In this document: in pieces, positions 1 through 64,000 of the stretch | Position numbering within the stretch: the stretch's first letter is position 1 | How the letters are laid out: each line of letters starts with the position of its first letter | Assembly (NCBI GenBank): GCA_016650125.1 | Contig: JAENWT010000008.1 | Location: 62,001 to 126,000 of the forward strand | Source: Thermoleophilia bacterium | Lineage (GTDB): Bacteria > Actinomycetota > Thermoleophilia > Solirubrobacterales > 70-9 | DNA length: 64,000 bases | Reading direction: 5' to 3' | Notes under the pieces: model-generated | Databases searched by the model: none | Seen by the model: the letters and a program-made list of their open reading frames with translations, nothing else | What the model was told of the DNA's origin: nothing | Position numbers and translations under genes: made by a program

Positions 1-741
1 GCCGGCCGCTCGGTCACCCGGCTGATCCGCCAGCCGGCGGCGATCGTCCCCAGCGTCATCTTCCCGCTGTTCCTGCTCGCGGTGAACGCGGGCGGGCTCA
101 ACTCGGCGACCAATCTCCCCGGCTTCCCGACCGACTCTTACATCACCTTCGCGATCGCCTTCACCTTCATCCAGGCGGCCATCTTCTCGACCATGAATGC
201 CGGGCAGGGCCTCGCCCAGGACATCGAGAACGGTTTCTTCAGCCGGCTGGTCCTGACGCCGATGCGGCCTTCAGCGCTGATGGCCGGACAGCTCGCCGGA
301 CTCGTGTTGCTCGGCCAGTTCCAGGCACTGCTCTACCTTGCGGTCGGCCTGGCCTCGGGCGCGCAATTCCCGGCCGGCATCCTCGGTTATCTGGTTCTGG
401 CGGCGCTGGTTTCGATCATCTCGATCGGCTTCGGCGGGATCGGCCTGATCATGGCGATCCGGACCGGCTCGGGCGAGGCGGTGCAGGGCATGTTCCCGAT
501 CATGTTCGTGCTGCTCTTCTTCAGCTCGATGGCGTTGCCGCGCAACCTGATCGAGCAGGACTGGTACCGCATCATCGCGACGATCAACCCGGTGAGCTAC
601 CTGATCGAAGCGATCCGCAGCCTTTTCATCACCGGCTGGAACGGAGAGGCGCTTGCCCTCGGATTCGGGGTCGCGATCGTGATCGCGATCCTCTCGATCA
701 CGATCGCCGCCGGTTCGCTCAAGGGAAGGATGCTGAACTGA
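1..741 (+). CDS. ABC-2 type exporter permease, 5' truncated by the window
   Basis: The reading frame is open from base 1 (246 residues visible), so the true start lies outside the window. The protein is hydrophobic with about six membrane segments and ends in a short basic tail. The motif NPVSYLIEAIRSL near residue 200 is typical of the C-terminal part of ABC-2 permeases of the DrrB/antibiotic-export type. Its TGA stop overlaps the ATG of the next permease by one base (TGATG), so the two are translationally coupled and probably form a heteromeric channel. The matching ATPase is expected just upstream, outside the window. The substrate cannot be read from the sequence; lipid-like or drug export is typical of the family. 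Confidence 0.85.
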   Translation, partial: AGRSVTRLIRQPAAIVPSVIFPLFLLAVNAGGLNSATNLPGFPTDSYITFAIAFTFIQAAIFSTMNAGQGLAQDIENGFFSRLVLTPMRPSALMAGQLAGLVLLGQFQALLYLAVGLASGAQFPAGILGYLVLAALVSIISIGFGGIGLIMAIRTGSGEAVQGMFPIMFVLLFFSSMALPRNLIEQDWYRIIATINPVSYLIEAIRSLFITGWNGEALALGFGVAIVIAILSITIAAGSLKGRMLN

Positions 742-1511
742 TGTCGTCCGCCTACTTCGCTCCCGCCTGGGCCGTGGCCTGGCGGTACCTCCACAACCTC
801 TATACGAAGCCCGCCGTTCTGATTCCCGGGCTGATCTTCCCGCTGTTCTTCCTCGCCGCCTTCGCCGGCGGTCTTTCGTCGATCGGTGACGCACCGGGAT
901 TCAACTACTACGACTTCACGGCGTTTCAGTTCTGCTTCATCCTGATCCAGGCGTCGGCGCTGGCCGGCGTATTCGTCGGCTTCTCGATCGCCGCTGACTT
1001 CGAGCTGGGGATGGGCCGGAGAATGATGCTGGCGATCACCCATCGCAGCGCGATCGTGCTCGGTTACGCGATCGGTGCGGCACTCCGGCTGTTCCTGGTC
1101 TGGGCGATCATCACCGTGGTCTCTTTGCTGGCCGGGATGGAGGTCCACGGCAGTGGTCTGAACATCGTCGGCATCTACAGCCTCGCGGTGCTGGCAAACG
1201 TTGCCGCCCTGCTGTTCTCGGCAGGCATCGCACTGCGATTCCGCTCTCTCCAGGCCGGGCCGCTGATGCAGATGCCGGTCTTCATCATCCTGTTCCTCGC
1301 GCCGGTCTACGTGCCACAGAAGTTGCTGACCGGCTGGATCGAACCCGCCGCATCGGTCAACCCGGTCACCGCTTCACTCAATGCCGCCCGCAGCCTGATG
1401 GCCGGCGATCCGAGTGGCGTCCTGCTCGCCTACGGCGTCGCGCTCGGCCTGATCATGGTGATGGGCTTCTGGGCCATCCGCGGCCTGCGCAGCGCTGAAA
1501 CCGCCGGTTAG
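741..1511 (+). CDS. ABC-2 type exporter permease, second subunit
   Basis: This 256-residue membrane protein has about six hydrophobic segments. It carries the same NPVTASLNAARSLMAGD signature near residue 210 that the upstream permease has as NPVSYLIEAIRSL. The two are therefore paralogous halves of one ABC-2 (DrrB-like) exporter in the cytoplasmic membrane. Its ATG overlaps the upstream TGA by one base. The hydrolase gene starts nine bases after its stop, so all three are likely co-transcribed. The family exports drugs, lipids or polysaccharide precursors; the substrate here is unknown. Confidence 0.85.
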   Translation: MSSAYFAPAWAVAWRYLHNLYTKPAVLIPGLIFPLFFLAAFAGGLSSIGDAPGFNYYDFTAFQFCFILIQASALAGVFVGFSIAADFELGMGRRMMLAITHRSAIVLGYAIGAALRLFLVWAIITVVSLLAGMEVHGSGLNIVGIYSLAVLANVAALLFSAGIALRFRSLQAGPLMQMPVFIILFLAPVYVPQKLLTGWIEPAASVNPVTASLNAARSLMAGDPSGVLLAYGVALGLIMVMGFWAIRGLRSAETAG

Positions 1512-1520
1512 AGTGCGTCC

Positions 1521-2390
1521 ATGACAACTGATGCGGCGCGCTGGCGCGCCCCGGCGCTAGGCGAAGCCAAAGAACTCGACCTGTCCGCCGGCAAGCTGCT
1601 CTACCACGATGTCGGCAACGGTCCGACTCTGGTCTTCGTCCATGGCCTTTTGGTCAACGCCAACCTCTGGCGCAAGCTGGTCGAGCGGCTTTCGGCGGAG
1701 TTCCGCTGCGTCGTGCTCGACCTGCCGATCGGTTCACACATCCTGCCGCGCGAGCCCGGTGCCGACAACGGGCCGGTAGCCGTCGCCAACCTGGCGGCCG
1801 ACGCGATCGATGCCCTCGGGCTGGAGGACGTCACCCTGATCGGCAACGACAGCGGCGGCGCGATGTCGCAGGTGATCGTCACCACCCGCCCCGAACGGAT
1901 CGGGCGGCTGGTGCTCACGTCCTGCGACTTCCGCGACAACTTCCCTCCGAAGCTTTTCGCCTACTTCAAGCCGACCGCGGCGATTCCGGGGGCCCTCTAC
2001 CTGCTCGCCCAGTCGCTGCGCATCCGGCCGATGCGGCGTTTGCCGATCGCTTTCGGCTGGCTGACCAAGCGGCCGATCGAGCGTGAAGCCGAGGACTCGT
2101 ACCTGCTGCCGGCGATGACCAGCGGGGCGGTGCGCGAGGACACACGCAAGTTCATCAAGGGCTCCGACGTCAGCATCACCAACGCCGCCGCCGACCGGCT
2201 GGGCGAGTTCAGGAAGCCGGCCATGATCGCCTGGTCGACCGAAGACAAAGCATTCCCGCCCGCGGACGGAGAGGCACTGGCGAAGGCGCTGCCCGACTCA
2301 AGGCTCGAATGGGTCGATGACGCCTACACCTTCTCGATGGAGGACAACCCGGACCGCCTCGCTGAACTGATCCGGGATTTCGTTCGCTAA
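1521..2390 (+). CDS. alpha/beta-hydrolase fold protein (dehalogenase/epoxide-hydrolase-like)
   Basis: The 289-residue protein has the oxyanion-hole motif VHGLLVNANLW near residue 40. The nucleophile elbow is IGNDSGGAM near residue 107, where Asp takes the place normally held by Ser (G-N-D-S-G). An Asp nucleophile is the hallmark of haloalkane dehalogenases and epoxide hydrolases. The C-terminal stretch where the catalytic His should lie reads DDAYTFSMEDNP and has no His. The enzyme may therefore be inactive, or use another general base. It follows the ABC-2 permeases by nine bases and may be co-transcribed. Fold is clear; reaction is not. Confidence 0.75.
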   Translation: MTTDAARWRAPALGEAKELDLSAGKLLYHDVGNGPTLVFVHGLLVNANLWRKLVERLSAEFRCVVLDLPIGSHILPREPGADNGPVAVANLAADAIDALGLEDVTLIGNDSGGAMSQVIVTTRPERIGRLVLTSCDFRDNFPPKLFAYFKPTAAIPGALYLLAQSLRIRPMRRLPIAFGWLTKRPIEREAEDSYLLPAMTSGAVREDTRKFIKGSDVSITNAAADRLGEFRKPAMIAWSTEDKAFPPADGEALAKALPDSRLEWVDDAYTFSMEDNPDRLAELIRDFVR

Positions 2391-2408
2391 TCATCTAAGT
2401 TGCTGGCA

Positions 2409-3545
2409 ATGGCCAGAGTCGTAGTTCGCGAAGTTGAAAACAAACGGGATCTGAAGAAATTCGTCAAGGTGGCGTTCCGGGTCCACCGGAACCACGCCGA
2501 GTGGGTGCCTCCGCTGATCACTGACCGGATGCAGTTCCTGAACCAGAAGAAGAACCCTTACTTCGATCACGCCGAAGTCAAGCTCTGGATCGCCGAAGTG
2601 GACGGTGAGCCGGTCGGGCGGATCAGCGCCCAGATCGATCAGCGCTGGGACGAGTATCGCGGCGGCAACGACGGCCAGTTCGGCTTTTTCGAGACGATCG
2701 ACGACGCCGAGGTGGCGAACGCCATGCTCGACACCGGCTGCGAATGGCTGGCCGGCAAAGGCCGTGAGCGGGTCTTCGGCCCGATGGACTTCACTACCAA
2801 CGACGAGGTCGGCATCCAGATCGAAGGCTTCGACATCAAACCGGTGATCCTGGAGAACTGCCACCAGCCGTACTTCAAGGACCTGGTTGAGGCCAATGGC
2901 TTCACCAAGGCGATGGACCTGCTCGTCTGGCACTTGGAAATGGGCAAACTCGCCAAGGGCCTCGAGTTTCATCCGGCGATCATGGAGGCCGCCCAGAAGA
3001 GCCTCGACGATGAGGGCATCCGGATCCGCAGCATGAAGAAGTCCGACATGAAAGCCGAAGTGATGCGCTTTCACGAGGTTTACAACGAGGCCTGGGGCGA
3101 CAACTGGGGCTTCGTGCCGATTACCGAGGACGAAGCCGGTTACCACGCCAAGTTGCTCAAACTTGTGATCGACGAGGACTGGGCGATGATCGCCGAGAAG
3201 GAGAACGGCGAAGTGGTTGGAGCCGCCCTGACCCTCCCCGACATCAACCAGGTGCTGGCGAAGATGAAGGGCCGGGTCCTTCCAACCGGCTGGTTCCACT
3301 ATCTGACCGGCAAGAAGAAGATCGACCAGGTGCGGGTCCTCGCGCTGGGGGTCAAGAAGGCTTACCAGCACACCGGGGTCGCGGCCGCGCTTTACGTCCG
3401 CCACATCCAGACGTGCAGGCCCGACGGGGTGATGAGCGGCGAGGCCGGATGGATCCTCGAAACGAACGAAGCGATGAACCGCGCGCTCGAAGGAATGGGC
3501 GGCGTGGTCAACAAAAAGTTCCGGATCTACGAGAAAACCCTGTAA
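2409..3545 (+). CDS. GNAT-like acyltransferase family protein
   Basis: This 378-residue soluble protein begins MARVVVREVENKRDLKKF at an ATG; a TTG three codons upstream is in frame but less likely. The segment WIAEVDGEPVGRISAQID near residue 70 is the beta4-beta5 region of a GNAT fold. A second acetyltransferase-like half lies around residues 200-375, with VRVLALGVKKAYQHTGVAAALY as its acetyl-CoA loop. It matches the large two-domain GNAT-type proteins common in bacteria, whose substrates are mostly unknown. It stands alone between the hydrolase and a small unknown gene. Confidence 0.7.
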   Translation: MARVVVREVENKRDLKKFVKVAFRVHRNHAEWVPPLITDRMQFLNQKKNPYFDHAEVKLWIAEVDGEPVGRISAQIDQRWDEYRGGNDGQFGFFETIDDAEVANAMLDTGCEWLAGKGRERVFGPMDFTTNDEVGIQIEGFDIKPVILENCHQPYFKDLVEANGFTKAMDLLVWHLEMGKLAKGLEFHPAIMEAAQKSLDDEGIRIRSMKKSDMKAEVMRFHEVYNEAWGDNWGFVPITEDEAGYHAKLLKLVIDEDWAMIAEKENGEVVGAALTLPDINQVLAKMKGRVLPTGWFHYLTGKKKIDQVRVLALGVKKAYQHTGVAAALYVRHIQTCRPDGVMSGEAGWILETNEAMNRALEGMGGVVNKKFRIYEKTL

Positions 3546-3606
3546 ATAGCGGCATTGCCCGGCAGCCGGGGAAGTTCCGACCACGACCCCCGCTAGAGTC
3601 CCCTCC

Positions 3607-3927
3607 GTGTCCGACGTAGAGCTAGATGGAGAGTTGATTTCCGAGGAGGATGTCGAGACGGCGCAGGCCGACAGCGTCCGCGCGCTGCCGCGCAAGTACG
3701 ACTCTTCGAAGGACCTGGTTCCCGCGCTGCGCTCGGAGATGACCGCCGCCGCGATCGCTGCCGCCGGCGGAGTCCTGGCCGGCGCCGTCACCGTCGCCGC
3801 GGTGCGGGCTGTCACCGGTTCCGGACCGTCGAAGCACCGGGCCCGGAAGCTCGCGAAGCGCGGCAAGCCGGCCAACGTCGTGGCCAGTCGCTCCTTCCTG
3901 GTCGACGTTCACGTCCTCGGGCGCTAG
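3607..3927 (+). CDS. small hypothetical protein with one hydrophobic segment
   Basis: I do not recognise this 106-residue protein. It starts at a GTG. The N-terminal 40 residues are acidic (LDGELISEEDVETAQ). An Ala/Gly/Val-rich stretch at about residues 45-68 could be a membrane helix or a glycine-rich amphipathic helix. It is followed by a strongly basic segment (KHRARKLAKRGK) and a hydrophobic end, SRSFLVDVHVLGR. The charge layout suggests membrane or polymer association. The neighbouring glycosylase gene starts 12 bases after its stop, so the two may share a transcript. Confidence 0.55.
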   Translation: MSDVELDGELISEEDVETAQADSVRALPRKYDSSKDLVPALRSEMTAAAIAAAGGVLAGAVTVAAVRAVTGSGPSKHRARKLAKRGKPANVVASRSFLVDVHVLGR

Positions 3928-3939
3928 ACCGGCCACGCG

Positions 3940-4926
3940 ATGGACCCGATCGAGGTCGAAGTCGGACCGCGGTCACCCTTCAGGCTTCCCCGGCTGACCG
4001 GCGGCGATCGCCTGGTCAGGGAACGCGGCTCCGGGTTCGAGCGGCTGCTCGTCACCGACGGCGCCGCGACGGTCGTCAGCGTCCGGCCGTCCGGGTCGGG
4101 GCGGTACCTCTTCACCGCCGAAGCGGTTTCTCCCGAGCGGCTCAGCGGTCCGGGTTCGGATGAACTGAAGGAAGCCGGCGAGGCGGATCTGCTCGACGCG
4201 ATCGCCCGGATGAGGTTCGCGGTCGGCATCGACCTCGACCTGGCCCCGATGCGGGAGCTGTTCGGCGAGGACCCGCTGCTCGGCCCGGCGATCACCGGGC
4301 TTTCCCCGGGCCGCCCGCACCGGCGTCCGTACCCGTGGGAAGCCCTGCTCTGGGCGATCACCGAGCAGCTGATCGAATACAAGCGGGCCGCCGCGATCCA
4401 GCGGAGCATGATCCGGAAGTGGGGGGTGAGGCTGGACGATCCCGGTCCTTGTGTCCGGGGCTTTCAAGACGTGATGTTCACCGTGCCGTCTCCGACCGCG
4501 ATCGCCGGCGCATCTCCGGCCGAGCTCGAGGGCTGCGGTCTCAGCGCCCGCCGCTCGATCGCGATGATCAAGGTTGCCCGGGAGGTCGACACCGGGCGCA
4601 CCGATCTGCGCGTTCGGGCCGATGACCGGCGCCTGCTGGCGATTTCGGAGATCGGCCCCTGGACCATCGCCTGCCTCGGGCTGCGCGGCCGCGGCGACCC
4701 TGACGCCCTGCTGGCGGGCGACCTGAGCCAGGTCAAGCTGGTCGGTTACCTGAGCGGGCTCGGCCGGATCGCCGAGGTCGAGGAGGTCGAAGCCTTCTAC
4801 GAGAAGTACGCGCCCTGGCGTGGCCTCGCCGGCGAGTACCTGGTCTCAGCGCAGGGACGGCCGGTCCACGGTCCCGGCAGTACGGCCCGGATCCGGATGA
4901 GGCAGAACATCTCCCGAGCCGCCTAG
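3940..4926 (+). CDS. AlkA-like DNA-3-methyladenine glycosylase (HhH-GPD superfamily)
   Basis: This 328-residue protein is inferred to excise alkylated bases from DNA. Residues about 125-290 form the HhH-GPD core: WEALLWAITEQLIEYKRAAA corresponds to the conserved start of the helical domain. EIGPWTIACLGLRGRGDPDA contains the hairpin-helix region. AGDLSQVKLVGYLSG holds an Asp at the position of the AlkA catalytic aspartate. The N-terminal 120 residues resemble the AlkA N-terminal beta domain (VRPSGSGRYLF). The length fits the AlkA family. It starts 12 bases after the small unknown gene and converges on the importer operon with a 10-base gap. Confidence 0.8.
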   Translation: MDPIEVEVGPRSPFRLPRLTGGDRLVRERGSGFERLLVTDGAATVVSVRPSGSGRYLFTAEAVSPERLSGPGSDELKEAGEADLLDAIARMRFAVGIDLDLAPMRELFGEDPLLGPAITGLSPGRPHRRPYPWEALLWAITEQLIEYKRAAAIQRSMIRKWGVRLDDPGPCVRGFQDVMFTVPSPTAIAGASPAELEGCGLSARRSIAMIKVAREVDTGRTDLRVRADDRRLLAISEIGPWTIACLGLRGRGDPDALLAGDLSQVKLVGYLSGLGRIAEVEEVEAFYEKYAPWRGLAGEYLVSAQGRPVHGPGSTARIRMRQNISRAA

Positions 4927-4936
4927 GTCGGGGTTG

Positions 4937-5950
4937 TTAATTGGGGTCGACCGGCCCGCCGGGCAGCAGTTCGTTGTTGAGCGCGTCGACCGCCCGCTGC
5001 GGATTTGCCAACACATCGTTGTCGAGCATCCAGTTGATGAAGTTCTGCCAGTCGGCCGGATTCATGTAGCCGAAAAGATCGTCCTTGCTTTTCTGGGCGA
5101 GCAGGGGGAGGGTCGTCTTGACCTGGGCGGCGGTCACCTTCGGATCGAGCCCGTCGTTCGCCTTCAGGATCGTGTCTGTGGTCGCGTTCGGCTTGGCTAC
5201 TGCCTGGGCCGTACCGCGGGCGAGCGCGCTCATGAAGAGGCGGATCGAATCGGGATCCTCCGCGACCCGCTGGCCCTGGGCGACGATCACGAGCTCGTCG
5301 TAGGTCGGCACGCCGAGCTTGTTGACCGGGTTGATCACCGGCTTCTGGCCGGAGAGCTTGAGGTCGACGCCTTCGATGTTCCAGTACGGGCCGAGGGTCG
5401 CCTGGGCCTTGCCGCTGACGATCGAGGGCAACAGTCCCTGGCCGACGCCAACCTTTGTGACCTGGTTCTCAGTGAGACCGGCCCGGGCGAGGATCGTTTT
5501 GAGGTAGGCGTCCTGATACGGGATGCCGGCGGTCGAGACAGTCTTGCCCTTGAGGTCGGCCACACGCTTGATCTTCGACTTCTTGAGCCACATCATCGAG
5601 GTCAGCGGCTGGTTGACGACCGAGCCGACCGCAACCACATCGAGGCCCTGCTCGCGGGCCAGCAGCACCTCGGGCTCGTAGGAGACGGCGAGGTCGGCCT
5701 TGCCGGCCGCCACCAGCTTGATCGGCAGGGAGGGGTCGGTCGGGCTGTCGATCGAGACGTCGAGGCCGGCGTCTTCGAAGAAGCCGGCGTCCTTCGCGGT
5801 GAAGATGCCGGCGTGATCGGGATTCGGGTACCAGTCGAGCGCCAGGCTGAACGCTTCGGTTTCCGGAGTGACGTCTTCCGACTTGGTGCCGCAGGCCCCG
5901 ACGCCAAGCGCAGCGACGAGGGCGAGAATCACAAGAATGGGCTTTCTCAA
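4937..5950 (-). CDS. ABC importer substrate-binding lipoprotein, NMT1/THI5-like
   Basis: This 337-residue lipoprotein has a signal peptide ending in the lipobox VGACG at about residue 20. The mature part starts with the motif SLALDWYPNPDHAGIFTAK, characteristic of NMT1/THI5-like proteins such as ThiY, which bind pyrimidine precursors of thiamine. QGLLPSIVSGKAQATLG and the DLKGKTVSTAG segment also fit this fold. It is the last gene of a minus-strand operon of ATPase, permease and binding protein, 37 bases after the permease. Import of a thiamine pyrimidine precursor is the family-based guess; riboflavin or other aromatic nutrients are alternatives. Confidence 0.85.
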   Translation of the reverse strand: MRKPILVILALVAALGVGACGTKSEDVTPETEAFSLALDWYPNPDHAGIFTAKDAGFFEDAGLDVSIDSPTDPSLPIKLVAAGKADLAVSYEPEVLLAREQGLDVVAVGSVVNQPLTSMMWLKKSKIKRVADLKGKTVSTAGIPYQDAYLKTILARAGLTENQVTKVGVGQGLLPSIVSGKAQATLGPYWNIEGVDLKLSGQKPVINPVNKLGVPTYDELVIVAQGQRVAEDPDSIRLFMSALARGTAQAVAKPNATTDTILKANDGLDPKVTAAQVKTTLPLLAQKSKDDLFGYMNPADWQNFINWMLDNDVLANPQRAVDALNNELLPGGPVDPN

Positions 5951-5987
5951 AGATTGCTCCGGTTCGAGGGCATAACGGAATCTCAGG

Positions 5988-6749
5988 TTATCGCCATCGC
6001 AGCACTCTTCGTTCCAGCAGGCCGATCAGCGCGAACAGGGTGATCGCGATCGCCGAGAGAACGAAGACCGCCGCGAAGAGCCGGTCGGTCATCAGCTGGG
6101 CGTTGTCCTGGAGCATCAGATGGCCGAGGCCCTTCTCCGAACCGGCCCATTCGCCGAAGACCGCTCCGATCACCGAGACGGCGACCGCGATCTTGGCGCC
6201 GCTGAAAGCGTAGGGCAGAGCGGTGGGGATCTCGACCCGTTTGAAGATCTGCCAGCGCGACGCATAGAGGGTGCGCATCATCTTCACCGAGTCGTTGTCG
6301 CGGACACGCAGCCCGTCGAGCGTGTTGACCGCGATCGGGAAGAAGCAGATCAGGGCGATGATCGCCAGCTTGGGGCCGATGCCGTAGCCGAACCAGACGA
6401 CCAGCACCGGGGCGATGACGATGATCGGGATCGTCTGCGAGGCGACGATCACCGGGTAGCTGGTGCGGCGCAGCAGGTCGGAGAGGTGGAGCAGCGCCGC
6501 CGCCAGCAGGCCGACCACCAGAGCGACGGTGAAGCCGGCGACGATCTCGATGGAGGTGGTCAGGGCATTGTCGGAAATCAGGTCCCGGTCCTGCCACATG
6601 ACCTCGAAGATCTGCGCGGGGGAGGGCACCAGGAAGTCCTCGAGGTTGAGGGCCCCGGCCATGAAGCCCGAGGAAGCGGCGATCTGCCAGAGGGCGAAGA
6701 GCGCGGCGATCAAAAGGACCGGCGGCAGCCAGCGGCGAAGGTGGCTCAT
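5988..6749 (-). CDS. ABC importer permease (ThiX/SsuC-like)
   Basis: The 253-residue membrane protein has about six helices. The EAA-type cytoplasmic loop is near residue 170, where RTLYASRWQIFKRVEIPTA leads into LPYAFSGAKIA. This pattern belongs to BPD permeases of the nitrate/sulfonate/thiamine-precursor group. An open frame continues far upstream, but the start at MSHLRRWLPPVLL is well supported because its ATG overlaps the ATPase stop codon (ATGA). It forms the channel of the importer with the neighbouring ATPase and binding protein. Confidence 0.87.
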   Translation of the reverse strand: MSHLRRWLPPVLLIAALFALWQIAASSGFMAGALNLEDFLVPSPAQIFEVMWQDRDLISDNALTTSIEIVAGFTVALVVGLLAAALLHLSDLLRRTSYPVIVASQTIPIIVIAPVLVVWFGYGIGPKLAIIALICFFPIAVNTLDGLRVRDNDSVKMMRTLYASRWQIFKRVEIPTALPYAFSGAKIAVAVSVIGAVFGEWAGSEKGLGHLMLQDNAQLMTDRLFAAVFVLSAIAITLFALIGLLERRVLRWR

Positions 6750-7525
6750 GTGGCGACTCCGGCGGCGGTTTCCGGCGGGCGGGCCAGGTGCCGCATGATC
6801 TGTTCGCGCATCGCCGTGAATTCGGGGGCGGTGACCGCCTCGCTCCGTGGGCGGTCCGCCTGCCGGGGGCAGTCGAGCAGCTCGATGATCCGGCCCGGGC
6901 GTGGGCTCATCACGGCGACCTGGTCGCCGAGGTAGAGCGCCTCTTCGACGTCGTGGGTGACCAGCACGACCGTCCGGCCCTCGGCCAGCATCGCCGGCAG
7001 CAGCCATTCCTGGAGTTCGGCCCGGGTGATCGCATCGAGGGCGGCGAAGGGCTCGTCGAGCAGCAGAACGTCCTTCTTCGAGAGCAGGGTCCGGAGGAAG
7101 GCGACCCGCTGGCGCATGCCGCCGGACAGCTCGGACGGATGGGTGTCCTCGAAGTCGTTCAACCCGAACCGCTCGAAGAGCTCGGCCGACTCGGCCCGGG
7201 CCCGGGACCTCGAGTAGCCGAGATTGCGCAGGGCCAGGCCGGCGTTGTCGATCGCCGAGTACCAGGGCAGCAGGCAGTCGGACTGGGGCATGTAAGCGCA
7301 GAGCTCGAGCCGGCCCGCGGCATCGGCCCGCCCGCCGGCCTCGATGACCCCCGATGACGGTTCCTGTAGCCCACAGATCAGCTCGAGCAGAGTCGACTTG
7401 CCACAGCCCGAAGGGCCGACTATCGCGAGGATCTGACCGGCCCCGACGTCGAGGGCGAGGCCGTCCAGCGCGGTCAGGCTGCCGAAGCGGTGACCGATCT
7501 CGCGGCCGGACAAAGTTGCTTTCAT
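6746..7525 (-). CDS. ABC importer ATPase (ThiZ/SsuB-like)
   Basis: Residues 1-259 form a complete ABC ATPase. It has Walker A GPSGCGKST near residue 40, signature LSGGMRQRV near 135, Walker B VLLLDEPFAALD near 155 and the H-loop VLVTHDVEEA near 190. I start it at MKATLSGREIGHRFGSLTALDG, which matches the normal N-terminus of the family; the longer open frame upstream (to about 7717) has no ABC character. It is the first gene of the minus-strand importer operon, and its stop overlaps the permease start. It diverges from the TauE/SafE-type gene. Confidence 0.87.
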   Translation of the reverse strand: MKATLSGREIGHRFGSLTALDGLALDVGAGQILAIVGPSGCGKSTLLELICGLQEPSSGVIEAGGRADAAGRLELCAYMPQSDCLLPWYSAIDNAGLALRNLGYSRSRARAESAELFERFGLNDFEDTHPSELSGGMRQRVAFLRTLLSKKDVLLLDEPFAALDAITRAELQEWLLPAMLAEGRTVVLVTHDVEEALYLGDQVAVMSPRPGRIIELLDCPRQADRPRSEAVTAPEFTAMREQIMRHLARPPETAAGVAT

Positions 7526-7615
7526 CACGGTCAAGTCTAGGCAGGGTCCGTGCAGATCGTTCGTGGCAGCCGACATCGCCGCGCGCAGCAGGTAACCTTC
7601 CCGGATTCTCCAACT

Positions 7616-7634
7616 CCTGACTAAGTAGGTCAGG
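7616..7634 (-). promoter_or_regulatory. hairpin in the leader of the importer operon
   Basis: CCTGAC and GTCAGG form a perfect 6-bp inverted repeat around a 7-base loop. It lies about 90 bases upstream of the importer ATPase start, in the 173-bp gap to the divergent exporter gene. It could be an operator or a leader stem. It does not carry the conserved parts of a TPP riboswitch. Confidence 0.3.
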
Positions 7635-7698
7635 TGTGTCGAGAGTGCCTCACAAGTAGCCGCAGCACCCCCTGTTTCATCTAGCCAGCGCCACATTC

Positions 7699-8610
7699 TT
7701 GGACTTCTCCATCGCAATAATCCTGTTCGGTCTCGGCATCGGGATCCTCGTCGGCATGACCGGAATGGGGGGCGGCGCGCTGATGACCCCGCTGCTGATC
7801 CTGTTCTTCGGTGTTTCGCCGACCACGGCGATCGGCACCGACATCCTTTACGCCGCGATCACCAAGACGGTCGGCGGCTGGCGCCACTACAAGCTGGGCA
7901 CGGTCAACCTCGGACTGGTCAAGTGGCTGGCGATCGGCAGTGTGCCCGCGGCGATCCTCGGCGTCCAGATCGTCTCGGAGTTGCAGAAACGCCTGGGCGA
8001 GGACAAGCTCGACTCCCTGGTCTACGCCGTGCTCGGTGGCACCCTGCTGATGGTCGGCATCATCACCCTGCTGCGGGCCTTCATCCTCGCCAAGACGATC
8101 TCCGAGCGCGACGACTTCAAGATCGAGCGACGGCACAAAGTCGCCGCGGTGATCATCGGCGCCACCACCGGTTTCGTGATCGGAGTGACCTCGGCCGGCT
8201 CGGGCACGGTGATCGCGGTCCTGCTGATCGCCGTCTACCGCCTCACGCCGAAGCACGTGGTCGGCACCGACGTCTTTCACGCGGCGATCGTCCTCTGGGC
8301 GGCGGGCCTGGCCCACTTCGGTCACGGCAACGTCGACCTCGGCCTGGTCGGCAACATTCTGCTCGGCTCGGTTCCCGGTGTTGTCATTGGCACGGCGCTG
8401 GTCGGCAAGGTGCCGCAGGACAAGCTCAGAATCGCCCTTGGTCTTGTGCTCCTCGCCTCGGGCATCGCCACGATCCAGAAGGGCGACCCCCTGGTCTGGC
8501 CGATCGCGGCGATCGTCGCCGGAGCCGGTTTCGCCCTGATCCTGATGGCCCCCCGCTGGTACGACAAGTACCGGCCGAAGCCGCCGGATCCCGCCCCCGA
8601 TACATCCTGA
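7699..8610 (+). CDS. TauE/SafE (TSUP) family membrane exporter
   Basis: This 303-residue protein has about eight membrane helices in two similar halves. The N-terminal GIGILVGMTGMGGGALMTP and the middle TTGFVIGVTSAGSGTV are the repeated glycine-rich motifs of the TSUP family. Each half also has a GTD motif (TAIGTDILYAA and VVGTDVFHAAI). TSUP proteins move sulfite, sulfoacetate or other sulfur and organic anions across the cytoplasmic membrane. It starts with TTG, which gives the standard N-terminus. An Rrf2-type regulator lies downstream in the same direction, behind several inverted repeats. Confidence 0.88.
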   Translation: MDFSIAIILFGLGIGILVGMTGMGGGALMTPLLILFFGVSPTTAIGTDILYAAITKTVGGWRHYKLGTVNLGLVKWLAIGSVPAAILGVQIVSELQKRLGEDKLDSLVYAVLGGTLLMVGIITLLRAFILAKTISERDDFKIERRHKVAAVIIGATTGFVIGVTSAGSGTVIAVLLIAVYRLTPKHVVGTDVFHAAIVLWAAGLAHFGHGNVDLGLVGNILLGSVPGVVIGTALVGKVPQDKLRIALGLVLLASGIATIQKGDPLVWPIAAIVAGAGFALILMAPRWYDKYRPKPPDPAPDTS

Positions 8611-8621
8611 TCGAACCAAAG

Positions 8622-8671
8622 GGACTGGCAGTGAAATTGCCCCCCTGAGGGACCAATGTCACTGCCAGTCC
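8622..8671. other. 50-nt nested hairpin between exporter and Rrf2 genes
   Basis: GGACTGGCAGTG (8622-8633) and CACTGCCAGTCC (8660-8671) are perfect 12-bp inverted arms. Pairing continues inward for six more positions with one mismatch (AAATTG against CAATGT), and the loop contains CCC/GGG. The 12 bases between the exporter stop and the hairpin hold nothing else. There is no T-tract on either side, so it is not a classical intrinsic terminator. It may end the exporter transcript by structure alone, or be a small repeated element. Confidence 0.5.
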
Positions 8672-8705
8672 GAGTTGGGCGTGGCGGGACGGAGAAAGAC
8701 GTACC

Positions 8706-8805
8706 GGCGGTGGAAACCGCCAAATCCCGACTAATCAGATGGACAGAGTCGGGAATCCGTGGATTGACCAATACCCGCAATCGCCCATTTCATGCGGTTT
8801 GCGGG
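8706..8805. promoter_or_regulatory. three further inverted repeats upstream of the Rrf2 gene
   Basis: GGCGGT-GGAA-ACCGCC lies at 8706-8721 (6-bp stem, 4-base loop). TCCCGACT (8725-8732) pairs with AGTCGGGA (8747-8754). CCCGCAA (8774-8780) pairs with TTGCGGG (8799-8805). They fill the region 50-150 bases before the Rrf2 start, where operators for autoregulation would be expected. Which of them, if any, is a binding site cannot be read from the sequence. Confidence 0.35.
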
Positions 8806-8858
8806 AGCTTTTCCCAAGTCTGACAGCTTCCGGGTTCCGGTGCTGATTTACTAACTGT

Positions 8859-9335
8859 GTGCGTGTTTCCGCAAAAACCGATTACGCAGTGAGGGCCGCG
8901 GCCGAACTGGCGGCGTCACCCGACGGGCCGACCAAAGGCGAGCGGCTGGCCGAAGCGCAGGACATCCCGCTCCAGTTTCTCGAGCACATCCTGCTCGACC
9001 TGAAGCACGCCGGGATAGTTCGCGCCCGCCGTGGTGCCAAGGGCGGCTACTGGCTGGCCAAGCCGGCCGAGGAAGTCTCGATCGCCGATGTGATCCGCGC
9101 GGTCGAAGGCCCGATCGCCCACGTCCAGTCGGCGCCGCCCGAGTCGATCCACTATCGCGGCAGTGCGGTTCAGCTCCAGACGGTCTGGATCGCGGTTCGG
9201 GCATCGCTCCGGTCCGTGCTCGAATCGGTCAGCCTGGCCGAGTTGGTCAGCGACGAACTCCCGGACCACGTCCAGGAGCTGGCCGACAGCAAAGACGCCT
9301 GGCTCCCGGCCGACGCCGCCTCGCGTCACAAGTAG
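8859..9335 (+). CDS. Rrf2-family transcriptional regulator without cysteines
   Basis: The 158-residue protein opens with MRVSAKTDYAVRAAAELA and continues with IPLQFLEHILLDLKHAGIVRARRGAKGGYWLA, spread over the winged helix-turn-helix typical of Rrf2 proteins. IscR and NsrR hold an iron-sulfur cluster through three cysteines around residues 90-110. This protein has no cysteine at all, so it belongs to the cluster-free type exemplified by CymR, a sulfur-metabolism repressor. Start is GTG. The nearby TSUP exporter makes a role in sulfur metabolism plausible, but this is inference. Confidence 0.85.
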   Translation: MRVSAKTDYAVRAAAELAASPDGPTKGERLAEAQDIPLQFLEHILLDLKHAGIVRARRGAKGGYWLAKPAEEVSIADVIRAVEGPIAHVQSAPPESIHYRGSAVQLQTVWIAVRASLRSVLESVSLAELVSDELPDHVQELADSKDAWLPADAASRHK

Positions 9336-9449
9336 CTAAAGCGCCGAGGTTTTCCCTCCGTTTCCGGACGGTTCACAGCGTCACTGGTCAAGCAGATACC
9401 CTTGCCGGAGGGAATCAGCAATCTTCGGCTTCAACCAAAGGTGAAATAC

Positions 9450-11042
9450 GTGTCAGGTGACAGTGCCACTTCGAAGGGTCTTACCCGCCGCGACGCTCTG
9501 AAGGCGGGTGCAGGCGTAGCGGGCGGCATCGCCCTCGCCGGCGGCCTGCTGGGGCAAGCCATGGATGCCGCGGCGGTGCCCGCAGTGATCGGGGACGGCC
9601 CGTACGGACCGCTCCAGGCTCCGGATGCCAACGGCGTCGCGCTGCCCAATGGATTCACTTCGAGGGTCGTGGCGCGTACCGGTGTACCCCTCGGTGCTTC
9701 GCTCACTCCCTTTCATCTCTTTCCCGACGGCATGGGCACCTTCAAGACCAGCGACGGCGGTTTCATCCTGACGTCGAACAGCGAAGTCCCAACGCTGGGT
9801 CCTCCGATCAACTCGAACGGCGGGGCCGGGGCGATCCGCTTCGACAAGGACTTCAACGTCACCGACTACTACCGGATCCTCAACGGCACCATGGTCAACT
9901 GCGCCGGCGGTGTTACCCCCTGGGATACCTGGCTCTCCTGTGAAGAGGTAGAAAACGGCAAAGTCTGGGAATGCGACCCCTACGGTGAAAAAGATGCCGT
10001 CGCTCGCTCGGCGATGGGAGTCTTCAAGCACGAAGCGGCAGCGGTCGACCCGGTCGGCAAGCAGGTCTATCTCACCGAGGACCTCGGCGACGGCTGTTTT
10101 TACCGCTTCACCCCTGACAGCTATCCGGACCTCTCGAGCGGCAAGCTCGATGTTGCCGCGGTCGCCGGAGACGGTCAGGTTGGCTGGCTGCCCGTTCCCG
10201 ATCCCCAGAATCTGGTGGGTGTGCCCACCCGGATGCAAGTCGTCCAGGCGAGCAAGTTCAAGCGTGGCGAGGGTTGTTGGTACGACGAAGGAATCATCTA
10301 TTTCGCGACGACACAGGACGACCGGGTCTATGCATACAACTGCGCGGACAAAGAACTCGAAGTCATCTATGACGGAGTCGCGCTCGGCCCCGACGCACCA
10401 CTTCATGACACTGACAACGTGACCGTGTCGCCCATCTCGGGCGACCTGTTCGTGGCAGAAGACGGGGATGACCTCCAGGTCTGCCTGATCAGCACCGAAG
10501 GGGAGGTTGCGCCCTTCGTCCAGCTGCCGGGAGTCGCCCACGAGAATTCGGAGCTGACCGGACCGGTCTTCGATCCGACCGGTAAGCGCTTCTACTTCAG
10601 CTCCCAGCGCGCAGCCCCGAGTGGCACCATCTTCGAGATCAGCGGACCCTTTCGGCGTACGCGGGCCAAACCGATTCCGCCGGACGAGGACAAGCCCAAG
10701 ATCAAGATCCGCACCCTCGGCAAGCCGAGCCTTCAAGGGCTGCTGAAGCACGGTCAGACGTTCAAGGTGAACGTCAAGGACGAGAGCCTCCCGGTGGATC
10801 TCGAAGTCAAGCTGATCACCAAAATCAAGCGCAAGTCCGGCAAGGGGTCACGTGAAGTCACGATCGGCAGACTCACGACCAGGGCCGGCAAGGCAGGGGA
10901 CAAGAAGATCCGCGTGAAGGTTGGCAAGCGGTACAAGGACCGCCTCCGCAAGCGTGATGTCGCCCAGGCCAGACTCGTGGTGGTAGCGACCGACACCGAA
11001 GGCAACCGCCGCAAAGCGTTCAAGCGGGTCCGGTTCAGCTGA
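9450..11042 (+). CDS. Tat-exported PhoX-like (DUF839) phosphatase-family protein
   Basis: The 530-residue protein has a twin-arginine signal, LTRRDALKAGAGVAGG, near residue 10. Its body resembles PhoX/DUF839 proteins, Ca-dependent beta-propeller phosphatases: PNGFTSRVVARTG, WDTWLSCEEVENG and GVFKHEAAAVDP are typical segments. The last 110 residues form a separate Lys/Arg-rich beta-type domain (KIKIRTLGKPSLQGLL onward) seen in secreted proteins of this lineage. I chose GTG 9450 because AAAGGTGA sits just upstream; an open frame from TTG 9402 would put an atypical segment before the Tat motif. Phosphatase activity is family-based. Confidence 0.75.
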   Translation: MSGDSATSKGLTRRDALKAGAGVAGGIALAGGLLGQAMDAAAVPAVIGDGPYGPLQAPDANGVALPNGFTSRVVARTGVPLGASLTPFHLFPDGMGTFKTSDGGFILTSNSEVPTLGPPINSNGGAGAIRFDKDFNVTDYYRILNGTMVNCAGGVTPWDTWLSCEEVENGKVWECDPYGEKDAVARSAMGVFKHEAAAVDPVGKQVYLTEDLGDGCFYRFTPDSYPDLSSGKLDVAAVAGDGQVGWLPVPDPQNLVGVPTRMQVVQASKFKRGEGCWYDEGIIYFATTQDDRVYAYNCADKELEVIYDGVALGPDAPLHDTDNVTVSPISGDLFVAEDGDDLQVCLISTEGEVAPFVQLPGVAHENSELTGPVFDPTGKRFYFSSQRAAPSGTIFEISGPFRRTRAKPIPPDEDKPKIKIRTLGKPSLQGLLKHGQTFKVNVKDESLPVDLEVKLITKIKRKSGKGSREVTIGRLTTRAGKAGDKKIRVKVGKRYKDRLRKRDVAQARLVVVATDTEGNRRKAFKRVRFS

Positions 11043-11905
11043 GCCGGCCGTCCCGGTTCCTGACCGTTGCGGCGATCGCCGCGGCGTTGACTCTGGCCGG
11101 ATGCGGCGGTAGCGGTTACAACAGCGATTCTCCGCAGCCGGATCAGGGTTCGGCGAACAGCGGCCAGGCCAAGGCGGGCAAGACTGAGGCCAAGGCCCGG
11201 GCGGCGGCCAGAGCCAGGGCCAGATACCGGGCGCGCCAGAAGGCTCACGTTAAGCGGGCCAGAAAGCGCAAGGCCAAAAAGGTGAATCGCCTGGCGGCCA
11301 GACCGACCGGCGATGTCGATTGCGGCGCCTTTTCGAATCAGGCCCAGGCCCAGCGGCGCCTCACCCGGGGCGACCCCTACGGTCTCGACGGAGATGGCGA
11401 CGGTCTGGCCTGCACGTCACTGCCATGTCCCTGTTCGAAGGCCAAGCCGAAGAAGGGCAGCGGCCCGGTACCGGCAGGCCTGCCGGGGGTCAAGGCCTTC
11501 CGCGCCGAAGTCGAATCGGTGACCGACGGCGACACGCTCGACCTGATCACCGCCTCCGGCCGCGAGGTGACGATTCGCCTGATCGGCATCGACACACCCG
11601 AGGTCTATGGAGGGGTCGAGTGCGGTGGCCGCGCCGCTTCGGCAGCCATGACCCTGATTGCGACCGGTTCGGTGACGGTCCGGACCGATCCAACCCAGGA
11701 CCGAATCGACCGCTACGGCCGCCTCCTCGCCTACGTCAACAAAGGAGACCTCGACCTGGGCCGGGCAATGGTCGCCCACGGCTACGCCTCCGCCTACATC
11801 TACGCCGATGTATTCCTCAGGTACCCGGCCTACCACCGCTCAGAGCAAGCAGCAAAGTCAACGGACCGAGGAAGCTGGGACCACTGCGACCTGTCACCCG
11901 GCTGA
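11039..11905 (+). CDS. lipoprotein with Excalibur and staphylococcal-nuclease domains
   Basis: The protein has a lipoprotein signal (ALTLAGCGG) and an Ala/Lys/Arg-rich linker (residues about 40-85). An Excalibur-type motif, YGLDGDGDGLACTSLPC, follows near residue 115. A thermonuclease domain then spans about residues 155-285: VESVTDGDTLDL, RLIGIDTPEV and DRIDRYGRLLAYV carry the usual Asp, Arg and Glu-region residues. The signal peptide reads in frame from a CTG at 11039 that overlaps the previous stop; no ATG, GTG or TTG lies before the hydrophobic core. It is probably a surface-anchored Ca-dependent nuclease. The start is uncertain. Confidence 0.75.
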   Translation: MSRPSRFLTVAAIAAALTLAGCGGSGYNSDSPQPDQGSANSGQAKAGKTEAKARAAARARARYRARQKAHVKRARKRKAKKVNRLAARPTGDVDCGAFSNQAQAQRRLTRGDPYGLDGDGDGLACTSLPCPCSKAKPKKGSGPVPAGLPGVKAFRAEVESVTDGDTLDLITASGREVTIRLIGIDTPEVYGGVECGGRAASAAMTLIATGSVTVRTDPTQDRIDRYGRLLAYVNKGDLDLGRAMVAHGYASAYIYADVFLRYPAYHRSEQAAKSTDRGSWDHCDLSPG

Positions 11906-11957
11906 GCCCCTTGTGAGCTGGATGGGACCACGCGCCGTTCTTGAGGAACAGGGGCTC
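11904..11957. terminator. possible bidirectional terminator between convergent genes
   Basis: GAGCCCC (11904-11910) and GGGGCTC (11951-11957) are inverted arms around a 40-base loop that itself contains GTTC/GAAC. The site lies between the convergent nuclease and DUF167 genes. There is no clear T-tract, so the call is weak. Confidence 0.25.
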
Positions 11958-11977
11958 TCGACAAGTTGCTCGCGGCG

Positions 11978-12238
11978 TCAGGAAGTAAGTTCTCGGGTTG
12001 CGCGAGATGCGCCGAACTCGTTGACCTCGAGCAGTTTGTCTCGGCTCGTTTCCCCCTGAACGATCTTCACCTTTGATTTGGCGACGCCAAGCTTCTTCGC
12101 CACCAATTTGACCAGAGCGGCGTTGGCTTTGCCATCTACCGGGGGAGCGGTTACTCGGACCACTATCGCTCCGCCTCGTTCTCCGACTATTTCGTTTGAG
12201 GATGCGCGTGGCTGGAGGCGGACCTTTATTCGGCCCAT
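11978..12238 (-). CDS. DUF167 (YggU) family protein
   Basis: This 86-residue protein matches the small DUF167 family. Typical segments are KVRLQPRASSNEIVGE at the N-terminus, VRVTAPPVDGKANAALVKLV in the middle and VKIVQGETSRDK near the end. The family is widespread in bacteria and eukaryotes with no settled biochemical role. Its ATG begins one base after the stop of the CoxE-like gene, so it is the last gene of the MoxR-CoxE operon. Confidence 0.85.
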   Translation of the reverse strand: MGRIKVRLQPRASSNEIVGERGGAIVVRVTAPPVDGKANAALVKLVAKKLGVAKSKVKIVQGETSRDKLLEVNEFGASRATRELTS

Positions 12239-12239
12239 C

Positions 12240-13693
12240 TCAGTAGCGGTGGCCGGACTTTCTTGCCCTTGGCTTCTCGAGTGAGGGCCGGCCGGCGGCG
12301 ACTATGTCTACGAACGTTTCGAGATGCTCCGTTTGCCAGCACTCGAAGGCTCCGTCGCAGAAGGGGATGTAGGCGTTCATCACCGAATCGCCGTAGTTCC
12401 AGTAGAGCTCCGGTTCGGGGTTGAGCCAGAAGGTCCGGTTGGCGCGAGCGGCGACCTTGGCGAACAAATCTTCTGCCGGCGGGCGGCCGTTGGTCCGGGC
12501 GTCGCCGAGGACGATCACCGTCGAGCGGGGGCCGAGGTCGGCGGATACGTCTTCGAGAAACTCGCGCCAGACGCGGCCGTAGTCGGTGTAGCCGGAGACG
12601 TCGGCGACGCCGCCCTCGGAAGTGATGCGCTCCGACATCTTGCGGAAGTCCCTTTCTTCCTCGAAGACTTGCGTCACCTCGGAGATGCGCTCGATGAAGA
12701 CGAAGCTGCGCAGCTTGCGGAACGAGTCGTGGAGGGCGTGGAGGACCGAGAGGAAAAAGGTCGCGGCCGAGCTGACCGACGTTGAAACGTCGCAGAGGAC
12801 GTAGATCTCCGGCTTGCGCGGACGCCTGGGCCTGTAGGCCAGGTTGAGCGGCACCCCGCCCGTCTCCAGCGAGGCGCGCATCGTTCGTCGCACGTCCACG
12901 GTACGGCCGCGCTTGGCCCCGCGCGGATCATGGCCCAGCGTCGCCAGGCGCCGTTTCATCTGTGCCACCGCTTTGTGGACCGCGGCGAGGTCCTGGGCTC
13001 CGCGCATCGGCAGGGACCGGTTCAGCTCGGAAAGTGGCCGGGAAGGCGGCAGGTTGCCCTGGCGCTCGATCTGCCCGCGCTGGAGCTCGCGCCTTAGCTG
13101 CCGCTCGAAGCGGGCCAGCTGGTCGCGGTCGATCGCCCGTTTGCCATCACCTTCACCGTCGCCATCGGAACGGGTCAGGCCGAGGCCGCGCCGGATCCGC
13201 TGGAGGTCGACTCCGACCACCCCGGAGCTCTCGCCCTGCTGGCCGAAGGCCTCGATCGCCAGACGGGCGAGGTCGTTCATCGCCGATTCGTCACCGGCTG
13301 CGATCGCCTCCCGCACGGCTTCACCGAGGGCGTCGGTGTCGATCTGCTCCTGGCCGCCTTTCTCGTCTCGCGCACGCCGGGCCGACTCGGCCTGCTCGGA
13401 ATACTCGAGCGCGGCATTCTCGGTCGCGCGGAAGAAATGGCGTTCGAAGACCAGTTCGAAGATCTCGCGGTCCTTCGGGGACTTGGCGACGGTGGCCGCC
13501 AGCGACTCCTTGAAGTCCACCTGGGCGTGCCAGGGCACGATCTCCAGGGCGTGGAAGGCGTCCTGGATCTCGGAGGTGCCGATCGCGACCCCTTCGGACC
13601 GCAGGTCTTCGCAGAACGCCAGGACCTGCTCGGTCATCCCCGACGGTCCGGGCCGGCCGGGCGGGTCGGGCGGCGTACTGGCGACCGCCGCCA

Positions 13694-13697
<4 letters not shown>
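12240..13697 (-). CDS. CoxE-like von Willebrand factor A domain protein
   Basis: The 485-residue protein has a charged helical N-terminal half and a VWA domain from about residue 290. IYVLCDVSTSVSSAATFF contains the MIDAS motif DxSxS. Later segments such as VIVLGDARTNGR and TFWLNPEPELYWNYGD are typical of CoxE-type VWA proteins. Such proteins work with a MoxR AAA ATPase as a metal-dependent chaperone or insertase, as in carbon monoxide dehydrogenase maturation. Its ATG overlaps the stop of the MoxR gene by four bases. No CO dehydrogenase structural genes are in the window, so the client is unknown. Confidence 0.87.
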
Positions 13698-14629
<932 letters not shown>

Positions 14630-14667
14630 GCTGCGAAGGATAGGGGTAGCGCGGCTATCCTCACTTC

Positions 14668-15429
14668 ATGGACCGCCTCGGCGAAGTTGACCTCACTCTG
14701 GACTTCCAGCGCAAGAAGGGCGAGAAGCGCCTCGCTGCGGCCCAGGAGCGACTCGCCGCACTGCGACTCACCCTGGGTGGCCAGATCGGCTCGGGCAAGA
14801 TCGGGCCACCGGTTTGCGTCGTGATTGAGGGCTGGGACGCGGCCGGCAAGGGCGGTACGATCAAGCGGCTGACCTACCCGTTGGACCCGCGCCACGCGCG
14901 TGTCGTGCAGTTCGCCGCTCCGACTCCCGACGAGAAGCGGCACCACTTCCTCGGGCGGTTCTGGCCGTCGCTTCCGGGCTGGGGCGGCATGGCCGTCTTC
15001 GACCGCAGCTGGTACGGGCGGGTCCTGGTCGAGCGGGTCGAGGGATACGCGACGAAGAAGGAATGGAAACGCTCCTACAGGGAGATCCGGAACTTTGAGC
15101 AGGGCATCACCGATGAAGGCACGATCCTGATCAAGCTCTGGCTCCACATGTCGGAGGAGGAGCAGCTCAGGCGGTTCGAGGCCCGCGCCGAGGATCCGCT
15201 GAAGACCTGGAAGCTGACTGAGGACGACTGGCGTAACCGCGAGAAGCGTCCGGACTACATCGAAGCGATCGAAGACATGTTCGACAAGACCGACACCGAA
15301 GCGGCCGCCTGGCACGTCATCCCGTCGGAATCGAAGCGTTACTCCCGGGTCGCGGTGATCGAGACCGTGAACGCCGAGATCGAGGCCGGTCTCAAGCGCT
15401 GGGGATTCAAGCTGCCGTCACTCGATTGA
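14668..15429 (+). CDS. ppk2: polyphosphate kinase 2 family protein
   Basis: The 253-residue protein is a single-domain PPK2. Walker A is VVIEGWDAAGKGGTIKR near residue 52 and Walker B is MAVFDRSWYGRVLVERVEG near 115. The lid module RFEARAEDPLKTWKLTEDDW lies near 170. PPK2 enzymes transfer phosphate between polyphosphate and nucleotides, mainly making ATP or GTP from polyphosphate. Its 3' end overlaps the convergent gene on the minus strand by 12 bases. Nucleotide preference (class I to III) cannot be assigned by eye. Confidence 0.88.
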   Translation: MDRLGEVDLTLDFQRKKGEKRLAAAQERLAALRLTLGGQIGSGKIGPPVCVVIEGWDAAGKGGTIKRLTYPLDPRHARVVQFAAPTPDEKRHHFLGRFWPSLPGWGGMAVFDRSWYGRVLVERVEGYATKKEWKRSYREIRNFEQGITDEGTILIKLWLHMSEEEQLRRFEARAEDPLKTWKLTEDDWRNREKRPDYIEAIEDMFDKTDTEAAAWHVIPSESKRYSRVAVIETVNAEIEAGLKRWGFKLPSLD

Positions 15430-15828
15430 GATATCGGTGACTTTCGGCTCGTCGGGCTCCGGGTGGGGGCTGTCGCCGTTCGTCTCGGCTTTGCCCCGGG
15501 CGAAAGGATCCTCGCCGGTGCGTTCGGCGTAAGTCGCCGCGAACGCCTTGAGGATCGTGATCGCCTCGTTCTGGATCGAGTGGATCTGCTGCATGATCTC
15601 CGGCGATGCCGTCGCCTTCAGCAGTTCGGCCGAGCGGCAGATCGGGCACCACTCGAGGCATTCGTGCTTGCTTTCGGCCTGCTCATCCTTGTCCCGGGGG
15701 GCGGCCTGAGGCTCGTCATCGGCCGAGCTGCGCCCGCCCCGGGCTTCGGAGAACTGGCCCCAGAACCTCTCGGCGCCGGGCGGCAGGCCCGGGTCAGAGC
15801 CATTTTCAGATTTGTGTTGCGGGCACAT
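15418..15828 (-). CDS. small acidic protein with a CxxxCxxC motif, downstream of ArsA
   Basis: I do not recognise this 136-residue protein. It is rich in Glu, Asp, Pro and Ser, with a central motif HECLEWCPICRSAELL (residues about 55-70) that could bind a metal. A helix follows with the sequence IQNEAITILKAFAATYAERT. The cysteine-motif-plus-helix layout resembles small accessory proteins found beside ArsA/Get3-like ATPases in actinobacteria. Its start overlaps the ArsA 3' end by 23 bases, so it is likely coupled to ArsA. Its own 3' end overlaps the PPK2 gene. Confidence 0.6.
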   Translation of the reverse strand: MCPQHKSENGSDPGLPPGAERFWGQFSEARGGRSSADDEPQAAPRDKDEQAESKHECLEWCPICRSAELLKATASPEIMQQIHSIQNEAITILKAFAATYAERTGEDPFARGKAETNGDSPHPEPDEPKVTDISIE

Positions 15829-16990
15829 CGTCGTACGTGATCTCCAAAGTTCCGTCTTCGAAAGCTGCGCGGGAGGGCTCGCGCTGGGCGAGGCCTGAAG
15901 GCAGCATGATAGTGCGCCTGATTTCTCCTACTGTGACAAGCAACTCATCCCCGACTTGTTTGAGTTCGATGTCTTGCTTCTCGACGAAGGGCGCGTTGAT
16001 GCGGATCACGGTCGATTCGGGGGTGCTGGTGAGCTCGCGGGCCAGTCCCGGATGGAAGATCTCGGCCGGATTGCGATCACCGAAGAGCTCGTCGCTGAGC
16101 CGGTCGTGCATCTCCTGACCGATCACCTCTTCCTCGAAAAACCTCGCTTTCAGGATCGGCACCGGGTCGAAACCCTCGGTCACCGCCTGGAGCTGTTCGG
16201 CCTGGCGATCCTTCCAGCCGCTGAAGTAGGTGCCGTCGACTTCGTCGGGAAAGATGCGATTGACCACGACGGCATCGGTCTGGTAGCCGTAGAGGCAGAG
16301 GTAGGTGAAGGTGCGGCGGGCCTCGTTGATCACCATGCGGTCGGGGTTCATGACCAGCCGGATCGAGCAGTGTTCGTGGTCGCGGAGGATCACGTCCATC
16401 TCGACCAGGTTCCTGATCAGCCGGTCGACCTCTTCCATCATCTCCGGGTCGGGCAGCGGCATGTCGAGGGCCCGGGCCAGGGGAGCGGCGGCGCCGAGCA
16501 GCCCGCGGTTCCACGGGAAGGCCTTCTTGACCCACCATTCGGCGACCTCGGGAAAGCCGAGCAGCCGCAGCGTTTCTCCGCTGGGCGCGCAGTCGACGAT
16601 CACCACGTCGAATTCGTCCTCGTCCCAGTGGCGCTTGATCTGGAGCAGCGAGAAGAGCTCGTCCATGCCGGGCGGCACGGTCAGTTCTTCCGCCCTGATC
16701 CGGTCCACGCCCTGATTCTGCAGCAGTCCGGTCAGCCAGGTGGAGACCTGGTCCCAGTTGCGGCGCATTTCGGCCGCGGCCAGCACTTCCTGGCCCCAGA
16801 GCATCGGGGTGATCTCACTCGGCTCGGAGCCGAGCTCGTGTCCGAGCGAATCGGAGAGGCTGTGAGCCGGGTCGGTCGACATGACCACCGTGCGCAGGCC
16901 CTGTTCGGCGCAGCGGCGGGCTGTCGCGGCGGCGACGCTGGTCTTTCCGACACCGCCTTTGCCTGTGTAAAGGATCGTGCGAGGTGGCAT
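15806..16990 (-). CDS. ArsA/GET3-like ATPase with C-terminal HSP20-like domain
   Basis: The 394-residue protein has the deviant P-loop YTGKGGVGKTS near residue 8. The switch regions are MSTDPAHSLSDSL near 36 and VIVDCAPSGETLRLL near 130. The last 75 residues (VIRINAPFVEKQDIELKQ onward) look like the small all-beta HSP20-like domain attached to many bacterial ArsA homologues. There is no companion ArsB. This type is therefore better read as a Get3-like targeting or chaperone ATPase than as an arsenite pump. I start at MPPRTILYTGKGG; the longer open frame upstream has no matching sequence. Confidence 0.85.
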   Translation of the reverse strand: MPPRTILYTGKGGVGKTSVAAATARRCAEQGLRTVVMSTDPAHSLSDSLGHELGSEPSEITPMLWGQEVLAAAEMRRNWDQVSTWLTGLLQNQGVDRIRAEELTVPPGMDELFSLLQIKRHWDEDEFDVVIVDCAPSGETLRLLGFPEVAEWWVKKAFPWNRGLLGAAAPLARALDMPLPDPEMMEEVDRLIRNLVEMDVILRDHEHCSIRLVMNPDRMVINEARRTFTYLCLYGYQTDAVVVNRIFPDEVDGTYFSGWKDRQAEQLQAVTEGFDPVPILKARFFEEEVIGQEMHDRLSDELFGDRNPAEIFHPGLARELTSTPESTVIRINAPFVEKQDIELKQVGDELLVTVGEIRRTIMLPSGLAQREPSRAAFEDGTLEITYDDVPATQI

Positions 16991-17021
16991 GGGACCTTCG
17001 AGCGTATAGGCTTGCCCGCCC

Positions 17022-17651
17022 TTGGAACGGCCAACCCTCAGCCATCTGACCGTCCTCCTGGCCGCCGGCGCGCTCTTCGCGGCCGGCTGTGGCGACGAGG
17101 AGCCGCCGGCCGACCCCCAGCAAGTCATCGAGACGGCTTTCCCCGATGAGGGCATCGCTGCCGGAGCCACGGTTTCGGCGACGGTCGAAGTCGCCTCGAT
17201 CGGTTACGAAGACCGCGTCCTCGAAAGCCGGACGCTGACGGTCGATCCGGAGACCTACGCCGAGGTCAGGGAGGCGATCACCGGGGCCGGTGGACGAGGT
17301 GAGGGCCTCTTCGGGCTCGCCGAAGGGATCGAGACGGTGGGCACCGAGGACCTCGACGGGACCGAAGTCGACCACGTGACCGGCGACTTCGACGTGAAGA
17401 AGCTGGTTGACCAGCTCGAGTCCGCTTCACAGGAAGTCGGTGCCGCCGCATCGCTTCCGGGAGTGGACGAGCTGGACGAGCTGCGCGACAAGCTGGTCGC
17501 GGCGCAGTTCGACCTTTACGCGCAGAGCGGGGACGGGGCTTTCGAGCAGCTCGACCTGACACTTTCGATCGATGATCGGGAGAATGCGTCCCCACCAACC
17601 AGGATTCGGTTCAGCTTGACCGAGTCCGACCCCGAACAGGCACAGAACTAA
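17022..17651 (+). CDS. lipoprotein with LppX/LprG-like fold
   Basis: The 209-residue protein starts with TTG and has a signal peptide with lipobox FAAGCG at about residue 23. The mature part alternates strands and helices (TVDPETYAEVREAITGAG; GTEVDHVTGDFDVKKLVDQL) in the manner of LppX/LprAFG lipoproteins. These bind or carry lipids at the actinobacterial cell surface. The assignment is by pattern only. It diverges from ArsA with a 31-base gap, and the exchanger gene follows directly after its stop. Confidence 0.6.
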   Translation: MERPTLSHLTVLLAAGALFAAGCGDEEPPADPQQVIETAFPDEGIAAGATVSATVEVASIGYEDRVLESRTLTVDPETYAEVREAITGAGGRGEGLFGLAEGIETVGTEDLDGTEVDHVTGDFDVKKLVDQLESASQEVGAAASLPGVDELDELRDKLVAAQFDLYAQSGDGAFEQLDLTLSIDDRENASPPTRIRFSLTESDPEQAQN

Positions 17652-18656
17652 ATGGAATACGTACTTCTACTCGTCAGCTTCGCGGTCATCCTTGGTGGCG
17701 CGCTGCTGTTCACGAACGCGATCGAATGGGTCGGCCACAAGCTGAACCTCGGCGAAGGCGCGGTCGGCAGCCTCCTGGCGGCGGTCGGCACCGCGATGCC
17801 GGAGACCCTGATCCCGATCGTGGCGATCATCGGTGGTTCGGTCGGCAGTTCGGACGTCGCGATCGGCGCGATCGTCGGCGCACCCTTCCTCCTGGCGACC
17901 ATCGCGATGGCCCTGGTCGGCGTTTCGGCCCTGGCTTACGTCAAGCGACGCCCCCAGGGTCACCACCTCGACGTCCACGTCGAGACCCTCGACCGCGACC
18001 TCGTCTTCTTCATGATCTTCTTCGGCCTCGCCCTGGTCATCGGCCTCTTCGACACGCCGCGGTTCGTCGAGATCATCGCCGGCGTCGTCTTCCTCGGCGC
18101 CTATGGCTGGTACGTGCGCGAGACCATCAAGAACGGCGGCGACGCCTCCGAGTCCCACGAAATGGACCCGCTGTTCATGGACCGGCGCGGCGACCGGCAT
18201 GACAGGCCGCCACCGAACTCAATCATGATCGTCCAGCTGATCGTCGGACTCGGGGCGATGGTCGGCGGAGCTCACCTGTTCGTCACCGAACTGCTCACCG
18301 TCGCCGAGCACCTCGGCGTTTCGGCGATCGTGCTTTCGCTGATCCTCGCGCCGCTCGCGACCGAGCTGCCGGAAAAGGCGAACAGCTTCTTCTGGGTGAG
18401 GGAGGGCAAGGACGCGCTGGCCCTCGGCAACATCACCGGTGCCATGGTCTTCCAGTCGACCATCCCGGTCTTCTTCGGCATGGTCTTCATCGACTGGAAC
18501 CTCGATCACTTCGCGATCATCTCGATGATCCTCGGCCTGCTCGGCGGTGCCGTCGCCTACTGGGCGCTGCGCAAGCGCGGTGAGTTCGGCAAGGTGGCGA
18601 TCGTCCTCTGGGCGACCTTCTACCTCACATTCCTCGGCGTAGTCCTGTTCAGCTGA
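17652..18656 (+). CDS. sodium/calcium exchanger family (CaCA) membrane protein
   Basis: This 334-residue protein has about ten membrane helices in two inverted halves. Each half carries an alpha-repeat: AVGTAMPETLIPIVAII near residue 45 and SAIVLSLILAPLATELPEKA near residue 225. The Pro-Glu pairs in both repeats are the ion-binding acidic residues of the CaCA superfamily. A cytoplasmic loop rich in His and Asp (residues about 165-190) separates the halves. It probably exchanges Ca2+ or another cation for Na+ or H+. It begins one base after the stop of the upstream lipoprotein. Confidence 0.87.
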   Translation: MEYVLLLVSFAVILGGALLFTNAIEWVGHKLNLGEGAVGSLLAAVGTAMPETLIPIVAIIGGSVGSSDVAIGAIVGAPFLLATIAMALVGVSALAYVKRRPQGHHLDVHVETLDRDLVFFMIFFGLALVIGLFDTPRFVEIIAGVVFLGAYGWYVRETIKNGGDASESHEMDPLFMDRRGDRHDRPPPNSIMIVQLIVGLGAMVGGAHLFVTELLTVAEHLGVSAIVLSLILAPLATELPEKANSFFWVREGKDALALGNITGAMVFQSTIPVFFGMVFIDWNLDHFAIISMILGLLGGAVAYWALRKRGEFGKVAIVLWATFYLTFLGVVLFS

Positions 18657-18669
18657 CCAGATAGGGGAG

Positions 18670-19161
18670 ATGGAAATGGCATCGCATGCGAGGAAGCTGG
18701 TACCGACCGTCGCCCTGCTGTGCGCGGTCACTTTCCTGGCAGCGGGCTGCGGATCCGACTATTCGTCCAGTGACGACCAGACGGATGTCGCGACGACTCC
18801 GGCGAAAACTTCCCAGTCCTACGAGGCCTTCCAGCTCCCGTCGAAGAACATCGCCTGCCAGGTTCTCAAGCCCGCGTACGCGCGGTGCGAGGTCAAGAAG
18901 AAGACGTTCAGCCCACCCGTCAAGCCGGCCAGTTGCACCCTCGACTGGGGAACCTCGGTGGCGGTCCAGGGCAAGGGACCGGGCAAGTTCATCTGTCACG
19001 GGGACACGGTCGTCGTACCCGACGCTCCGGTGCTTGAGTACGGCGAGAGTTCAGCCGTCGGCTCAGTCGTGTGCGACAGCTCCGAGGCCGGCATCGAGTG
19101 CCGGAACACGAACACCGGTCACGGCTTCTTCCTCGCCCGCGAGGACTACCGGACCTTCTGA
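18670..19161 (+). CDS. DUF6636-like lipoprotein
   Basis: This 163-residue protein has a signal peptide with lipobox LAAGCG at about residue 27. The mature part contains FQLPSKNIACQVL, several further cysteines (a likely pair of disulfides), and the closing motif TGHGFFLAREDYRTF. This arrangement is that of the DUF6636 domain found in secreted actinobacterial proteins. Function is unknown. It follows the exchanger gene by 13 bases and may be co-transcribed. A GGGGAGATGG run lies just before its start. Confidence 0.7.
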   Translation: MEMASHARKLVPTVALLCAVTFLAAGCGSDYSSSDDQTDVATTPAKTSQSYEAFQLPSKNIACQVLKPAYARCEVKKKTFSPPVKPASCTLDWGTSVAVQGKGPGKFICHGDTVVVPDAPVLEYGESSAVGSVVCDSSEAGIECRNTNTGHGFFLAREDYRTF

Positions 19162-19187
19162 TCAGCTGAGGGAGCGGATGACCCGGC

Positions 19188-19961
19188 TCAGACGGGGCTG
19201 CCGACGGCCAGCAGGTAGGTGCTGGTGTAGCTGAAGCCGTCCTCGGATTCGTTGCTGCTCTTCAGCTCCTCGAGAATCTTCTCCGAGAGGGCGTCGAAGC
19301 GTTCGTCGCCGAGGGCTTCCTTGAGGGCGAGCCACATCGGATGGTGTTCACGCCATTCTTCGTTGGCCGCTTCGGCCGATTCCGCGGTGAATTTCAGGTT
19401 CTTCGTCTCACACTGAAGTGCGATGCCGTGCTCGGAGAAGAGTTCGCGCAGTTGGGTCTCGTCGCCCCACTGGAACTGCATCGGCTCGGTTTCCTGGTCG
19501 AAAACGTCGGCAACCGCCTCCTTGGAAAGCGCGGAAATCCGGGGCAGCACGCCTTCGTTTGTCCAAGTGGTGATCGCGATGCGGCCGTTCGGTTCGAGAA
19601 CCCGCGCGATCTCGGCGGTGACCTTTTGAGGATCGCCGAAGATCACGCCGAAGACCGAAGTGATCACCTCGAACGAATCGTCGGGAAACGGCATGTCGTG
19701 CATGTCGCCCTCGACCCAGGTTGCATCGAGGCCCGCCTCGGCGGCCTGCTCGGCGGCGACTTCGAGCAGGCGAGGCGCCGCGTCGAACCCGGTGACCTTC
19801 GCGCCGCGCTCGGCTTCGAGCAGGGCGGCATTTCCGGTCCCACAGGCGAGGTCGAGCGTCTTCAGCCCGGATACGGGCTCGACCGCGTCAACGACGAGCG
19901 TGGCTACCGGCTCCAGCTGGGCTGCCATCAGCTCGTAGGTTCCATCGCCCCAGTCAGGCAC
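19188..19961 (-). CDS. class I SAM-dependent methyltransferase
   Basis: The 257-residue protein has the SAM-binding motif LDLACGTGNAALL near residue 40 and the acidic end of strand 2, VTGFDAAPRLL. Motif II is VEGDMHDMPFPDDSFEV near residue 85. The overall layout is that of Methyltransf_11/25 proteins such as UbiE-like enzymes. Substrate is unknown. Start is GTG. It is the last gene of a tight minus-strand run, 15 bases after the peroxiredoxin gene. Confidence 0.8.
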   Translation of the reverse strand: MPDWGDGTYELMAAQLEPVATLVVDAVEPVSGLKTLDLACGTGNAALLEAERGAKVTGFDAAPRLLEVAAEQAAEAGLDATWVEGDMHDMPFPDDSFEVITSVFGVIFGDPQKVTAEIARVLEPNGRIAITTWTNEGVLPRISALSKEAVADVFDQETEPMQFQWGDETQLRELFSEHGIALQCETKNLKFTAESAEAANEEWREHHPMWLALKEALGDERFDALSEKILEELKSSNESEDGFSYTSTYLLAVGSPV

Positions 19962-19976
19962 AGCGGACCCGGCTCA

Positions 19977-20450
19977 TCAGGTGGTGGTGTTCATCTCGAC
20001 CAGCGCCTTCAGCACGACATCGTCGTGCCGCTTGGGCTGGACCTTGGGGAAGACCCGGACGACTTTGCCGTCGCCGCTGATGATGAAGGTCGTGCGCTGG
20101 ACTCCCATGAACTTGTTGCCGTACATCGACTTCTCGACCCAGGTCCCGTAAAGCTCGGCGACCTTGTGATCCTTGTCGGCCAGCAGCGGAAAACCGAACT
20201 TGTTGGCGTCGTCGAACTTCTTGATCGCCTTGACCTCGTCCGGAGAGACGCCGATGACCGTGGCGCCGGCGTTCTTGTAGTCGGCCTTGTGGTCGCGGAC
20301 CCCGCAGGCCTGCGTCGTGCACCCGGAGGTGTTGGCCTTGGGGTAGAAGTAAAGAACGACCGTCTTCCCCGAAAGGTCGGAGAGGGTGACGTTCTTTCCC
20401 TTCTGATCCTTGAGTGTGAAATCAGGGGCTTTTGAGCCAGCTTCGAGCAC
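19977..20450 (-). CDS. bcp: peroxiredoxin of the BCP/PrxQ type
   Basis: The 157-residue protein matches thioredoxin-dependent peroxiredoxins. APDFTLKDQKGKNVTLSDL at the N-terminus is followed by YFYPKANTSGCTTQACGVRD near residue 36. The peroxidatic Cys and a resolving Cys five residues later (CTTQAC) give the classic two-cysteine BCP layout. It reduces hydroperoxides in the cytoplasm. Start is GTG. Nine bases separate it from the upstream arginase-like gene. Confidence 0.9.
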   Translation of the reverse strand: MLEAGSKAPDFTLKDQKGKNVTLSDLSGKTVVLYFYPKANTSGCTTQACGVRDHKADYKNAGATVIGVSPDEVKAIKKFDDANKFGFPLLADKDHKVAELYGTWVEKSMYGNKFMGVQRTTFIISGDGKVVRVFPKVQPKRHDDVVLKALVEMNTTT

Positions 20451-20459
20451 TCGTGGATT

Positions 20460-21341
20460 CTAAGTGATCAGTGTGCTTTTCAGCATCTCGACCAATGTCG
20501 TGCCACAGGATCCGTCACGGTCCTTCTCCGGGTTGAAGCAGGTGACGTTTATCCCGGCCAGGCGTGGGGATCCGGCGAGCGGTCCCAACAGGGCCTTGAG
20601 TTCGGCCAAACTCAGTCCGTCCGGCATCAGATAGTCGGTTGCCGGGAAGGCGTCGCGATCGAGCACATCGACGTCCAGATGCAGCCAGAAGTGCGCGCCG
20701 TCTGCGGTCAGCTCGTCGGCGACCGAATGCGCGATGTGCTCGAGCTCGGCGTGCCGGAGTGCGTCGCGGTCCTCGATCCGCCCGATTCCAAGCCCTTTCG
20801 GCAGCGGCGCGATCATCTCGAGCTCCTCGCCGTCCCGCGCACCGAGGAAGGCCATGCGTGACGGCTCGACGATCGGCGTCGGCCCGATCGCCTCGAGCAT
20901 TTCGAGTGGGGCCAGGCCGAGAATCGCGGCGGCGGGCATGTCGGCGCCCTCGCCGGTCGGCGAGGTCCGGCCGGTGAAGAGGTCGAGGTGCCCGTCGAGG
21001 TAGGCCAGCCCGAGCCTGCCATGTGAGTCGCGGGCTCCGGCCAAAGCGGCGGGCAGCAGGGTGCAACAGCCGCCGAGGACAAGCGGAACCTGGCCTTCGG
21101 CCGTGATCGAGGCGACCCGCTCGCGGACCTCGGCGCTCATCCGGACGATGTCCGGGTAGGCGAGCCAGCCGTTGGCCGGATCGCGGTTGAGGCCCCTGAT
21201 CATCTGCTCGGTGTCGCCCGCGTCGCGCAGTCCGAGCGGCTCGAAGATCTTTCGAAGGGCAGCGGGACCGCGCTCGGTGCCGCCTTCGCGGCCGACGCTG
21301 TCGATCGGCACACCGAGAAGGGTCAGCCGATCTTGGTCCAT
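20460..21341 (-). CDS. arginase-superfamily protein with an altered metal site
   Basis: The 293-residue protein has the ureohydrolase fold. DGHLDLF near residue 115 matches the DAHxD motif, and HLDVDVLDRDAFP near 220 matches SxDxDxxDP. The first motif, normally GGDHS, reads GGCCTLL near residue 90, so the His that binds one Mn2+ in arginase is replaced by Cys. Relatives with GGDC at this place are annotated only as arginase family. It may hydrolyse a different guanidino or formimino compound. It overlaps the upstream small gene by one base. Confidence 0.75.
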   Translation of the reverse strand: MDQDRLTLLGVPIDSVGREGGTERGPAALRKIFEPLGLRDAGDTEQMIRGLNRDPANGWLAYPDIVRMSAEVRERVASITAEGQVPLVLGGCCTLLPAALAGARDSHGRLGLAYLDGHLDLFTGRTSPTGEGADMPAAAILGLAPLEMLEAIGPTPIVEPSRMAFLGARDGEELEMIAPLPKGLGIGRIEDRDALRHAELEHIAHSVADELTADGAHFWLHLDVDVLDRDAFPATDYLMPDGLSLAELKALLGPLAGSPRLAGINVTCFNPEKDRDGSCGTTLVEMLKSTLIT

Positions 21342-21694
21342 CAGAGCTCCTGGCCGGCTTCCGGGCTCTCTTCTGGGGGTTCGTCCGGTTCGATGTCGTC
21401 GTCGAAGTCGTCGAAGTCGTCGAGGTCGGGGGTCGCTTCGGGCGCCGGCTCGCGGGCACCCTTGTGGTGGCGCGCCTGGAACTCTTCTAGGAGCTCGTCG
21501 CGGCGGTCTTCGTCGACCGCGGTCTCTTCAGCGACGCGCACCCATTCACTTCCTTCGAATGAGCCGTTGCTGAAGATCTGCTGATCGATCGACGCGGAGT
21601 CGTCGACGATCACAACCACCTCGGTCTGGGGGTTGAAATAGGTCCCGGGCTGGACGGCGAGTTCCTCGAGTTCATAGAGGGATTCGTCATACAT
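21341..21694 (-). CDS. small acidic hypothetical protein
   Basis: I do not recognise this 117-residue protein. The first 65 residues look folded (YELEELAVQPGTYFNPQTEV then VVIVDDSASIDQQIFSNGSF). The remaining part is highly acidic and probably disordered (DLDDFDDFDDDIEPDEPPEE). The first part has the feel of a small beta-barrel found in actinobacterial proteins of unknown role. Its stop overlaps the arginase-like start by one base, so the two are coupled. No cysteine or metal motif is visible. Confidence 0.6.
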   Translation of the reverse strand: MYDESLYELEELAVQPGTYFNPQTEVVVIVDDSASIDQQIFSNGSFEGSEWVRVAEETAVDEDRRDELLEEFQARHHKGAREPAPEATPDLDDFDDFDDDIEPDEPPEESPEAGQEL

Positions 21695-21742
21695 TCAAGC
21701 CATCTTAGCTCTGTACGGGTTCAGATTCAGGCCAGGGCGGTC

Positions 21743-22249
21743 TCAGGTCCACTCACGGAACCTGCGTTCCACCTCGGAATCGACGTCGAGCGGTTCCTCG
21801 CCGCGGCGGACCCGTCGCTCGTTGTTGGCAATCACAAGCTGCCTGATCTCCGCCCGGATTCCCGACGTGCCGCCCTCGGGTCCGGCGGGTGCGTCCTCGC
21901 CGTCCTCGCCGCTGACCTCCGCCGCATCGACCTCGGCCCATGGACCGACTCCGAGCACCCGGTCGATCTCGGACTGGACGTCGATGTCGGGTTCGCCGCG
22001 AGCGTGGCGGCGATAGGCCGACGCCTCGACCATCTGCCGGACTTCCGCCTCCTGCTCGTCGCGGTCGACTTCCGGGTCCATCGGTTCCGACCCTCCGGGC
22101 TTCTCCCGGTCGATCGCGAAGGTGCCTTTGCCCAGCTGTTCCAGGGCGCGTCCCGACCGCGAAAAGGCGAAAGCGGCGATCGGGATGACCACCACGCAGA
22201 GCACGAGCAGGACGAAAGAGAATTCGGAGGCGCCGATGCGCGCGGTCAT
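21743..22249 (-). CDS. membrane-anchored hypothetical protein with an internal duplication
   Basis: The 168-residue protein has one membrane helix at residues about 10-28 (FVLLVLCVVVIPIAAFAF) and a charged cytoplasmic part. Two segments of about 30 residues are clearly related. One runs from EVRQMVEASAYRRHARGEP to EIDRVL and the other from EIRQLVIANNERRVRRGEEP to EVERRF. The family is unknown to me; the repeats look like paired short helices. It starts the minus-strand run that ends at the methyltransferase, 48 bases before the small acidic gene. Confidence 0.6.
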   Translation of the reverse strand: MTARIGASEFSFVLLVLCVVVIPIAAFAFSRSGRALEQLGKGTFAIDREKPGGSEPMDPEVDRDEQEAEVRQMVEASAYRRHARGEPDIDVQSEIDRVLGVGPWAEVDAAEVSGEDGEDAPAGPEGGTSGIRAEIRQLVIANNERRVRRGEEPLDVDSEVERRFREWT

Positions 22250-22302
22250 GAAGCCAGATTAGTCCGCCTGTCTCCGCTATCCGTTAACCTTCTACCCGAG
22301 TT

Positions 22303-22320
22303 ATTGACTGACTGGTCAAT
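22303..22320. promoter_or_regulatory. candidate operator TTGAC-N6-GTCAA before acyl-CoA dehydrogenase
   Basis: ATTGAC and GTCAAT are perfect 6-base inverted arms separated by TGACTG. The site ends 68 bases before the acyl-CoA dehydrogenase start. The same architecture and spacing occurs at 44968-44985 before the beta-oxidation fusion gene. TetR-type fatty-acid repressors often bind such sites. Confidence 0.5.
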
Positions 22321-22388
22321 CGGGAACGGCCCAACCCTCCCCAAACGACCTCAGAGACCGAGTTTCATCGACTGAAGGAGCTTTAGAA

Positions 22389-23537
22389 GTGGTTGACTTC
22401 ACGCTTACTGACGAGCAGAAAGACCTGCGCGAGATGGCGCACAATTTCGCCGACAAAGAGATGCGCAGCGTTGCCTGGGAGTACGACAAGGACGGCACGT
22501 GGCCCCAGGAAGTGATTGACAAGGCCTGGGAAGTCGGCCTGATGAACACCCACATTCCCGAGGAATACGGCGGACCCGGACTGGATTACCTGTCCGGCTG
22601 CCTGATCGAAGAGGAGTTCGGCTGGGGCTGCTCCGGCATCGGCACCTCTCTCGCCTGCAACGGCCTCGCTACGGCTCCGGTCGCCCTCGGCGGCTCCGAG
22701 GAGACCAAGAAGAAGTACCTCGGCATGCTGACCGAATCTGCCAAGCTCGCCTCCTTCTGCCTGACCGAGCCGGACGCCGGCTCCGACGTCGCGGGCATGA
22801 AGACCCGCGCCGTGAAGAAGGGCGACAAGTACGTCATCAACGGCTCGAAGTGCTTCATCACCAACGGTCAGTACGCCGACTGGTTCACCGTCTACGCCAA
22901 GACCGATCCCGAGTCTGGCAGCAAGGGCATCTCGGCCTTCGTGGTCGACAAGCAGGACGGCGTCACCATCGACAAGAAGGAAGACAAGATGGGTCAGCGG
23001 GCCTCCAACACCGCGACCGTCTCCTTCAACGACGTCGAGGTCCCGGCCGGGAACCTGATCGGTGAAGAGAACCACGGCTTCAAGCTGGCGATGATGACCC
23101 TCGACCGCACCCGTCCCGGTGTGGCCGCGATGGCCGTCGGTATCGCCCGCGCCGCGTTCGAAGCCGCTGTCACCTACTCCAAGGAGCGCCAGCAGTTCGG
23201 CGTGCCGATCGCGATGCATCAGGCGATCCAGTTCCTGATCGCCGACATGGCGGTCAAGGTCGACGCCGCCCGCCTGCTCACCTGGCACTCGGGCGTCCAG
23301 CTCGACCAGGGCCTGAGCAACACGCTCACCTCCTCCGAGGCCAAGCGTTTCGCCGCTGACTCGGCGATGGAAGTCACCACTGATGCCGTCCAGGTCTACG
23401 GTGGCTACGGCTTCATCAAGGATTACCCGGTGGAGAAGTTCATGCGTGACGCGAAGATCATGCAGCTCTACGAAGGCACCTCCCAAATTCAGCGCATGGT
23501 TATCGCAAGAGAAGTACTGATGCCGCGTAGCGTCTAG
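22389..23537 (+). CDS. acyl-CoA dehydrogenase
   Basis: The 382-residue protein is a full-length FAD-dependent acyl-CoA dehydrogenase that makes the first double bond in beta-oxidation. FAD and substrate motifs ASFCLTEPDAGSDVAG (near residue 120) and TNGQYADWFTVYAKT are present. The C-terminal QLYEGTSQIQRMVIAREVL contains the catalytic Glu of the YEGT motif. Start is GTG, eight bases after AAGGAG at 22375-22380. It is flanked by a candidate operator and an intrinsic terminator, so it is transcribed alone. Chain-length preference is not readable. Confidence 0.92.
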   Translation: MVDFTLTDEQKDLREMAHNFADKEMRSVAWEYDKDGTWPQEVIDKAWEVGLMNTHIPEEYGGPGLDYLSGCLIEEEFGWGCSGIGTSLACNGLATAPVALGGSEETKKKYLGMLTESAKLASFCLTEPDAGSDVAGMKTRAVKKGDKYVINGSKCFITNGQYADWFTVYAKTDPESGSKGISAFVVDKQDGVTIDKKEDKMGQRASNTATVSFNDVEVPAGNLIGEENHGFKLAMMTLDRTRPGVAAMAVGIARAAFEAAVTYSKERQQFGVPIAMHQAIQFLIADMAVKVDAARLLTWHSGVQLDQGLSNTLTSSEAKRFAADSAMEVTTDAVQVYGGYGFIKDYPVEKFMRDAKIMQLYEGTSQIQRMVIAREVLMPRSV

Positions 23538-23563
23538 CTGACTTGCGGCAGACTGCTACTTCG

Positions 23564-23594
23564 AAAGGGCGCCCACCTGGCGCCCTTTCTCGTT
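23564..23594 (+). terminator. intrinsic terminator after acyl-CoA dehydrogenase
   Basis: AAAGGGCGCC (23564-23573) and GGCGCCCTTT (23579-23588) form a perfect 10-bp stem with a 5-base loop, followed by CTCGTT. The same CTTTCTCGTT tail follows the stem at 47060-47090. Confidence 0.85.
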
Positions 23595-24249
23595 AAGCCC
23601 TGAGGTGGCGGGCGGCGCCCGGGAACGTCCTGGACGCGCCTTGACTTCGTCGACACTCGCTCGGCTTGCTCATTGACAGATGTCAAATCGCTTCACCGGC
23701 TCGCTTACTCCTCGCCAGCCACGCCCAGGACGTCCCCGGACACCACCACTTACGTTCTTTGAAAGGTCCAGCCGCGAAAGCCCGCAAAGAAGGAAGTGAT
23801 CGGAATTACAACGGATATACCGTCGTAATCCCGATCGGTATCGGTGCTGAGCTCGAAGTAACCTGGATCGAGGCCACCTCACGGCCCTTATCCCGGTCAC
23901 TTCGCGGATAAAGACGAGCAACAGCAGCTATTTGGACTTCCGCATCGCCGTGTAGGCCGTACCGGGGTAGCCCGGTAAAGACATGGTCAGCTAGTCGAGA
24001 CATCGAAGTTGGTTTTACGACCGTGTTCCGAACGCAGACTGATTTCGGAAATACCAACTTTGATGCACTTGTTCAGAACTGTGACCTCTGTGAGAGGGCA
24101 AAAACTTCGGGATTGTTCTCCTGATCCGATTTTGCCCGCCATCACGGTAGGCCGATCCATTGGCGGTGCGCCAAAAAAGATTGTGTAAAGCCGAAACTTC
24201 GGTGGTGGGTGGGGTTCCAATGGTTACCAGTCCTCGACGAAGGGATCAG
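23595..24249. other. 655-bp stretch without a recognisable gene
   Basis: This stretch is richer in A and T than its surroundings. Short open frames are present, but none resembles a protein family or shows the usual codon bias. It holds three inverted repeats: TTGACA-GA-TGTCAA (23673-23686), ACCGGG-GTAG-CCCGGT (23961-23976), and GGGCAAAA with TTTTGCCC (24096-24103 and 24130-24137). The last 100 bases must contain the promoter of the DUF6351 gene. It could also hold a decayed gene or a small RNA. Confidence 0.5.
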
Positions 24250-27036
24250 ATGAGTACCACCGCCACCCGATTTTCGACCGCGATCAGTCTCGTGTTCGTC
24301 GTCTTGGCTGGACTCTTCGTGATCGGCACTCAGCAGGCCTCGGCTTCGGGTGAAGTCGAACTGGACGTCGTTTCGTCGCGGGCCGACATGGCCAGTGGTG
24401 GCAGCAGCCTGGTTCAGGCCGTGGTCCCTCCCTCAGGCGATTCGGCCGCGCTCACCGTGGCGCTCGACGGCAATGACGTGACTCCGAACTTCCAGGCCGT
24501 TCCGGGCAACGAGCGCAAGCTGCGGGCCCTGCTCGACCTCTCCGGCGGCGGAACGGTCACGGCGACGCTGCCGGGCCACACCACGGCGAAGCTCCTGATC
24601 GTCGACCACTCGGTCAACGGACCGATCCTCTCAGGTGTTCGCCAGACCCCGTTCGTCTGCGAGACCCCTGGCGGCGCGATCAGCCCCAGCGACTGCAATA
24701 CGACGATCAAGGTCGAATACCGATATCGCCTCGCTTCCGGGGGAGGGTGGGTCACGGTGAGCAGCCCCGCCCAGATTCCGGACGCCACTCTTCTGAAGAT
24801 CACCACGACCGTTCCGACCGGCGACCGGCCGAACGGCGAAGTGGTTCCGCAGGCGATCCGGGTCGAGACCGGAACGGTCAACCGGGCGAATTACAAGATC
24901 GGCTTCCTGATCGACCCGGCCAATCCGAGCGTTCCCGGGATCGGCTGGAACGGCCGGCTGATCTATGGCTTCGGTGGCGGCTGCACCGGCGGCTTCGTCC
25001 AGGGACCGGCGGGCAACGACAACAACTTCCTGCGCCTCCCGGACGTACTCGGCGGCTACGCGACGGCCGGCTCCTCGCAGAACGTCTTCGGCACTCGGTG
25101 CTCGGACTCGGTCTCGGCCGAAACCGTCTCGATGGTCAAGGAACACTTCATCGAGGCCTTCGGCCAGCCGGACTTCGTCCTCGGCAAGGGCGGCTCGGGA
25201 GGCGCCATGGCGCAACAGATGATCGGCGACAACTTCCCCGGTCTGCTCGACGGCCTGCAGATCAGCAATTCGTTCACCGACAACGCCTTTCCCGGCAACC
25301 AGCTGATGGACTGCCGGTTGATCAACGAGTTCCTCGCCTCGCCCGAAGCGGCCGGCTGGACCACCGAGCAGAAGCGGGCGGTCAAGGGTCTGGCCCGCGA
25401 GACGGCCTGCGCCGTCGTTTACGCGGCCTTCGGCGAGAACTTCTTCGACCCCGGAGGATCCTGCCCGCCGGAGCTCGCGGCGAACACAGTCTTCGACCCC
25501 AACACCAATCCCGGTGGCACCCGCTGCCTGGTCTACGACGGCAACGTCAATGTCTACGGCAAGGAGGGCGACGGCCTCACCCGCCGGCCGGTCGACAACG
25601 TCGGTGTGCAGTTCGGATTGGAACCGCTCAGGAGCGGAGTGATCACGGTTGACCAGTTCCTCGACCTCAACGACGGCGTCGGCGGCATCCGGCAGTACGA
25701 CGGCGTGTCGGTCCCGGCCCGCTCGACCGCGACGACCGAAGCACTCCGCCGGGCCTACGACAGCGGTCAGCTGAATGAAGGCGGTGCCGGCCTCGCCAGC
25801 ACCCCGATCATCGACAACCGGAACTACAGCATCGAAACCATGGACAACGGCCACCAGATCATCCACGCGCTCTCGATGCGCGAGCGCCTGCTGAAGGCCA
25901 ACGGAGATCCGGACGGGAACGGTTCGGCCGGCACCCAGGTCATCTGGACGAGCCCGCAGAGCCTCGACGACTCCCTCCAGCTGTTGACCATGGACCGCTG
26001 GCTGACCGGTATCGAGAACGACACCTCCTCCGTCTCGAAACGCGAGAAGGTGCTGAACAACCGGCCGGAGACCATCAGTGGCTCACCGGCGGCGCAGGAC
26101 GCCTGTTTCTCGAACGACACCGGCAGCCTGATCGCGCAGCAGACCCAGACTGACGACTCCGGCACCTGCGGCACCACGTTCCCCTCGTCGTCAGGTCCAC
26201 GGATCGAAGCCGGCCAGCCGCTGGCGAACGACATCCTCAAGTGCCAGCTGAAGCCGATCGACCAGTCCGAATACGGCGTGGCCCTGACCGGTCCCCAGCT
26301 CGCCCGCCTGCAGACGATCTTCCCGCAGGGCATCTGCGACAACTCCAAGCCCGGGATCGAGCAGCAGATCAGCCACAAGACCTGGCGGGCCCTGCCGACC
26401 AGCGCGACTCCGGACACGACCGCGCCCGACACCGCGATCTCGTCATCGCTCAGGAAGCGAGGACAGTCCGGCCGGGTGAAGCTGCTCTTCACTTCGTCCC
26501 AGACCGGGTCGAGTTACGAGTGCCGTTTCGACTCGGCCGCGTTCACCGCCTGCGTTTCGCCGCTCGAGCGCAGCACCCTGCCAGTCGGTTACCACTCGTT
26601 CGACGTGCGCGCGACCGACATCGCCGGCAACACCGATCCCTCGCCGGCCCGGGCCGGATTCATCGTCGGCTATCCGAAGGCCCTGCTCGGAACCCGTTCG
26701 AGGCTGATCAAGTTCAACCGCCGGGGCCGCGGCTATGCCAAGGTCCGCTGCACCCTGACCGGCATGAAGTCCTGTTACGGGCGAGCCACGCTCTCGGTCA
26801 AGGGCCGCGTGTTCGGGGCCCGGAAGAAGGCCGGGAAGAAGGACCGCCGCGTCACGACCCGCAAGTACAAGGTCAAGGCGGGAGCGCGGGCGATCAAGCT
26901 CAAGCTGAACGGACGGACCCGGCGCAAGCTCCGGCAGAAGGGCCATTTGCGAGCAAAGATCGTCTTCACGGTCGGCCAGGCGGGCACCAGTCCGAAGCGG
27001 GTCACACGCATCGTCAGGTTGACTGATACGCGGTGA
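24250..27036 (+). CDS. secreted DUF6351-family protein with Ig-like and basic C-terminal parts
   Basis: The 928-residue protein has a signal peptide (residues 1-38, ending near QQASASGEVEL). A large DUF6351 region follows to about residue 715. There GKGGSGGAMAQQM near residue 315 provides a GxSxG-like nucleophile elbow, suggesting a tannase-like alpha/beta hydrolase. Residues about 725-800 form a small domain ending in FDVRATDIAGNTDPSP with paired Cys. The last 120 residues are Lys/Arg-rich. I chose ATG 24250 because GAAGGGA precedes it and the signal peptide then begins normally. The substrate is unknown. Confidence 0.8.
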   Translation: MSTTATRFSTAISLVFVVLAGLFVIGTQQASASGEVELDVVSSRADMASGGSSLVQAVVPPSGDSAALTVALDGNDVTPNFQAVPGNERKLRALLDLSGGGTVTATLPGHTTAKLLIVDHSVNGPILSGVRQTPFVCETPGGAISPSDCNTTIKVEYRYRLASGGGWVTVSSPAQIPDATLLKITTTVPTGDRPNGEVVPQAIRVETGTVNRANYKIGFLIDPANPSVPGIGWNGRLIYGFGGGCTGGFVQGPAGNDNNFLRLPDVLGGYATAGSSQNVFGTRCSDSVSAETVSMVKEHFIEAFGQPDFVLGKGGSGGAMAQQMIGDNFPGLLDGLQISNSFTDNAFPGNQLMDCRLINEFLASPEAAGWTTEQKRAVKGLARETACAVVYAAFGENFFDPGGSCPPELAANTVFDPNTNPGGTRCLVYDGNVNVYGKEGDGLTRRPVDNVGVQFGLEPLRSGVITVDQFLDLNDGVGGIRQYDGVSVPARSTATTEALRRAYDSGQLNEGGAGLASTPIIDNRNYSIETMDNGHQIIHALSMRERLLKANGDPDGNGSAGTQVIWTSPQSLDDSLQLLTMDRWLTGIENDTSSVSKREKVLNNRPETISGSPAAQDACFSNDTGSLIAQQTQTDDSGTCGTTFPSSSGPRIEAGQPLANDILKCQLKPIDQSEYGVALTGPQLARLQTIFPQGICDNSKPGIEQQISHKTWRALPTSATPDTTAPDTAISSSLRKRGQSGRVKLLFTSSQTGSSYECRFDSAAFTACVSPLERSTLPVGYHSFDVRATDIAGNTDPSPARAGFIVGYPKALLGTRSRLIKFNRRGRGYAKVRCTLTGMKSCYGRATLSVKGRVFGARKKAGKKDRRVTTRKYKVKAGARAIKLKLNGRTRRKLRQKGHLRAKIVFTVGQAGTSPKRVTRIVRLTDTR

Positions 27037-27107
27037 AATAAGGGTCTCTAAGGGATTACCCTGAGGCCCCGATTTGGACCGCCGCTCCTTGCTACGGTGA
27101 CCGCATC

Positions 27108-27872
27108 ATGGAATCCACGCTCGAGTCACCGACCGAATCCGCAGCTCCCGAAACCTCGATCGTCAAGGCGAGCGGGGTGGAGCGATTCTACGGCGAAGGG
27201 CAGGCCGAAGTCCGGGCGCTCGACGGCGTCAGCGTCAATTTCGAGAAGGGCCGGTACACGTCGATCATGGGCCCGTCCGGCTCCGGCAAGTCGACGCTCA
27301 TGCACATCCTCGCCGGCCTCGACAAGCCGACGGCCGGCACGGTCGAGGTTGACGGCGTCGACATCACCAAGCTCGACGACGGCGACCTGACCCAGCTCCG
27401 GCGCGACAAGCTCGGCTTCGTCTTCCAGTTCTTCAACCTCCTGCCGGTGCTCTCGGCCGAGGAGAACATCATCCTGCCGCTTTCGATCGCCCGCCGCAAG
27501 CCGGACAAGGCCTGGGTCGACGAAGTGATCGAGCGGGTCAGGCTGACCGACCGCCGCACCCACCGACCCTCCGAGCTCTCGGGCGGACAGCAGCAGCGGG
27601 TCGCGGTGGCCCGGGCGCTGGTCACCAAGCCGGCCGTGCTCTTCGCCGACGAACCGACGGGCAACCTCGATTCCAAGTCCTCCGAAGACGTGCTTCAGCT
27701 CCTGCGCGGTTCGGTCGATGAGTACGGCCAGACCGTGATCATGGTGACCCACGAACCCGACGCGGCCGCCCACGGCGACCGGCTGATCGCTCTCCGCGAC
27801 GGCAAGCTCGTCCACGATGCGCCGCCGGTTTCCGCCGACGCGGTCATCGAGCTGCTCAAGACCCTTGCTTAG
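27108..27872 (+). CDS. ABC exporter ATPase of the MacB/LolD type
   Basis: The 254-residue ATPase has Walker [20 protein letters not shown] near residue 57 and Q-loop [10 protein letters not shown]. The signature is [15 protein letters not shown] near 163, and Walker B is [13 protein letters not shown] near 182. The combination [16 protein letters not shown] and EPTGNLD is diagnostic of the LolD/MacB group, which powers FtsX-type permeases. The permease gene starts inside its last codons, so the two are coupled. Cargo is likely a lipid, lipoprotein or peptide. Confidence 0.9.
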
Positions 27873-30429
27873 CCTCACCTTCAAGAACCTGTGGGCGCGC
27901 AAGTGGCGCTCCCTGATGACCGCCCTTGCGGTGGTCTTCGGCATCGCGCTGGTCGCCGGCACGTACATCCTCACCGACACGACCAACGGCGCCTTCGACG
28001 ACATCTTCGTCAAGTCGAACGAAGGCATCGACGTCACGATCAACAGCAAGGTCAAGGTCGAACAGCAGGACGGCACCACGCCGGCCCTGAAGGCCGTCAA
28101 CCTGAAGCGGGTGAGGGCCGTCAACGGGGTCGAGGAGGCCGCGGGATCGATCTTCTCGCAGGGCGCGATCCTGGATTCCGAGGGCGATTCAACCGGCAGC
28201 GGTTTCTCCCCGCAGTTCATCGCTTCGAAGAATCCGGAGAGGCTCGAATCGCTCGACCTGGTCGAAGGCAAGTTCCCGACCGGCCCCCACGACGTTTCGC
28301 TCGACCAGGCGGCGGCCGAGCGGGCTGACCTGAAGATCGGCGACCGCATGCAGCTGGTCGGAACCGGCAAAGCCACACCTTTCAGGATCGTCGGGCTGAC
28401 CCAGCTCGGTGGTGCCTCTTTCGGCGGCACCTCGATCGCCCAGGTCCTTTTGCCGGTCGCCCAGAAGGTGACCGGTAAACAGGGCGAATTCGACCAGATC
28501 TCCGTTCAGGCGGAGTCGGGCGTCAGCCCGGACGAGCTCAAGCAGCGGGTGATCGATGCCCTGCCTCCGTCTGCGAAGGACGACCTGCTGGTCGAGACCG
28601 GCGCCGAGAACGCCCAACGGAACTCGGACGACATCCGTGACTCCCTCAGCTTCCTCAACATCGCCCTGCTCGCCTTCGCCGCGATCTCCCTTTTCGTCGG
28701 CTCGTTCGTGATCTTCAACGTCTTCTCGATCACGGTGGCCCAGCGCACCCGTGAGTTCGGCATGCTGCGAACGCTCGGCGCCAACCGGCGCCAGATCCTG
28801 CGCACGGTGCTGATCGAAGGCTTCCTGATCGGATTGTTCGCGTCGATCGTCGGCATCCTGGTGGGCCTCGGCCTGGCCAAGGGGCTGAGTGCCATCCTCA
28901 AGGGGATCGGCGCCGCGCTGCCGACCAAGGCGCTGGTGATCGAACCGCGCACGATCATCGTCTCGCTGGTCATCGGGATCGGTGTGACCCTCGTTGCGTC
29001 GCTGATCCCGGCGCTTCGCTCGACCCGGGTCCCACCGATCGCGGCGCTCTCCGAGAACATCGTGATTGCCGGCAAGAACCGGGTCTGGCTGCGCGGAATC
29101 ATCGCTGCGGTCCTGACGATCGGCGGCCTCGCCCTGATCGCCTCCGTCCTGGTCAGTGGCTCCGGCGGCGGCAACGCCGCGCTCACGATGGGCGCCGGCG
29201 CGATCTGCGTGGTCGTCGCGATCTCGATCTTCAGTCCGCAGCTCGTGCGGCCGATGGCTTCGGCGATCGGCGCGCCGCTGGAGAAGATCGGTGGCCTGAC
29301 CGGCCGCCTTGCCCGCGAGAATTCTCAGCGCAATCCGTCCCGGACCGCGGTGACCGCGGCCGCCCTGATGATCGGGCTCGCCCTGGTCAGTTTCGTGACG
29401 ATCTTCGCCTCCGGCCTGAACAGCTCGGTCACCAAGGTGATCGACGAAGACATGAAGGGCGAGATCGTGCTGCAGGGTCCCGGCGGTTTCACGCCCATCC
29501 CGATCGCATCAGTACGCGAAGCGGGCAAGGTCAAGGGCGTCGAAGACGCCTCCGGCATCAGCTTCAGCCAGGTCAAGGTGACGGGCGGCGGCTCGAAGTC
29601 GCTCTCTTCGGTCGAACCGGACACGATCAACCAGGTGATGAACATCGAGTTCGACCAGGGCTCGACCGAGGACCTGACCGATCTTACGGGCGGCGAGGTC
29701 ATCATCAGCGAGGACCTGGCGAAGAAAGCCGGCGTCGGCGTCGGCGACCAGATCGAAGTCCTGTCCCAGACCGCCAAGAAACCGAAGCTGACGGTCACGG
29801 CGGTCATGGCTTCTGGCAACCTCGACCTGCTTGGCGACCTCGTGGTCACACAGAACGAGATGATCAGGACCTTCGGCGTCGACACCTCGTTCTATGCCCT
29901 GCTGAAGACCGATCCGGGCGAAGACGTCGACGCGGTCCAGCAGCGGGTCGAGACCGACCTCGAGAAATCCTTTCCGACGGTTGACGTGCTCAACCAGGAA
30001 GAGCTCAAGGACAGTCAGAAGGCACAAGTCAACCAGCTGCTGGCGATGATCTACGTCCTGCTGGCCCTGGCCGTGGTCGTCTCACTGGTCGGAATCGTGG
30101 TGACGCTGATCCTCTCGGTCTACGAACGCACCCGGGAACTCGGCATGCTGCGGGCGGTGGGCATGTCCCGGCGCCAGGTCAAACGCATGGTCCGCTACGA
30201 GGCGGTGATCACCGCTGTGCTCGGGGCGATCGCCGGGCTGATCCTCGGCATCATCTTCGCCTTCCTGCTCGGTATCCCGTTGGAGAGCGAGGGTTTCGCC
30301 CTCAGCTACCCGATCCCGACGCTGTTCGCGATCCTGGTTCTGACCGCCATCGCGGGAGTGCTCGCCGCGATATATCCAGCCCGCAAGGCCGCCAAGCTCG
30401 ACGTGCTGGAAGCCGTTTCGTACGAATAG
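27865..30429 (+). CDS. FtsX-family ABC exporter permease
   Basis: The 854-residue membrane protein has two FtsX modules. A first helix (LMTALAVVFGIALVAGTYIL) leads into an extracytoplasmic domain to about residue 255. Three helices then carry TREFGMLRTLGANRRQILR, the conserved cytoplasmic motif. A second large extracytoplasmic domain spans about residues 500-720, and the final three helices repeat the motif as TRELGMLRAVGMSRRQVKR. I use TTG 27865, which overlaps the ATPase end and gives the usual [15 protein letters not shown] beginning. It forms an exporter with the upstream ATPase. Confidence 0.88.
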   Translation: MLSLTFKNLWARKWRSLMTALAVVFGIALVAGTYILTDTTNGAFDDIFVKSNEGIDVTINSKVKVEQQDGTTPALKAVNLKRVRAVNGVEEAAGSIFSQGAILDSEGDSTGSGFSPQFIASKNPERLESLDLVEGKFPTGPHDVSLDQAAAERADLKIGDRMQLVGTGKATPFRIVGLTQLGGASFGGTSIAQVLLPVAQKVTGKQGEFDQISVQAESGVSPDELKQRVIDALPPSAKDDLLVETGAENAQRNSDDIRDSLSFLNIALLAFAAISLFVGSFVIFNVFSITVAQRTREFGMLRTLGANRRQILRTVLIEGFLIGLFASIVGILVGLGLAKGLSAILKGIGAALPTKALVIEPRTIIVSLVIGIGVTLVASLIPALRSTRVPPIAALSENIVIAGKNRVWLRGIIAAVLTIGGLALIASVLVSGSGGGNAALTMGAGAICVVVAISIFSPQLVRPMASAIGAPLEKIGGLTGRLARENSQRNPSRTAVTAAALMIGLALVSFVTIFASGLNSSVTKVIDEDMKGEIVLQGPGGFTPIPIASVREAGKVKGVEDASGISFSQVKVTGGGSKSLSSVEPDTINQVMNIEFDQGSTEDLTDLTGGEVIISEDLAKKAGVGVGDQIEVLSQTAKKPKLTVTAVMASGNLDLLGDLVVTQNEMIRTFGVDTSFYALLKTDPGEDVDAVQQRVETDLEKSFPTVDVLNQEELKDSQKAQVNQLLAMIYVLLALAVVVSLVGIVVTLILSVYERTRELGMLRAVGMSRRQVKRMVRYEAVITAVLGAIAGLILGIIFAFLLGIPLESEGFALSYPIPTLFAILVLTAIAGVLAAIYPARKAAKLDVLEAVSYE

Positions 30430-30437
30430 CCCGCTCG

Positions 30438-31739
30438 TCAGCTGTCGAAACCCAGCCCGAAACGGTCCAGGGTTCGCAGCCAGAGGCCCCGCTTGCCGTC
30501 CTTTCGGTCGGCGGCGGCGAGGCGGCCGCGGGTGAACTGGATCGTCCCCCAGCGCAGCGGCTCGGGAGGGAAGGGGAACGGCTTCGAGCGGACGTAGCGC
30601 GTGTTGCTGACCTCGCTTTCGTGATCGTCCAGCAAATCGAGGGCGACACCGGCCGAGAAGCGACTGGCGCCGACGCCCAGGCCGGTGTGGCCCACGGCGT
30701 AAGCGACACGGCCGCCCATCGTCTTGCCGTAGAAAGCGAAGAACCGGGAGCAGGTATCGATCGCGCCGCCCCAGCGGTGGGTGAACTTCAACCCCTCGAG
30801 CTGGGGGAGGGCGGTGAAGAAACGCTGGGCGAGGCCGGCGAAGCTTTCGTCCCGTTGGTAGTTCTGCTCGTCCACCCGGCCGCCGTAGTGGTAGATCGCG
30901 TCGTAGCCGCCCCAGAGGATGCGGCCGTCGGCGGTCGGCCGGTAGTAGTGGAACTGGTTCGATGAGTCGGAAAGCCCCTGGCGGTTCTTCCAGCCGATCG
31001 CGTCCCACTGGGCCGTGGTCAGCGGCTCGCTGACCAGCACGTAGTCGAAGACGGGCACCACCCGCGAGCGGATCGCCCGGACCGGGCTGCGGAAGGCGGC
31101 GGTCGCCAGCAGCACCCGGCGGGCCCGGACGGTGCCGCCGTCGGTGGCGACGTCGACGCCGGCACCGGCCCGGCGGAGCGACAGCATCTCGGTCTCTTCG
31201 TAAATCCGGACGCCGAGACTCTCGGCGAGGTTGAGCAGGCCATCGCAGAGCTTGACCGGGTCAACCGAGCATTCGCCGCTCTTCTGCCAGAGGCCGCCGG
31301 TGAAGAGCGGTGAGTTGACCTCGGCCCGCATCTGCTCACCGGTCAGGAACTCGGCTTCGTGGCCGAAGCGTTGTAGCTCCTCGGCCCCCCCGTTCAGCTC
31401 CTCGAGCTGGCCCGGGGTCATCGCCGTCTCGATCGCTCCCGGGGAGAGCAAGTCGCAGTCGATCCCGTGGTGGCGGATGGTCGACTTGATCGCTTCGAGG
31501 TTCTCGAGCCCCAGCCGCTCAAGGGTCTCGACCTCCTGGGGGAAGCGCGCCATGCCGTTGCCGATCCCGTGGACCAGCGAAGACGACATGAAGCCGCCGT
31601 TACGGCCGCTGGCGCCGATCGCGATCGTGTCCCGCTCGATCAGCGCGATCGAGCGGCCCGGTTGCTGCTCCGCGGCACGCACTGCCGCCCAGAGTCCGGT
31701 CAGTCCACCGCCGACGACCAGCAGGTCGGCATCGATCAC
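30438..31739 (-). CDS. FAD-dependent amine oxidase family protein (PuuB-like)
   Basis: The 433-residue protein has an N-terminal dinucleotide fold, DLLVVGGGLTGLWAAVRAAE, and the FAD motif ASGRNGGFMS near residue 45, typical of the DAO family. GGRVAYAVGHTGLGVGASRF near residue 340 closes the FAD site. The pattern GASGRNGGF plus GHTGLG is shared with gamma-glutamylputrescine oxidase and related amine oxidases. It probably oxidises a secondary amine, releasing peroxide. It converges on the exporter permease with an 8-base gap. Confidence 0.82.
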   Translation of the reverse strand: MIDADLLVVGGGLTGLWAAVRAAEQQPGRSIALIERDTIAIGASGRNGGFMSSSLVHGIGNGMARFPQEVETLERLGLENLEAIKSTIRHHGIDCDLLSPGAIETAMTPGQLEELNGGAEELQRFGHEAEFLTGEQMRAEVNSPLFTGGLWQKSGECSVDPVKLCDGLLNLAESLGVRIYEETEMLSLRRAGAGVDVATDGGTVRARRVLLATAAFRSPVRAIRSRVVPVFDYVLVSEPLTTAQWDAIGWKNRQGLSDSSNQFHYYRPTADGRILWGGYDAIYHYGGRVDEQNYQRDESFAGLAQRFFTALPQLEGLKFTHRWGGAIDTCSRFFAFYGKTMGGRVAYAVGHTGLGVGASRFSAGVALDLLDDHESEVSNTRYVRSKPFPFPPEPLRWGTIQFTRGRLAAADRKDGKRGLWLRTLDRFGLGFDS

Positions 31740-31965
31740 ACCATCGACCCGACTCCGCGGGGCGGGCCGAGGTCCGGAGAGCCAGAAGGATTCGGGCTCG
31801 GCCCCGGCAATCGATTCCCGGTGGGCGGCACTCGGTTCACCGGTGGGCCAGACGGCGATGTCGGAAGCGGCGGGGCAGATCCACCGACCCTAGTATCTTG
31901 GCCTGACCGCGGGAGGCCGGAACTGTCAGAACGGCCCGTTTCATCACGACGTTCACGAGGAATGC

Positions 31966-32598
31966 TTGGAATTCAGGCGAAAGTCACCAATCGAGCTACA
32001 GAAGTTCAGTGATGACGAACTCATCGAATATGTGGTCGCGGCCAGGGATGAAAACGATTCCGGGGCGATCCGGGAGGCTCTCGCAATCCTCGTTTACGGT
32101 CGTCTGCCCTTCCTCACGGCCTTCATCGCCAAACGCCTCAAGGGAAACAGTCAGGATGCCGAAGACGTAGCGGCTAAAGTCATGGAAAACGTAATCACAT
32201 CCAGCTTTGACGGCGAGAGTGTCGGTCAGTTCATCAACTGGATGAAACAGATCGCGGTTCGCCGGGCCTGGGAGTTCAACAAGAAGGCCACGGACAGCAA
32301 GGGTGACGTCACTTACCAGCCGGAAGATCCGGAGAATTGGACCGAGTTGCCGTCCGACGCCGGTGAAACCGGGGTGGTCGAGGTGACGATCATCGTCGAA
32401 GAGGTTCTCGCCAACCGTTCGAAGGTCCATCAGGATGTGGTCATCATGAAGATCGACGGGTTCAAGTCGAAAGAAGTGGTTGATCTGGTGAATGGATCCG
32501 ACGATAACGGCGGCCCTGTCATGACTAACGCCAACGTCGACCAGATCTACAAACGTTTCCGTGACGATCTCCACGATGAGTTGCGGGGAGGTGGCTGA
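31966..32598 (+). CDS. divergent ECF-like sigma factor
   Basis: The 210-residue protein has the two conserved parts of a group IV sigma factor. Region 2 spans residues about 40-105: GNSQDAEDVAAKVMENVITS resembles the AEDVVQEVF core-binding helix, and FINWMKQIAVRRAWEFNKK the -10-recognition helix. Region 4 lies at about 145-205 (HQDVVIMKIDGFKSKEVVDL, then VDQIYKRFRDDLHDEL) with an unusual insert, NGSDDNGGPVMTN, in the turn. Start is TTG 31966, preceded by GAGGA; an ATG at 31962 is out of frame. It heads a three-gene module with an HTH-like protein and a metallopeptidase. Confidence 0.7.
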   Translation: MEFRRKSPIELQKFSDDELIEYVVAARDENDSGAIREALAILVYGRLPFLTAFIAKRLKGNSQDAEDVAAKVMENVITSSFDGESVGQFINWMKQIAVRRAWEFNKKATDSKGDVTYQPEDPENWTELPSDAGETGVVEVTIIVEEVLANRSKVHQDVVIMKIDGFKSKEVVDLVNGSDDNGGPVMTNANVDQIYKRFRDDLHDELRGGG

Positions 32599-32599
32599 C

Positions 32600-33274
32600 T
32601 TGGACCGCATCGACGAACTGCTGAACGCTTATCGCGAAGCCTTCGCCCGTGGCGAAACCGATCCGGAGCCATTCCTGACACAGGTCGAAGGTGTCGAACG
32701 GCAGGAGCTCGACGGGCTGATCGACGAGTACCTCCTGACTGCCCAGAGGATCGCATTTGACGCGAAGGCCTACAAGGGGTCCCGGGCCGAGCGGGTGGTC
32801 GAAAACGCTTCCAGCCAGCTCGGCATAGAAACCGGGGGCTGGCCGATCCTCTTGCCCAGCCTGAGAAAGAGATGGAAGCTCAAACGCAGCGTCGTGGTGG
32901 CGAATCTCGCCGATGCGCTCGGGGCAAAGGACTCGCGCGAGATGGCTGAAGTCGGCGACTTCTACCACGCCATGGAGTACGGAACGTTGCCGCCGGACGG
33001 AGTCTCGTCGGTCGTACTCAACGCCCTCGAGCAGATCTACAGGCTGAAGACGGGAATGCTGCGCAAGGCCGGCAGCGCCTTCGAAGGCGTTCCCGGGCTC
33101 GATACCGGCCTGATTCACACGCGCCAGTCAAGCGACGTCGCTTTCAAGTGGCCGTCCGAGGGCCAGGCCAGCCCGGGGATGGCGGTCCACTCGATGGAGG
33201 ACGCCGATTTCGACGCAAGTTCCGGTCCGTCGCGGATCGAGAAGCTCTTCACCGAAGGTGACTCACCCGAGTGA
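32600..33274 (+). CDS. HTH-like putative regulator between sigma-like and ImmA-like genes
   Basis: I do not recognise a named family for this 224-residue protein. The N-terminal 45 residues (IDELLNAYREAFARGETDPE) resemble segments found beside ECF sigma factors. Residues about 80-150 look like a divergent HTH: LRKRWKLKRSVVVANLADAL, then FYHAMEYGTLPPDGVSSVVL, the layout of XRE-type domains ending in a stem before a hinge. The tail is acidic and disordered. I use TTG 32600, one base after the sigma-like stop, with GGGGAGG as ribosome site. Its last codon overlaps the peptidase start by four bases. Confidence 0.6.
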   Translation: MDRIDELLNAYREAFARGETDPEPFLTQVEGVERQELDGLIDEYLLTAQRIAFDAKAYKGSRAERVVENASSQLGIETGGWPILLPSLRKRWKLKRSVVVANLADALGAKDSREMAEVGDFYHAMEYGTLPPDGVSSVVLNALEQIYRLKTGMLRKAGSAFEGVPGLDTGLIHTRQSSDVAFKWPSEGQASPGMAVHSMEDADFDASSGPSRIEKLFTEGDSPE

Positions 33275-33861
33275 CCGCGGGTGAGCTCGACAAAGACCTG
33301 ATCGAATCCAGGGCTTACCGTCTACTCGCCGATGTGCCCGACTGGGTCTGGAACGGCGAAGAGCTGCCGGTGCCGATTGAAGAGATCGTCGATTCGGTCT
33401 TTGGACTCCAAGTCAGGTACGTCGAAAGCATGTCAATGGCACCTGGCTGCGAGGAGATCCCGCACGACCAGCTCTCCGGTCTGCTGCTGACCAGTGTCGG
33501 CGAGATCTGGGTCAACGCCTGGGAGGCCGACGAGTTTCCCGGACGAGGGCGGTTCACGGTCGGCCACGAGCTCGGTCACTGGACCATGCACAGTGTCGGC
33601 CGCGGGTCAGGCGAGACCGTTCATTGCCGGAAGGTCGAAGCGGCGGGTGAAGAGACCGCGGAACCCGAGAGCGAAAACCGCCCCCCGAAGCCCCTGCCGG
33701 AGAAGGAGGCCGACACCTTTTCCGCGGCCCTGCTCATGCCGGAGCACCTGATCCGCGAGCACCACGCACTCGACCCGGACGTTGCCGGTCTGTGCGAAAG
33801 GTTCGAGACGTCACGCAAGGCGATGAACTACCGCCTGGTGTCGCTCGCGCTTACTTCCTGA
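33271..33861 (+). CDS. ImmA/IrrE family zinc metallopeptidase
   Basis: The 196-residue protein carries RFTVGHELGHWTMH near residue 95, the HExxH zinc motif. A downstream Glu in KEADTFSAALLMPEHLI near residue 150 serves as third ligand, exactly as in ImmA/IrrE proteins. In known systems these peptidases cleave a partner repressor (ImmR, DdrO) in response to DNA damage or another signal. The GTG start overlaps the stop of the upstream HTH-like gene (GTGA), which makes that protein the likely substrate. A basic-acidic insert (residues about 125-145) separates the two motifs. Confidence 0.85.
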   Translation: MTAGELDKDLIESRAYRLLADVPDWVWNGEELPVPIEEIVDSVFGLQVRYVESMSMAPGCEEIPHDQLSGLLLTSVGEIWVNAWEADEFPGRGRFTVGHELGHWTMHSVGRGSGETVHCRKVEAAGEETAEPESENRPPKPLPEKEADTFSAALLMPEHLIREHHALDPDVAGLCERFETSRKAMNYRLVSLALTS

Positions 33862-34144
33862 CCTTCAGCTTCCTGGTGAAGGATTTGTGACCGGTCTTCT
33901 TGACGGTCAGCTTGACCTTCCTGGCCTTGGGCTGAGCCTTCAGCTTGCCGGGGTGCGGGCCCATGGTCGAAGAAACCGGTCCGGCCAGATTCTGCGTCGA
34001 AAGGTCGATGTAGTTGCTCGGCGCGTCGATCGTGACGAGCTTCTGCTCGGCCTTGCCTGTCGCCGCGAAGACCAGCAGGCCGAGCGCCACGACCCAGAAG
34101 GCCAGCATTGATCCGAACAGTCTCCCTACTCCCTGAGTACCCAT
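33851..34144 (-). CDS. small secreted or membrane-anchored basic protein
   Basis: The 97-residue protein has one membrane helix, FGSMLAFWVVALGLLVFAA, at residues 10-30. A soluble part and a Lys-rich C-terminus (KARKVKLTVKKTGHKSFTRK) follow. It resembles the basic tails of other exported proteins in this window, but I know no family. It converges on the ImmA-like gene, overlapping its end by 11 bases. The RecD2-like gene ends nine bases after its upstream boundary and may run into it. Confidence 0.5.
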   Translation of the reverse strand: MGTQGVGRLFGSMLAFWVVALGLLVFAATGKAEQKLVTIDAPSNYIDLSTQNLAGPVSSTMGPHPGKLKAQPKARKVKLTVKKTGHKSFTRKLKVRK

Positions 34145-34153
34145 CTGTTCAGT

Positions 34154-36277
34154 TTAAATGCCGGCGCTCAAACGCGCCGCCAGCGAGGAGTAGCGGCCGC
34201 CGCCTTCGTCTCGCTTGACCCCCATCTCGAGGGCGGGGCGGTCGCCGATCAGCACGCACATTGACTTCGCGCGGGTGATCGCCGTATAGATCAGGGGCCT
34301 GGTCAGCATTCCCGAATGAGACCGGTGGCAGACGAAGAGCACGACCGGGATCTCGCTGCCCTGAGCCTTGTGGACCGAGATCGCGTAGGCCAGGCGCAGG
34401 TCGGAGGATTCCGAATACGGCACGACGACCTCCTGGCCGACGTCTGTCTGCACGACCGCCATCTCTTCGTCGGGATCGTCCTCGAGCAGAAAGCAGATGG
34501 TGCCGTTCATCAGGCCGAGTTCGTAGGCGTTGCGGGTCTGGATCAGCCGGTCACCGATGCGGAAGCGGTCGGTCAGGGCTTTCCTGCCGTCGGGGTTCAG
34601 CCGCGCCTGGAGCTTCCGGTTGAGGGCGTCGATGCCGACCTCGCCGCGGTAGATCGGGGCGAGGACCTGGACGTCGCGGATCGGATCGAGGCCGAGGCCG
34701 GCCGAAACCCGCTCCCCGACCATGTCGACGACCGCGTCACGGCAGCGCTCCGGCGTCACCCTCTCGACGAAGAAGAAGTCCTGGATCTGATCCTCCTCCG
34801 GGGTGAGGTGAGGTGCGTGTCCCTGGTTCACCTCGTGGGCCGCGGTCGTGATCATCGAGCGCGCCGCCTGCCGGAAGATGAAGGTCAGGCGGGTCACCGG
34901 TAGCACTTCGGACTCGATCAGGTCGGCGAAAGGCTTGCCGGCTCCGATCGGTGGCAGCTGGTCGGCGTCGCCGACCAGGACGATGTGGGTGTCCAGGCCG
35001 AGGCCGCCGAGCAGCATCTCGGCCATGTGGAGGTTGATCATCGAAGCTTCGTCGACGATCAGCAGGTCGATCGGCAGCGGGTGGCCGGGCTTGAAGACGG
35101 GTTCGGTGCCGGGCCGCCATTCGAGCATGCGGTGAATCGTGTGGGCTTCGGCCCCGGTCGCTTCACTCAGCCGCCGGGCGGCGCGGCCGGTCGGGGCGCA
35201 GAGGCCGACCCGCAGCCCTGCTGAACGCGCTTCGGAGACGATCGCCCGTGTACAGACGGTCTTGCCGACGCCGGGCCCGCCGGTGATGATCGAGACCCGG
35301 GCGTCGAAGGCGCCGAGCACGCCCTGCCACTGCTCGTTGGTCAGCGAATCGTCGTCCGGGTGGTCCGGGGTGTGCTCGATGTGCGGTTCGGTGATCGCGC
35401 GGTCGCGAATGTCCGCCGCCACCCAGATCTCGCGGTTCAGTGTGCGCTCGCGGTAGAGGCTGCCGTCCTCGAGGGTCAGGCCCGGGGCGGAGGCCAGCAC
35501 GCCGGGGTCCGGGGGATAGCCCAGCAGCTTGTTGGCATTCACCTGGAGTTCGTCGACCGGCAGGTGGGTGTGGCCGCGGCGCTCGGCCTCGCCGATCAGG
35601 AAATATGCGGCGGCCTGGGCGCGCCGGTCCGATTCCGGCGGCACGTCGGCCGCGAGCGCGATCTTGTCAGCGCGGACGAATCCGACCCCGTCGATCTCGG
35701 TCAGGCGGTACGGGTCCTCGCGGATCGTCTTCATCGCCTGGTCGCCGAACCGGGCATGGATCTTCCCGGCCAGGTGGGCGAGGCCGTGCGGGGCGAGCTC
35801 GACGTGAAGGTCCCGGACGGCCCGGGTCGCGTACCAGCTCTCGGTCGCGGCTTCAGCCTGCCGGGGGCCGAGCTTCGGCAGCGAGCCGAAGACCCCGGAA
35901 GGATCGGCGGTGATTTTCTCCATGACCTCGGCCCCGTAGAGGTCGCAGAGCGTTTCCGCCCGCACCGGACCGATGTGGCGCAGGGTGCTGAGGTAGGCGA
36001 TCTGGCCGGTGCGATCGCCGGGGTCGAGCGGCAGGGCGGTGAACGCCTTGAGCTGCGGCCCGAACCGCTCGTGATGCTGCCATTCCCCGGCCAGGCGCGC
36101 CTTTTCCCCGGGCTTGAGGTGGGCCACAGTGCCGGTCACGACGAATTCCTCGCCGGAGTCGTCCCGGACCTCGATCACCGCGAAACCGTCGTCTTCGGCG
36201 GTGAAGATGACGCGGCTGACCTCGACCGGACCCTCGAATCCGTTTTCGTTCTCGAAGAGGGGCTGATTCACCGGCAT
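34154..36277 (-). CDS. RecD2-like ATP-dependent DNA helicase
   Basis: The 707-residue protein matches RecD2, a 5'-3' superfamily 1B helicase working without RecBC. The N-terminal 300 residues hold an OB-like and helix-hairpin-helix region. The helicase core follows: ITGGPGVGKTVCTRAIV (motif I, near 335), LLIVDEASMI (II, near 410), VGDADQLPPIGAGKP (III), and AYAISVHKAQGSEIPVVLF and YTAITRAKSMCVLIGD (V-VI, near 640-680). All catalytic motifs are intact. It diverges from the PadR gene with 51 bases between them. It likely acts in replication-fork or recombinational repair. Confidence 0.9.
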   Translation of the reverse strand: MPVNQPLFENENGFEGPVEVSRVIFTAEDDGFAVIEVRDDSGEEFVVTGTVAHLKPGEKARLAGEWQHHERFGPQLKAFTALPLDPGDRTGQIAYLSTLRHIGPVRAETLCDLYGAEVMEKITADPSGVFGSLPKLGPRQAEAATESWYATRAVRDLHVELAPHGLAHLAGKIHARFGDQAMKTIREDPYRLTEIDGVGFVRADKIALAADVPPESDRRAQAAAYFLIGEAERRGHTHLPVDELQVNANKLLGYPPDPGVLASAPGLTLEDGSLYRERTLNREIWVAADIRDRAITEPHIEHTPDHPDDDSLTNEQWQGVLGAFDARVSIITGGPGVGKTVCTRAIVSEARSAGLRVGLCAPTGRAARRLSEATGAEAHTIHRMLEWRPGTEPVFKPGHPLPIDLLIVDEASMINLHMAEMLLGGLGLDTHIVLVGDADQLPPIGAGKPFADLIESEVLPVTRLTFIFRQAARSMITTAAHEVNQGHAPHLTPEEDQIQDFFFVERVTPERCRDAVVDMVGERVSAGLGLDPIRDVQVLAPIYRGEVGIDALNRKLQARLNPDGRKALTDRFRIGDRLIQTRNAYELGLMNGTICFLLEDDPDEEMAVVQTDVGQEVVVPYSESSDLRLAYAISVHKAQGSEIPVVLFVCHRSHSGMLTRPLIYTAITRAKSMCVLIGDRPALEMGVKRDEGGGRYSSLAARLSAGI

Positions 36278-36328
36278 TGGCTGAGGATAAGGAAGACCAT
36301 GGATGCCCGTTACGTAAACTCGCTGTGA

Positions 36329-36790
36329 ATGGCGGACAAGGGTTCAAATCTGGAGGATGCGGTTGCGGAAGCGACCAAGGCGGCCACCCGCCAGAAGACC
36401 GGTGACACGGGGCGAAAGCGCGGCGGCGGCCGGGCTTCGGATGTCTTCGGCGGCGAGATGCGGCGGCGCGACCTTTTCCCGCTGCTGGTGCTGCATCTGA
36501 TCCGGACCGAGCCGTCCTACGGCAACCTCCTGATCGAAGCGATCGAATCGATGACCCAGGGGGTCGTGTCGGTTAACCCGAACACGATGTACCCGCTTCT
36601 CAGGGACCTCGAGAGCAAAGGCATGATCGAAGGCGACTGGGAGCATCCCGACAAGCGGACCCGCCGCTTCTACTCGATCACCCCGGCCGGGGAAGAGGAA
36701 TACGGCCGGCTGGTTGAAGAGATCGAGCCGTTTCTCGACTCGGTGATCCGCTCGATCAGCCTGATCAAGGCCGAGGTCTACGGAAAATAG
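36329..36790 (+). CDS. PadR-family transcriptional regulator
   Basis: The 153-residue protein has a Lys-rich, low-complexity N-terminal 40 residues and then a PadR winged helix. Typical segments are LLVLHLIRTEPSYGNLLIEA, NPNTMYPLLRDLESKGMIEG and RRFYSITPAGEEEYGRL. The short C-terminal helix is of the PadR-s1 type, which forms dimers. The CFA synthase gene follows after 51 bases in the same direction, so it may control membrane-lipid modification. No operator was identified. Confidence 0.85.
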   Translation: MADKGSNLEDAVAEATKAATRQKTGDTGRKRGGGRASDVFGGEMRRRDLFPLLVLHLIRTEPSYGNLLIEAIESMTQGVVSVNPNTMYPLLRDLESKGMIEGDWEHPDKRTRRFYSITPAGEEEYGRLVEEIEPFLDSVIRSISLIKAEVYGK

Positions 36791-36841
36791 TTTTGCCCAC
36801 CGCGGCCTTCGGCTCGGCCCTGGCTCGGATAGTCTCGGGTC

Positions 36842-38155
36842 ATGTACAGCACAGGCGGAGTTGCCGATCGTTTTGTTCCCCTCGTCTCGAAGCTGGAGGG
36901 CCGGTTGAGCGGCCCGCTGCCGGCCGCGGTCCGGTTCTGGGACGGCTCGGAGTTCGGGCCCGGTGAACGGGGCCCGGTCGAGGACACGATCGTGGTGCGC
37001 AACAAACGCGGGCTCACGTACGTGGTGATGCGGCCCGACCAGGTCGGCATCGCCCGCGGCTGGGTCTCCGGGGACATCGAGCTCGAAGGTGACCTCGAGC
37101 GGGTGATGATGGCCGGATCGAAGCTCTATGGCTTCGACTTCACACCCTTAGAGAAGCTCGAAGCCGCGCGCCTCGCGCTGGCGGTCGGCGCAGTGAAGAT
37201 CCCACCGCCCAAGCCGCCGGAGACCGAGGTCAAGGTCTCGGGCCGGCTGCATTCGCTGGGCCGCGACCGCGAGGCGATCTCCCACCACTACGACGTCTCG
37301 AACGAGTTCTACCGGCTGATCCTCGGGCCGACCATGGTCTACTCCTGCGCCTACTTCGCTTCGGAAGACGACACGATCGAAGAGGCTCAGACGCGCAAGC
37401 TCGACGTGATCTGCCGCAAGCTGGAGCTCAAGCCCGGGGAACGGCTGCTCGACATCGGCTGCGGCTGGGGATCGCTGATCATCCACGCGGCCGCCAACTA
37501 CGGCGTGCGGGGGGTCGGCGTGACCCTCTCCGAGGAGCAGGCGAAGCTGGCACGCGAGCGGATCTCCGCGGCCGGCCTGAGCGACATGTGCGAGGTCCGG
37601 ATCCAGGACTACCGCGAAGTCACCGACGGGCCCTACGACAAGATCTCGTCTGTCGGCATGTACGAGCACGTCGGCGCCAGCCAGCTCGACAACTACATGG
37701 AGACCGTGAAGAACCTCGGCAAGCCCGGGGGGCTCGCGCTCCATCACGGCATCTGCCGGATGCAGAACGACCAAGAGCAGCCCAACACCTTCATCACCCG
37801 TTACGTATTCCCCGACGGCGAGCTCCATCGGGTCGCGACGGTCGTCGCCGCCCTGGAAAAGTCGGGCCAGGAGATGCGCGACGCCGAGTCGCTGCGTGAG
37901 CATTACGCCCTGACCCTGAAGCGGTGGGTCCAGAACCTCGCCGAGAACAAGGCCTCAGCGCAAGCGCAGATCGGCGAGGAGCGCGAGCGCATCTGGCGGC
38001 TCTACATGACGGCCAGCATCGGCGCTTTCGAGCGTGGCGACGTCGCGATCCACCAGATCGTGGCCACGTTCCCGGGCGCCCGGCACGAACTGCCGCTCGC
38101 CCGGCCCGGCTTCGTCCAGCCGCTCCCGGAAGTGGATCCCGCGCTTACGGAATGA
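36842..38155 (+). CDS. cfa: cyclopropane-fatty-acyl-phospholipid synthase family methyltransferase
   Basis: The 437-residue protein is a CFA/MMAS-type enzyme that adds a methylene group from SAM to unsaturated acyl chains of membrane lipids. Residues about 140-165 carry SHHYDVSNEFYRLILGP and GPTMVYSCAYF. The SAM motif LLDIGCGWGSLIIHAA is near residue 200, and KISSVGMYEHVG near 265. The N-terminal 120 residues form the lipid-binding domain. It is preceded by a PadR regulator and overlaps the convergent signalling gene by 11 bases. Confidence 0.9.
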   Translation: MYSTGGVADRFVPLVSKLEGRLSGPLPAAVRFWDGSEFGPGERGPVEDTIVVRNKRGLTYVVMRPDQVGIARGWVSGDIELEGDLERVMMAGSKLYGFDFTPLEKLEAARLALAVGAVKIPPPKPPETEVKVSGRLHSLGRDREAISHHYDVSNEFYRLILGPTMVYSCAYFASEDDTIEEAQTRKLDVICRKLELKPGERLLDIGCGWGSLIIHAAANYGVRGVGVTLSEEQAKLARERISAAGLSDMCEVRIQDYREVTDGPYDKISSVGMYEHVGASQLDNYMETVKNLGKPGGLALHHGICRMQNDQEQPNTFITRYVFPDGELHRVATVVAALEKSGQEMRDAESLREHYALTLKRWVQNLAENKASAQAQIGEERERIWRLYMTASIGAFERGDVAIHQIVATFPGARHELPLARPGFVQPLPEVDPALTE

Positions 38156-40400
38156 GCGAGTTGGCGGGCGCTTCGTCGAGCATGCGGGTGGCGTCTTCGG
38201 CCGATACCGGCACGGAGATCAGGTAGCCCTGGGCGAGCTGGCAGCCGAGGTCGCGCACCATCTGGAGCTGAGCCTCCGAGCTGACGGCTTCGGCGACGAC
38301 GGTCATCGAGAACGCCTTGCCGATCTGGACGATCGCGTCGGTGATCGCCGACCCCTTGGGATCGCCGACCGCGAGGTGCTCGATGAACGACCGGTCGATC
38401 TTGAGCGAGTCGAGCGGGAACTCGTTGAGGTAGCTGAGTGACGAGAATCCGGTACCGAAGTCGTCGAGCGCCAGCCAGATACCGAGCTCGTGGAGATCCT
38501 TCATGACGTTTTTGACGGTGCTCGTTCCCTCGACGAGGACGGTCTCGGTGATTTCCATGGCGAGCCGGTCGGGCCGGATTCCGTGCTCGCCGATCAGCTC
38601 ACTGACCAGCTGGGGCAGCCGGGGGTCGCGGATCATCCGGGCCGAGGTGTTGACCGCCAGGATCAGCCTGCGGTCCTCGTCGATCATGTTCTGCCACACA
38701 CCGAGCTGCTTGGCGCCCTCTCGGAGTACCCACTGGTCGATCTGCGTGATCAGGTCGCTCTCTTCCGCGATCGGGACGAACTCGAGCGGGGTGAGAAGCC
38801 CCTTTTCCGGGTGCTGCCAGCGCACCAGGGCTTCGAATGCGGTCAGCTTGCCGGTCCGGAGGGAGATGATGGGCTGGTAGTTCAGCACCAGCTGGTCGGA
38901 CTCGAGGGCTCTCCGGAGTTCGCGCTCGACCTCCAGGCGCCTTACGGCCTTCTCGCGCATCGGCTGTCCGAAAAGCTCGCTCCGGGCCCGGCCCATTTCC
39001 TTGGCCCGGTACATCGCGGCGTCGGCCTCCTGCAGCAGTCCCTCCACCGATTTGGAATCGTCGTAGGCCGGGGAGTAGATCGCGATTCCGGCACTGGCCG
39101 AGACGAAGTGCTCGCTCCCGAGGACCGTGATCGGCTTCTTCAGGCTTTCGAGCAGGCTGTCAGCGATCTCCCTGGCTTCGGCTTCATCCCTGACGACGTT
39201 CATTACCACCGCGAATTCGTCGCCGCCGAAGCGGGCCAGGGTGTCCCCCATGCGGATTCCCTCGCTCAGCCTCGGAGCGACCTCTCGCAGCATGTCGTCG
39301 CCGGCCTGATGCCCGATGCCGTCGTTGATCAGCTTGAAGTGGTCGAGGTCGAGAAAGACCACACCGGCCTGCTCGCCGGATTCCCGGGCAGTGTCGATTG
39401 CCGTCTTGAGGCGGTCGGTGAACAGCTGGCGGTTGGGAAGCCCGGTGAGCGGATCGTGGAGCAGGCGGTGACGGAGTGATTCGTCGGCGCGGTGCCTCTC
39501 GATGGCGTTGGCCAGGACATTGGCGGTGGCTTTGAGGAAATGCTCGTCCTGCTTGCCGAAGCGGTGGGGTTCGGTCGAATTCACCGAAAGGATCCCGAAC
39601 CGCCCGTGGGATCCGTCGATCGGAACGACCATGCTGCTGCGGATCTCCGGCGTGCTGTGTTCCCGGTATTCGGCGACCCGGGGGTCGGTGTGCCAGTCGT
39701 GGATCGGGGCGACCTCACCCTGGACGATCCGATCTCCCGGCCAACGGTCGGTGTCGTAGGGCAGCACTTTCGTGACGGGAGTGTCGTTTGAACTGTGGCG
39801 GAGGATCAGCTGTTTGTAGTCCTCCTGCTCCCACACCGACACCTCATGCATCCCTTCCTGGTTGATCAGCAGGTCGACCGCAATCTCGATCAGCCTGTCG
39901 GGGTGTTCGCCGCTCATCGCAAGCTCCCCCAGCCGGGCGGTCATCATCTGCTGGTCGATTTTCTGCTGCACGACGAACTCGGCCTGCTTGAGGGCGCTGA
40001 TGTCCTGCATCACGCCGTGCCAAAGCGGCACGCCGCGGCCGTCGGCGACCAGCCGGGCCCGCTCGTAGATCCAGATGTATTCGCCATCCTTGTTCCGAAG
40101 GCGGTATTCGGCCGGTGGGTGGGCGTCCAGGCCGATCAGCCGTTCGTCCTCGAATCTCATCGCCTGAGCGATGTCGTCCGGGTGGGTCGACCGGAACCAG
40201 ATCCCGGGATCCGAGGTCCACTCTTCCGGGGTGTAGCCGAGGATCAGTTCGATCTGGGGACTGACGAAGTGCCAGCGCCCTGATTCACCCATCTCGGCCG
40301 AGTAGACGATGGCCGGAACGGCTTCGATCAGCCCGCGGATTTCCTCATCGGTCCGGCGCAGTTCTTCGTTCGTTGGATGTTCTTCGGGTGCTGTTGTCAT
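38145..40400 (-). CDS. PAS-GAF-GGDEF-EAL cyclic-di-GMP signalling protein
   Basis: The 751-residue protein has a PAS domain (about 20-140; EAVPAIVYSAEMGESGRW) and a GAF domain (about 150-300). A GGDEF domain (310-480; RFGGDEFAVVMN) is followed by an EAL domain (490-745; TAFEALVRWQHPEKG, LDDFGTGFSSLSYL). Both the GGDEF and EAL catalytic motifs are intact, so it may make and break cyclic-di-GMP depending on the sensor state. No membrane segment is visible, so it acts in the cytoplasm. Ligands of the PAS and GAF domains are unknown. Confidence 0.9.
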   Translation of the reverse strand: MTTAPEEHPTNEELRRTDEEIRGLIEAVPAIVYSAEMGESGRWHFVSPQIELILGYTPEEWTSDPGIWFRSTHPDDIAQAMRFEDERLIGLDAHPPAEYRLRNKDGEYIWIYERARLVADGRGVPLWHGVMQDISALKQAEFVVQQKIDQQMMTARLGELAMSGEHPDRLIEIAVDLLINQEGMHEVSVWEQEDYKQLILRHSSNDTPVTKVLPYDTDRWPGDRIVQGEVAPIHDWHTDPRVAEYREHSTPEIRSSMVVPIDGSHGRFGILSVNSTEPHRFGKQDEHFLKATANVLANAIERHRADESLRHRLLHDPLTGLPNRQLFTDRLKTAIDTARESGEQAGVVFLDLDHFKLINDGIGHQAGDDMLREVAPRLSEGIRMGDTLARFGGDEFAVVMNVVRDEAEAREIADSLLESLKKPITVLGSEHFVSASAGIAIYSPAYDDSKSVEGLLQEADAAMYRAKEMGRARSELFGQPMREKAVRRLEVERELRRALESDQLVLNYQPIISLRTGKLTAFEALVRWQHPEKGLLTPLEFVPIAEESDLITQIDQWVLREGAKQLGVWQNMIDEDRRLILAVNTSARMIRDPRLPQLVSELIGEHGIRPDRLAMEITETVLVEGTSTVKNVMKDLHELGIWLALDDFGTGFSSLSYLNEFPLDSLKIDRSFIEHLAVGDPKGSAITDAIVQIGKAFSMTVVAEAVSSEAQLQMVRDLGCQLAQGYLISVPVSAEDATRMLDEAPANSLIP

Positions 40401-40485
40401 TTCTCCGCCCTAAAGCGAAACCCGGTTCATTATGTCCCGGAGTTGGCGCTTCGGCAAGTCGGTGACGGTATCCGGTACGAATCGA

Positions 40486-41634
40486 TCACCGGCAGTGGGC
40501 TGACTTTGCCATTCCTTCGACGGCCATTTCGATCAGCGCCGGCGAGGTTCCGATGTTCATACGGCAGTAGCCGGCGCCGCCCTTACCGAACGTCGGGCCG
40601 GAGCTGAGCGCGACCCGCCCGGAGCTCAGGATCGCTTCGGCCGGGTCGTCGCCGAGACCGAGCGCCCGGCAGTCGAGCCAGGCGAGGTAGCCGGCCTCCG
40701 GCATCCGGTATCCGACCTCGGGCAGGTGCTCCGCAAGCAGCTCCGCGAGCCGGTGCCGGTTGAAGTCGAGCTGGGCCAGGACCTGGTCGAGCCAGTCGTC
40801 ACCCTGGGTGAATGCCGCTTGCGCTCCGATCACCCCGAGATGCCCCGGATGCTTCGCGCCGAACGGCAGGTCTTCGACGATCCGTCTGGTGCGATCGGAG
40901 GCGGTGGCCAGCACGGCGCAGGTGAGACCGGCGAGGTTGAAGGTCTTCGAGGCCGAGCTGAGGCAGATGCCCCATTCGGCCGCCGCGGCGGAAACCGGGA
41001 GGAAAGGCTCGTGAATCGCGCCGGGGAGTGTCAGCGGCGCGTGGATCTCGTCGCTGAGGACCCAGGCCTCGTGCTCGGCCGCGAGGGCGGCGATCGCTTC
41101 GAGTTCGGGCCGGGTGGGGACGCTTCCGGCCGGATTGTGCGGGCTGCAGAGGATGAGGATGCGGGCTCCCGACCGGAACCCGGACTCGATCCTGTCGAGG
41201 TCGAGGGTCCGGCCATTTGCCATCGGCGCCTCGATCAGACGGCAGCCGGCTTCTTCGATCACCGTGAAGAACGGGTGGTAGACCGGGGGCGTGATCATGA
41301 CCCCGTCGCCCGGGGTGGTCAGGGCGCCCAGGAGCGCGCTGATACCGCCGACCACGTCACCCGTCGCTTCGATTCCGGCCGGGTCGGGCGACCAGTTGAG
41401 CCGGCGTGAGGCAAAACCGGCGAAGGCCGTGGCCAGGCCACTCGCGTCAGGATTCGCGTATCCGGTGTCGTTGCGCTCGATCGCCGCGGACAGTGCCGTC
41501 TTGACCGGTTCCGCCACGGGAAAGTCCATCTCCGCAACCCAGGTCGGCAGCACGTCCGGTTCGTACCTCGTCCACTTGACGCTCCGCCGGAGGCGAAGCT
41601 GGTCGAGATCGAGCTGATCGAGCCGGTAGTCCAC
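40486..41634 (-). CDS. PatB/MalY-type PLP-dependent C-S lyase or aminotransferase
   Basis: The 382-residue fold-type I enzyme has WVAEMDFPVAEPVKTAL near residue 35, VYHPFFTVIEEAGC near 115, and ILILCSPHNPAGSVP near 155. The PLP lysine lies in LSSASKTFNLAGL near 225. This set is diagnostic of the PatB/MalY group, usually cystathionine beta-lyases. I start at GTG 41634, which gives VDYRLDQLDLDQL; an ATG 48 bases upstream falls inside a conserved inverted repeat and would add an unusual extension. Upstream lies a striking array of TGGAA/TTCCA sites. Confidence 0.83.
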   Translation of the reverse strand: MDYRLDQLDLDQLRLRRSVKWTRYEPDVLPTWVAEMDFPVAEPVKTALSAAIERNDTGYANPDASGLATAFAGFASRRLNWSPDPAGIEATGDVVGGISALLGALTTPGDGVMITPPVYHPFFTVIEEAGCRLIEAPMANGRTLDLDRIESGFRSGARILILCSPHNPAGSVPTRPELEAIAALAAEHEAWVLSDEIHAPLTLPGAIHEPFLPVSAAAAEWGICLSSASKTFNLAGLTCAVLATASDRTRRIVEDLPFGAKHPGHLGVIGAQAAFTQGDDWLDQVLAQLDFNRHRLAELLAEHLPEVGYRMPEAGYLAWLDCRALGLGDDPAEAILSSGRVALSSGPTFGKGGAGYCRMNIGTSPALIEMAVEGMAKSAHCR

Positions 41635-41669
41635 CTCGCCACTATCCCAGCTGAACCGACTCAGACCCG

Positions 41670-41716
41670 TTCTGGAAAGCATTTCCAGTAAATGGAACGG
41701 GGAATGCTTTCCAGAA
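41670..41716. promoter_or_regulatory. inverted-repeat array upstream of the PatB-like gene
   Basis: TTCTGGAAAGCATT (41670-41683) and AATGCTTTCCAGAA (41703-41716) are perfect 14-bp inverted arms around 19 bases. The left arm with its following bases also forms CTGGAAA-GCA-TTTCCAG. The middle holds TTCCA-GTAAA-TGGAA. The result is an alternating row of TGGAA and TTCCA half-sites, 36-82 bases upstream of the PatB-like start, which suggests cooperative binding by a repressor. Confidence 0.5.
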
Positions 41717-41811
41717 TGTTTCGGATAACCGGATCACGACCGGGGAACGGCTACGTCGAGGTGGTCGACTCGGTCGTCCGGCCTGAGGCTTTCAACTGAG
41801 ACGGTGACGAC

Positions 41812-42846
41812 TCAGGCGGCGTCAGAGAACTTCGCGTGCGCGCGTTCGATCTCGCCGGTCATGCCGGCGACGTTGAGCCAGGTCGGATTGACTGCTTCGA
41901 ATCCGCGGCGGACCGACGCTTTCACGTTCGGCTCGAGCTTCGCTTCAACGCAGGCGTTGACCCGGCGCAGCAGGTCCTCTTCGCCTTCCGAGGTCTCACG
42001 CTTCTTGAGGAAGGACTCGTGCCAGTCGTTGATCGCGCGGATCGCGCGGTCGCAGGTCGCCTCGGGATCCTGCCGGGCCAGACCGAAATGGGCGAGGTGG
42101 AGACTCGAAGGTTTCTTCGCCCGGATCCGCTCGATCGAGGCGATCGCTTCCTCGCGGGAGTAGTCGGCAGGTGGTGAAGCGGGCCGGATGATCGGCGACC
42201 CGGGCAGCCGCAGCCCGAGGGCGTCGCCGCAGAGGATCGCGGTGGTCTTCTGGTCGTAGAAGGACATGTGCGCCCGGGTGTGACCGGGGGTGGCGATGGC
42301 TTCGAGCAGGCGGTCGCCGAGGTCGATCGTGTCGCCGTCCTCTAGGGACTGGATCCGATCGGGATCGATCGATTCGGGGAAGCCGAAGAGCGATTCGGTC
42401 TGGTCGCCCCAGACCGACTTGACCGACTCGGTGAGCTGGCTGGGATCAGCCAGATGCCGGGTCACGCGGGAATGGATGTAGACCGTCGCGCCGGGGTATT
42501 CCCGGGCGAGCCGCGCTGCGGCGCCGGCGTGGTCGAAGTGGATGTGGGTCAGGATGATCGAGTCGAGCTGGTCGATGCCGAGGTCGCCGAGGGCGTCGAT
42601 CACGTTTTCAGCCGTGTTGGCCGGGCCGGGATCGACGATTGCCGGCCGGGCTCCGGGCAGCAGGTGGGCGGCCATCATCTCGGGCTCGCCGAACATCTGC
42701 GTGTCGATCACCACCGGTTCGTTCGTCTTCGGCGGTGAGACTCCGATGGGGCGGGAGGAGCTCTTGGCATGACCGTTTCGCGAAGCGAATCTGGCTGAAC
42801 TCAGATTGCCTAAAACTTTCTTCCGAACGTTGAAACGTGTTGTCAT
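41812..42846 (-). CDS. MBL-fold metallo-hydrolase
   Basis: The 344-residue protein has the metallo-beta-lactamase metal motif ILTHIHFDHAGAAARL near residue 100. Later ligands lie in IATPGHTRAHMSFYD near 190 and LCGDALGLRL near 212. Glyoxalase-II-like and lactonase-like MBL proteins share this layout; no single substrate can be named. The first 40 residues are basic and look poorly conserved, so a later start is possible. The PatB-like gene lies downstream on the same strand after a 177-base gap filled with operator-like repeats. Confidence 0.82.
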   Translation of the reverse strand: MTTRFNVRKKVLGNLSSARFASRNGHAKSSSRPIGVSPPKTNEPVVIDTQMFGEPEMMAAHLLPGARPAIVDPGPANTAENVIDALGDLGIDQLDSIILTHIHFDHAGAAARLAREYPGATVYIHSRVTRHLADPSQLTESVKSVWGDQTESLFGFPESIDPDRIQSLEDGDTIDLGDRLLEAIATPGHTRAHMSFYDQKTTAILCGDALGLRLPGSPIIRPASPPADYSREEAIASIERIRAKKPSSLHLAHFGLARQDPEATCDRAIRAINDWHESFLKKRETSEGEEDLLRRVNACVEAKLEPNVKASVRRGFEAVNPTWLNVAGMTGEIERAHAKFSDAA

Positions 42847-43040
42847 GTCTATACCTACAACCGATCAGGACGGCAATTGATGCGGTCGAATAGCTGAATG
42901 TGCCTCTTTATTCGTTGTTCCCGTTCAGTTGCCTGCCAATCATGCAGATTGATTTTGCAATGCGTGTGAACGAGGCGTTTCCGGACCGGCGACGTATCCG
43001 CGCCGGCGGGACCGCCTCTGGAAAGGGCTCCTTAAATGCG

Positions 43041-43063
43041 AAACGCCCGCCGGATGGCGGGCG
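43041..43063 (-). terminator. intrinsic terminator of the cold-shock gene
   Basis: On the minus strand, CGCCCGCC-ATCC-GGCGGGCG (8-bp stem, 4-base loop) is followed by TTTCGC. It lies 29 bases after the cold-shock gene stop. Confidence 0.75.
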
Positions 43064-43092
43064 CGCTCGCGATGCTTCTGCTTGGGAAAAGC

Positions 43093-43296
43093 CTAGATGG
43101 CTTCAACCGATGCAGCAGCCGGACCCTTGGGTCCGTCTTCAGCTTCGTAACTGACCTTTGCACCCTCTGCGAGAGTGCGGAAACCGTCAGCCTGGATGGC
43201 GCTGTGATGGACGAACACGTCCTTCGAACCGTCATCGGGCGTAATGAAACCAAAGCCCTTTTCGTCGCTGAACCACTTAACTGTGCCTGTGGGCAT
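43093..43296 (-). CDS. csp: cold-shock protein (CSD)
   Basis: The 67-residue protein is a single cold-shock domain. [19 protein letters not shown] carries the RNP1 motif and [10 protein letters not shown] the RNP2 motif. It binds single-stranded RNA or DNA in the cytoplasm and melts RNA structure. The ATG is preceded by GGAGGA at the right distance; a longer open frame upstream is not coding. It is followed by a terminator and preceded by a leader containing a palindrome, and the DEAD-box helicase lies upstream on the same strand. Confidence 0.93.
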
Positions 43297-43373
43297 TGAA
43301 TCCTCCACATGATGGTGAGGCAAACGCGGAGGATGCTGGTAAAGCAACGACTGCGAGCGCTACACACGTCTTT

Positions 43374-43391
43374 GTTGGGGTAATCCCCAAC
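43374..43391. promoter_or_regulatory. 18-bp palindrome in the cold-shock gene leader
   Basis: GTTGGGG-TAAT-CCCCAAC is a perfect 7-bp stem with a 4-base loop, about 78 bases upstream of the cold-shock gene start. It could be a leader stem for temperature-dependent control, or the end of the upstream helicase transcript. Confidence 0.35.
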
Positions 43392-43453
43392 CCTATGTCC
43401 GGGACCGTAGCACGGTTTAGCCCCGACGGGGGACTTTGAGGCAGATGAGACAA

Positions 43454-44767
43454 CTAGTAACGGTTGCGGCTCCGCTGCCCGTTGCCGGCGCCCTTGCCCT
43501 GTTTCGAGTACTGGCCGTTGCTGCGATTGCCGGAGTTCCGCTTGCCATTGCCGTTTCCGGAACCGCCGCCCGACCCGTTGTTGCGCGGGCCGGAGCTGCG
43601 TCCGGAGCGCCCCAGGCGCGGGGTGGTGGTCTCCGAATGGATCGAGACCGGCGCGCCGCTCTGCTCATACTCGTGCGAAAGCCCGAGGGACTTCGCGATT
43701 TTCTGCATGTCTCTGGCCTGATCGGCCAGGACGAAACTTATGCCGATGCCATCAGCACCCGCTCGACCTGTGCGTCCGACGCGATGGACAAACGTGTCCC
43801 GGTCTTCCGGCATGTCGTAGTTGATTACGTGGGTGACATCGGCGACGTCGATACCGCGAGCCGCGACATCGGTGGCCACGAGAGTGTCCACCTTGCCGCT
43901 CTCGAAGTCCGCCAGCGCGCGTTGGCGCTGGTTCTGGGACTTGTTGCCATGCATGGCCGCTGCCCTGATCTGGGGTGAGCGGCTCAGCTTCTTTACGAGT
44001 CGGTCGGCGCCATGTTTTGTGCGCACGAACACCAGAGTCCGGCCTCGCTCCGAGTTTTCCAACTCGTGGAGCAGTGAGGTGACCTTGGCTTCGTGCGAAA
44101 GATGGATGAAACGGTGTTCGACCTTGCCCTGGTTCTTGTCCGGGGCCGGCTTGTTGATGTGAGTGATCGGGTTATGGGTGTACGCGTCGGCGAGCTTGCC
44201 GGCGGCACCTTCGAGGGTCGCCGAGAAGAACAGCGTCTGGCGGTTGTTGTGGATTTTCTTGACGATGCGGTCGACCGCGGGCTTGAAGCCCATGTCGAGC
44301 ATGCGGTCGGCTTCGTCGAGCACCAGGTGTTCAACGTGGTCGAGCGTGAACGAGCGGCGCTGGAGCAGATCCTCGAGCCGGCCGGGGCAGGCGACGACGA
44401 TGTGGGCCCGGGCGGCCCGCTTGGCCTGGGCCTGGATGCCGACGCCTCCGTATACGGGGGCGATCGAGAGGGCACGCGACCGGCAGATCGATTCCATCTC
44501 GTCGACGATCTGGCTGGCCAGTTCGCGGGTGGGGGCGAGGATCAGGGCGGAGGGGCGGCGGGAATCAGCTTCGATCAGGTCGACGAGCGGTACGCCGAAG
44601 GCGAACGTCTTGCCGGAGCCGGTCGGCGACTGGACGAGTACGTCCCGGCCGTCGAGCACGTCTTCGATCACCTGTCGCTGAATCGCGAAAGGCTCTTCGA
44701 TGCCACGCTTCTGGAGCGCGTTCACTACGGGTCCTGACACGCCGAGATCGGCGAAAGACTTGGTCAT
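43454..44767 (-). CDS. DEAD-box RNA helicase
   Basis: The 437-residue protein has a full DEAD-box core. It includes the Q-motif FAIQRQVIEDVL, VQSPTGSGKTFAFGVP (motif I), HLVLDEADRMLDMGF (II), LFFSATLEGAAG (III), and VHRVGRTGRAGADG (VI). The last 70 residues are Gly/Asn/Ser/Arg-rich and probably bind RNA, as in RhlE- and DeaD-like proteins. I start at the ATG that gives MTKSFADLGVS, with AGGAAG upstream; the longer open frame has no helicase character. It lies upstream of the cold-shock gene, consistent with a joint role in RNA remodelling in the cold. Confidence 0.92.
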   Translation of the reverse strand: MTKSFADLGVSGPVVNALQKRGIEEPFAIQRQVIEDVLDGRDVLVQSPTGSGKTFAFGVPLVDLIEADSRRPSALILAPTRELASQIVDEMESICRSRALSIAPVYGGVGIQAQAKRAARAHIVVACPGRLEDLLQRRSFTLDHVEHLVLDEADRMLDMGFKPAVDRIVKKIHNNRQTLFFSATLEGAAGKLADAYTHNPITHINKPAPDKNQGKVEHRFIHLSHEAKVTSLLHELENSERGRTLVFVRTKHGADRLVKKLSRSPQIRAAAMHGNKSQNQRQRALADFESGKVDTLVATDVAARGIDVADVTHVINYDMPEDRDTFVHRVGRTGRAGADGIGISFVLADQARDMQKIAKSLGLSHEYEQSGAPVSIHSETTTPRLGRSGRSSGPRNNGSGGGSGNGNGKRNSGNRSNGQYSKQGKGAGNGQRSRNRY

Positions 44768-44967
44768 GATGTTCAACTTCCTGTGAGGGGTGTGGGGAGA
44801 TCCAGTAACCCCGAAAACCTTGCGGTGCAGGAAGGAACAGAACCTCGATGGATACCCGTCGGGGGGATCCAACGTCACCCAAGGTAGCAGGAACACCGAA
44901 CGGTCAAGCGGAGGCCGGTCACAGATGACTGCGGCGAACCCACGATCAGCCGAGGGTCCATACACTT

Positions 44968-44985
44968 GTTGACCCGCGAGTCAAC
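44968..44985. promoter_or_regulatory. candidate operator TTGAC-N6-GTCAA before the beta-oxidation fusion gene
   Basis: GTTGAC and GTCAAC are perfect 6-base inverted arms around CCGCGA. The spacing and core match the site at 22303-22320 before the acyl-CoA dehydrogenase. It ends 48 bases before the start of the fusion gene and also lies upstream of the divergent helicase. Confidence 0.55.
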
Positions 44986-45033
44986 TTTCGCAAAAGGCTT
45001 GCAAACTCGACCCCCTGGAGGATCAAGAACCTC

Positions 45034-47037
45034 ATGTTCGTACACAAGGCCGCCGTAGTCGGCGGCGGCACCATGGGTGGTCAGATCGCACAGGCAATCG
45101 CCGCGTCTGACACCCCCGTCGTCATCAAGGACGTCGATCAGAAATTCGTCGACCACGCAATCGAAGAGGTCCGCAATGTCACTTCGGGCCAGCTCGGTGG
45201 GCTGGTCAAGAAGGAGAAGCTGACCCAGGAGCAGGCGGACGCCCGCCTCGCCGAGGTCATGGGTCTCGTCACCGGGACCACGTCTTACGACGAGTTCGGT
45301 GACGTCGACTTCGTGATCGAAGCCGTGCCCGAGAAGATGGCGATCAAGCAGGCGGTATTCGCCGAGCTCGACGCGGTCACTCCCGGCCACGCGATCCTCT
45401 CGTCCAACACCTCCGGTCTCTCGATCTCCGAGATGGCCGAAGCCACGATCCGCCCGGACAAGGTCGTCGGATTCCACTTCTTCTACCCGGCGTCGGTCAT
45501 GCCGCTGGTCGAGGTCATCATCGGTGACGAGACCACTTCGGAGACCGTGCAGTCCGCCTCGAATTTCGCCCAGGCCATCGGCAAGCAGCCGATCACCTGC
45601 GGTGAGGTCCCCGGCTTCGTGGTCAACCGCATCCTGAACTCCGCGGTCAGCGAGATCTGGCGTGCACAGGAAGAGCAGAGCCTCTCGATCGCCAAGATCG
45701 ACGAAGGTGTCGGCGCTGCGAACGTCGCCCCGATGGGCCCGTTCATCCTCGCCGACATGCTCGGACTCGACACCGTGTTCCACGTCGCCGAAAACCTGCA
45801 GGACGCTTACGGCGACTCCTTCTACGTCCACCAGGGCATGAAGAAGCTCGTTTCCGAAGGCAAGCTCGGAGCCAAGACCGGTGGTGACGGCCTCTACAAG
45901 GACGGCGTCGCGCAGGTTGAAGGCGACAACGACGCCGACGCCCAGGAACTGGCCGACCTCTTCACCGCCAAAGCGCTGATCGAGGCCTGTCTGCTGCTCG
46001 AGGAAGGTGTCGCTTCGGTTCGTGACATCGACGTAGGCATGATGGCCGGCGCCGGTCTCGACCCCCGCCGCGGACTCTTCCCGCCGTTCTGGAAGGCCGA
46101 CATCGACGGGCTCGACAAGGCGCTCGAGAAAATCGAGGCCCTGCACGAGAAGCACGGCGACCGTTTCGCCCCGCCGGTCACGCTCAAGCGCCTGGTCGCC
46201 CAGGGTCGTTTCGGCTTCGCTTCCGGTCAGGGTTTCTACCCGTGGCCGCAGCCCGACGAAGGCGATCAGCCGGAGAAGGTCAAGCTCGAGACCCGCGGCA
46301 CCGTCGCGATCGCCTGGCTAACCAACCCGCCGATGAACGCGATCGCCCCTCAGGTGATCGAGGACCTCGGCACCGTCTGGGAGAAGGTCAAGGCGAACAA
46401 GGAAATCGGCGCCATGATCATCGCCTCGTCGATGCCGATCGTTTATTCGGCCGGCGCTGACATCAAGAAATTCACCCAGATGGACACCGAGGGTGGAGCC
46501 GCGCTGATCAACGACGGTCACGAGCTGCTGAGGGACTTCGGCAAGGACCGTGTCGTCACGATTGCCGCCGTCAACTCGCTCGCCTTCGGCGGCGGCTGCG
46601 AGCTGGCCATGGCCTGTGACTTCCGGATCGCGGCCGAGTCGGCCGTCTTCGGGCAGCCTGAGATCAAGCTCGGGATCATCCCCGGGTTCGGCGGGACGCA
46701 GCGTCTGCCGCGTCTGGTCGGAGGCAACAAGGCCCTCGAGATGAATCTGGTCGGAGATCCGATCTCCTCGCTCGAAGCCCTCGAGTACGGCCTCGTCACC
46801 CGGGTCGTCCCGGACCAGGAGCTGTTCGACACGGCGCTCAACTGGGGAGTCCGGCTCGCCGGCCAGGCCCCGATCGCAGTCGAGCAGGTCAAGAAGGTCC
46901 AGTTCATGGGCGGCGATCCCGACGCGGGCATCGATGCTGAGAAGCAGGGTTTTGCGACCGCGTTCCTGACCGAGGATGCCAAGGAAGGCATCAGCGCGTT
47001 CCTCGGTAAGCGCAGCCCGAAGTGGAGCGGTAAGTAG
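45034..47037 (+). CDS. 3-hydroxyacyl-CoA dehydrogenase / enoyl-CoA hydratase fusion
   Basis: The 667-residue protein combines two steps of beta-oxidation. Residues about 1-385 are the dehydrogenase: AAVVGGGTMGGQIAQAIA (NAD fold), SNTSGLSISEMAEATIRPDK, and GEVPGFVVNRILNSAVSEIW. Residues about 410-667 are a crotonase domain: IVYSAGADIKKFTQM, AFGGGCELAMACDFRIAAES and QPEIKLGIIPGFGGTQRLP, with both catalytic Glu. This order is the reverse of E. coli FadB, where the hydratase comes first. It is preceded by a fatty-acid-type operator and followed by a strong terminator, so it is transcribed alone. Confidence 0.9.
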   Translation: MFVHKAAVVGGGTMGGQIAQAIAASDTPVVIKDVDQKFVDHAIEEVRNVTSGQLGGLVKKEKLTQEQADARLAEVMGLVTGTTSYDEFGDVDFVIEAVPEKMAIKQAVFAELDAVTPGHAILSSNTSGLSISEMAEATIRPDKVVGFHFFYPASVMPLVEVIIGDETTSETVQSASNFAQAIGKQPITCGEVPGFVVNRILNSAVSEIWRAQEEQSLSIAKIDEGVGAANVAPMGPFILADMLGLDTVFHVAENLQDAYGDSFYVHQGMKKLVSEGKLGAKTGGDGLYKDGVAQVEGDNDADAQELADLFTAKALIEACLLLEEGVASVRDIDVGMMAGAGLDPRRGLFPPFWKADIDGLDKALEKIEALHEKHGDRFAPPVTLKRLVAQGRFGFASGQGFYPWPQPDEGDQPEKVKLETRGTVAIAWLTNPPMNAIAPQVIEDLGTVWEKVKANKEIGAMIIASSMPIVYSAGADIKKFTQMDTEGGAALINDGHELLRDFGKDRVVTIAAVNSLAFGGGCELAMACDFRIAAESAVFGQPEIKLGIIPGFGGTQRLPRLVGGNKALEMNLVGDPISSLEALEYGLVTRVVPDQELFDTALNWGVRLAGQAPIAVEQVKKVQFMGGDPDAGIDAEKQGFATAFLTEDAKEGISAFLGKRSPKWSGK

Positions 47038-47059
47038 CCCTCGACTCATAGAAGCACCG

Positions 47060-47090
47060 AAAGGGCGGCCGCTGGCCGCCCTTTCTCGTT
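47060..47090 (+). terminator. intrinsic terminator of the beta-oxidation fusion gene
   Basis: AAAGGGCGGCC (47060-47070) and GGCCGCCCTTT (47074-47084) form an 11-bp stem with a GCT loop, followed by CTCGTT. Both the stem style and the CTTTCTCGTT tail match the terminator at 23564-23594. Confidence 0.87.
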
Positions 47091-47237
47091 CTGTGCCGCG
47101 TTGCGGTCCTATATGCACCAAACGCGGCACAGAACGCCGGGATCGGTCTACCGCGGGGGCGGGGTATCGGCTATTCGATATCGGTCTGCCGAGGGGGCGG
47201 GCAAAATCGGAACCAGGAGAACAAGCTCCTGGTTTTT
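47087..47237 (+). ncRNA. candidate structured small RNA ending in a strong terminator
   Basis: CGTTCTGTGCCGCGTT (47087-47102) and AACGCGGCACAGAACG (47121-47136) are perfect 16-bp inverted arms around 18 bases. Two copies of a 23-base direct repeat follow, 38 bases apart (47142-47164 and 47180-47202), with three differences. The segment ends in the intrinsic terminator at 47211-47237. It lies after the previous gene's own terminator and has no convincing coding frame, which suggests a separate transcript. No promoter was identified, so it is a candidate only. Confidence 0.35.
47211..47237 (+). terminator. strong intrinsic terminator with T-tract
   Basis: AACCAGGAG (47211-47219) and CTCCTGGTT (47226-47234) form a perfect 9-bp stem with an AACAAG loop; the run of T continues to 47237. 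It is the only terminator in this window with a proper T-tract, and no protein gene ends just before it. Confidence 0.8.
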
Positions 47238-47566
47238 GCATGAATCAACCAGCTGATTTGCCTTCGGACAAATCATCTGTTTGCTGCAGTGCGACCCCGC
47301 ATCGACATCACAGTTTTGGATAAGGCCGGATTTCCCAACTGGGAAATCTCGGCGTTTGCTGCAGTGGGAGGATTTCTGCGACATCGCACGGGTCAGCCCT
47401 GTCCGGTCCGGGCCAGCGAGACCACAAAAGTCCGGCATTATCGGGGACTTTCGTGGTCTCGATGCCCTTCAGAGTGCCGAGATCGGGAAAGTGGCCGTAT
47501 AGCGCTCACTTTCCGGGTTTCGACGACCTGAGGCTTACGAGACTCGGCCTTTTCGGGAGCCCCCGT
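47238..47566. other. 329-bp gene-free stretch filled with inverted repeats
   Basis: No credible coding frame is present. Four inverted repeats follow one another: TGATTTG with CAAATCA (47254-47275), GATTTCCCA-AC-TGGGAAATC (47329-47348), 17-bp arms with one mismatch (47417-47433 with 47445-47461), and GGAAAGTG with CACTTTCC (47486-47514). The 12-mer TTTGCTGCAGTG occurs twice (47280 and 47355). Such density of stems suggests a set of small mobile or RNA-encoding elements rather than simple spacer. Confidence 0.5.
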
Positions 47567-47708
47567 AAGTGGTGCACGGGGACTGCCTGAGAGCGGCTGG
47601 CGAGGAGTAAAGGCAGGGAATGTCCGCGATCGTACCCCGGCACTTGAGCTGTCATTCCCTGCCATCGACGAAGCCAGGCGCCGCGCAGGCAGTTCCCAGG
47701 CACCACTT
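47567..47708. repeat. palindromic ~143-bp repeat, copy 1
   Basis: The outer arms pair from AAGTGGTGC (47567-47575) with GCACCACTT (47700-47708) and continue inward through ACTGCCTG/CAGGCAGT-like segments. An inner stem, GGCAGGGAATG (47612-47622) with CATTCCCTGCC (47653-47663), caps the structure. The element ends 30 bases before the DDN-family gene. Copy 2 lies immediately after that gene. Two base pairs of the inner stem differ between copies with both partners changed, which points to selection for structure. Confidence 0.75.
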
Positions 47709-47738
47709 CCCGGGCGCTGCTTCCCATACATTCCCTGC

Positions 47739-48191
47739 ATGGATGACCTCTCGCTTCGTATCGCCGACAAGACCTGGCCAGTGCTCAGCAGGGTCATGGG
47801 TGGACACACGCGGATCTATCGGCTCACCGGGGGCAGGATCGGTCACAGCGCTCCCGGTGGCCTCACGATGCTCCTTCTCGACCACGTCGGTGCGAAGAGT
47901 GGCAAGAAGCGCACCAGCCCTCTGCTCTACATGGACGACGGCGATGACGTCTTCATCGTCGCTTCGAAGGGCGGCTACGAGAAGAGCCCGGGCTGGTTTT
48001 ACAACCTCAAGGCGAATCCTGACACCGAGGTGCAGATCGGCAGCGAACACCGGAAAGTTCACGCGCGGGTGGCGACGGCCGAGGAGCATGAGCGCCTCTG
48101 GCCGGAAGCGGTCAAGGTCTACCCGTCGTACCAGCAGTACCAGGACCGCACGAAGCGGGAGATCCCGCTGGTCATCCTCGAAAAAAGATAG
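47739..48191 (+). CDS. DDN-family (F420-dependent nitroreductase-type) protein
   Basis: The 150-residue protein matches the deazaflavin-dependent nitroreductase (DDN) family. Typical segments are TMLLLDHVGAKSGKKRTSPL near residue 45, FIVASKGGYEKSPGWFYNLK near 72 and ANPDTEVQIG, followed by the tail YPSYQQYQDRTKREIPLVIL. DDN proteins reduce quinones and nitro compounds with reduced cofactor F420, often at the membrane. It is bracketed by the two copies of a palindromic repeat (47567-47708 and 48200-48342). No ribosome site is obvious before its ATG. Confidence 0.87.
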   Translation: MDDLSLRIADKTWPVLSRVMGGHTRIYRLTGGRIGHSAPGGLTMLLLDHVGAKSGKKRTSPLLYMDDGDDVFIVASKGGYEKSPGWFYNLKANPDTEVQIGSEHRKVHARVATAEEHERLWPEAVKVYPSYQQYQDRTKREIPLVILEKR

Positions 48192-48199
48192 ACCGCAGC

Positions 48200-48342
48200 A
48201 AGTGGTGCCGGGGAACTGCCTGCGAGCGGCTGGCGAGGAGTAAAGGTCGGGAATGTCCGCGATCGTACTCACGTACCTGAGCTGACATTCCCGATCGTCG
48301 ACGATGTCCAGGCGCCGCGCAGGCAGTTCCCGGGCGCCGCTT
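48200..48342. repeat. palindromic ~143-bp repeat, copy 2
   Basis: This is a near-identical copy of 47567-47708 in the same orientation. Its outer arms run from AAGTGGTGCC at the left to the CGCCGCTT end, keeping pairing through G-T wobbles. Its inner stem is GGTCGGGAATGT (48245-48256) with ACATTCCCGATC (48285-48296). It starts eight bases after the DDN-family stop and ends three bases before the stop codon of the convergent subtilase-like gene, so it lies in the 3' region of both genes. Confidence 0.75.
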
Positions 48343-48345
48343 GCC

Positions 48346-50103
48346 CTACTTGCCGGCGAAGACGCTCAGCCTGTAGCGGTAGTTCTCGGTGACCTTGTGG
48401 GGGCTGGGGGTTACCGCGACGTAGACGATCTGAGCCTTGCGCTTGAGGTTCTGGACCCGGACGCCTTCGGTCTTGGTGCGGGGGCGGTCCGATTTCACGA
48501 TCAGGTTCTTGCCGGGCTTGAGGATCGACTTCACCTTTGGCTTGAAGACCTCCAGCTTGATGTCGCCCTGGTACTGGGCACCGGTGATCAGGACCTTCCG
48601 GCGCGGCGCGATCTTCACCCGGTAGACGTCGGCCGGATCCTCGTCCTGGGCGAGCGTCGCGGTCACGGCCTTGCTCCTTCCGGATCCGGGCTTGAAGAGG
48701 AACCCGGCCTTCTTGAGCAACGATCCGTCGATCCACTTGATGTCGTTATTGGGCTCGCGCCGATCGGCCGAGGGGGCGGTCACGGTCAGGGCGGCGTCGA
48801 TGTTCAGCAGCCCTTCGCCATATTGGTCGTCGCGACCCGGGGCGCCGAGGTCGGTCGCCGAGTGGGTGAGTGCCTTGCTGACCTGCTCGGCGTCGAGGTC
48901 GGGCCGTGCCTCAAGGAGCCAGGCCGCGGCGGCGGACACCATCGGCGCAGAGAAGCTGGTGCCGCTCTGCTTCGACCAGCTGCGCTTGACTCCGCCGGTG
49001 GGGTTCGTGGTCACGTCCGGGGCGAACACCGCGACGCCGGGCGCGGTGATGTCGACGCCGGGATTGCTCGTGGCGAAGGGGGCGGTCAGACCGTCCTCGT
49101 CGACCGCCGAGACGGTGAGCACGTGTGGATCGTTGGCGGGCCGGACGGCCGCATTGCCTTCGAGGCCGGTGTTGCCGGCCGAAGCGACGGGCAGCACGCC
49201 CTTGCTGACTGCGTATTCGGTCGCTACAAAGTGGGAGAAGCAGCTGTCGACCGGCAGGGCGTAACTCAGGTTGAGTACGGCACTCCCGGCCTTGACCGCC
49301 TTGATGACGGCGTTTGCGGCGGTCGAGCAAGTCGTGCCCGAAGGAACCAGTCGCATCTTCATGCCAGGCCAGACGCCGCGGATACCCAGGCCTTCGCCGG
49401 GTGAGCCGGCGATCGCGGCGACGGCAGTGCCATGCGAATCCTTGGCCGGGCTGAGCGAACTGGCGTCGGCGAGGCGGGCCGTGGTCAGATCGGGGTGCAG
49501 CGGATCGACCGATTCTTCGATCACCGCCAGTTCCGGACTGAACTCATTGACCGCCGGCGGGGTCGTGACGGTCGGATTGACGATGCGGTTGAGCCACCAC
49601 TGATTGTCCGAATAAAGGTCGGCCGGGTAGCTGGCGGGCGCGATCGCGACATCTGGTTCGGCGAATACGAGCCGCCCGGAGCCATCGAGCGAACCGGCGA
49701 AGGCGACGGCGTCATCGCGGTCGATCGTGAAGATTCCGGTCGTCCTGTCCACAGGGCTGGCACCGGCCCGCCCGGCGATCCGGTCGGTAACCGCTCCGGG
49801 ACGCCCGCCGACGATCCAAGTCGTGGCGCCGGATGCGGAGGTGGACGCGCCGCTCACCGAGGCGGTGGCCGCGTCGGTCACCGGCGGCAATTCCATCGGG
49901 GGCCGGGGCGATGAAGCGATCGCCACGGTCGCCAGACAGAGAAGGGCGATAGAGATTGTCGCGAGCAGGAGCAGCAGCAGGGGAAATTGACGGCTGATGC
50001 CGGATGCCCCCTGTGGCGACGGATGAGACTCGGTTGTCTGATGCCTGTGCTTCTGCATGCTCTGTCTGTAACCCGTCAAATGCTTGGTGGTATCGGCCTC
50101 CAT
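48346..50103 (-). CDS. secreted subtilase-family (S8) protein with altered catalytic Asp
   Basis: The 585-residue protein has a signal anchor near residue 40-65 (FPLLLLLLATISIALLCLA). An S8 domain follows from about 185 to 420. The His motif DSHGTAVAAIAG and the Ser motif GTSFSAPMVSAAAAWL are intact. The Asp motif, normally VIDTGVD, reads LAVIEESVDPLHPDL, with Glu at the catalytic position. The last 150 residues are a Lys-rich beta domain. The start is uncertain (ATG 50103 here; ATG 50058 is also possible). Whether it is an active protease is open. Confidence 0.75.
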   Translation of the reverse strand: MEADTTKHLTGYRQSMQKHRHQTTESHPSPQGASGISRQFPLLLLLLATISIALLCLATVAIASSPRPPMELPPVTDAATASVSGASTSASGATTWIVGGRPGAVTDRIAGRAGASPVDRTTGIFTIDRDDAVAFAGSLDGSGRLVFAEPDVAIAPASYPADLYSDNQWWLNRIVNPTVTTPPAVNEFSPELAVIEESVDPLHPDLTTARLADASSLSPAKDSHGTAVAAIAGSPGEGLGIRGVWPGMKMRLVPSGTTCSTAANAVIKAVKAGSAVLNLSYALPVDSCFSHFVATEYAVSKGVLPVASAGNTGLEGNAAVRPANDPHVLTVSAVDEDGLTAPFATSNPGVDITAPGVAVFAPDVTTNPTGGVKRSWSKQSGTSFSAPMVSAAAAWLLEARPDLDAEQVSKALTHSATDLGAPGRDDQYGEGLLNIDAALTVTAPSADRREPNNDIKWIDGSLLKKAGFLFKPGSGRSKAVTATLAQDEDPADVYRVKIAPRRKVLITGAQYQGDIKLEVFKPKVKSILKPGKNLIVKSDRPRTKTEGVRVQNLKRKAQIVYVAVTPSPHKVTENYRYRLSVFAGK

Positions 50104-50164
50104 CAAATTATTGGAAATCCGCCACCGGCACGCGCCGGGCGCCGCGAGGCCACCGAATCACCAT

Positions 50165-50253
50165 TAGAGGCCTGACGTGGGCTATCCGCACGCACGGATG
50201 ACGCCCCAGGCGGCGCACGCACGCACGCACGTCTAACCCACATCAGGCCTCTA
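50165..50253. repeat. 89-bp inverted-repeat element, possible MITE
   Basis: TAGAGGCCTGACGTGGG (50165-50181) and CCCACATCAGGCCTCTA (50237-50253) are inverted ends differing at one base. Each end starts or finishes with TA, as expected for elements moved by mariner/IS630-type transposases, which duplicate TA. Inside lie a small stem (ATCCG/CGGAT) and four tandem GCAC units (50215-50230). It sits between the divergent subtilase-like and HAD genes and may also carry their promoters. Confidence 0.45.
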
Positions 50254-50263
50254 GGCTGGCCCC

Positions 50264-50926
50264 ATGCCTTATCCCGAAGCGGTGCTTTTCGACAACGACG
50301 GCCTCCTGCTCGACACGGAATCGGTCTGGACCCGGGCCGAGCAGCAGCTGTTCGGACGCCGAGGACTGGATTTCACGATCGAGCACAAACGCAGCCTGGT
50401 CGGCAGCTCACAGGAGGCCGCCGGGCGCAAGCTGGGCCGTTTTCTCGAGGAAACGGGCAATGAAGACGCGATCATGAAGGAGCTGAACGAGCTCGTCCTG
50501 GCTGAGCTCGAGCGGGGGGTTGACGAGATGCTCGGCGCGGCCGACCTGGTCAGGCAGTTGCGCCAGGCGGCGGTCCCGGTCGGCCTGGTGTCCAATTCGC
50601 CCCGCCTTTTCATCGAGAGGTCGCATGAAGTGGCGCAGACGGGTCTGGTCTTCGATGCGATCATCAGCGGCCACGAGGTCCCCCAGGCCAAGCCGGCCCC
50701 CGACGCCTACCTCGAGGGTTGCGTACAGCTCGGGGTCGACCCCGGCAAGCGGGTGATCGCTCTCGAGGACTCGCCGTCGGGGGTTACAGCCGCCAGCGCC
50801 GCCGGACTGTTCGTGATCGGCGTACCGTCGGTTCCGGGCATCGAGCTCGAAGGCGCCGACCTCACAACCAACTCGCTCGAGGACGAATCCGTGCTCGTCG
50901 CTCTGGGGATCCAGCAGCCTGCGTAA
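50264..50926 (+). CDS. HAD-superfamily phosphatase (beta-phosphoglucomutase-like)
   Basis: The 220-residue protein has HAD motif I as AVLFDNDGLLLDTESVW (DxDG) at residue 8. Motif II is VGLVSNSPRLFIE near 110, the lysine of motif III is in PQAKPAPDAYLE near 140, and motif IV is VIALEDSPSGVTAASAAG near 168. The cap inserted after motif I is helical (subclass I), as in beta-phosphoglucomutase and phosphoglycolate phosphatase. Substrate cannot be assigned. Its start lies 11 bases after the TA-flanked inverted-repeat element. Confidence 0.88.
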   Translation: MPYPEAVLFDNDGLLLDTESVWTRAEQQLFGRRGLDFTIEHKRSLVGSSQEAAGRKLGRFLEETGNEDAIMKELNELVLAELERGVDEMLGAADLVRQLRQAAVPVGLVSNSPRLFIERSHEVAQTGLVFDAIISGHEVPQAKPAPDAYLEGCVQLGVDPGKRVIALEDSPSGVTAASAAGLFVIGVPSVPGIELEGADLTTNSLEDESVLVALGIQQPA

Positions 50927-50929
50927 GGA

Positions 50930-51703
50930 CTATTGCTCGAGGACGCGTCGACGCCGGATCACGCGCTCGGCGATGAGCAGCGGCTCCTCCAGCGACTTGC
51001 CGAGTCCGGCCCGGGCCCGGCCTTCTCCGAGGGCGTTGTCGGTCAGCTCGGTCAGCTCGGGAAGCAGTCTCTCGAGGTGGTCGAGGTCGCTCATGTGGTC
51101 GGGCACGTCGAGGGCGGCATCCATCTCGACGACCGTCGCCCGCACGGCGGTCTCGATGGCCAGCGCCGCGGCGTAGATTCGCCCGGCGTCGAGATCGGCT
51201 CGCACGCGGGGGACTAAAAACTCACAGGCGTTCGCCTCGTCCTTGCCGCTGAGGATCGCCGCGATCCGCGCGATCGGCCTGGTCCGGCCCCGGCGCTCGC
51301 GCCGTGGGCTGGCGGTGCCACCGCGTGCGTCGATGTCAAAAGCGTCCAGGAACCGCCCGTCGGCCAGCCGGTCACCGTCGCCGTAGCCGATCCTCGCGCT
51401 GATGATCTGTTCAAGTGCGGGTGATTCGGCAAAAGGCCGGCCGGTGGCCGCGGCTTCGGCGGCGAGGGCACGGTCGATCGACTCCAGGGCTTCGTCAAGC
51501 AGGCCCTGCGTGAACTCGTCTTCGTCCAGCCGGGCGACCCAGGCCGCGGCCCCGGACTCGGAGCCGAGGGGCTCGTGGGCGCGGATCAGGGTGGCGGTGG
51601 TGACGCTGACGTGGGTGACCGCGTCGGTCCGGCCCGATTTCTTCGGCCGGCGCCGCTTGCGCCGCGCCGGCGGCAATGCGCCCTCTGTTTCCAGAACCAG
51701 CAC
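50930..51703 (-). CDS. hypothetical protein, N-terminus probably further upstream
   Basis: I do not recognise this protein (257 residues from GTG 51703). It has a basic segment near residue 15-25 (RRKRRRPKKSGR) and a helical acidic part. The last 100 residues are long helices (IYAALAIETAVRATVVEMDA; HLERLLPELTELTDNALGEG). The frame stays open upstream to about 51826 and encodes FVQIELPGTLPLEDGRYLD, which looks like real protein. No ATG, GTG or TTG occurs there, so translation may begin at an ATC or ATT. It follows the transglycosylase-like gene closely and converges on the HAD gene. Confidence 0.55.
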   Translation of the reverse strand: MLVLETEGALPPARRKRRRPKKSGRTDAVTHVSVTTATLIRAHEPLGSESGAAAWVARLDEDEFTQGLLDEALESIDRALAAEAAATGRPFAESPALEQIISARIGYGDGDRLADGRFLDAFDIDARGGTASPRRERRGRTRPIARIAAILSGKDEANACEFLVPRVRADLDAGRIYAAALAIETAVRATVVEMDAALDVPDHMSDLDHLERLLPELTELTDNALGEGRARAGLGKSLEEPLLIAERVIRRRRVLEQ

Positions 51704-51804
51704 CCGGTCAAGCTCGCCCTGCCGGTCGAGGTAACGCCCGTCTTCAAGAGGAAGCGTCCCTGGCAGTTCAATCTGGACGAACCCGAATAGCGGGCTGATC
51801 GTGA

Positions 51805-54369
51805 CTACTTGCCCTGCTGCGACTTCTCAGCCGGAAGCGCGGCGTCAGACGGGGCGGTCTGGATGTCGGGATTGCTGATCTGTCCGAGGCGCTCGGTGAG
51901 TTCCCGCCACTGCTCGGCGCCGAGGCTGCTCGTTTCGATCGAGCCACCAGGCGCGTCGGATCCGGCCACCGGGCTGTAGCCGAGGTGGAGGTGGTCGTTG
52001 TGGTCGGCCATCGCGAAGCCCGCCGCCTGCGGGTAGTCCATCAGTGAGATGACTTCGTCCGGAGCCATGATGCCCTGGAGCGTGAGGAATTCCTGCGCCA
52101 GGCGGTCGGTGTTCGACCCGGGGCCCTGGACGGCTGAGGTCACGACCTCGCCGTTGATGATGGCGATGTCCGCTGCCGAACCGTGGGTGTGGTTCGAGAC
52201 GTTGCCGGAAGTGGTGATCGAGCTCTCACGGCCGCAGAGCATCGAGGTGATGCCCAGCGTGAAGCCGCGTTCGGTGGCGAATTCCAGAGCGGCGAGCAGC
52301 CGGCGGTCGACCGCCCCGTGGGCAACGTACTGACGGTTGCATTCATCGATGCTGATGGCCGGATCGGCGAGCACCCGCTTCTGGAGGGCCGTCTTGGAGA
52401 GCAGCAGGACGCCGCCGACTCCGAGGCGCTCGGCGAAGCGGTCCTTGCCTTGCGCGTTGTAGATATTGGTCTCGGCGAGCAGTCGCCAGCCGTCGAGGAA
52501 AGGCTTGGGGTCGATCTGCGGGGTCTCTTCGCCACCCGGCTTGATCGAGAAGTTGATCGATGCCGTGCTGCCGTCGCCGAGGCGGCCAAGCACGGTGCCG
52601 GCGATTACACGTGAACCCTTCTTCAGTTCCTGGAGCTCGACCGTTCCGGGCTTGAAGCGGAAGACGCCGGCCTTGGATCCGTCGTAGATCACGTAGTCGC
52701 CGGGCTTGCCGTCGACGCCGCCGAGGCTGTCGCTGACCGGGGAGTTGATCTTGGTCGACTGGCCCTCCACGGTGGCCCGCTTGTGGTTGCTCGGGCGCAG
52801 CGGGTTGGCGTAAGTGCGTCCGCGCATGTCCTCGGTGTTGAGCATCTTCTCGGTGGCCTGGGCCTGGGCGGTCAGGTCCTCCTGCTCGGCGCGGCGATCG
52901 TCGGCCACGGCCATCGGCTCTTCGGGCACATCGGTGTTCGAATCCGAAGCGGCGGCCCCGGCTGCCTGAGCGGCTGCGGCTTGCGCGGCGGCGTCCGGAT
53001 CGACCAGGACCTCACTGATGTCGGAGTCTGACTTCTTCGTACCCTCACCCTTTACCTGAGGGACAGATGACTGCTCGGCGGTGGTCGGTTCGTCGGTCGC
53101 CTTGGCCGTGCCCATCTCGAGCGAAGGATTGGGTGACTTTTGCTGGGCTTCGGCGGAGGCGTCCTCGCTTGAGGGCTGGCTGGCGCCGGCGTCTTCATGG
53201 GTCGGCACGGGGTGGACCTGGGCGACGGAGCCGAGTCCGGCATACGAGTAGTCGTTGCCGTAGACGTCCTCGAGGACGACTGTTCCGGTCTCCTGGTCGA
53301 TCGACTTGATCACACCGTCGTTGACGGCGATTACCGGTGAGCCGCCTTCGGCCGAGATTGCGATCGAGGTGCGGTCGGCGGAGGTACTGATGTCCTGCGG
53401 TCCGCCACCGCCTTTCTGCTTGGCCTGGTCGGTGGAGATCTGGCCTTCGTAGGTCGACTCGGCGGCAATCGGGAAACGGGCGCCTTCGGTCAGGCCGGTG
53501 AGGCTGCTGATCACTTCGGGCGGAATCGAGCTGTACACCTTGGCGTACTTGAGGATGAGCTGGACGTACCAGTCGGCGTGGTTGTAAGCGAAGATCGCCT
53601 TGTAGGGATCTTCGGCGTAACCGAAGTCCTGGAGGTAGTTGCCGGCGGCACAAATCGCGTCGACGGGGTTGTACGGATCCTTGATCTTGTCGCCGTTGGC
53701 GTCAACTCCCCACTCAGCCCAGGATGCCGGCATGAACATCATCCAGCCCATGGCGCCCGCGGTCGAGTCGCCGAGGTTGGTGCCGAACGTGGTCTCGGCG
53801 CGGTTGATCGACGCGAGGACCTGCCACGGCACTCCGTACTCACTGCCGCAGGCCTGGTAGATCGGCAGGAGGAAGGGCGGGATCTCGAAGTTGTTGATGA
53901 CGAAGTTTGGAACCTCCATCTGCTTGAGCTTGAAAGCGTCGCTGCCGGGACCATCGGGTGAGACGCCGCCGCCGACGAGGCTCGGGTCGTCCTGGACGAA
54001 CTTCGGCTCGCGGGCCGGGGTGCTTCCGCCGTTGCCGCCGTCGTCACCGCCGTTGCCGTTGGCAGGTGTGGGGGTGACCGGTTCGACACCGCCGGAACCG
54101 CCGGTCGCGGGTGGTGTCACGGTGCCCGGCTCGGTCACCGCGTCGGGCGGGTCGACCTGGCCGGCCGCTCCTTCAGCCTCGGCTTCGGTCAGGTTGCTGG
54201 CGGCCGGTGTGGTGCTTTCGTCAGGCGCGAGGACCATGGCTCGGTTCGGTGCGGCGGCCGACGAAGCGGTCGAATCACCAATTGTCAAGCCGAAAAGGAG
54301 CAGGGCAAGGAATGCCGTGACAAACGCGGCCAAATGAATCCTGCGTGTCGACTCAGAGCCCTCTATCAC
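51805..54369 (-). CDS. large exported lytic-transglycosylase-like cell-wall protein
   Basis: The 854-residue protein has a signal anchor at residues 12-32 (LAAFVTAFLALLLFGLTIG) and a low-complexity Pro/Gly/Thr linker to about 120. A transglycosylase domain follows at about 170-280: GVPWQVLASINRAETTFGTN with the catalytic-type Glu, then AGAMGWMMFMPASWAEWGVD. A second region has M23-like strands (about 350-400 and 560-630), then an acidic linker and a C-terminal domain with NHTHGSAADIAIINGE. I prefer GTG 54369; an ATG at 54462 is in frame. It probably remodels peptidoglycan. Confidence 0.72.
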   Translation of the reverse strand: MIEGSESTRRIHLAAFVTAFLALLLFGLTIGDSTASSAAAPNRAMVLAPDESTTPAASNLTEAEAEGAAGQVDPPDAVTEPGTVTPPATGGSGGVEPVTPTPANGNGGDDGGNGGSTPAREPKFVQDDPSLVGGGVSPDGPGSDAFKLKQMEVPNFVINNFEIPPFLLPIYQACGSEYGVPWQVLASINRAETTFGTNLGDSTAGAMGWMMFMPASWAEWGVDANGDKIKDPYNPVDAICAAGNYLQDFGYAEDPYKAIFAYNHADWYVQLILKYAKVYSSIPPEVISSLTGLTEGARFPIAAESTYEGQISTDQAKQKGGGGPQDISTSADRTSIAISAEGGSPVIAVNDGVIKSIDQETGTVVLEDVYGNDYSYAGLGSVAQVHPVPTHEDAGASQPSSEDASAEAQQKSPNPSLEMGTAKATDEPTTAEQSSVPQVKGEGTKKSDSDISEVLVDPDAAAQAAAAQAAGAAASDSNTDVPEEPMAVADDRRAEQEDLTAQAQATEKMLNTEDMRGRTYANPLRPSNHKRATVEGQSTKINSPVSDSLGGVDGKPGDYVIYDGSKAGVFRFKPGTVELQELKKGSRVIAGTVLGRLGDGSTASINFSIKPGGEETPQIDPKPFLDGWRLLAETNIYNAQGKDRFAERLGVGGVLLLSKTALQKRVLADPAISIDECNRQYVAHGAVDRRLLAALEFATERGFTLGITSMLCGRESSITTSGNVSNHTHGSAADIAIINGEVVTSAVQGPGSNTDRLAQEFLTLQGIMAPDEVISLMDYPQAAGFAMADHNDHLHLGYSPVAGSDAPGGSIETSSLGAEQWRELTERLGQISNPDIQTAPSDAALPAEKSQQGK

Positions 54370-54500
54370 CTGTGGTTCCCAACTAAAACAGACACGTCCG
54401 ACACTCTCCCGCAATGCCGTGTGGGAAACGTATCGCAGACGGCTTCCACGTCGCCCCTTCACATCCTGCTCCCAGCCGGTTTCCGACGGCTTGATTTACC

Positions 54501-54905
54501 ATGTGCGACATGGATGAAGACAGCGATGGAATCAGGGACCGGGTGCGTTCGAGCGGCGAAAAGGCGGCCACCGATATCGCCCAGGCGCTGATCGGCAGTC
54601 CAGCCTTCGGTTCAGCCGTATCTGCCGCCGTGGTCGCGAGGGATGCCGCAAACGAAGCGCAGCGCGCGGCGATGGGCGCCCTCAACGTGTCCTCCCAGGA
54701 TGCCGCGGACCGTCTCGAACGCCGGCTCAGGGTGCTTTCGGACCGCCTCGAGGACACCGAGGACCGGCTCGACCGGGCCCTCGAGGAACTTCGTCACCTC
54801 AAGGGGGTCGTCAAGGACCTCCAGGGCACGGCCCAGTCGCCGCTGGTCTCCTCGACCACGAAGAAACGCAAGCCCGCCGCGACGAAGCCGAAAACGAAGA
54901 GCTGA
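54501..54905 (+). CDS. small coiled-coil protein
   Basis: The 134-residue protein has a long helix with heptads (LERRLRVLSDRLEDTEDRLD), preceded by an Ala-rich region and ended by a Lys-rich tail (KKRKPAATKPKTKS). It resembles phasin-like or nucleoid-associated proteins that coat granules or DNA, but no family is certain. ATG 54510 is an alternative start. A second protein of similar style lies at 55656-55997. Confidence 0.55.
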   Translation: MCDMDEDSDGIRDRVRSSGEKAATDIAQALIGSPAFGSAVSAAVVARDAANEAQRAAMGALNVSSQDAADRLERRLRVLSDRLEDTEDRLDRALEELRHLKGVVKDLQGTAQSPLVSSTTKKRKPAATKPKTKS

Positions 54906-54924
54906 GCGGCCCTACTATAAACCT

Positions 54925-55614
54925 CTAGTCGAGGTTGAGGTCAGACTCTTTTTCGAGTCCGGCGACGACCGAATGGCCGACTTCGATGAAGGTCTGCTCG
55001 AGATCGGCTTCTGCCAGCCTCTCCCCGGTCTCGTCGCCCGCGACCACGAGTACGGCAGCCGCCGCAAGGCCGAGCCGCCGGCTGAAGGCGAGCATCGCCG
55101 CCGTCTGAAGGTCCCGCGCCGACGCCCCTTCGGCCGGCGCGGTGCCGTCCGGGTCGAACCGGCTGACGAAGTCATGACTCGAGATCGTGGCCTTCGGCGC
55201 GGTTCCGCTCAGCCGATCGAGCAGGCCGGGGTCCGGGATCGCGTCGTTGCCACCGGTCGCGAGGCGGAGTCCGGCGCCGTCCCGACTGATCACCGTTTCG
55301 ACCAGAAGGGCGTCGCCGGGTGAATGTTCACCCCGTCCGGCGATGCAGGTACCCAGCCGCACCAGACGTACGACCCCGAGTCCGGCGAGGTCGCCGATCA
55401 CCGCGATCGCTCCTGGTCCGCCGGTCCCGGTCGACTGCACGGTCAGCCCGAGCCCGGATTCGGTTTCCCCGGTGTAGCCCCAGAGTCCCCGCGACTGATG
55501 GCTCATCTTGGGCTGAACGGTGAACGCCTGCGCCAGCGCGAAAGCCCGCCGGGGGTCGCCTGTGATCAGCGCGTCACGGGTGGGACCGGAGAGGGGTGTG
55601 AGGTGGGCGGGCAT
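54925..55614 (-). CDS. nucleoside-phosphorylase-like protein (PNP_UDP family)
   Basis: The 229-residue protein follows the purine/uridine phosphorylase pattern. ALITGDPRRAFALAQAF near residue 15 is the phosphate-binding segment, TVQSTGTGGPGAIAVIGDL near 58 replaces the usual GxGxPS, and VVRLVRLGTCIAG near 80 matches RxGTCG. AEGASARDLQTAAMLAF near 160 corresponds to the substrate helix. It probably cleaves a nucleoside or a modified one. The two genes on either side run on the plus strand. Confidence 0.7.
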   Translation of the reverse strand: MPAHLTPLSGPTRDALITGDPRRAFALAQAFTVQPKMSHQSRGLWGYTGETESGLGLTVQSTGTGGPGAIAVIGDLAGLGVVRLVRLGTCIAGRGEHSPGDALLVETVISRDGAGLRLATGGNDAIPDPGLLDRLSGTAPKATISSHDFVSRFDPDGTAPAEGASARDLQTAAMLAFSRRLGLAAAAVLVVAGDETGERLAEADLEQTFIEVGHSVVAGLEKESDLNLD

Positions 55615-55655
55615 CAGGGTGTGCGATTCGGGCGTTAAGGGCCTAGACTAGGTGC

Positions 55656-55997
55656 ATGGCGGACAAGAAAGATAAAGAGCACGGACGTGGAATCCCAGAC
55701 GGACTGCGGGAGGCGATCGAAGGAGCTTTCGCGGCGACCGAAAAGACCCGGGCGCAGGCGCACGACCTGAGCGACAAGACACGTGACCGGGCCCAGGGTT
55801 TCAGCGACAAGACGAAAGACCGGGCCCAGGGCCTGGTCGACGAAGTCTCGAAGCGCGGTTCCGACGCCCGCGGCACCCTCGAGGGATTGCGTCTGGTCAG
55901 TCGAGACGAGCTGCGCGACCTCGAAGACAAGATCGACGAGCTTTCCAGTCGTATAGCCAAATTAGAGGCGAAGCCTAAGCCTCAAGTCGACGGTTAG
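55656..55997 (+). CDS. small charged coiled-coil protein, phasin-like
   Basis: This 113-residue protein is almost entirely helical. A short repeat occurs twice: DLSDKTRDRAQGF and FSDKTKDRAQGL (residues about 37-62). The C-terminal DELRDLEDKIDELSSRIAKL is a leucine heptad coil. Such proteins coat storage granules or lipid bodies, or bind other coiled coils. The SDR gene starts one base after its stop, so the two are co-transcribed. Confidence 0.6.
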   Translation: MADKKDKEHGRGIPDGLREAIEGAFAATEKTRAQAHDLSDKTRDRAQGFSDKTKDRAQGLVDEVSKRGSDARGTLEGLRLVSRDELRDLEDKIDELSSRIAKLEAKPKPQVDG

Positions 55998-55998
55998 T

Positions 55999-57015
55999 AT
56001 GGCCCGAGAAGGCCGCGTTGTAATAGCCGGTGTGGCTACCCACTGGGGGTCTGAGCTGGCCCGTACCCTCGAACGCACTCCGGGCGTCGGTCAGATCATC
56101 GGAATCGACACCACTCAGCCGTTAGTCGATCTGGGCCGCACCGAGTTCGTCGAAGCCGACATCCGTAACCCGGTCATCTCGCGCCTGCTGCCTTCGCTCG
56201 AGCCTGACGTCGTGGTCCACTGCGGGATCCTCTGGTACCCGGAGAAGGGTCGCCCTTCGCGGGCACTCCACGACATCAACGTGATCGGCACGCTCCAGTT
56301 GCTCGCCGCCTGTGAGAAGGTCAAAAACCTCAAGGCGCTCGTGGTCCGGGGATCGGCGGCGATATACGGCGGCTCACCCTCGGCGCCGGCCTTCTTCACC
56401 GAGGACATGGCCCGACAGTTCCCGCTCAGCACCAGATTCCAGCGTGATATCGGCGAGCTCGAAGGTTACTTCGACCACTTCGCCCGCCGGCACCCGTCGA
56501 TCACCTGCTGCATGCTGCGGTTCCAGATGGAGGTCGGGGCCGGCCTCGACAACCCGCTGACCCGTTACCTGAGCCTGCCGATCGTCCCGACCCAGATGGG
56601 CTGGGACCCGCGCCTTCAGCCGCTTCACGCCGCCGACGCGACCGGGGCCCTGGCCGCGGCCACGCTCAACCCCGTCCGCGGCGCGGTCAACGTGGCGCCC
56701 GACGGGGCGATTTCGCTCAGCCACCTGCTGAGGCTGGCCGGGAAGCCCGCGGTCGGCATTCCGCCGGGTCTTTCGGGCCTGCTGCTCAAGCGCCTCGGAT
56801 CGATGCTGGGTAGCGGCGACATGGAGGACGACGGCCAGTTGCTCCTGCGTTACGGCCGCGGCTGCGACAACCGCCGGCTGCGCGAGGACGTCGGCTACGA
56901 GCTCGCCTTCGACGCCGAAGGTGCGGCCCGCGACTTCGCGACGAAGAAATCCGGAGTCCAGGCGATCTTCCCGGCTCCCCACCCGGGTTCCCCGGTGAGG
57001 AGCGTGAGGCAATGA
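55999..57015 (+). CDS. extended SDR (NAD-dependent epimerase/dehydratase-like)
   Basis: The 338-residue protein has a dinucleotide fold at the N-terminus (VVIAGVATHWGSELARTL) and the strand-4 motif LVVRGSAAIYGGSPSAPAFF near residue 115. Where classic enzymes have YxxxK it reads STRFQRDIGELEGYF, without the Tyr-Lys pair. It therefore belongs to a non-canonical SDR group common in actinobacteria. Its role may be binding or a different redox step. It sits between the phasin-like gene and an acyltransferase whose start overlaps its stop, which suggests lipid metabolism. Confidence 0.78.
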   Translation: MAREGRVVIAGVATHWGSELARTLERTPGVGQIIGIDTTQPLVDLGRTEFVEADIRNPVISRLLPSLEPDVVVHCGILWYPEKGRPSRALHDINVIGTLQLLAACEKVKNLKALVVRGSAAIYGGSPSAPAFFTEDMARQFPLSTRFQRDIGELEGYFDHFARRHPSITCCMLRFQMEVGAGLDNPLTRYLSLPIVPTQMGWDPRLQPLHAADATGALAAATLNPVRGAVNVAPDGAISLSHLLRLAGKPAVGIPPGLSGLLLKRLGSMLGSGDMEDDGQLLLRYGRGCDNRRLREDVGYELAFDAEGAARDFATKKSGVQAIFPAPHPGSPVRSVRQ

Positions 57016-57872
57016 GCAACACCGAAATGGCCCTGGAGTGGGCCTCGGTGGTGCAGAGCTCGTCCGAGCGTATTCTGCGCCGCGTTGCCGGCGAGTACCA
57101 CGAGGATGAGTGGGGTTTCGACGAGGAGTTTGCCGAAGCGGCCTTCCCGATCTTCGAGTTCCTCTACCGCTACTGGTGGCGGGTCCAGGTCAGCGGCATC
57201 GAGAACGTGCCCGGGCATGGGCGGGCCCTGATCGTGGGCAATCACGCCGGCTCGGTCTTCCCCTTCGATGCGACCATGATCGGCGCGGCGATCCAGAAGG
57301 AACACCCGCTGCCGCGGTGGGCCCGTTCCCTGGTCCTCAACTGGGCCTTCGACCTGCCGTTCGTGAGTTATTTCATCCGCCGGATCGGCGGGGTCGCAGC
57401 CAATCCGGCGAACCTCTCCCGCCTGCTCGAACAGGACCATCCGGTCATGGTCTTCCCCGAGGGCGCAAAGGGGTTCGGCAAGCCCTTCTCCGAGCGTTAC
57501 CGCCTCCAGCGGTTCGGCCGCGGCGGCTTCGTCGAGGTGGCGCTCGAGACCGGCTCGCCGATCATTCCGGTCGCCGTGGTCGGGTCCGAGGAGATCTACC
57601 CCAAGATCGGCCAGTCCGGGGCCCTCGCGCGGATCACCGGCGCGCCCTACGTCCCGATCACCCCGACCTTCCCCTGGCTCGGCCCGCTGGGCCTCTTGCC
57701 GCTGCCGTCGCGCTGGCGGATCGAGTTCCTTGAGCCGATCGACCTCTCCGGATACGGCCCCGGCGCGAGCGAGGACCGTTCGCTGGTGTTCGACCTTTCC
57801 GAGCAGGTTCGCGAGACGATTCAGGACGCTCTATACAAAGGGCTGGTCGCACGAGGTCCCGCTTTCTTCTAG
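57012..57872 (+). CDS. PlsC-type lysophospholipid acyltransferase
   Basis: The 286-residue protein has IVGNHAGSVFPFDATMIG near residue 75, a variant of the NHx4D catalytic motif in which the His-Asp spacing is longer. VMVFPEGAKGFGKPFSERY near 150 and GSPIIPVAVVGSEEIYPKIG near 185 are the acyl-acceptor and fourth motifs. It transfers acyl chains to a glycerol-phosphate-type acceptor at the membrane. Its ATG overlaps the SDR stop (ATGA). Confidence 0.85.
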   Translation: MSNTEMALEWASVVQSSSERILRRVAGEYHEDEWGFDEEFAEAAFPIFEFLYRYWWRVQVSGIENVPGHGRALIVGNHAGSVFPFDATMIGAAIQKEHPLPRWARSLVLNWAFDLPFVSYFIRRIGGVAANPANLSRLLEQDHPVMVFPEGAKGFGKPFSERYRLQRFGRGGFVEVALETGSPIIPVAVVGSEEIYPKIGQSGALARITGAPYVPITPTFPWLGPLGLLPLPSRWRIEFLEPIDLSGYGPGASEDRSLVFDLSEQVRETIQDALYKGLVARGPAFF

Positions 57873-57915
57873 GGGCCTACCGGGACAGGCTCTAATCCGA
57901 TCATCGTGGTGCGGA

Positions 57916-57934
57916 TTACGTTAGGGTGTCCGAA
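57916..57934. promoter_or_regulatory. DtxR/IdeR-like iron box
   Basis: The 19 bases TTACGTTAGGGTGTCCGAA agree at 14 of 19 positions with the IdeR/DtxR consensus TTAGGTTAGGCTAACCTAA as I recall it. The site lies 62 bases before the EfeO-like start, the normal place for an iron-responsive repressor. No other convincing match was noticed elsewhere in the window. Confidence 0.5.
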
Positions 57935-57995
57935 CTAGTCGTCTGGTACACCCAATGTCCTCAGGGACTCGTCCGAAACACGAAGGGATTTTTTG

Positions 57996-59081
57996 ATGAG
58001 CCGGTTTTTGAAGCGCGCCCTGCTGGCAGTACCCCTCATTGCCGCGGCACTGGTGGTCGGCTGTGGAAGCGACAGCAGCTCCGACTCCGAAGCCGGCGAC
58101 ACAGGCCTGACCGCGACCAAGTCCTACCTGACCGACCACAGTTCCGATCTGGTCGCCAACGCGGCCAAAATCAAGGCCGCGTCCGATGCCTATTACGACC
58201 TCGCGAAGGCCTCCGATTTCGACTACGCGAAGATGCTGAAGGAAAACTGCGAAGCGGTCGATTCGACTCTGACCGACGCCAAGGACGCCTACATCGCCTC
58301 GAACCCGAACTACGAGGAGATGGAAGGCATCGTTGCCGGCATCCCCAGGACCGCCCAGTACGACACCGACATCGATGCCGGTTCGGATGCCTCCGATCCG
58401 GAGAGCGCGGTCTCCTTCAACCTGACCCTCCCCAACGGCAAAGTCCTGAAGCAGCCCGGCAACCTGTTCCTTCTGCTCGAAACGGGCCTTTACGGGACCG
58501 ACGCGGACTTCACGGTCAAGGGCGTCAAGCCCGATGTCAACTGTGACGGCAAGGTCGAGTTCGGCGAAGGCCTGCCGGACGCCAACATCTTCAAGGCAAC
58601 CGCCGACGAGATGGCCAGGCAGACCACCGACCTCAACGCTGACGCCCAGGAAATCGTGATCAACGACTCCGATGCCCTGACCGCGATCACCGTCATGACC
58701 CCGACCATGAGCGAGTACTTCGAGCAGTGGAAGAACTCGTCATTCGTCGCCGGTCAGGGAAACCAGACCCAGCAGGCATTCGTCGCGACGTCGCGCCTGT
58801 CGGACATCGCCGACATCCTCACCGGCATCAACGTCACTTATGACGAGATCGAGCCGATGATCGCCGAGGAGAATCCCGACCAGGCCGAGCAGACGTCGGC
58901 CGAGCTGAAGGACCTCCTGAAGCGGGCCGAGGATCTGCGAGACCGCGAAGCCGCCGGCGAGAAGTTCACGCCCGAGCAGGCGGACCAGCTCGGTGCCCAG
59001 ATGCAGGCCCAGGCCGAGAAGATCGCCGGCCAGGTGACCCAGGCCGCCAAGGACACCGGCGTGGAGATCCAGGAGGGCTAG
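57996..59081 (+). CDS. EfeO-like (imelysin/M75 family) iron-uptake lipoprotein
   Basis: The 361-residue protein has a lipobox (VVGCGSD) at about residue 22. Its helical body resembles EfeO/imelysin proteins, which hand iron to the FTR1 permease encoded next. A 12-residue loop, DVNCDGKVEFGE, near residue 175 fits an EF-hand-type calcium or metal loop. The usual HxxE motif of M75 was not found, so the match is by layout and neighbour. I start at ATG 57996, with GAAGGGA upstream; a TTG one codon earlier is possible. The FTR1 gene follows after seven bases. Confidence 0.6.
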   Translation: MSRFLKRALLAVPLIAAALVVGCGSDSSSDSEAGDTGLTATKSYLTDHSSDLVANAAKIKAASDAYYDLAKASDFDYAKMLKENCEAVDSTLTDAKDAYIASNPNYEEMEGIVAGIPRTAQYDTDIDAGSDASDPESAVSFNLTLPNGKVLKQPGNLFLLLETGLYGTDADFTVKGVKPDVNCDGKVEFGEGLPDANIFKATADEMARQTTDLNADAQEIVINDSDALTAITVMTPTMSEYFEQWKNSSFVAGQGNQTQQAFVATSRLSDIADILTGINVTYDEIEPMIAEENPDQAEQTSAELKDLLKRAEDLRDREAAGEKFTPEQADQLGAQMQAQAEKIAGQVTQAAKDTGVEIQEG

Positions 59082-59088
59082 CCAGCAG

Positions 59089-61641
59089 GTGCGCTTCTCA
59101 GAAGCAAAGAAGCCCGTTTTCAGTGGCCGCAGCATTGCGACCGTCGCGAGTTTGCTCGCGGGGGTCGTTGCTGCGTTTCTGATCCCCCTTTCCGCCCGGG
59201 CCGATGCGGCCCAGCCGCAGGCGCCCTGGCAACTGGAAGCGGGAATCGAAGAGCAGTTCACGGACGCGACGACCTCCCTCGTCCTCGGCGATCAGGGTTC
59301 CCCGACGTTCGTTTCACCGTCGAAGCTCGTTTCCGGGCCTTCGGGCGACCAGCTTCGGCGCTTCGCCCCGGAGCAGTTGAAGGCCCTGAAAGCTGGTCTC
59401 TCGGACGGTCGCGAGGCGACCATTGACAAAGACCAGATCGCCCTTGGAACCGCGCAGGGGGATTCCCTGTCCGCGCTTCGGTTCGGGTCTTACAAGACGA
59501 CCCTCGCCCTGACCCGGGCGAACCGCGTCGACGGCGCCAAGTCCTGGCTGCTGGTTCGCGACTTCCGGCCGTCGACCAAGTTCTCGCAACTGACGGTTGA
59601 AGCCGCGGATGCGCTCAAGAGCCTCGAAGACGGCGACTCGTCACCCGCCGAAGCAGCCGCGCTCGTCAACAAAGACCTGCTCGACACCTACCAGGCCCGG
59701 GTCGACCTGGCCCTCATCGCTGCCGAAGAGGCCGGCGACAGGAAGTTCTTCCCGCGCTTCGCCGATCAGACCGCACTCGGTGCCGGTTACTGGAAGATCA
59801 TCCGCGACCGGTTCGTCGAAGACCGTGGGGAAGCCCAGGCGAAGGTGACCGACAGTTACTTCGATGACATCGAGCGGGCCGGCCTGACCAGCGATGTGCC
59901 GCTGTTCAAGCAGGCGGCACAGCGGGTCAAGGGCCAGCTCGAGGCCTTCGTCGCGTCTCCGCTGACCCTCGACGACAAGGTCAGGCGGGCCGCTCAGTTC
60001 GACCGGTTCATCGAACTGGTTCCCGTGGAATACGGGCGCGGTGTGAGCGGCGGCCAGGTGACCCGCGATTTCGAGGTCCAGGAGGCGATCGCTTTTGCCG
60101 ACGGGGCCGAGCAGGCGCTCAAGGACCTTTCTTCGGACCTGCTCAAGGAGAACCCGGCCGAGACCCGGCAGTTACTTGCCGGGATCGATGAACTCCAGGT
60201 CGACCTGCAGGAGGCGACCGAAGGGACGGAGGTCAGGGACGCCGCCGAACTCGAATCGCTCGCCGGCCAGGTTGCCGACGACGCTGACGCGATGTTCCCC
60301 GACGACTGGAAGGGTTCGAGCGAGGACGCCGACTACGACCTGGTCGACATCAGCCTCGACCAGATGCTCAACGCGATCAATGCCGGCGACTACGACATTG
60401 CCGAGCAGAACCGCCTGTCCGCATACGCCTTCTTCGAGTTCGGCCCCGAAGTCAAACTTCGCGGCTTCGACCCCGGGCTCTCGACCGAGATCGAAGGCAT
60501 GTTCTGGTACGGCGCCCGCGGGTTCGACGGCCTGGCGACCGAGATCGCGAACGAAAGCTCCGGCCGCGAGGTCCAGCCGACCCTGGTCGAGCTCAAGTCC
60601 GCGATCGACGACGCCCATGAGATCACCGGATCGAATACCAGCTCCGGCACGGTGATCACCAACGCCGCGCTGATCGTCTTCCGCGAAGGCCTTGAAGCGA
60701 TCCTGATCATCGCCGCGATCACGGCTTCGATGATCGGTGGCCGCAAGTACCTGCGAAAGCCCGTTTACCGCGGCGCCCTGCTGGCCATCCCGGCCAGCGT
60801 CGTCTCCTACGTGCTGATGGTGATGCTGCTCGGCTCGTTCGCCCGATACGGGGAGAAAGTCGAGGCGATCGTGGGCCTGATGGCGATCGCGGTGCTGTTA
60901 ATAGTGCTCAACTGGTTCTTCCACAAGGTGTACTGGACGGAATGGATCGCGACACACCGCCGGCGGACCAAGGAGATAACCGTGGGCCTGGGGGTCGGCG
61001 CCGCGGCCGGTGGTGCCACCGTCTTCGGCCTCTACGTGCTCGGCTTCGAGAGCGTGTTCCGCGAGGGCATGGAGACGGTGCTCTTCCTCCAGGCCCTGCA
61101 GCTCGCGGCCGGCACCGGTCCCGTCCTGATCGGCGTTGCGATCGGGCTGACCGCAATGGGCATCGTCGGCTACCTGACCTTCAAACTCGAGAGCAAGCTG
61201 CCCTACAAGAAGCTGCTGATCGTCACCGGAGTCCTGATCGCCTTCGTCCTGTTCACGATGGTCGGCACGACCGTCCGCGTGATGCAGGGGGTCGGCTGGC
61301 TGCCGATCCACCCGATCGACAGTCAATTCCCGCTCTGGATCGGTAACTGGCTCGGGATCTACCCCTCCTGGGAGACCCTCGCCGCCCAGGTTCTCGCGAT
61401 CACTTTCGTGATCGGCAGCTACTTCGCCGCGGGCTGGGTCTCGAAGCGCAAGCTGGCCAAGTCCCGCGCCGAATATGAAGCCTCCCTTCTGCGTGACGAC
61501 CCGCCCGCCGAGCCCGCGATCAGCGGTAACGGCAACGGAAACGGCCACCCCCAGGTGAACGTGAACGGCAAGGTCGTCATTCCTCCGAACGGACAAAAGG
61601 CGCTCGACGAAGCCGTGTCCAGCGGGACAAAAGAGTCCTGA
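59089..61641 (+). CDS. FTR1-family high-affinity iron permease with large extracytoplasmic domain
   Basis: The 850-residue protein starts with a signal peptide (to about residue 40). Residues 45-510 form a helical extracytoplasmic domain. The FTR1 membrane part follows, with about seven helices. The two REGLE-type iron motifs are present: LIVFREGLEAILII near residue 530 and SVFREGMETVLFLQAL near 655. It imports ferric iron, usually after oxidation or deferration by partners (EfeO, EfeB). Start is GTG, seven bases after the EfeO-like gene. No EfeB homologue is in the window. Confidence 0.85.
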   Translation: MRFSEAKKPVFSGRSIATVASLLAGVVAAFLIPLSARADAAQPQAPWQLEAGIEEQFTDATTSLVLGDQGSPTFVSPSKLVSGPSGDQLRRFAPEQLKALKAGLSDGREATIDKDQIALGTAQGDSLSALRFGSYKTTLALTRANRVDGAKSWLLVRDFRPSTKFSQLTVEAADALKSLEDGDSSPAEAAALVNKDLLDTYQARVDLALIAAEEAGDRKFFPRFADQTALGAGYWKIIRDRFVEDRGEAQAKVTDSYFDDIERAGLTSDVPLFKQAAQRVKGQLEAFVASPLTLDDKVRRAAQFDRFIELVPVEYGRGVSGGQVTRDFEVQEAIAFADGAEQALKDLSSDLLKENPAETRQLLAGIDELQVDLQEATEGTEVRDAAELESLAGQVADDADAMFPDDWKGSSEDADYDLVDISLDQMLNAINAGDYDIAEQNRLSAYAFFEFGPEVKLRGFDPGLSTEIEGMFWYGARGFDGLATEIANESSGREVQPTLVELKSAIDDAHEITGSNTSSGTVITNAALIVFREGLEAILIIAAITASMIGGRKYLRKPVYRGALLAIPASVVSYVLMVMLLGSFARYGEKVEAIVGLMAIAVLLIVLNWFFHKVYWTEWIATHRRRTKEITVGLGVGAAAGGATVFGLYVLGFESVFREGMETVLFLQALQLAAGTGPVLIGVAIGLTAMGIVGYLTFKLESKLPYKKLLIVTGVLIAFVLFTMVGTTVRVMQGVGWLPIHPIDSQFPLWIGNWLGIYPSWETLAAQVLAITFVIGSYFAAGWVSKRKLAKSRAEYEASLLRDDPPAEPAISGNGNGNGHPQVNVNGKVVIPPNGQKALDEAVSSGTKES

Positions 61642-61767
61642 GCGCCCCTACGGGCTGAATTTTCGGCTCTGTGTCTGTCTTTAGGTTGGCTTTACCAATC
61701 TGACAAATCGGGACAGCCCTTTTCCTCCAACGGGCTAAAAGAAGTCCTCCTCCGAAAACTTAGGTTT

Positions 61768-61799
61768 ACGCGGTCAGCTATTCGCAAAAACGACCGCGT
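61768..61799 (+). promoter_or_regulatory. hairpin in the ammonium-transporter leader
   Basis: ACGCGGTC (61768-61775) and GACCGCGT (61792-61799) are perfect 8-bp inverted arms around a 16-base loop rich in A. It lies 37 bases before the transporter start and may control translation or mark a repressor site. Confidence 0.4.
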
Positions 61800-61836
61800 G
61801 GGCTCTGCTCGGCGGGTACAGGAGGAAAAAACTCGA

Positions 61837-63324
61837 ATGAGAGTCAAGAAACTAGGCATAGCATCGCTTCTGGTGCTGCTTGCCGCCCTGGTTGTGCCAG
61901 GGTTGGCGTCGGCGGGACTGCCGGCAGACGTGGCAGGCAACGACCTCGAACTGAGCATTGTCTGGGTCGCATTTGCCACCGTCCTCGTCTTCCTGATGCA
62001 GGCGGGCTTCATGTTCCTGGAGATCGGTTTCTCCCGGATGAAGAACGCCGGCACCGGAGTCGGAAAGATCCTCATCAACCTCGCAATCGTGTCAATCGCC
62101 TGGTGGGCGGTCGGATACGGCATCGGGGGCTTCGGTGATGGAGCTCTGACGGACGTTGCGGGAACCACGGGCTTCTTCTTCCACTTCGACCAGATGGTCG
62201 GTGTTGGAGCAGACGCAGTTCCGGTCACGTCGGACACCGTCGCATTCATGCTTTTCGGCATGTCTTTCTGTGCGGTCTCGCTCGCAGTCGTCTGGGGCAC
62301 CACGCTGGAGCGCATCAAGTTCAGCTCCTACGTGATCTACGCCGTCTTCTTCGGCGCCTTGATCTACCCGATGGTTGCTCACTCGGTTTACGGTGGCGGA
62401 CTTCTTTCCGACATCGGCGGCAAGCCCGTTATGGACTTCGCCGGTTCATCTGTTGTCCATCTGACCGGTGCTACCGGTGGCTTTGCGGCGCTGCTCTTGC
62501 TCGGCGCACGTAAAGGCAAGTACGGAGCCGATGGGGCTCCCCGGGCGATCCCCGGTCACTCGATGCCGCTGGTCGGCCTCGGCGTGATCATCCTGTGGAT
62601 CGGCTGGTTCGGATTCAACGGTGGTTCCACCCTCGGCACTGATGGCTCGTTCTTCAGTGAAGTGATGCTCAACACCCAGCTCGCGGCCGCCGCCGGTGTC
62701 ATTGGCGCTTGCCTGCTGATCTACGCCAAGACCAAGACGCTCGATGTCGGCATGGCCGGCAACGGTGCGATCGCCGGTCTCGTCGGGATCACGGCCGGTT
62801 GTGGTTACGTCGAGTACTGGGCGGCACCGATCATCGGATTCATCTCCGGCCTGATCGTCGTCGTCGGTGTCCTCGCAGTCGAGAAGTGGCTTGACGATCC
62901 GATCGGAGCGCTCTCAGCTCACGGTATGGCCGGCATCTTCGGCACCGCGGCAGTCGGCATCTTCGGATCGCCGCGCCTGGTGCTCGATGGAGCGGGCTCT
63001 GGTATCTGGTATTCCATCTTCGGAGACCAGACCTTCAGCTCGACCTTCGGTCAGCTGGGAGTCCAGCTGCTCGGTTCGACCGCGATATTCATATTCGTGT
63101 TCGTTTTCTCCTACGTCATCTTCGCAATCATCAAGGCGACCATTGGCATCAGGGTCTCGGAAGAGGAAGAAGATGCCGGGCTGGACATCTCGAGTCACGG
63201 GATGTACGGCTATCCGGAGGCCTTCATTCCGCAGCCGGAATATCCTGTTGGGGCATATACGCCGTCCATGGCCGGTACTCCGGTAGCGCCTTTGGAATCC
63301 ACACCGCCAAGCGACCAGGCATAA
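61837..63324 (+). CDS. amt: ammonium transporter (Amt)
   Basis: The 495-residue protein has a signal peptide (LVVPGLASAGLP) and 11 membrane helices of the Amt/Mep/Rh family. VFLMQAGFMFLEIGFSRMKN near residue 52 lines the vestibule. The conserved twin His of the pore lie in FAGSSVVHLTGATGGFA (near residue 208) and ALSAHGMAGIFGTA (near 368). It takes up NH4+/NH3. I start at ATG 61837, preceded by AGGAGG; the frame is open further upstream. It is followed after 15 bases by GlnK, which blocks it when nitrogen is plentiful. Confidence 0.92.
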   Translation: MRVKKLGIASLLVLLAALVVPGLASAGLPADVAGNDLELSIVWVAFATVLVFLMQAGFMFLEIGFSRMKNAGTGVGKILINLAIVSIAWWAVGYGIGGFGDGALTDVAGTTGFFFHFDQMVGVGADAVPVTSDTVAFMLFGMSFCAVSLAVVWGTTLERIKFSSYVIYAVFFGALIYPMVAHSVYGGGLLSDIGGKPVMDFAGSSVVHLTGATGGFAALLLLGARKGKYGADGAPRAIPGHSMPLVGLGVIILWIGWFGFNGGSTLGTDGSFFSEVMLNTQLAAAAGVIGACLLIYAKTKTLDVGMAGNGAIAGLVGITAGCGYVEYWAAPIIGFISGLIVVVGVLAVEKWLDDPIGALSAHGMAGIFGTAAVGIFGSPRLVLDGAGSGIWYSIFGDQTFSSTFGQLGVQLLGSTAIFIFVFVFSYVIFAIIKATIGIRVSEEEEDAGLDISSHGMYGYPEAFIPQPEYPVGAYTPSMAGTPVAPLESTPPSDQA

Positions 63325-63339
63325 GAGGGGTTGAGTCAG

Positions 63340-63693
63340 TTGAAAAAGATAGAAGCATTCATCCGACACGAAGCGTTCGAGCCGATCAGGACCGAACTGC
63401 TTGAAAAAGGAATCCCGTCCATCTCACTTCTGGAGGCGAAAGGCTCCGGAAGGCAGAAGGGCATTGTCGAGACCTACCGGGGATCGACGGTCACCGTCAA
63501 CGTGCGGCCAAAGATCAAGCTGGAGATCGTCGTCGCGGATGGTGAAAAAGACCTCGTAGTCGAGACGATCCTGCGTCACGCTCGATCAGGAGAGATCGGA
63601 GACGGCAAGATCTTCGTGATTCCGGTCGAGGAGGCAATCAGGATCCGAACCGGCGAACGGGGGAATGAAGTAACACAGATCCACGCTGAGTAG
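63340..63693 (+). CDS. glnK: PII signal protein (GlnK/GlnB)
   Basis: The 117-residue protein has the PII fold, with KKIEAFIRHEAFEPIRTEL at the start and GSGRQKGIVETYRGSTV in the T-loop. The usual uridylylated or adenylylated Tyr51 (RGAEY) is replaced by Val (YRGSTV), while a Ser stands where cyanobacteria phosphorylate PII. The C-terminal GDGKIFVIPVEEAIRIRTGE is the ATP-binding end. I use TTG 63340, which gives the standard length; AGAGGGG lies upstream. It pairs with the ammonium transporter and is followed by a terminator. Confidence 0.9.
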   Translation: MKKIEAFIRHEAFEPIRTELLEKGIPSISLLEAKGSGRQKGIVETYRGSTVTVNVRPKIKLEIVVADGEKDLVVETILRHARSGEIGDGKIFVIPVEEAIRIRTGERGNEVTQIHAE

Positions 63694-63711
63694 CGGGGAG
63701 CTGACATGGCG

Positions 63712-63743
63712 AGGCGGTGGGACCGAAAGGTTCCACCGCCTTT
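63712..63743 (+). terminator. intrinsic terminator after glnK
   Basis: AGGCGGTGGGACC (63712-63724) and GGTTCCACCGCCT (63729-63741) form a 13-bp stem with one G-T pair around a GAAA tetraloop, followed by TTTCGCC. It separates the Amt-GlnK operon from the asparaginase gene. Confidence 0.8.
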
Positions 63744-63798
63744 CGCCATTTATTGGGCACCGTTGTCACCGATCCCGAATCGCTAACCTCAAAAGTCC

Positions 63799-64000
63799 TT
63801 GTCCGGAAGCAATCGCATAGGTCTGATCACGACGGGCGGCACGATCGGATCGATGTCGGAAGAGCGGAGATCCGTCGCCCAGCGGCTGGTCAAGTTGATC
63901 GGCAGCCAGGGGGAGCCGGTGGTACTCGGCGGCAAGAAGACCAGTCGGGTCATCTACCGCGAGTCACTCGAATTCATCGTTCGCCAGCCGGTCAACCTGC
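63799..64000 (+). CDS. L-asparaginase family protein, 3' truncated by the window
   Basis: The 67 visible residues begin with RIGLITTGGTIGSM, the TGGTI motif that holds the catalytic Thr of type I/II asparaginases. A segment with GSQGEPVVLGGKKTSRVIYR follows. Start is TTG 63799; the coding frame runs off the window end. It would release ammonium from asparagine, consistent with the nitrogen genes just upstream. Confidence 0.75.
   Translation, partial: MSGSNRIGLITTGGTIGSMSEERRSVAQRLVKLIGSQGEPVVLGGKKTSRVIYRESLEFIVRQPVNL

What the first reader, a model, noticed from the sequence alone, without database searches (positions are those of the whole stretch)
22303..22320. Shared operator before two distant beta-oxidation genes
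TTGAC-N6-GTCAA occurs 68 bases before the acyl-CoA dehydrogenase (22303-22320) and 48 bases before the dehydrogenase/hydratase fusion (44968-44985). Their flanking bases also pair (A-T and G-C), and both genes end in the same type of terminator. This looks like a fatty-acid-degradation regulon with one repressor, which is not encoded in the window.
Basis: partly seen in the sequence, partly recalled or inferred. Interest (0 to 1): 0.55.

Follow-up and report, generated by a model that had tools for sequence, protein, structure and literature searches.

The report
Fat-burning gene switch in Solirubrobacterales
Two fat-breakdown genes in this actinobacterium carry the same short DNA switch, which also sits before other fat-burning genes in this genome and its relatives, and a likely repressor that works it can be named, so a familiar kind of switch is now mapped in a poorly studied group.

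Summary
Confirmed and extended. TTGAC-N6-GTCAA lies at 22304-22319 and 44969-44984 (2 seen, 0.04 expected). The genome (2.83 Mb, by inference order Solirubrobacterales) has 9 exact copies. The 5 that fit TTGACY-N4-RGTCAA all precede beta-oxidation genes: etfBA, thiolase, the window's acyl-CoA dehydrogenase, its dehydrogenase/hydratase fusion, and a second acyl-CoA dehydrogenase. In 40 relatives the refined motif occurs 135 times against 7 for the reversed pattern; 87 of 135 lie before similar genes or the regulator's operon. It is most likely a 199-residue TetR on contig C23, encoded after a CN-hydrolase gene. Its closest known relative is Bacillus FadR, but it fails the FadR equivalog cut-off. 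Named loci carry a site upstream in 58 of 75, against 0 of 75 downstream controls. All 33 genomes with the regulator have exact regulon sites; none of the five genomes of one family without it has; three further genomes without it do. Most likely mechanism: acyl-CoA-relieved repression at the promoter. Binding, direction and ligand are inferred. New member of a known kind.

The parts
22303..22320 (.). Operator ATTGACTGACTGGTCAAT before the acyl-CoA dehydrogenase gene
   Evidence: same element before ACAD1-like genes of relatives
22285..22290 (+). Possible -10 element TAACCT, 13 bases before the core of the operator (inferred)
   Evidence: lined up by eye with TACCCT in ACAD promoters of genus members; no transcription start was measured
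22389..23537 (+). Acyl-CoA dehydrogenase, 382 aa, GTG start
   Evidence: Pfam and NCBIfam
23563..23589 (+). Terminator-like hairpin GAAAGGGCGCCCACCTGGCGCCCTTTC then TCGTT
44961..44966 (+). Possible -10 element TACACT, two bases before the core of the operator (inferred)
   Evidence: lined up by eye with TAGCCT/TACCCT in fusion promoters of genus members
44968..44985 (.). Operator GTTGACCCGCGAGTCAAC before the fusion gene
   Evidence: exact in 10 and 9/10 in 1 of 14 anchored members of the genus, own genome included; absent in 3
45034..47037 (+). 3-hydroxyacyl-CoA dehydrogenase / enoyl-CoA hydratase fusion, 667 aa, dehydrogenase first
   Evidence: Pfam 3HCDH_N 5-191, 3HCDH 194-284, ECH_1 420-666
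47059..47085 (+). Terminator-like hairpin GAAAGGGCGGCCGCTGGCCGCCCTTTC then TCGTT

Best explanation
The two palindromes are operators of one beta-oxidation regulon. The regulator is most likely the 199-residue TetR protein encoded outside the window (G000 C23:32783-33379), directly behind a carbon-nitrogen hydrolase gene. A dimer would bind (A/G)TTGACT(G/C)RY(C/G)AGTCAA(T/C), lying on or next to the core promoter, and keep etfBA, thiolase, two acyl-CoA dehydrogenases, the dehydrogenase/hydratase fusion and its own operon off. Long-chain acyl-CoA would release it when fatty acids are available. Shown by computation: the sites, their conservation, their place before these genes and before the regulator's operon, the presence/absence pattern and the FadR-like fold. 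Inferred: binding, direction (repression), ligand and promoter positions.
For: Own genome: 9 exact sites; 5 lie before etfB, thiolase, ACAD1, fusion and ACAD2, the start codon 83, 72, 70, 50 and 42 positions from the 16-mer. Relatives: 135 sites of TTGACY-N4-RGTCAA in 40 genomes against 7 for the reversed control. 87 of 135 lie before genes at least 40% identical to the own-genome ones: ACAD1 25, ETFB 23, thiolase 13, fusion 10, CN hydrolase 9, ACAD2 6, fadR 1; the ACAD2 group is only 46-51% identical and one thiolase 42%. Regulator operon: a site of at least 9/10 within 1300 nt upstream in 27 of 29 parsed loci, own included, and in 58 of 75 named loci (38 exact) against 0 of 75 downstream stretches (the two sets share genomes, and two counted loci, L268 and L326, have a hit at an odd place). 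The own genome has TTGACCCGTCAATCAA, 9/10, before the hydrolase-TetR pair. Presence/absence: all 33 genomes with the regulator (own and 32 relatives) have at least one exact regulon site; none of the five f4 genomes without it has. In a sister family of the class the homologue (41-44% identity) has a 9/10 site about 20 nt before the start of the match, and acyl-CoA dehydrogenase genes a few kb away carry an exact site (2 of 2 genomes). Of the ten best Foldseek hits eight are labelled Bacillus FadR and two are 1vi0, labelled only 'transcriptional regulator'; best PDB sequence hits 3whb/1vi0, E 2e-19; Pfam YsiA-like C-terminal domain over cut-off. TANNNT elements near the operator recur in aligned promoters (by eye).
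Against: G023 (99% complete) has sites before ACAD1 and etfB, but neither the TetR nor a close hydrolase was found; G006 and G017 likewise, but these are 75% and 81% complete. 17 of 75 named loci have no site near the gene, nor do L226, L229, G020 and G031. G005, G007 and G016 have the regulator but no site before the fusion, nor do G019 and G024; 11 of 27 fusion loci could not be anchored. Of 127 sites with fetched context 30 are unassigned and 18 belong to another motif class. The NCBIfam FadR equivalog cut-off is not met (98 of 200 bits), and TetR_C_29 scores slightly above the YsiA-like domain. In the sister family the site near the gene overlaps the longest possible reading frame, so its distance to the true start is unsure. 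No binding or expression data exist. Counts across related genomes are not independent.
Confidence: 0.85

Rival explanations
1. The regulator is another TetR of the same genome, at C2:180955, whose own promoter carries TAACTGACTGACTGGTCAGTTA with the same inner 14 bases as the window's ACAD operator.
For: It was the only one of 18 TetR genes with an exact TGAC-N6-GTCA within about 1.5 kb of its DNA-binding domain.
Against: Its homologues have their own conserved, longer operator TAACTGAC-N6-GTCAGTTA (11 of 27 oriented loci; in 10 of these the divergent R2-like gene was recognised). Four genomes with an exact fusion site show no full orthologue: G001, G009, G014, G015, best E 3e-11 to 1e-17; G001 does have a 44-residue fragment at 59% identity with a stop, and G015 is 81% complete. 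Its operator has CTGAC where the regulon has TTGAC.
Confidence: 0.06
2. The FadR-like TetR binds these sites but answers to another signal (short or branched acyl-CoA, or a product of the neighbouring hydrolase) or also activates, so it is not a long-chain fatty-acid switch.
For: It fails the FadR equivalog cut-off. The hydrolase partner is a recurrent oddity. Acyl-CoA-binding TetRs with other ligands exist (general knowledge).
Against: Targets are general beta-oxidation and ETF genes, as in Bacillus (PMC4525379, passages) and Thermus (PMC5597230, section 10). Closest fold is Bacillus FadR, also in its stearoyl-CoA complex 3whc.
Confidence: 0.2
3. Chance palindromes near two lipid genes.
For: One-mismatch matches are not clearly more common than chance (4 against 1.0).
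Against: The exact motif is far over chance and conserved before the same kinds of genes.
Confidence: 0.01

Closest known systems
Bacillus subtilis FadR (YsiA) regulon
   Same: TetR fold, YsiA-like C-terminal domain, best sequence, family-model and structure match. Represses five operons that include etfB-etfA, fadB, fadA, fadE and its own gene (PMC4525379, passages; enzyme roles of the gene names from general knowledge).
   Different: About 26% identity; below the curated FadR cut-off (98 of 200 bits). Operator sequence differs from the Bacillus FadR box (recalled, from no call). The regulator gene follows a CN hydrolase instead of lying in lcfA-fadR-fadB-etfB-etfA.
Thermus thermophilus FadR regulon
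   Same: TetR regulator of hydroxyacyl-CoA dehydrogenase, thiolase, ACAD and etfBA operons, with a site before its own operon (PMC5597230, passages and section 10).
   Different: Consensus TTRNACYNRGTNYAA is 15 bases, against 16 here. A weaker structural match (3anp TM 0.68). PMC13176608 (passages) puts Thermus and Bacillus FadR in different TetR subfamilies.
Sulfolobus acidocaldarius FadR
   Same: TetR-type fatty-acid regulator with a 16-bp dyad motif (PMC6449355, passages).
   Different: Archaeal; binds only four genomic sites; weaker structural match (6en8 TM 0.70).

Membership tests
Bacillus-type FadR (TetR repressor of beta-oxidation) | TetR_N DNA-binding domain | tested here: met
   66.1 bits, cut-off 24
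Bacillus-type FadR (TetR repressor of beta-oxidation) | YsiA-like C-terminal ligand domain (PF08359) | tested here: met
   29.8 bits, cut-off 21; TetR_C_29 also over its cut-off and slightly higher, 30.4 of 26.2
Bacillus-type FadR (TetR repressor of beta-oxidation) | NCBIfam FadR equivalog NF053878 cut-off | tested here: not met
   best NCBIfam match but 98.1 of 200 bits: FadR-like, not an equivalog
Bacillus-type FadR (TetR repressor of beta-oxidation) | FadR fold | tested here: met
   model of the 86%-identical L263 protein, pLDDT 92.7; ten best PDB hits are chains of Bacillus FadR entries or 1vi0, TM 0.80-0.90
Bacillus-type FadR (TetR repressor of beta-oxidation) | Common operator before beta-oxidation/ETF genes and before its own operon | tested here: met
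   (by sequence only; own-genome operon site is 9/10)
Bacillus-type FadR (TetR repressor of beta-oxidation) | Operator sequence of Bacillus FadR | not tested
   the Bacillus box was only recalled; it looks different
Bacillus-type FadR (TetR repressor of beta-oxidation) | Release from DNA by long-chain acyl-CoA | not testable with these tools
   needs protein
Thermus-type FadR | 15-base operator TTRNACYNRGTNYAA | tested here: not met
   sites here are 16 bases with TTGAC and GTCAA six apart

The most novel reading that the evidence does not exclude
Two TetR repressors in one cell read nested versions of one core (TGAC-N6-GTCA): TTGAC arms for beta-oxidation, TAACTGAC arms for a divergent R2-like oxidase/SCP2 gene. 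The arms alone would keep two lipid regulons apart or let them cross-talk. The CN hydrolase tied to the FadR-like gene would make or clear its signal.
Probability: 0.12. Interest if true: 0.6.

Novelty: new member of a known kind. Interest (0 to 1): 0.42.

Why it matters
Most of the named loci of this group come from metagenome bins (record titles). I saw no such regulon described for it in the listings of my term searches, and two motif strings gave 0 papers; most subscription journals are outside that library. A regulator, its operator and its targets can now be tested directly in cultured Conexibacter or Svornostia, and the operator can help annotate fatty-acid regulation across the order. 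It also shows that a motif read by eye in raw sequence led to a genome-wide regulon.

Tried and rejected
C2 TetR as regulator: first choice, dropped because its presence does not follow the fusion site and it has its own operator. One search scanned loci without turning those on the minus strand and is superseded. The TetR half failed (wrong anchor, all rows), as did 11 of its 27 fusion loci; these are not counted. 'GATTGACCCGTCAATC' before the hydrolase was first read as a different palindrome (N2); it fits the N6 motif at 9/10. Terminator likeness was confirmed but not used as evidence for co-regulation. Consensus promoter scans found nothing. Rfam found nothing in the window. The literature search with FdmR led nowhere. 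Matching BsFadR Arg109 to Arg112 here was considered but left out, because the HMMER alignment does not set them in one column. The TTGACYTTGTAGTCAA class (18 unassigned sites) was set aside as another regulon. Refining the motif to TTGACY-N4-RGTCAA was done after seeing the own-genome sites; the relatives are the separate test. Near-exact sites were not searched in the relatives' genomes at large, only upstream of the regulator gene and the fusion. The presence/absence tally was first made by hand and then recounted with the same result.

Full report
1. The observation. Two exact matches to TTGAC-N6-GTCAA were found in 64 kb, against 0.04 expected. Spacing to the start codons, flanking pairs and gene identities are right. 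The matching terminators are there too.

2. Genome-wide test. The genome has 9 exact copies, against 1 for the reversed pattern. Five lie before a gene start: etfB (83; etfA follows), thiolase (72), window ACAD (70), window fusion (50), and a second ACAD on contig C20 (42). Of the other four, L004 and L005 lie inside long reading frames and L003 and L008 overlap reading frames; L008 is also about 180 nt before a short-chain dehydrogenase gene. None of these four fits TTGACY-N4-RGTCAA, which all five do (letters).

3. Conservation. I searched 40 relatives (17 of the genus, 7 of the family, 16 of the order) with TTGACYNNNNRGTCAA: 33 + 66 + 36 = 135 places, against 7 for the reversed pattern. I fetched context for 127 and classified it by similarity, at 40% identity or more, to the own-genome genes; 6 more are fusion sites and 2 are regulator-operon sites. 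87 of 135 precede a regulon gene: ACAD1 25, etfB 23, thiolase 13, fusion 10, CN hydrolase 9, ACAD2 6 (46-51% identical only), fadR 1. Of the rest, 18 are of a second class and 30 are unassigned (some at contig ends or inside genes). The consensus of 79 sites is (A/G)TTGACT(G/C)RY(C/G)AGTCAA(T/C).

4. The regulator. The genome has 18 TetR genes, none on the window's contig. One, on C2, has TGAC-N6-GTCA at its promoter, but its homologues carry a distinct, longer operator and its presence does not follow the regulon. A second, on C23, encodes 199 residues and follows a CN hydrolase whose stop codon overlaps its start. In G022 the exact site is directly before its orthologue; in G019 and G021 it is before the hydrolase. 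Of 30 loci, 29 were parsed and 27 have a site of at least 9/10 within 1300 nt upstream; the unparsed one (G020) and one further locus (G031) have none. In the named collection (80 best of 305 hits) 58 of 75 loci with at least 900 nt upstream have such a site, 38 of them exact; the same scan downstream gives 0 of 75. Record titles of these loci are mostly Solirubrobacterales, Thermoleophilaceae or Conexibacter, and one contig (L265, Solirubrobacterales bacterium 67-14) has the length and position of a contig of G009, a member of the window's genus. From this I infer that the window is of Solirubrobacterales (Actinomycetota).

5. Presence and absence. The orthologue is in 33 of 41 genomes, own included. 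All 33 have at least one exact site before a regulon gene (own; 32 of 32 relatives). Of the 8 without it, five form one family (f4) and have no assigned site, although they keep the fusion at 52-55% identity and a hydrolase at 48-51%. G006 (75% complete), G017 (81%) and G023 (99%) have 3, 2 and 2 assigned sites without the gene; no close hydrolase was found there either, so a gap at this locus could explain it, but G023 remains unexplained. In a draw of 296 genomes of the phylum, with at most ten candidates scored in the genomes listed, the protein was seen at E up to 1e-40 in 10: eight of the order, own included, and two of a sister family of the class. In both sister genomes a 9/10 site lies about 20 nt before the start of the match, and an ACAD gene a few kb away has an exact site.

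6. What the regulator is like. The best PDB sequence matches are Bacillus FadR (E 2e-19). Pfam finds TetR_N and the YsiA-like C-terminal domain above their cut-offs. NCBIfam's best is FadR of Bacillus, but at 98 of 200 bits. A confident model of a close orthologue (86% identity; pLDDT 92.7) has Bacillus FadR chains and 1vi0 as its ten best structural hits. It works like FadR, as far as sequence can tell; it does not pass the FadR equivalog test.

7. Mechanism. Aligned promoters (by eye) show TANNNT elements near the operator: just upstream in ACAD, fusion and most fadR-operon promoters (operator over or just after the likely start), downstream in thiolase and etf promoters (operator over the -35 or spacer). 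This suits a repressor that blocks polymerase. By analogy with Bacillus FadR, inhibited by C14-C20 acyl-CoA (PMC4525379, passages), acyl-CoA would induce the regulon. Binding, direction and ligand are inference.

8. Known or new. The architecture (one TetR, beta-oxidation plus ETF, own operon) is known from Bacillus and Thermus. New here are the taxon, the operator sequence and the hydrolase partner. Two motif strings gave no paper, and the listings of term searches for such a regulon in this group showed none that describes it. Subscription journals are mostly outside that library.

Noticed in passing
L060:6523-8699 (G000 C2): A TetR gene divergent from an R2-like oxidase with a C-terminal SCP2/alkyl-sulfatase-like domain shares an operator with arms TAACTGAC-N6-GTCAGTTA; 11 of 27 oriented homologue loci keep it. 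Its core equals that of the beta-oxidation operator.
   Followed up: partly
L378:5509 and 10483 (G009 C7), also G001 C89, G017 C235, G018 C2, G020 C1: Another motif class, around TTGACYTTGTAGTCAA (18 unassigned sites), occurs in several relatives as two copies about 5-10 kb apart. In G009 it lies beside genes that look like a Rieske-type oxygenase, an acyl-CoA dehydrogenase and FAD oxidoreductases (read by eye): probably a separate catabolic regulon.
   Followed up: partly
L061:6960-7784 (G000 C23): A CN hydrolase (best NCBIfam match deaminated glutathione amidase, 182 of 500 bits) precedes the FadR-like gene here and, by a crude sequence signature, in many of the named loci; its role in fatty-acid control is unclear.
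   Followed up: partly
23798-23836: Long inverted repeat with a 17-pair stem between the ACAD gene and the DUF6351 (tannase-like) gene at 24160-27036, beyond the ACAD terminator.
   Followed up: no
L309, L319, L322: Contigs titled 'Bifidobacterium breve' MAG carry the FadR-like gene at 63-64% identity; the record titles look mislabelled.
   Followed up: no
G023: 99% complete genome with regulon sites before ACAD1 and etfB but without the FadR-like gene or a close CN hydrolase.
   Followed up: partly

What the first reader, a model, noticed from the sequence alone, without database searches (positions are those of the whole stretch)
47567..48342. Gene cassette bracketed by two copies of a covarying palindromic repeat
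Two ~143-bp elements in the same orientation flank the DDN-family gene (30 bases before its start, 8 after its stop). Each folds into a long stem with an inner stem. Between copies, the inner-stem pair C-G becomes T-A and the neighbouring A-T becomes C-G, with both partners changed each time, and outer pairs become G-T. This supports selection for the folded form, as RNA or single-stranded DNA. The layout resembles a mobile gene cassette or REP-type element without a visible transposase.
Basis: seen in the sequence. Interest (0 to 1): 0.7.

Follow-up and report, generated by a model that had tools for sequence, protein, structure and literature searches.

The report
Covarying hairpin repeat beside stop codons
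The two hairpins around this gene are ordinary copies of a roughly 25-copy repeat family found in one genus of bacteria; the family keeps its fold on one DNA strand and sits with a fixed polarity just after the stop codons of unrelated genes, so it looks like an unusual REP-type mobile repeat and not a gene cassette.

Summary
They are two of about 25 copies of a dispersed hairpin family in this Solirubrobacterales MAG. The family is present in 12 of 17 other congeners and in none of 43 genomes outside the genus. Structure is strongly conserved: in 23 aligned copies, 20 of 40 pairs changed on both sides. Three conserved internal-loop steps look like tandem G-A pairs. Folding is strand-specific: one strand folds about 20 kcal/mol better in 70 of 70 copies. 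Placement is polar: the stop codon of the gene facing the element's 3' side lies within 12 nt in 35 of 44 congener copies, never on the other side. Stops there are TAG/TAA-rich. Presence varies between species at the same genes (mraY, ilvC). There is no promoter and no T-tract. No Y1/RAYT, IS630 or IS110 transposase, reverse transcriptase or integron integrase was found in element-bearing genomes. DDN orthologs occur without the elements, so DDN is not cassette cargo. Best reading: a new REP/MITE-like non-autonomous repeat family recognised as a strand-specific hairpin; the mobiliser is unknown.

The parts
47567..47708 (+). Copy a of the hairpin element (folded strand = +)
   Evidence: CM R1 hit 144 bits at 47564-47712; fold z -7.1
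48200..48342 (+). Copy b of the hairpin element (folded strand = +), 8 nt after the DDN stop and 3 nt from the stop codon of the convergent S8 peptidase gene
   Evidence: CM R1 hit 146 bits at 48197-48347; fold z -8.8
47602..47610 (+). Copy a, 5' side of the conserved internal loop (GAGGAGTAA)
   Evidence: loop conservation
47664..47672 (+). Copy a, 3' side of the conserved internal loop (ATCGACGAA)
48235..48243 (+). Copy b, 5' side of the conserved internal loop (GAGGAGTAA)
48297..48305 (+). Copy b, 3' side of the conserved internal loop (GTCGACGAT)
47709..47738 (+). Debris to the right of copy a resembling part of another arm (CCCGGGCGCTGCTTCCC...)
   Evidence: direct-repeat family D2, 81% to 48324-48354
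47739..48191 (+). DDN-family gene (F420H(2)-dependent quinone reductase, PF04075), 150 aa; a neighbour, not cargo
   Evidence: E 1.2e-41; orthologs without elements
48346..50106 (-). Subtilase-family (PF00082) gene; its stop codon faces the 3' side of copy b
23609..23751 (-). Third copy in the window (divergent subfamily, inner stem of the GCGAGCCGG type), beyond a terminator-like hairpin after an acyl-CoA-dehydrogenase-like gene
   Evidence: (76.8 bits)

Best explanation
A genus-specific family of non-autonomous dispersed repeats (REP/BIME/MITE-like), each about 143 nt. The recognised form is a strand-specific imperfect hairpin carrying three tandem-G-A-like internal-loop steps. Shown here: dispersal, covariation, strand bias, polar placement next to stop codons, and presence/absence between species. 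Inferred: copies spread by insertion at or just after stop codons, with TA-containing stops favoured, through a single-stranded folded intermediate handled by an unidentified recombinase or transposase acting in trans. Landing after the stop leaves the gene intact. Once there, the hairpin becomes part of the 3' untranslated region or the operon spacer and may affect mRNA stability or termination only secondarily. The two window copies are two such insertions that happen to lie near each other.
For: Copies: about 25 in the own genome, 12 of 17 congeners, 0 of 43 genomes outside the genus; an exact-core scan of GTDB genomes hits only Solirubrobacterales MAGs apart from two Streptomyces hits that the covariance model does not confirm. 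Structure: 20/40 pairs with both-side changes; in the internal loop the 6th base of one side and the 3rd of the other covary (45 G-C, 14 A-T of 64). Strand: folded strand more stable in 70/70 copies, mean 20 kcal/mol; G.T 217 against A.C 30 cells at model pairs; other hairpins in the same intergenic regions show no bias, 23 against 18. Placement: facing stop within 12 nt in 35/44 congener copies, 0/46 on the other side; 39 of 53 against 7.5 expected for random placement in the same gaps; TA-type stops 31/36 at these sites against about a third of the others. Mobility: intact, truncated or absent behind mraY and ilvC in different congeners; same gene with different subfamilies or opposite orientation; host genes are unrelated. 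Against an own RNA gene: a -10-like motif precedes only 4 of 68 copies (30 in shuffles) and T-tracts adjoin 2-3 of 70.
Against: No insertion was caught with a clean target duplication or a clean empty site; the ilvC comparison shows insertion plus other rearrangement. No transposase was found, so the mobiliser is an assumption. Some orthologous positions are occupied in several species, which vertical retention under selection would also give. Copies are related, so strand and pair counts are not independent events. All genomes are draft MAGs.
Confidence: 0.62

Rival explanations
1. An RNA-level 3'-UTR element: the hairpin is kept by selection because it ends, protects or processes the mRNA of the gene whose stop it abuts, replacing the usual intrinsic terminator.
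For: Almost always within a few nt of a stop codon; behind ilvC, G012 and G015 have the element where G009, G011 and G001 have an intrinsic-terminator-like hairpin; several positions are shared by orthologous genes.
Against: The strand that folds best is the antisense of that gene's mRNA in 70/70 copies. No T-tract follows on either strand. Presence is erratic between species. Own-genome divergent-subfamily copies lie beyond a terminator-like hairpin.
Confidence: 0.17
2. A multicopy small RNA gene transcribed from the folded strand.
For: RNA-like covariation, G.U preference on one strand, tandem G-A-like loops.
Against: No promoter-like -10 upstream (4 of 68 against 30 in shuffles); no terminator; in 27 of 41 congener copies the left gene points away from the element, so neighbours would not transcribe the folded strand; no Rfam match at gathering score.
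Confidence: 0.08
3. Integron-like gene cassette: DDN plus an attC-like site. attC sites also follow stop codons and recombine as a folded bottom strand (own knowledge).
For: Position after stop codons, fixed polarity, folding of the strand opposite to the abutting gene.
Against: No integron integrase above cut-off in 18 genomes (the weak matches also ring in all 14 control genomes); host genes are core genes such as mraY and ilvC; DDN orthologs lack the sites; no RYYYAAC/GTTRRRY boxes seen at the ends of the sequences displayed.
Confidence: 0.04
4. The covariation is a by-product of palindrome-templated (quasi-palindrome) correction, without selection.
For: Such correction can change both arms together (own knowledge); arms of subfamilies are near-perfect.
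Against: A DNA-level process should be strand-symmetric; the bias is 70 of 70 with G.T far above A.C, and unpaired loop motifs are nearly invariant.
Confidence: 0.06

Closest known systems
REP / BIME repeats (GTAG-tagged REPs with RAYT transposases; CGTC-tagged REPs), PMC3733652
   Same: Intergenic palindromes folded as single strands, often downstream of coding regions; REP ends often provide the TAG stop of flanking ORFs (PMC3733652); mosaic arrays.
   Different: About 143 nt against 20-40 nt; GTAG tag not seen as a conserved end; no Y1 transposase in element-bearing genomes; long two-part stem with conserved internal loops; one fixed polarity towards the stop codon.
ERIC/IRU (127 bp), Correia/NEMIS, RUP and other bacterial MITEs (PMC2229807)
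   Same: Similar size, long imperfect palindrome, intergenic, 5'-TA-3' at termini in several families.
   Different: No target duplication shown; no IS630-type transposase; sequence relation to these families was not tested; strand-specific fold and stop-codon adjacency.
Pneumococcal BOX/SPRITE repeats (PMC3049150)
   Same: Modular, structured, dispersed repeats that can be transcribed as 5' or 3' extensions of operons.
   Different: Unrelated host; BOX modularity is A-B-C, here a single hairpin plus other hairpin families alongside.
Integron attC sites
   Same: Imperfect hairpin directly after a stop codon, folded strand opposite to the gene, variable stems with conserved structure (own knowledge for attC).
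   Different: No integron integrase, no cassette array, core host genes.

Membership tests
REP/RAYT | RAYT/Y1 transposase in the genome | tested here: not met
   PF01797 found only in G003, which has no element copies
REP/RAYT | 20-40 nt palindrome tagged GTAG (or CGTC) at one end | tested here: not met
   About 143 nt; the base before the TAG stop is C in most displayed copies and varies
REP/BIME (broad sense) | Dispersed intergenic palindromes downstream of genes | tested here: met
MITE | Terminal inverted repeats / long palindrome, no coding capacity | tested here: met
   the element is an imperfect palindrome over its whole length; searches place nearly all copies between called genes
MITE | Target-site duplication | tested here: inconclusive
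   TA-type stops enriched on one side, no matching duplication at the other end, no clean empty site
MITE | Related autonomous element supplying a transposase | tested here: inconclusive
   IS630 (PF13358) and IS110 (PF01548) absent from 18 genomes; other transposase families not tested
Integron gene cassette | Integron integrase | tested here: not met
   TIGR02249: 0 of 18 over cut-off
Integron gene cassette | Gene travels together with its site | tested here: not met
   DDN orthologs in five congeners lack the element
Retron / group II intron / RT-based element | Reverse transcriptase | tested here: not met
   PF00078 only in G003, which has no copies
Known structured RNA (Rfam) | Match above gathering score | tested here: not met
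   0 matches; the sub-threshold hits on the elements are microRNA-precursor models
Intrinsic terminator | Hairpin followed by a T-tract | tested here: not met
   T4 in 2 of 70 (folded strand) and 3 of 70 (gene strand)

The most novel reading that the evidence does not exclude
A new class of mobile element that moves as a strand-specific folded single strand (possibly with tandem G-A recognition motifs) and targets gene stop codons with fixed polarity, driven by a recombinase outside the known Y1, IS630, IS110, RT and integron-integrase families.
Probability: 0.25. Interest if true: 0.78.

Novelty: new variant of a known kind. Interest (0 to 1): 0.52.

Why it matters
Most small bacterial repeats are described by sequence alone. 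Here covariation, strand bias and polarity together say which strand folds, which loops matter and where the element lands, although no enzyme is known for it. If it is mobile, it is a case of insertion aimed at stop codons, a safe harbour in a compact genome. If it acts on RNA, it is a genus-wide 3'-end element that replaces terminators. Both readings can be tested directly.

Tried and rejected
Gene cassette with DDN as cargo (rejected). RAYT, RT, IS630, IS110 and integron integrase as mobiliser. Known RNA family. Intrinsic terminator or promoter-driven RNA gene. Viral contigs: no match to the exact core pattern. Streptomyces pattern hits are not confirmed by the covariance model. Kink-turn or sarcin-ricin reading of the internal loop: no fit by eye; the one-base-shifted register with tandem G-A steps fits and is supported by a covarying G-C/A-T pair. 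Paper search for intergenic repeats in Solirubrobacterales: nothing.

Full report
WHAT IS THERE. The window belongs to an unnamed draft genome (2.83 Mb, 41 contigs; window = contig C8 62001-126000) whose relatives with the same element are Solirubrobacterales MAGs such as 67-14 and HKST-UBA63. Two elements, 47567-47708 and 48200-48342, are 84% identical and in the same orientation; they lie 30 nt before and 8 nt after an F420H(2)-dependent quinone reductase (DDN family) gene. Each folds as one long hairpin far better than shuffled sequence (z -7.1 and -8.8).

A DISPERSED FAMILY. A DNA search of the own genome found 24 matches at E <= 0.01, some of them to the other strand of the same palindrome or to the two arms of one copy. 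A covariance model built from 23 copies finds about 25 full-length copies in the own genome, including a third one in the window at 23609-23751. It finds copies in 12 of 17 other congeners and in none of 43 relatives outside the genus. An exact 20-base core pattern against one genome per GTDB species finds only Solirubrobacterales MAGs, apart from two Streptomyces hits that the model does not confirm. The same pattern has no match in viral contigs.

STRUCTURE. On an alignment not fitted to the structure, 96.7% of cells form standard pairs (shuffled 83.3%), 20 of 40 pairs have changes on both sides, and sliding the partner by one column destroys pairing. Conserved internal loops hold many of the invariant bases (AGGA on one side, GACG on the other, GAT and TGAGC near the tip). 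The lower internal loop GAGGAGTAA/GTCGACGAA can be read, with a one-base shift, as tandem G-A, G-C, tandem G-A, G-C. The last G-C becomes A-T together in 14 of 64 copies (45 G-C), which supports that register; the tip loop GATC/TTGA offers a third tandem G-A step. These non-canonical pairs are inference from sequence.

WHICH STRAND. The strand modelled is more stable than its complement in 70 of 70 copies, by 20 kcal/mol on average with RNA parameters, and in 69 of 70 with DNA parameters. At model pairs G.T outnumbers A.C 217 to 30; among otherwise Watson-Crick pairs it is 62 to 25. Other hairpins of the same intergenic stretches show no such bias (23 against 18). This argues that a single folded strand is what is selected, and against strand-symmetric palindrome correction. 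It does not tell RNA from single-stranded DNA. The copies are related by descent, so these counts are not independent events.

WHERE IT SITS. In congeners the gene facing the element's 3' side has its stop codon there in 40 of 44 copies, within 12 nt in 35; no copy has a stop codon within 12 nt of its 5' side. In the own genome 19 of 24 face a gene 3' end, 8 within 12 nt; the divergent subfamily often lies 70-80 nt away, beyond a terminator-like hairpin. Random placement in the same gaps would give 7.5 within 12 nt; 39 are seen. Next to the element stops are TAG or TAA in 31 of 36 congener cases, against about one third of other genes in the same loci. The folded strand is therefore the antisense of the abutting gene. 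Genes were called with a simple codon-usage script, so single cases may be wrong. Host genes are unrelated: ketol-acid reductoisomerase, MraY, glutamine synthetase, a sigma factor, NDK, thiolase and others, named from recognition of their sequences and not by a database scan.

MOBILE OR FIXED. Behind mraY the element is intact in G012, G015 and G014 (two in tandem), reduced to arm remnants in G006, G009 and G010, and absent in G000, G001, G011 and others. Behind ilvC it is intact in G000, G012 and G015, partial in G006 and G017, absent elsewhere. Where G009 and G011 have an intrinsic-terminator-like hairpin after ilvC, G015 has the element. Some orthologous sites carry different subfamilies, and one intergenic region carries the element in opposite orientation in two species. 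This pattern fits recurrent insertion and decay, but no clean empty site with target duplication was found.

THE DDN BRACKET. DDN orthologs in G012, G001, G006, G013 and G017 have no element nearby. In G017 the gene still sits beside a convergent S8 peptidase gene (about 0.85 kb apart), as in the window. DDN was thus there without the repeats, and the bracketing is two independent copies. Copy b obeys the placement rule (3 nt from the S8 stop); copy a is an exception and has arm-like debris on its right.

MECHANISM. No promoter-like -10 precedes the folded strand (4 of 68, 30 expected by shuffling) and no T-tract follows on either strand. An own RNA gene or an intrinsic terminator is therefore unlikely. 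Y1/RAYT transposase and reverse transcriptase occur only in G003, which has no copies; IS630 and IS110 transposases are absent from 18 genomes; no integron integrase passes its cut-off. The best-supported reading is a REP/MITE-like non-autonomous repeat recognised as a strand-specific hairpin and tolerated just after stop codons. The enzyme and the single-strand intermediate are inferred.

COMPARISON. REPs are 20-40 nt, GTAG- or CGTC-tagged, often downstream of genes, and often lend their TAG to flanking ORFs (PMC3733652). ERIC, RUP and NEMIS are MITEs with TA at their termini and paired stem-loop structures (PMC2229807). BOX repeats can be transcribed as operon extensions (PMC3049150). The present family works like these but meets neither the REP/RAYT nor the integron definition; it is filed as a new variant of dispersed palindromic repeat.

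Noticed in passing
window 47087-47136: Another hairpin repeat: 16-bp perfect stem around GCGGTCCTATATGCACCA; a sequence with the same loop core (GGTCCTATATGCAC) and a different stem occurs beside the arm match in L013.
   Followed up: no
window 47144-47520: Mosaic of further repeats: doubled CGGTCTRCCGNGGGGGCGGG at 47144 and 47182, TTTGCTGCAGTG-tagged short hairpins at 47279 and 47354, a 23-bp hairpin 47411-47467. Parts recur at other own-genome loci.
   Followed up: partly
congener loci such as L126, L111, L106: Downstream of the element several other hairpin families recur in similar order: one with a GTATA-type loop, one with a CTATAT loop, one with GTGGGTCGGA stems. The genus seems rich in ordered intergenic hairpin arrays.
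   Followed up: partly
G015 and G012 ilvC (L167, L162) versus G009, G011 (L166, L171): The element occupies the place where other species have an intrinsic-terminator-like hairpin, next to a promoter-like TTTACA...TAG(G/T)TT of the next gene.
   Followed up: partly
G014:C4:94112-94408, G014:C1:453008-453305, G014:C14:44167-44451: Head-to-tail dimers of the element, in the genome with the most matches (43, both strands counted).
   Followed up: no
G010:C54, C81, C20 (L026, L041, L046): MAG contigs end inside the element, as expected of assembly breaks at near-identical copies; copy numbers in MAGs are therefore lower bounds.
   Followed up: no
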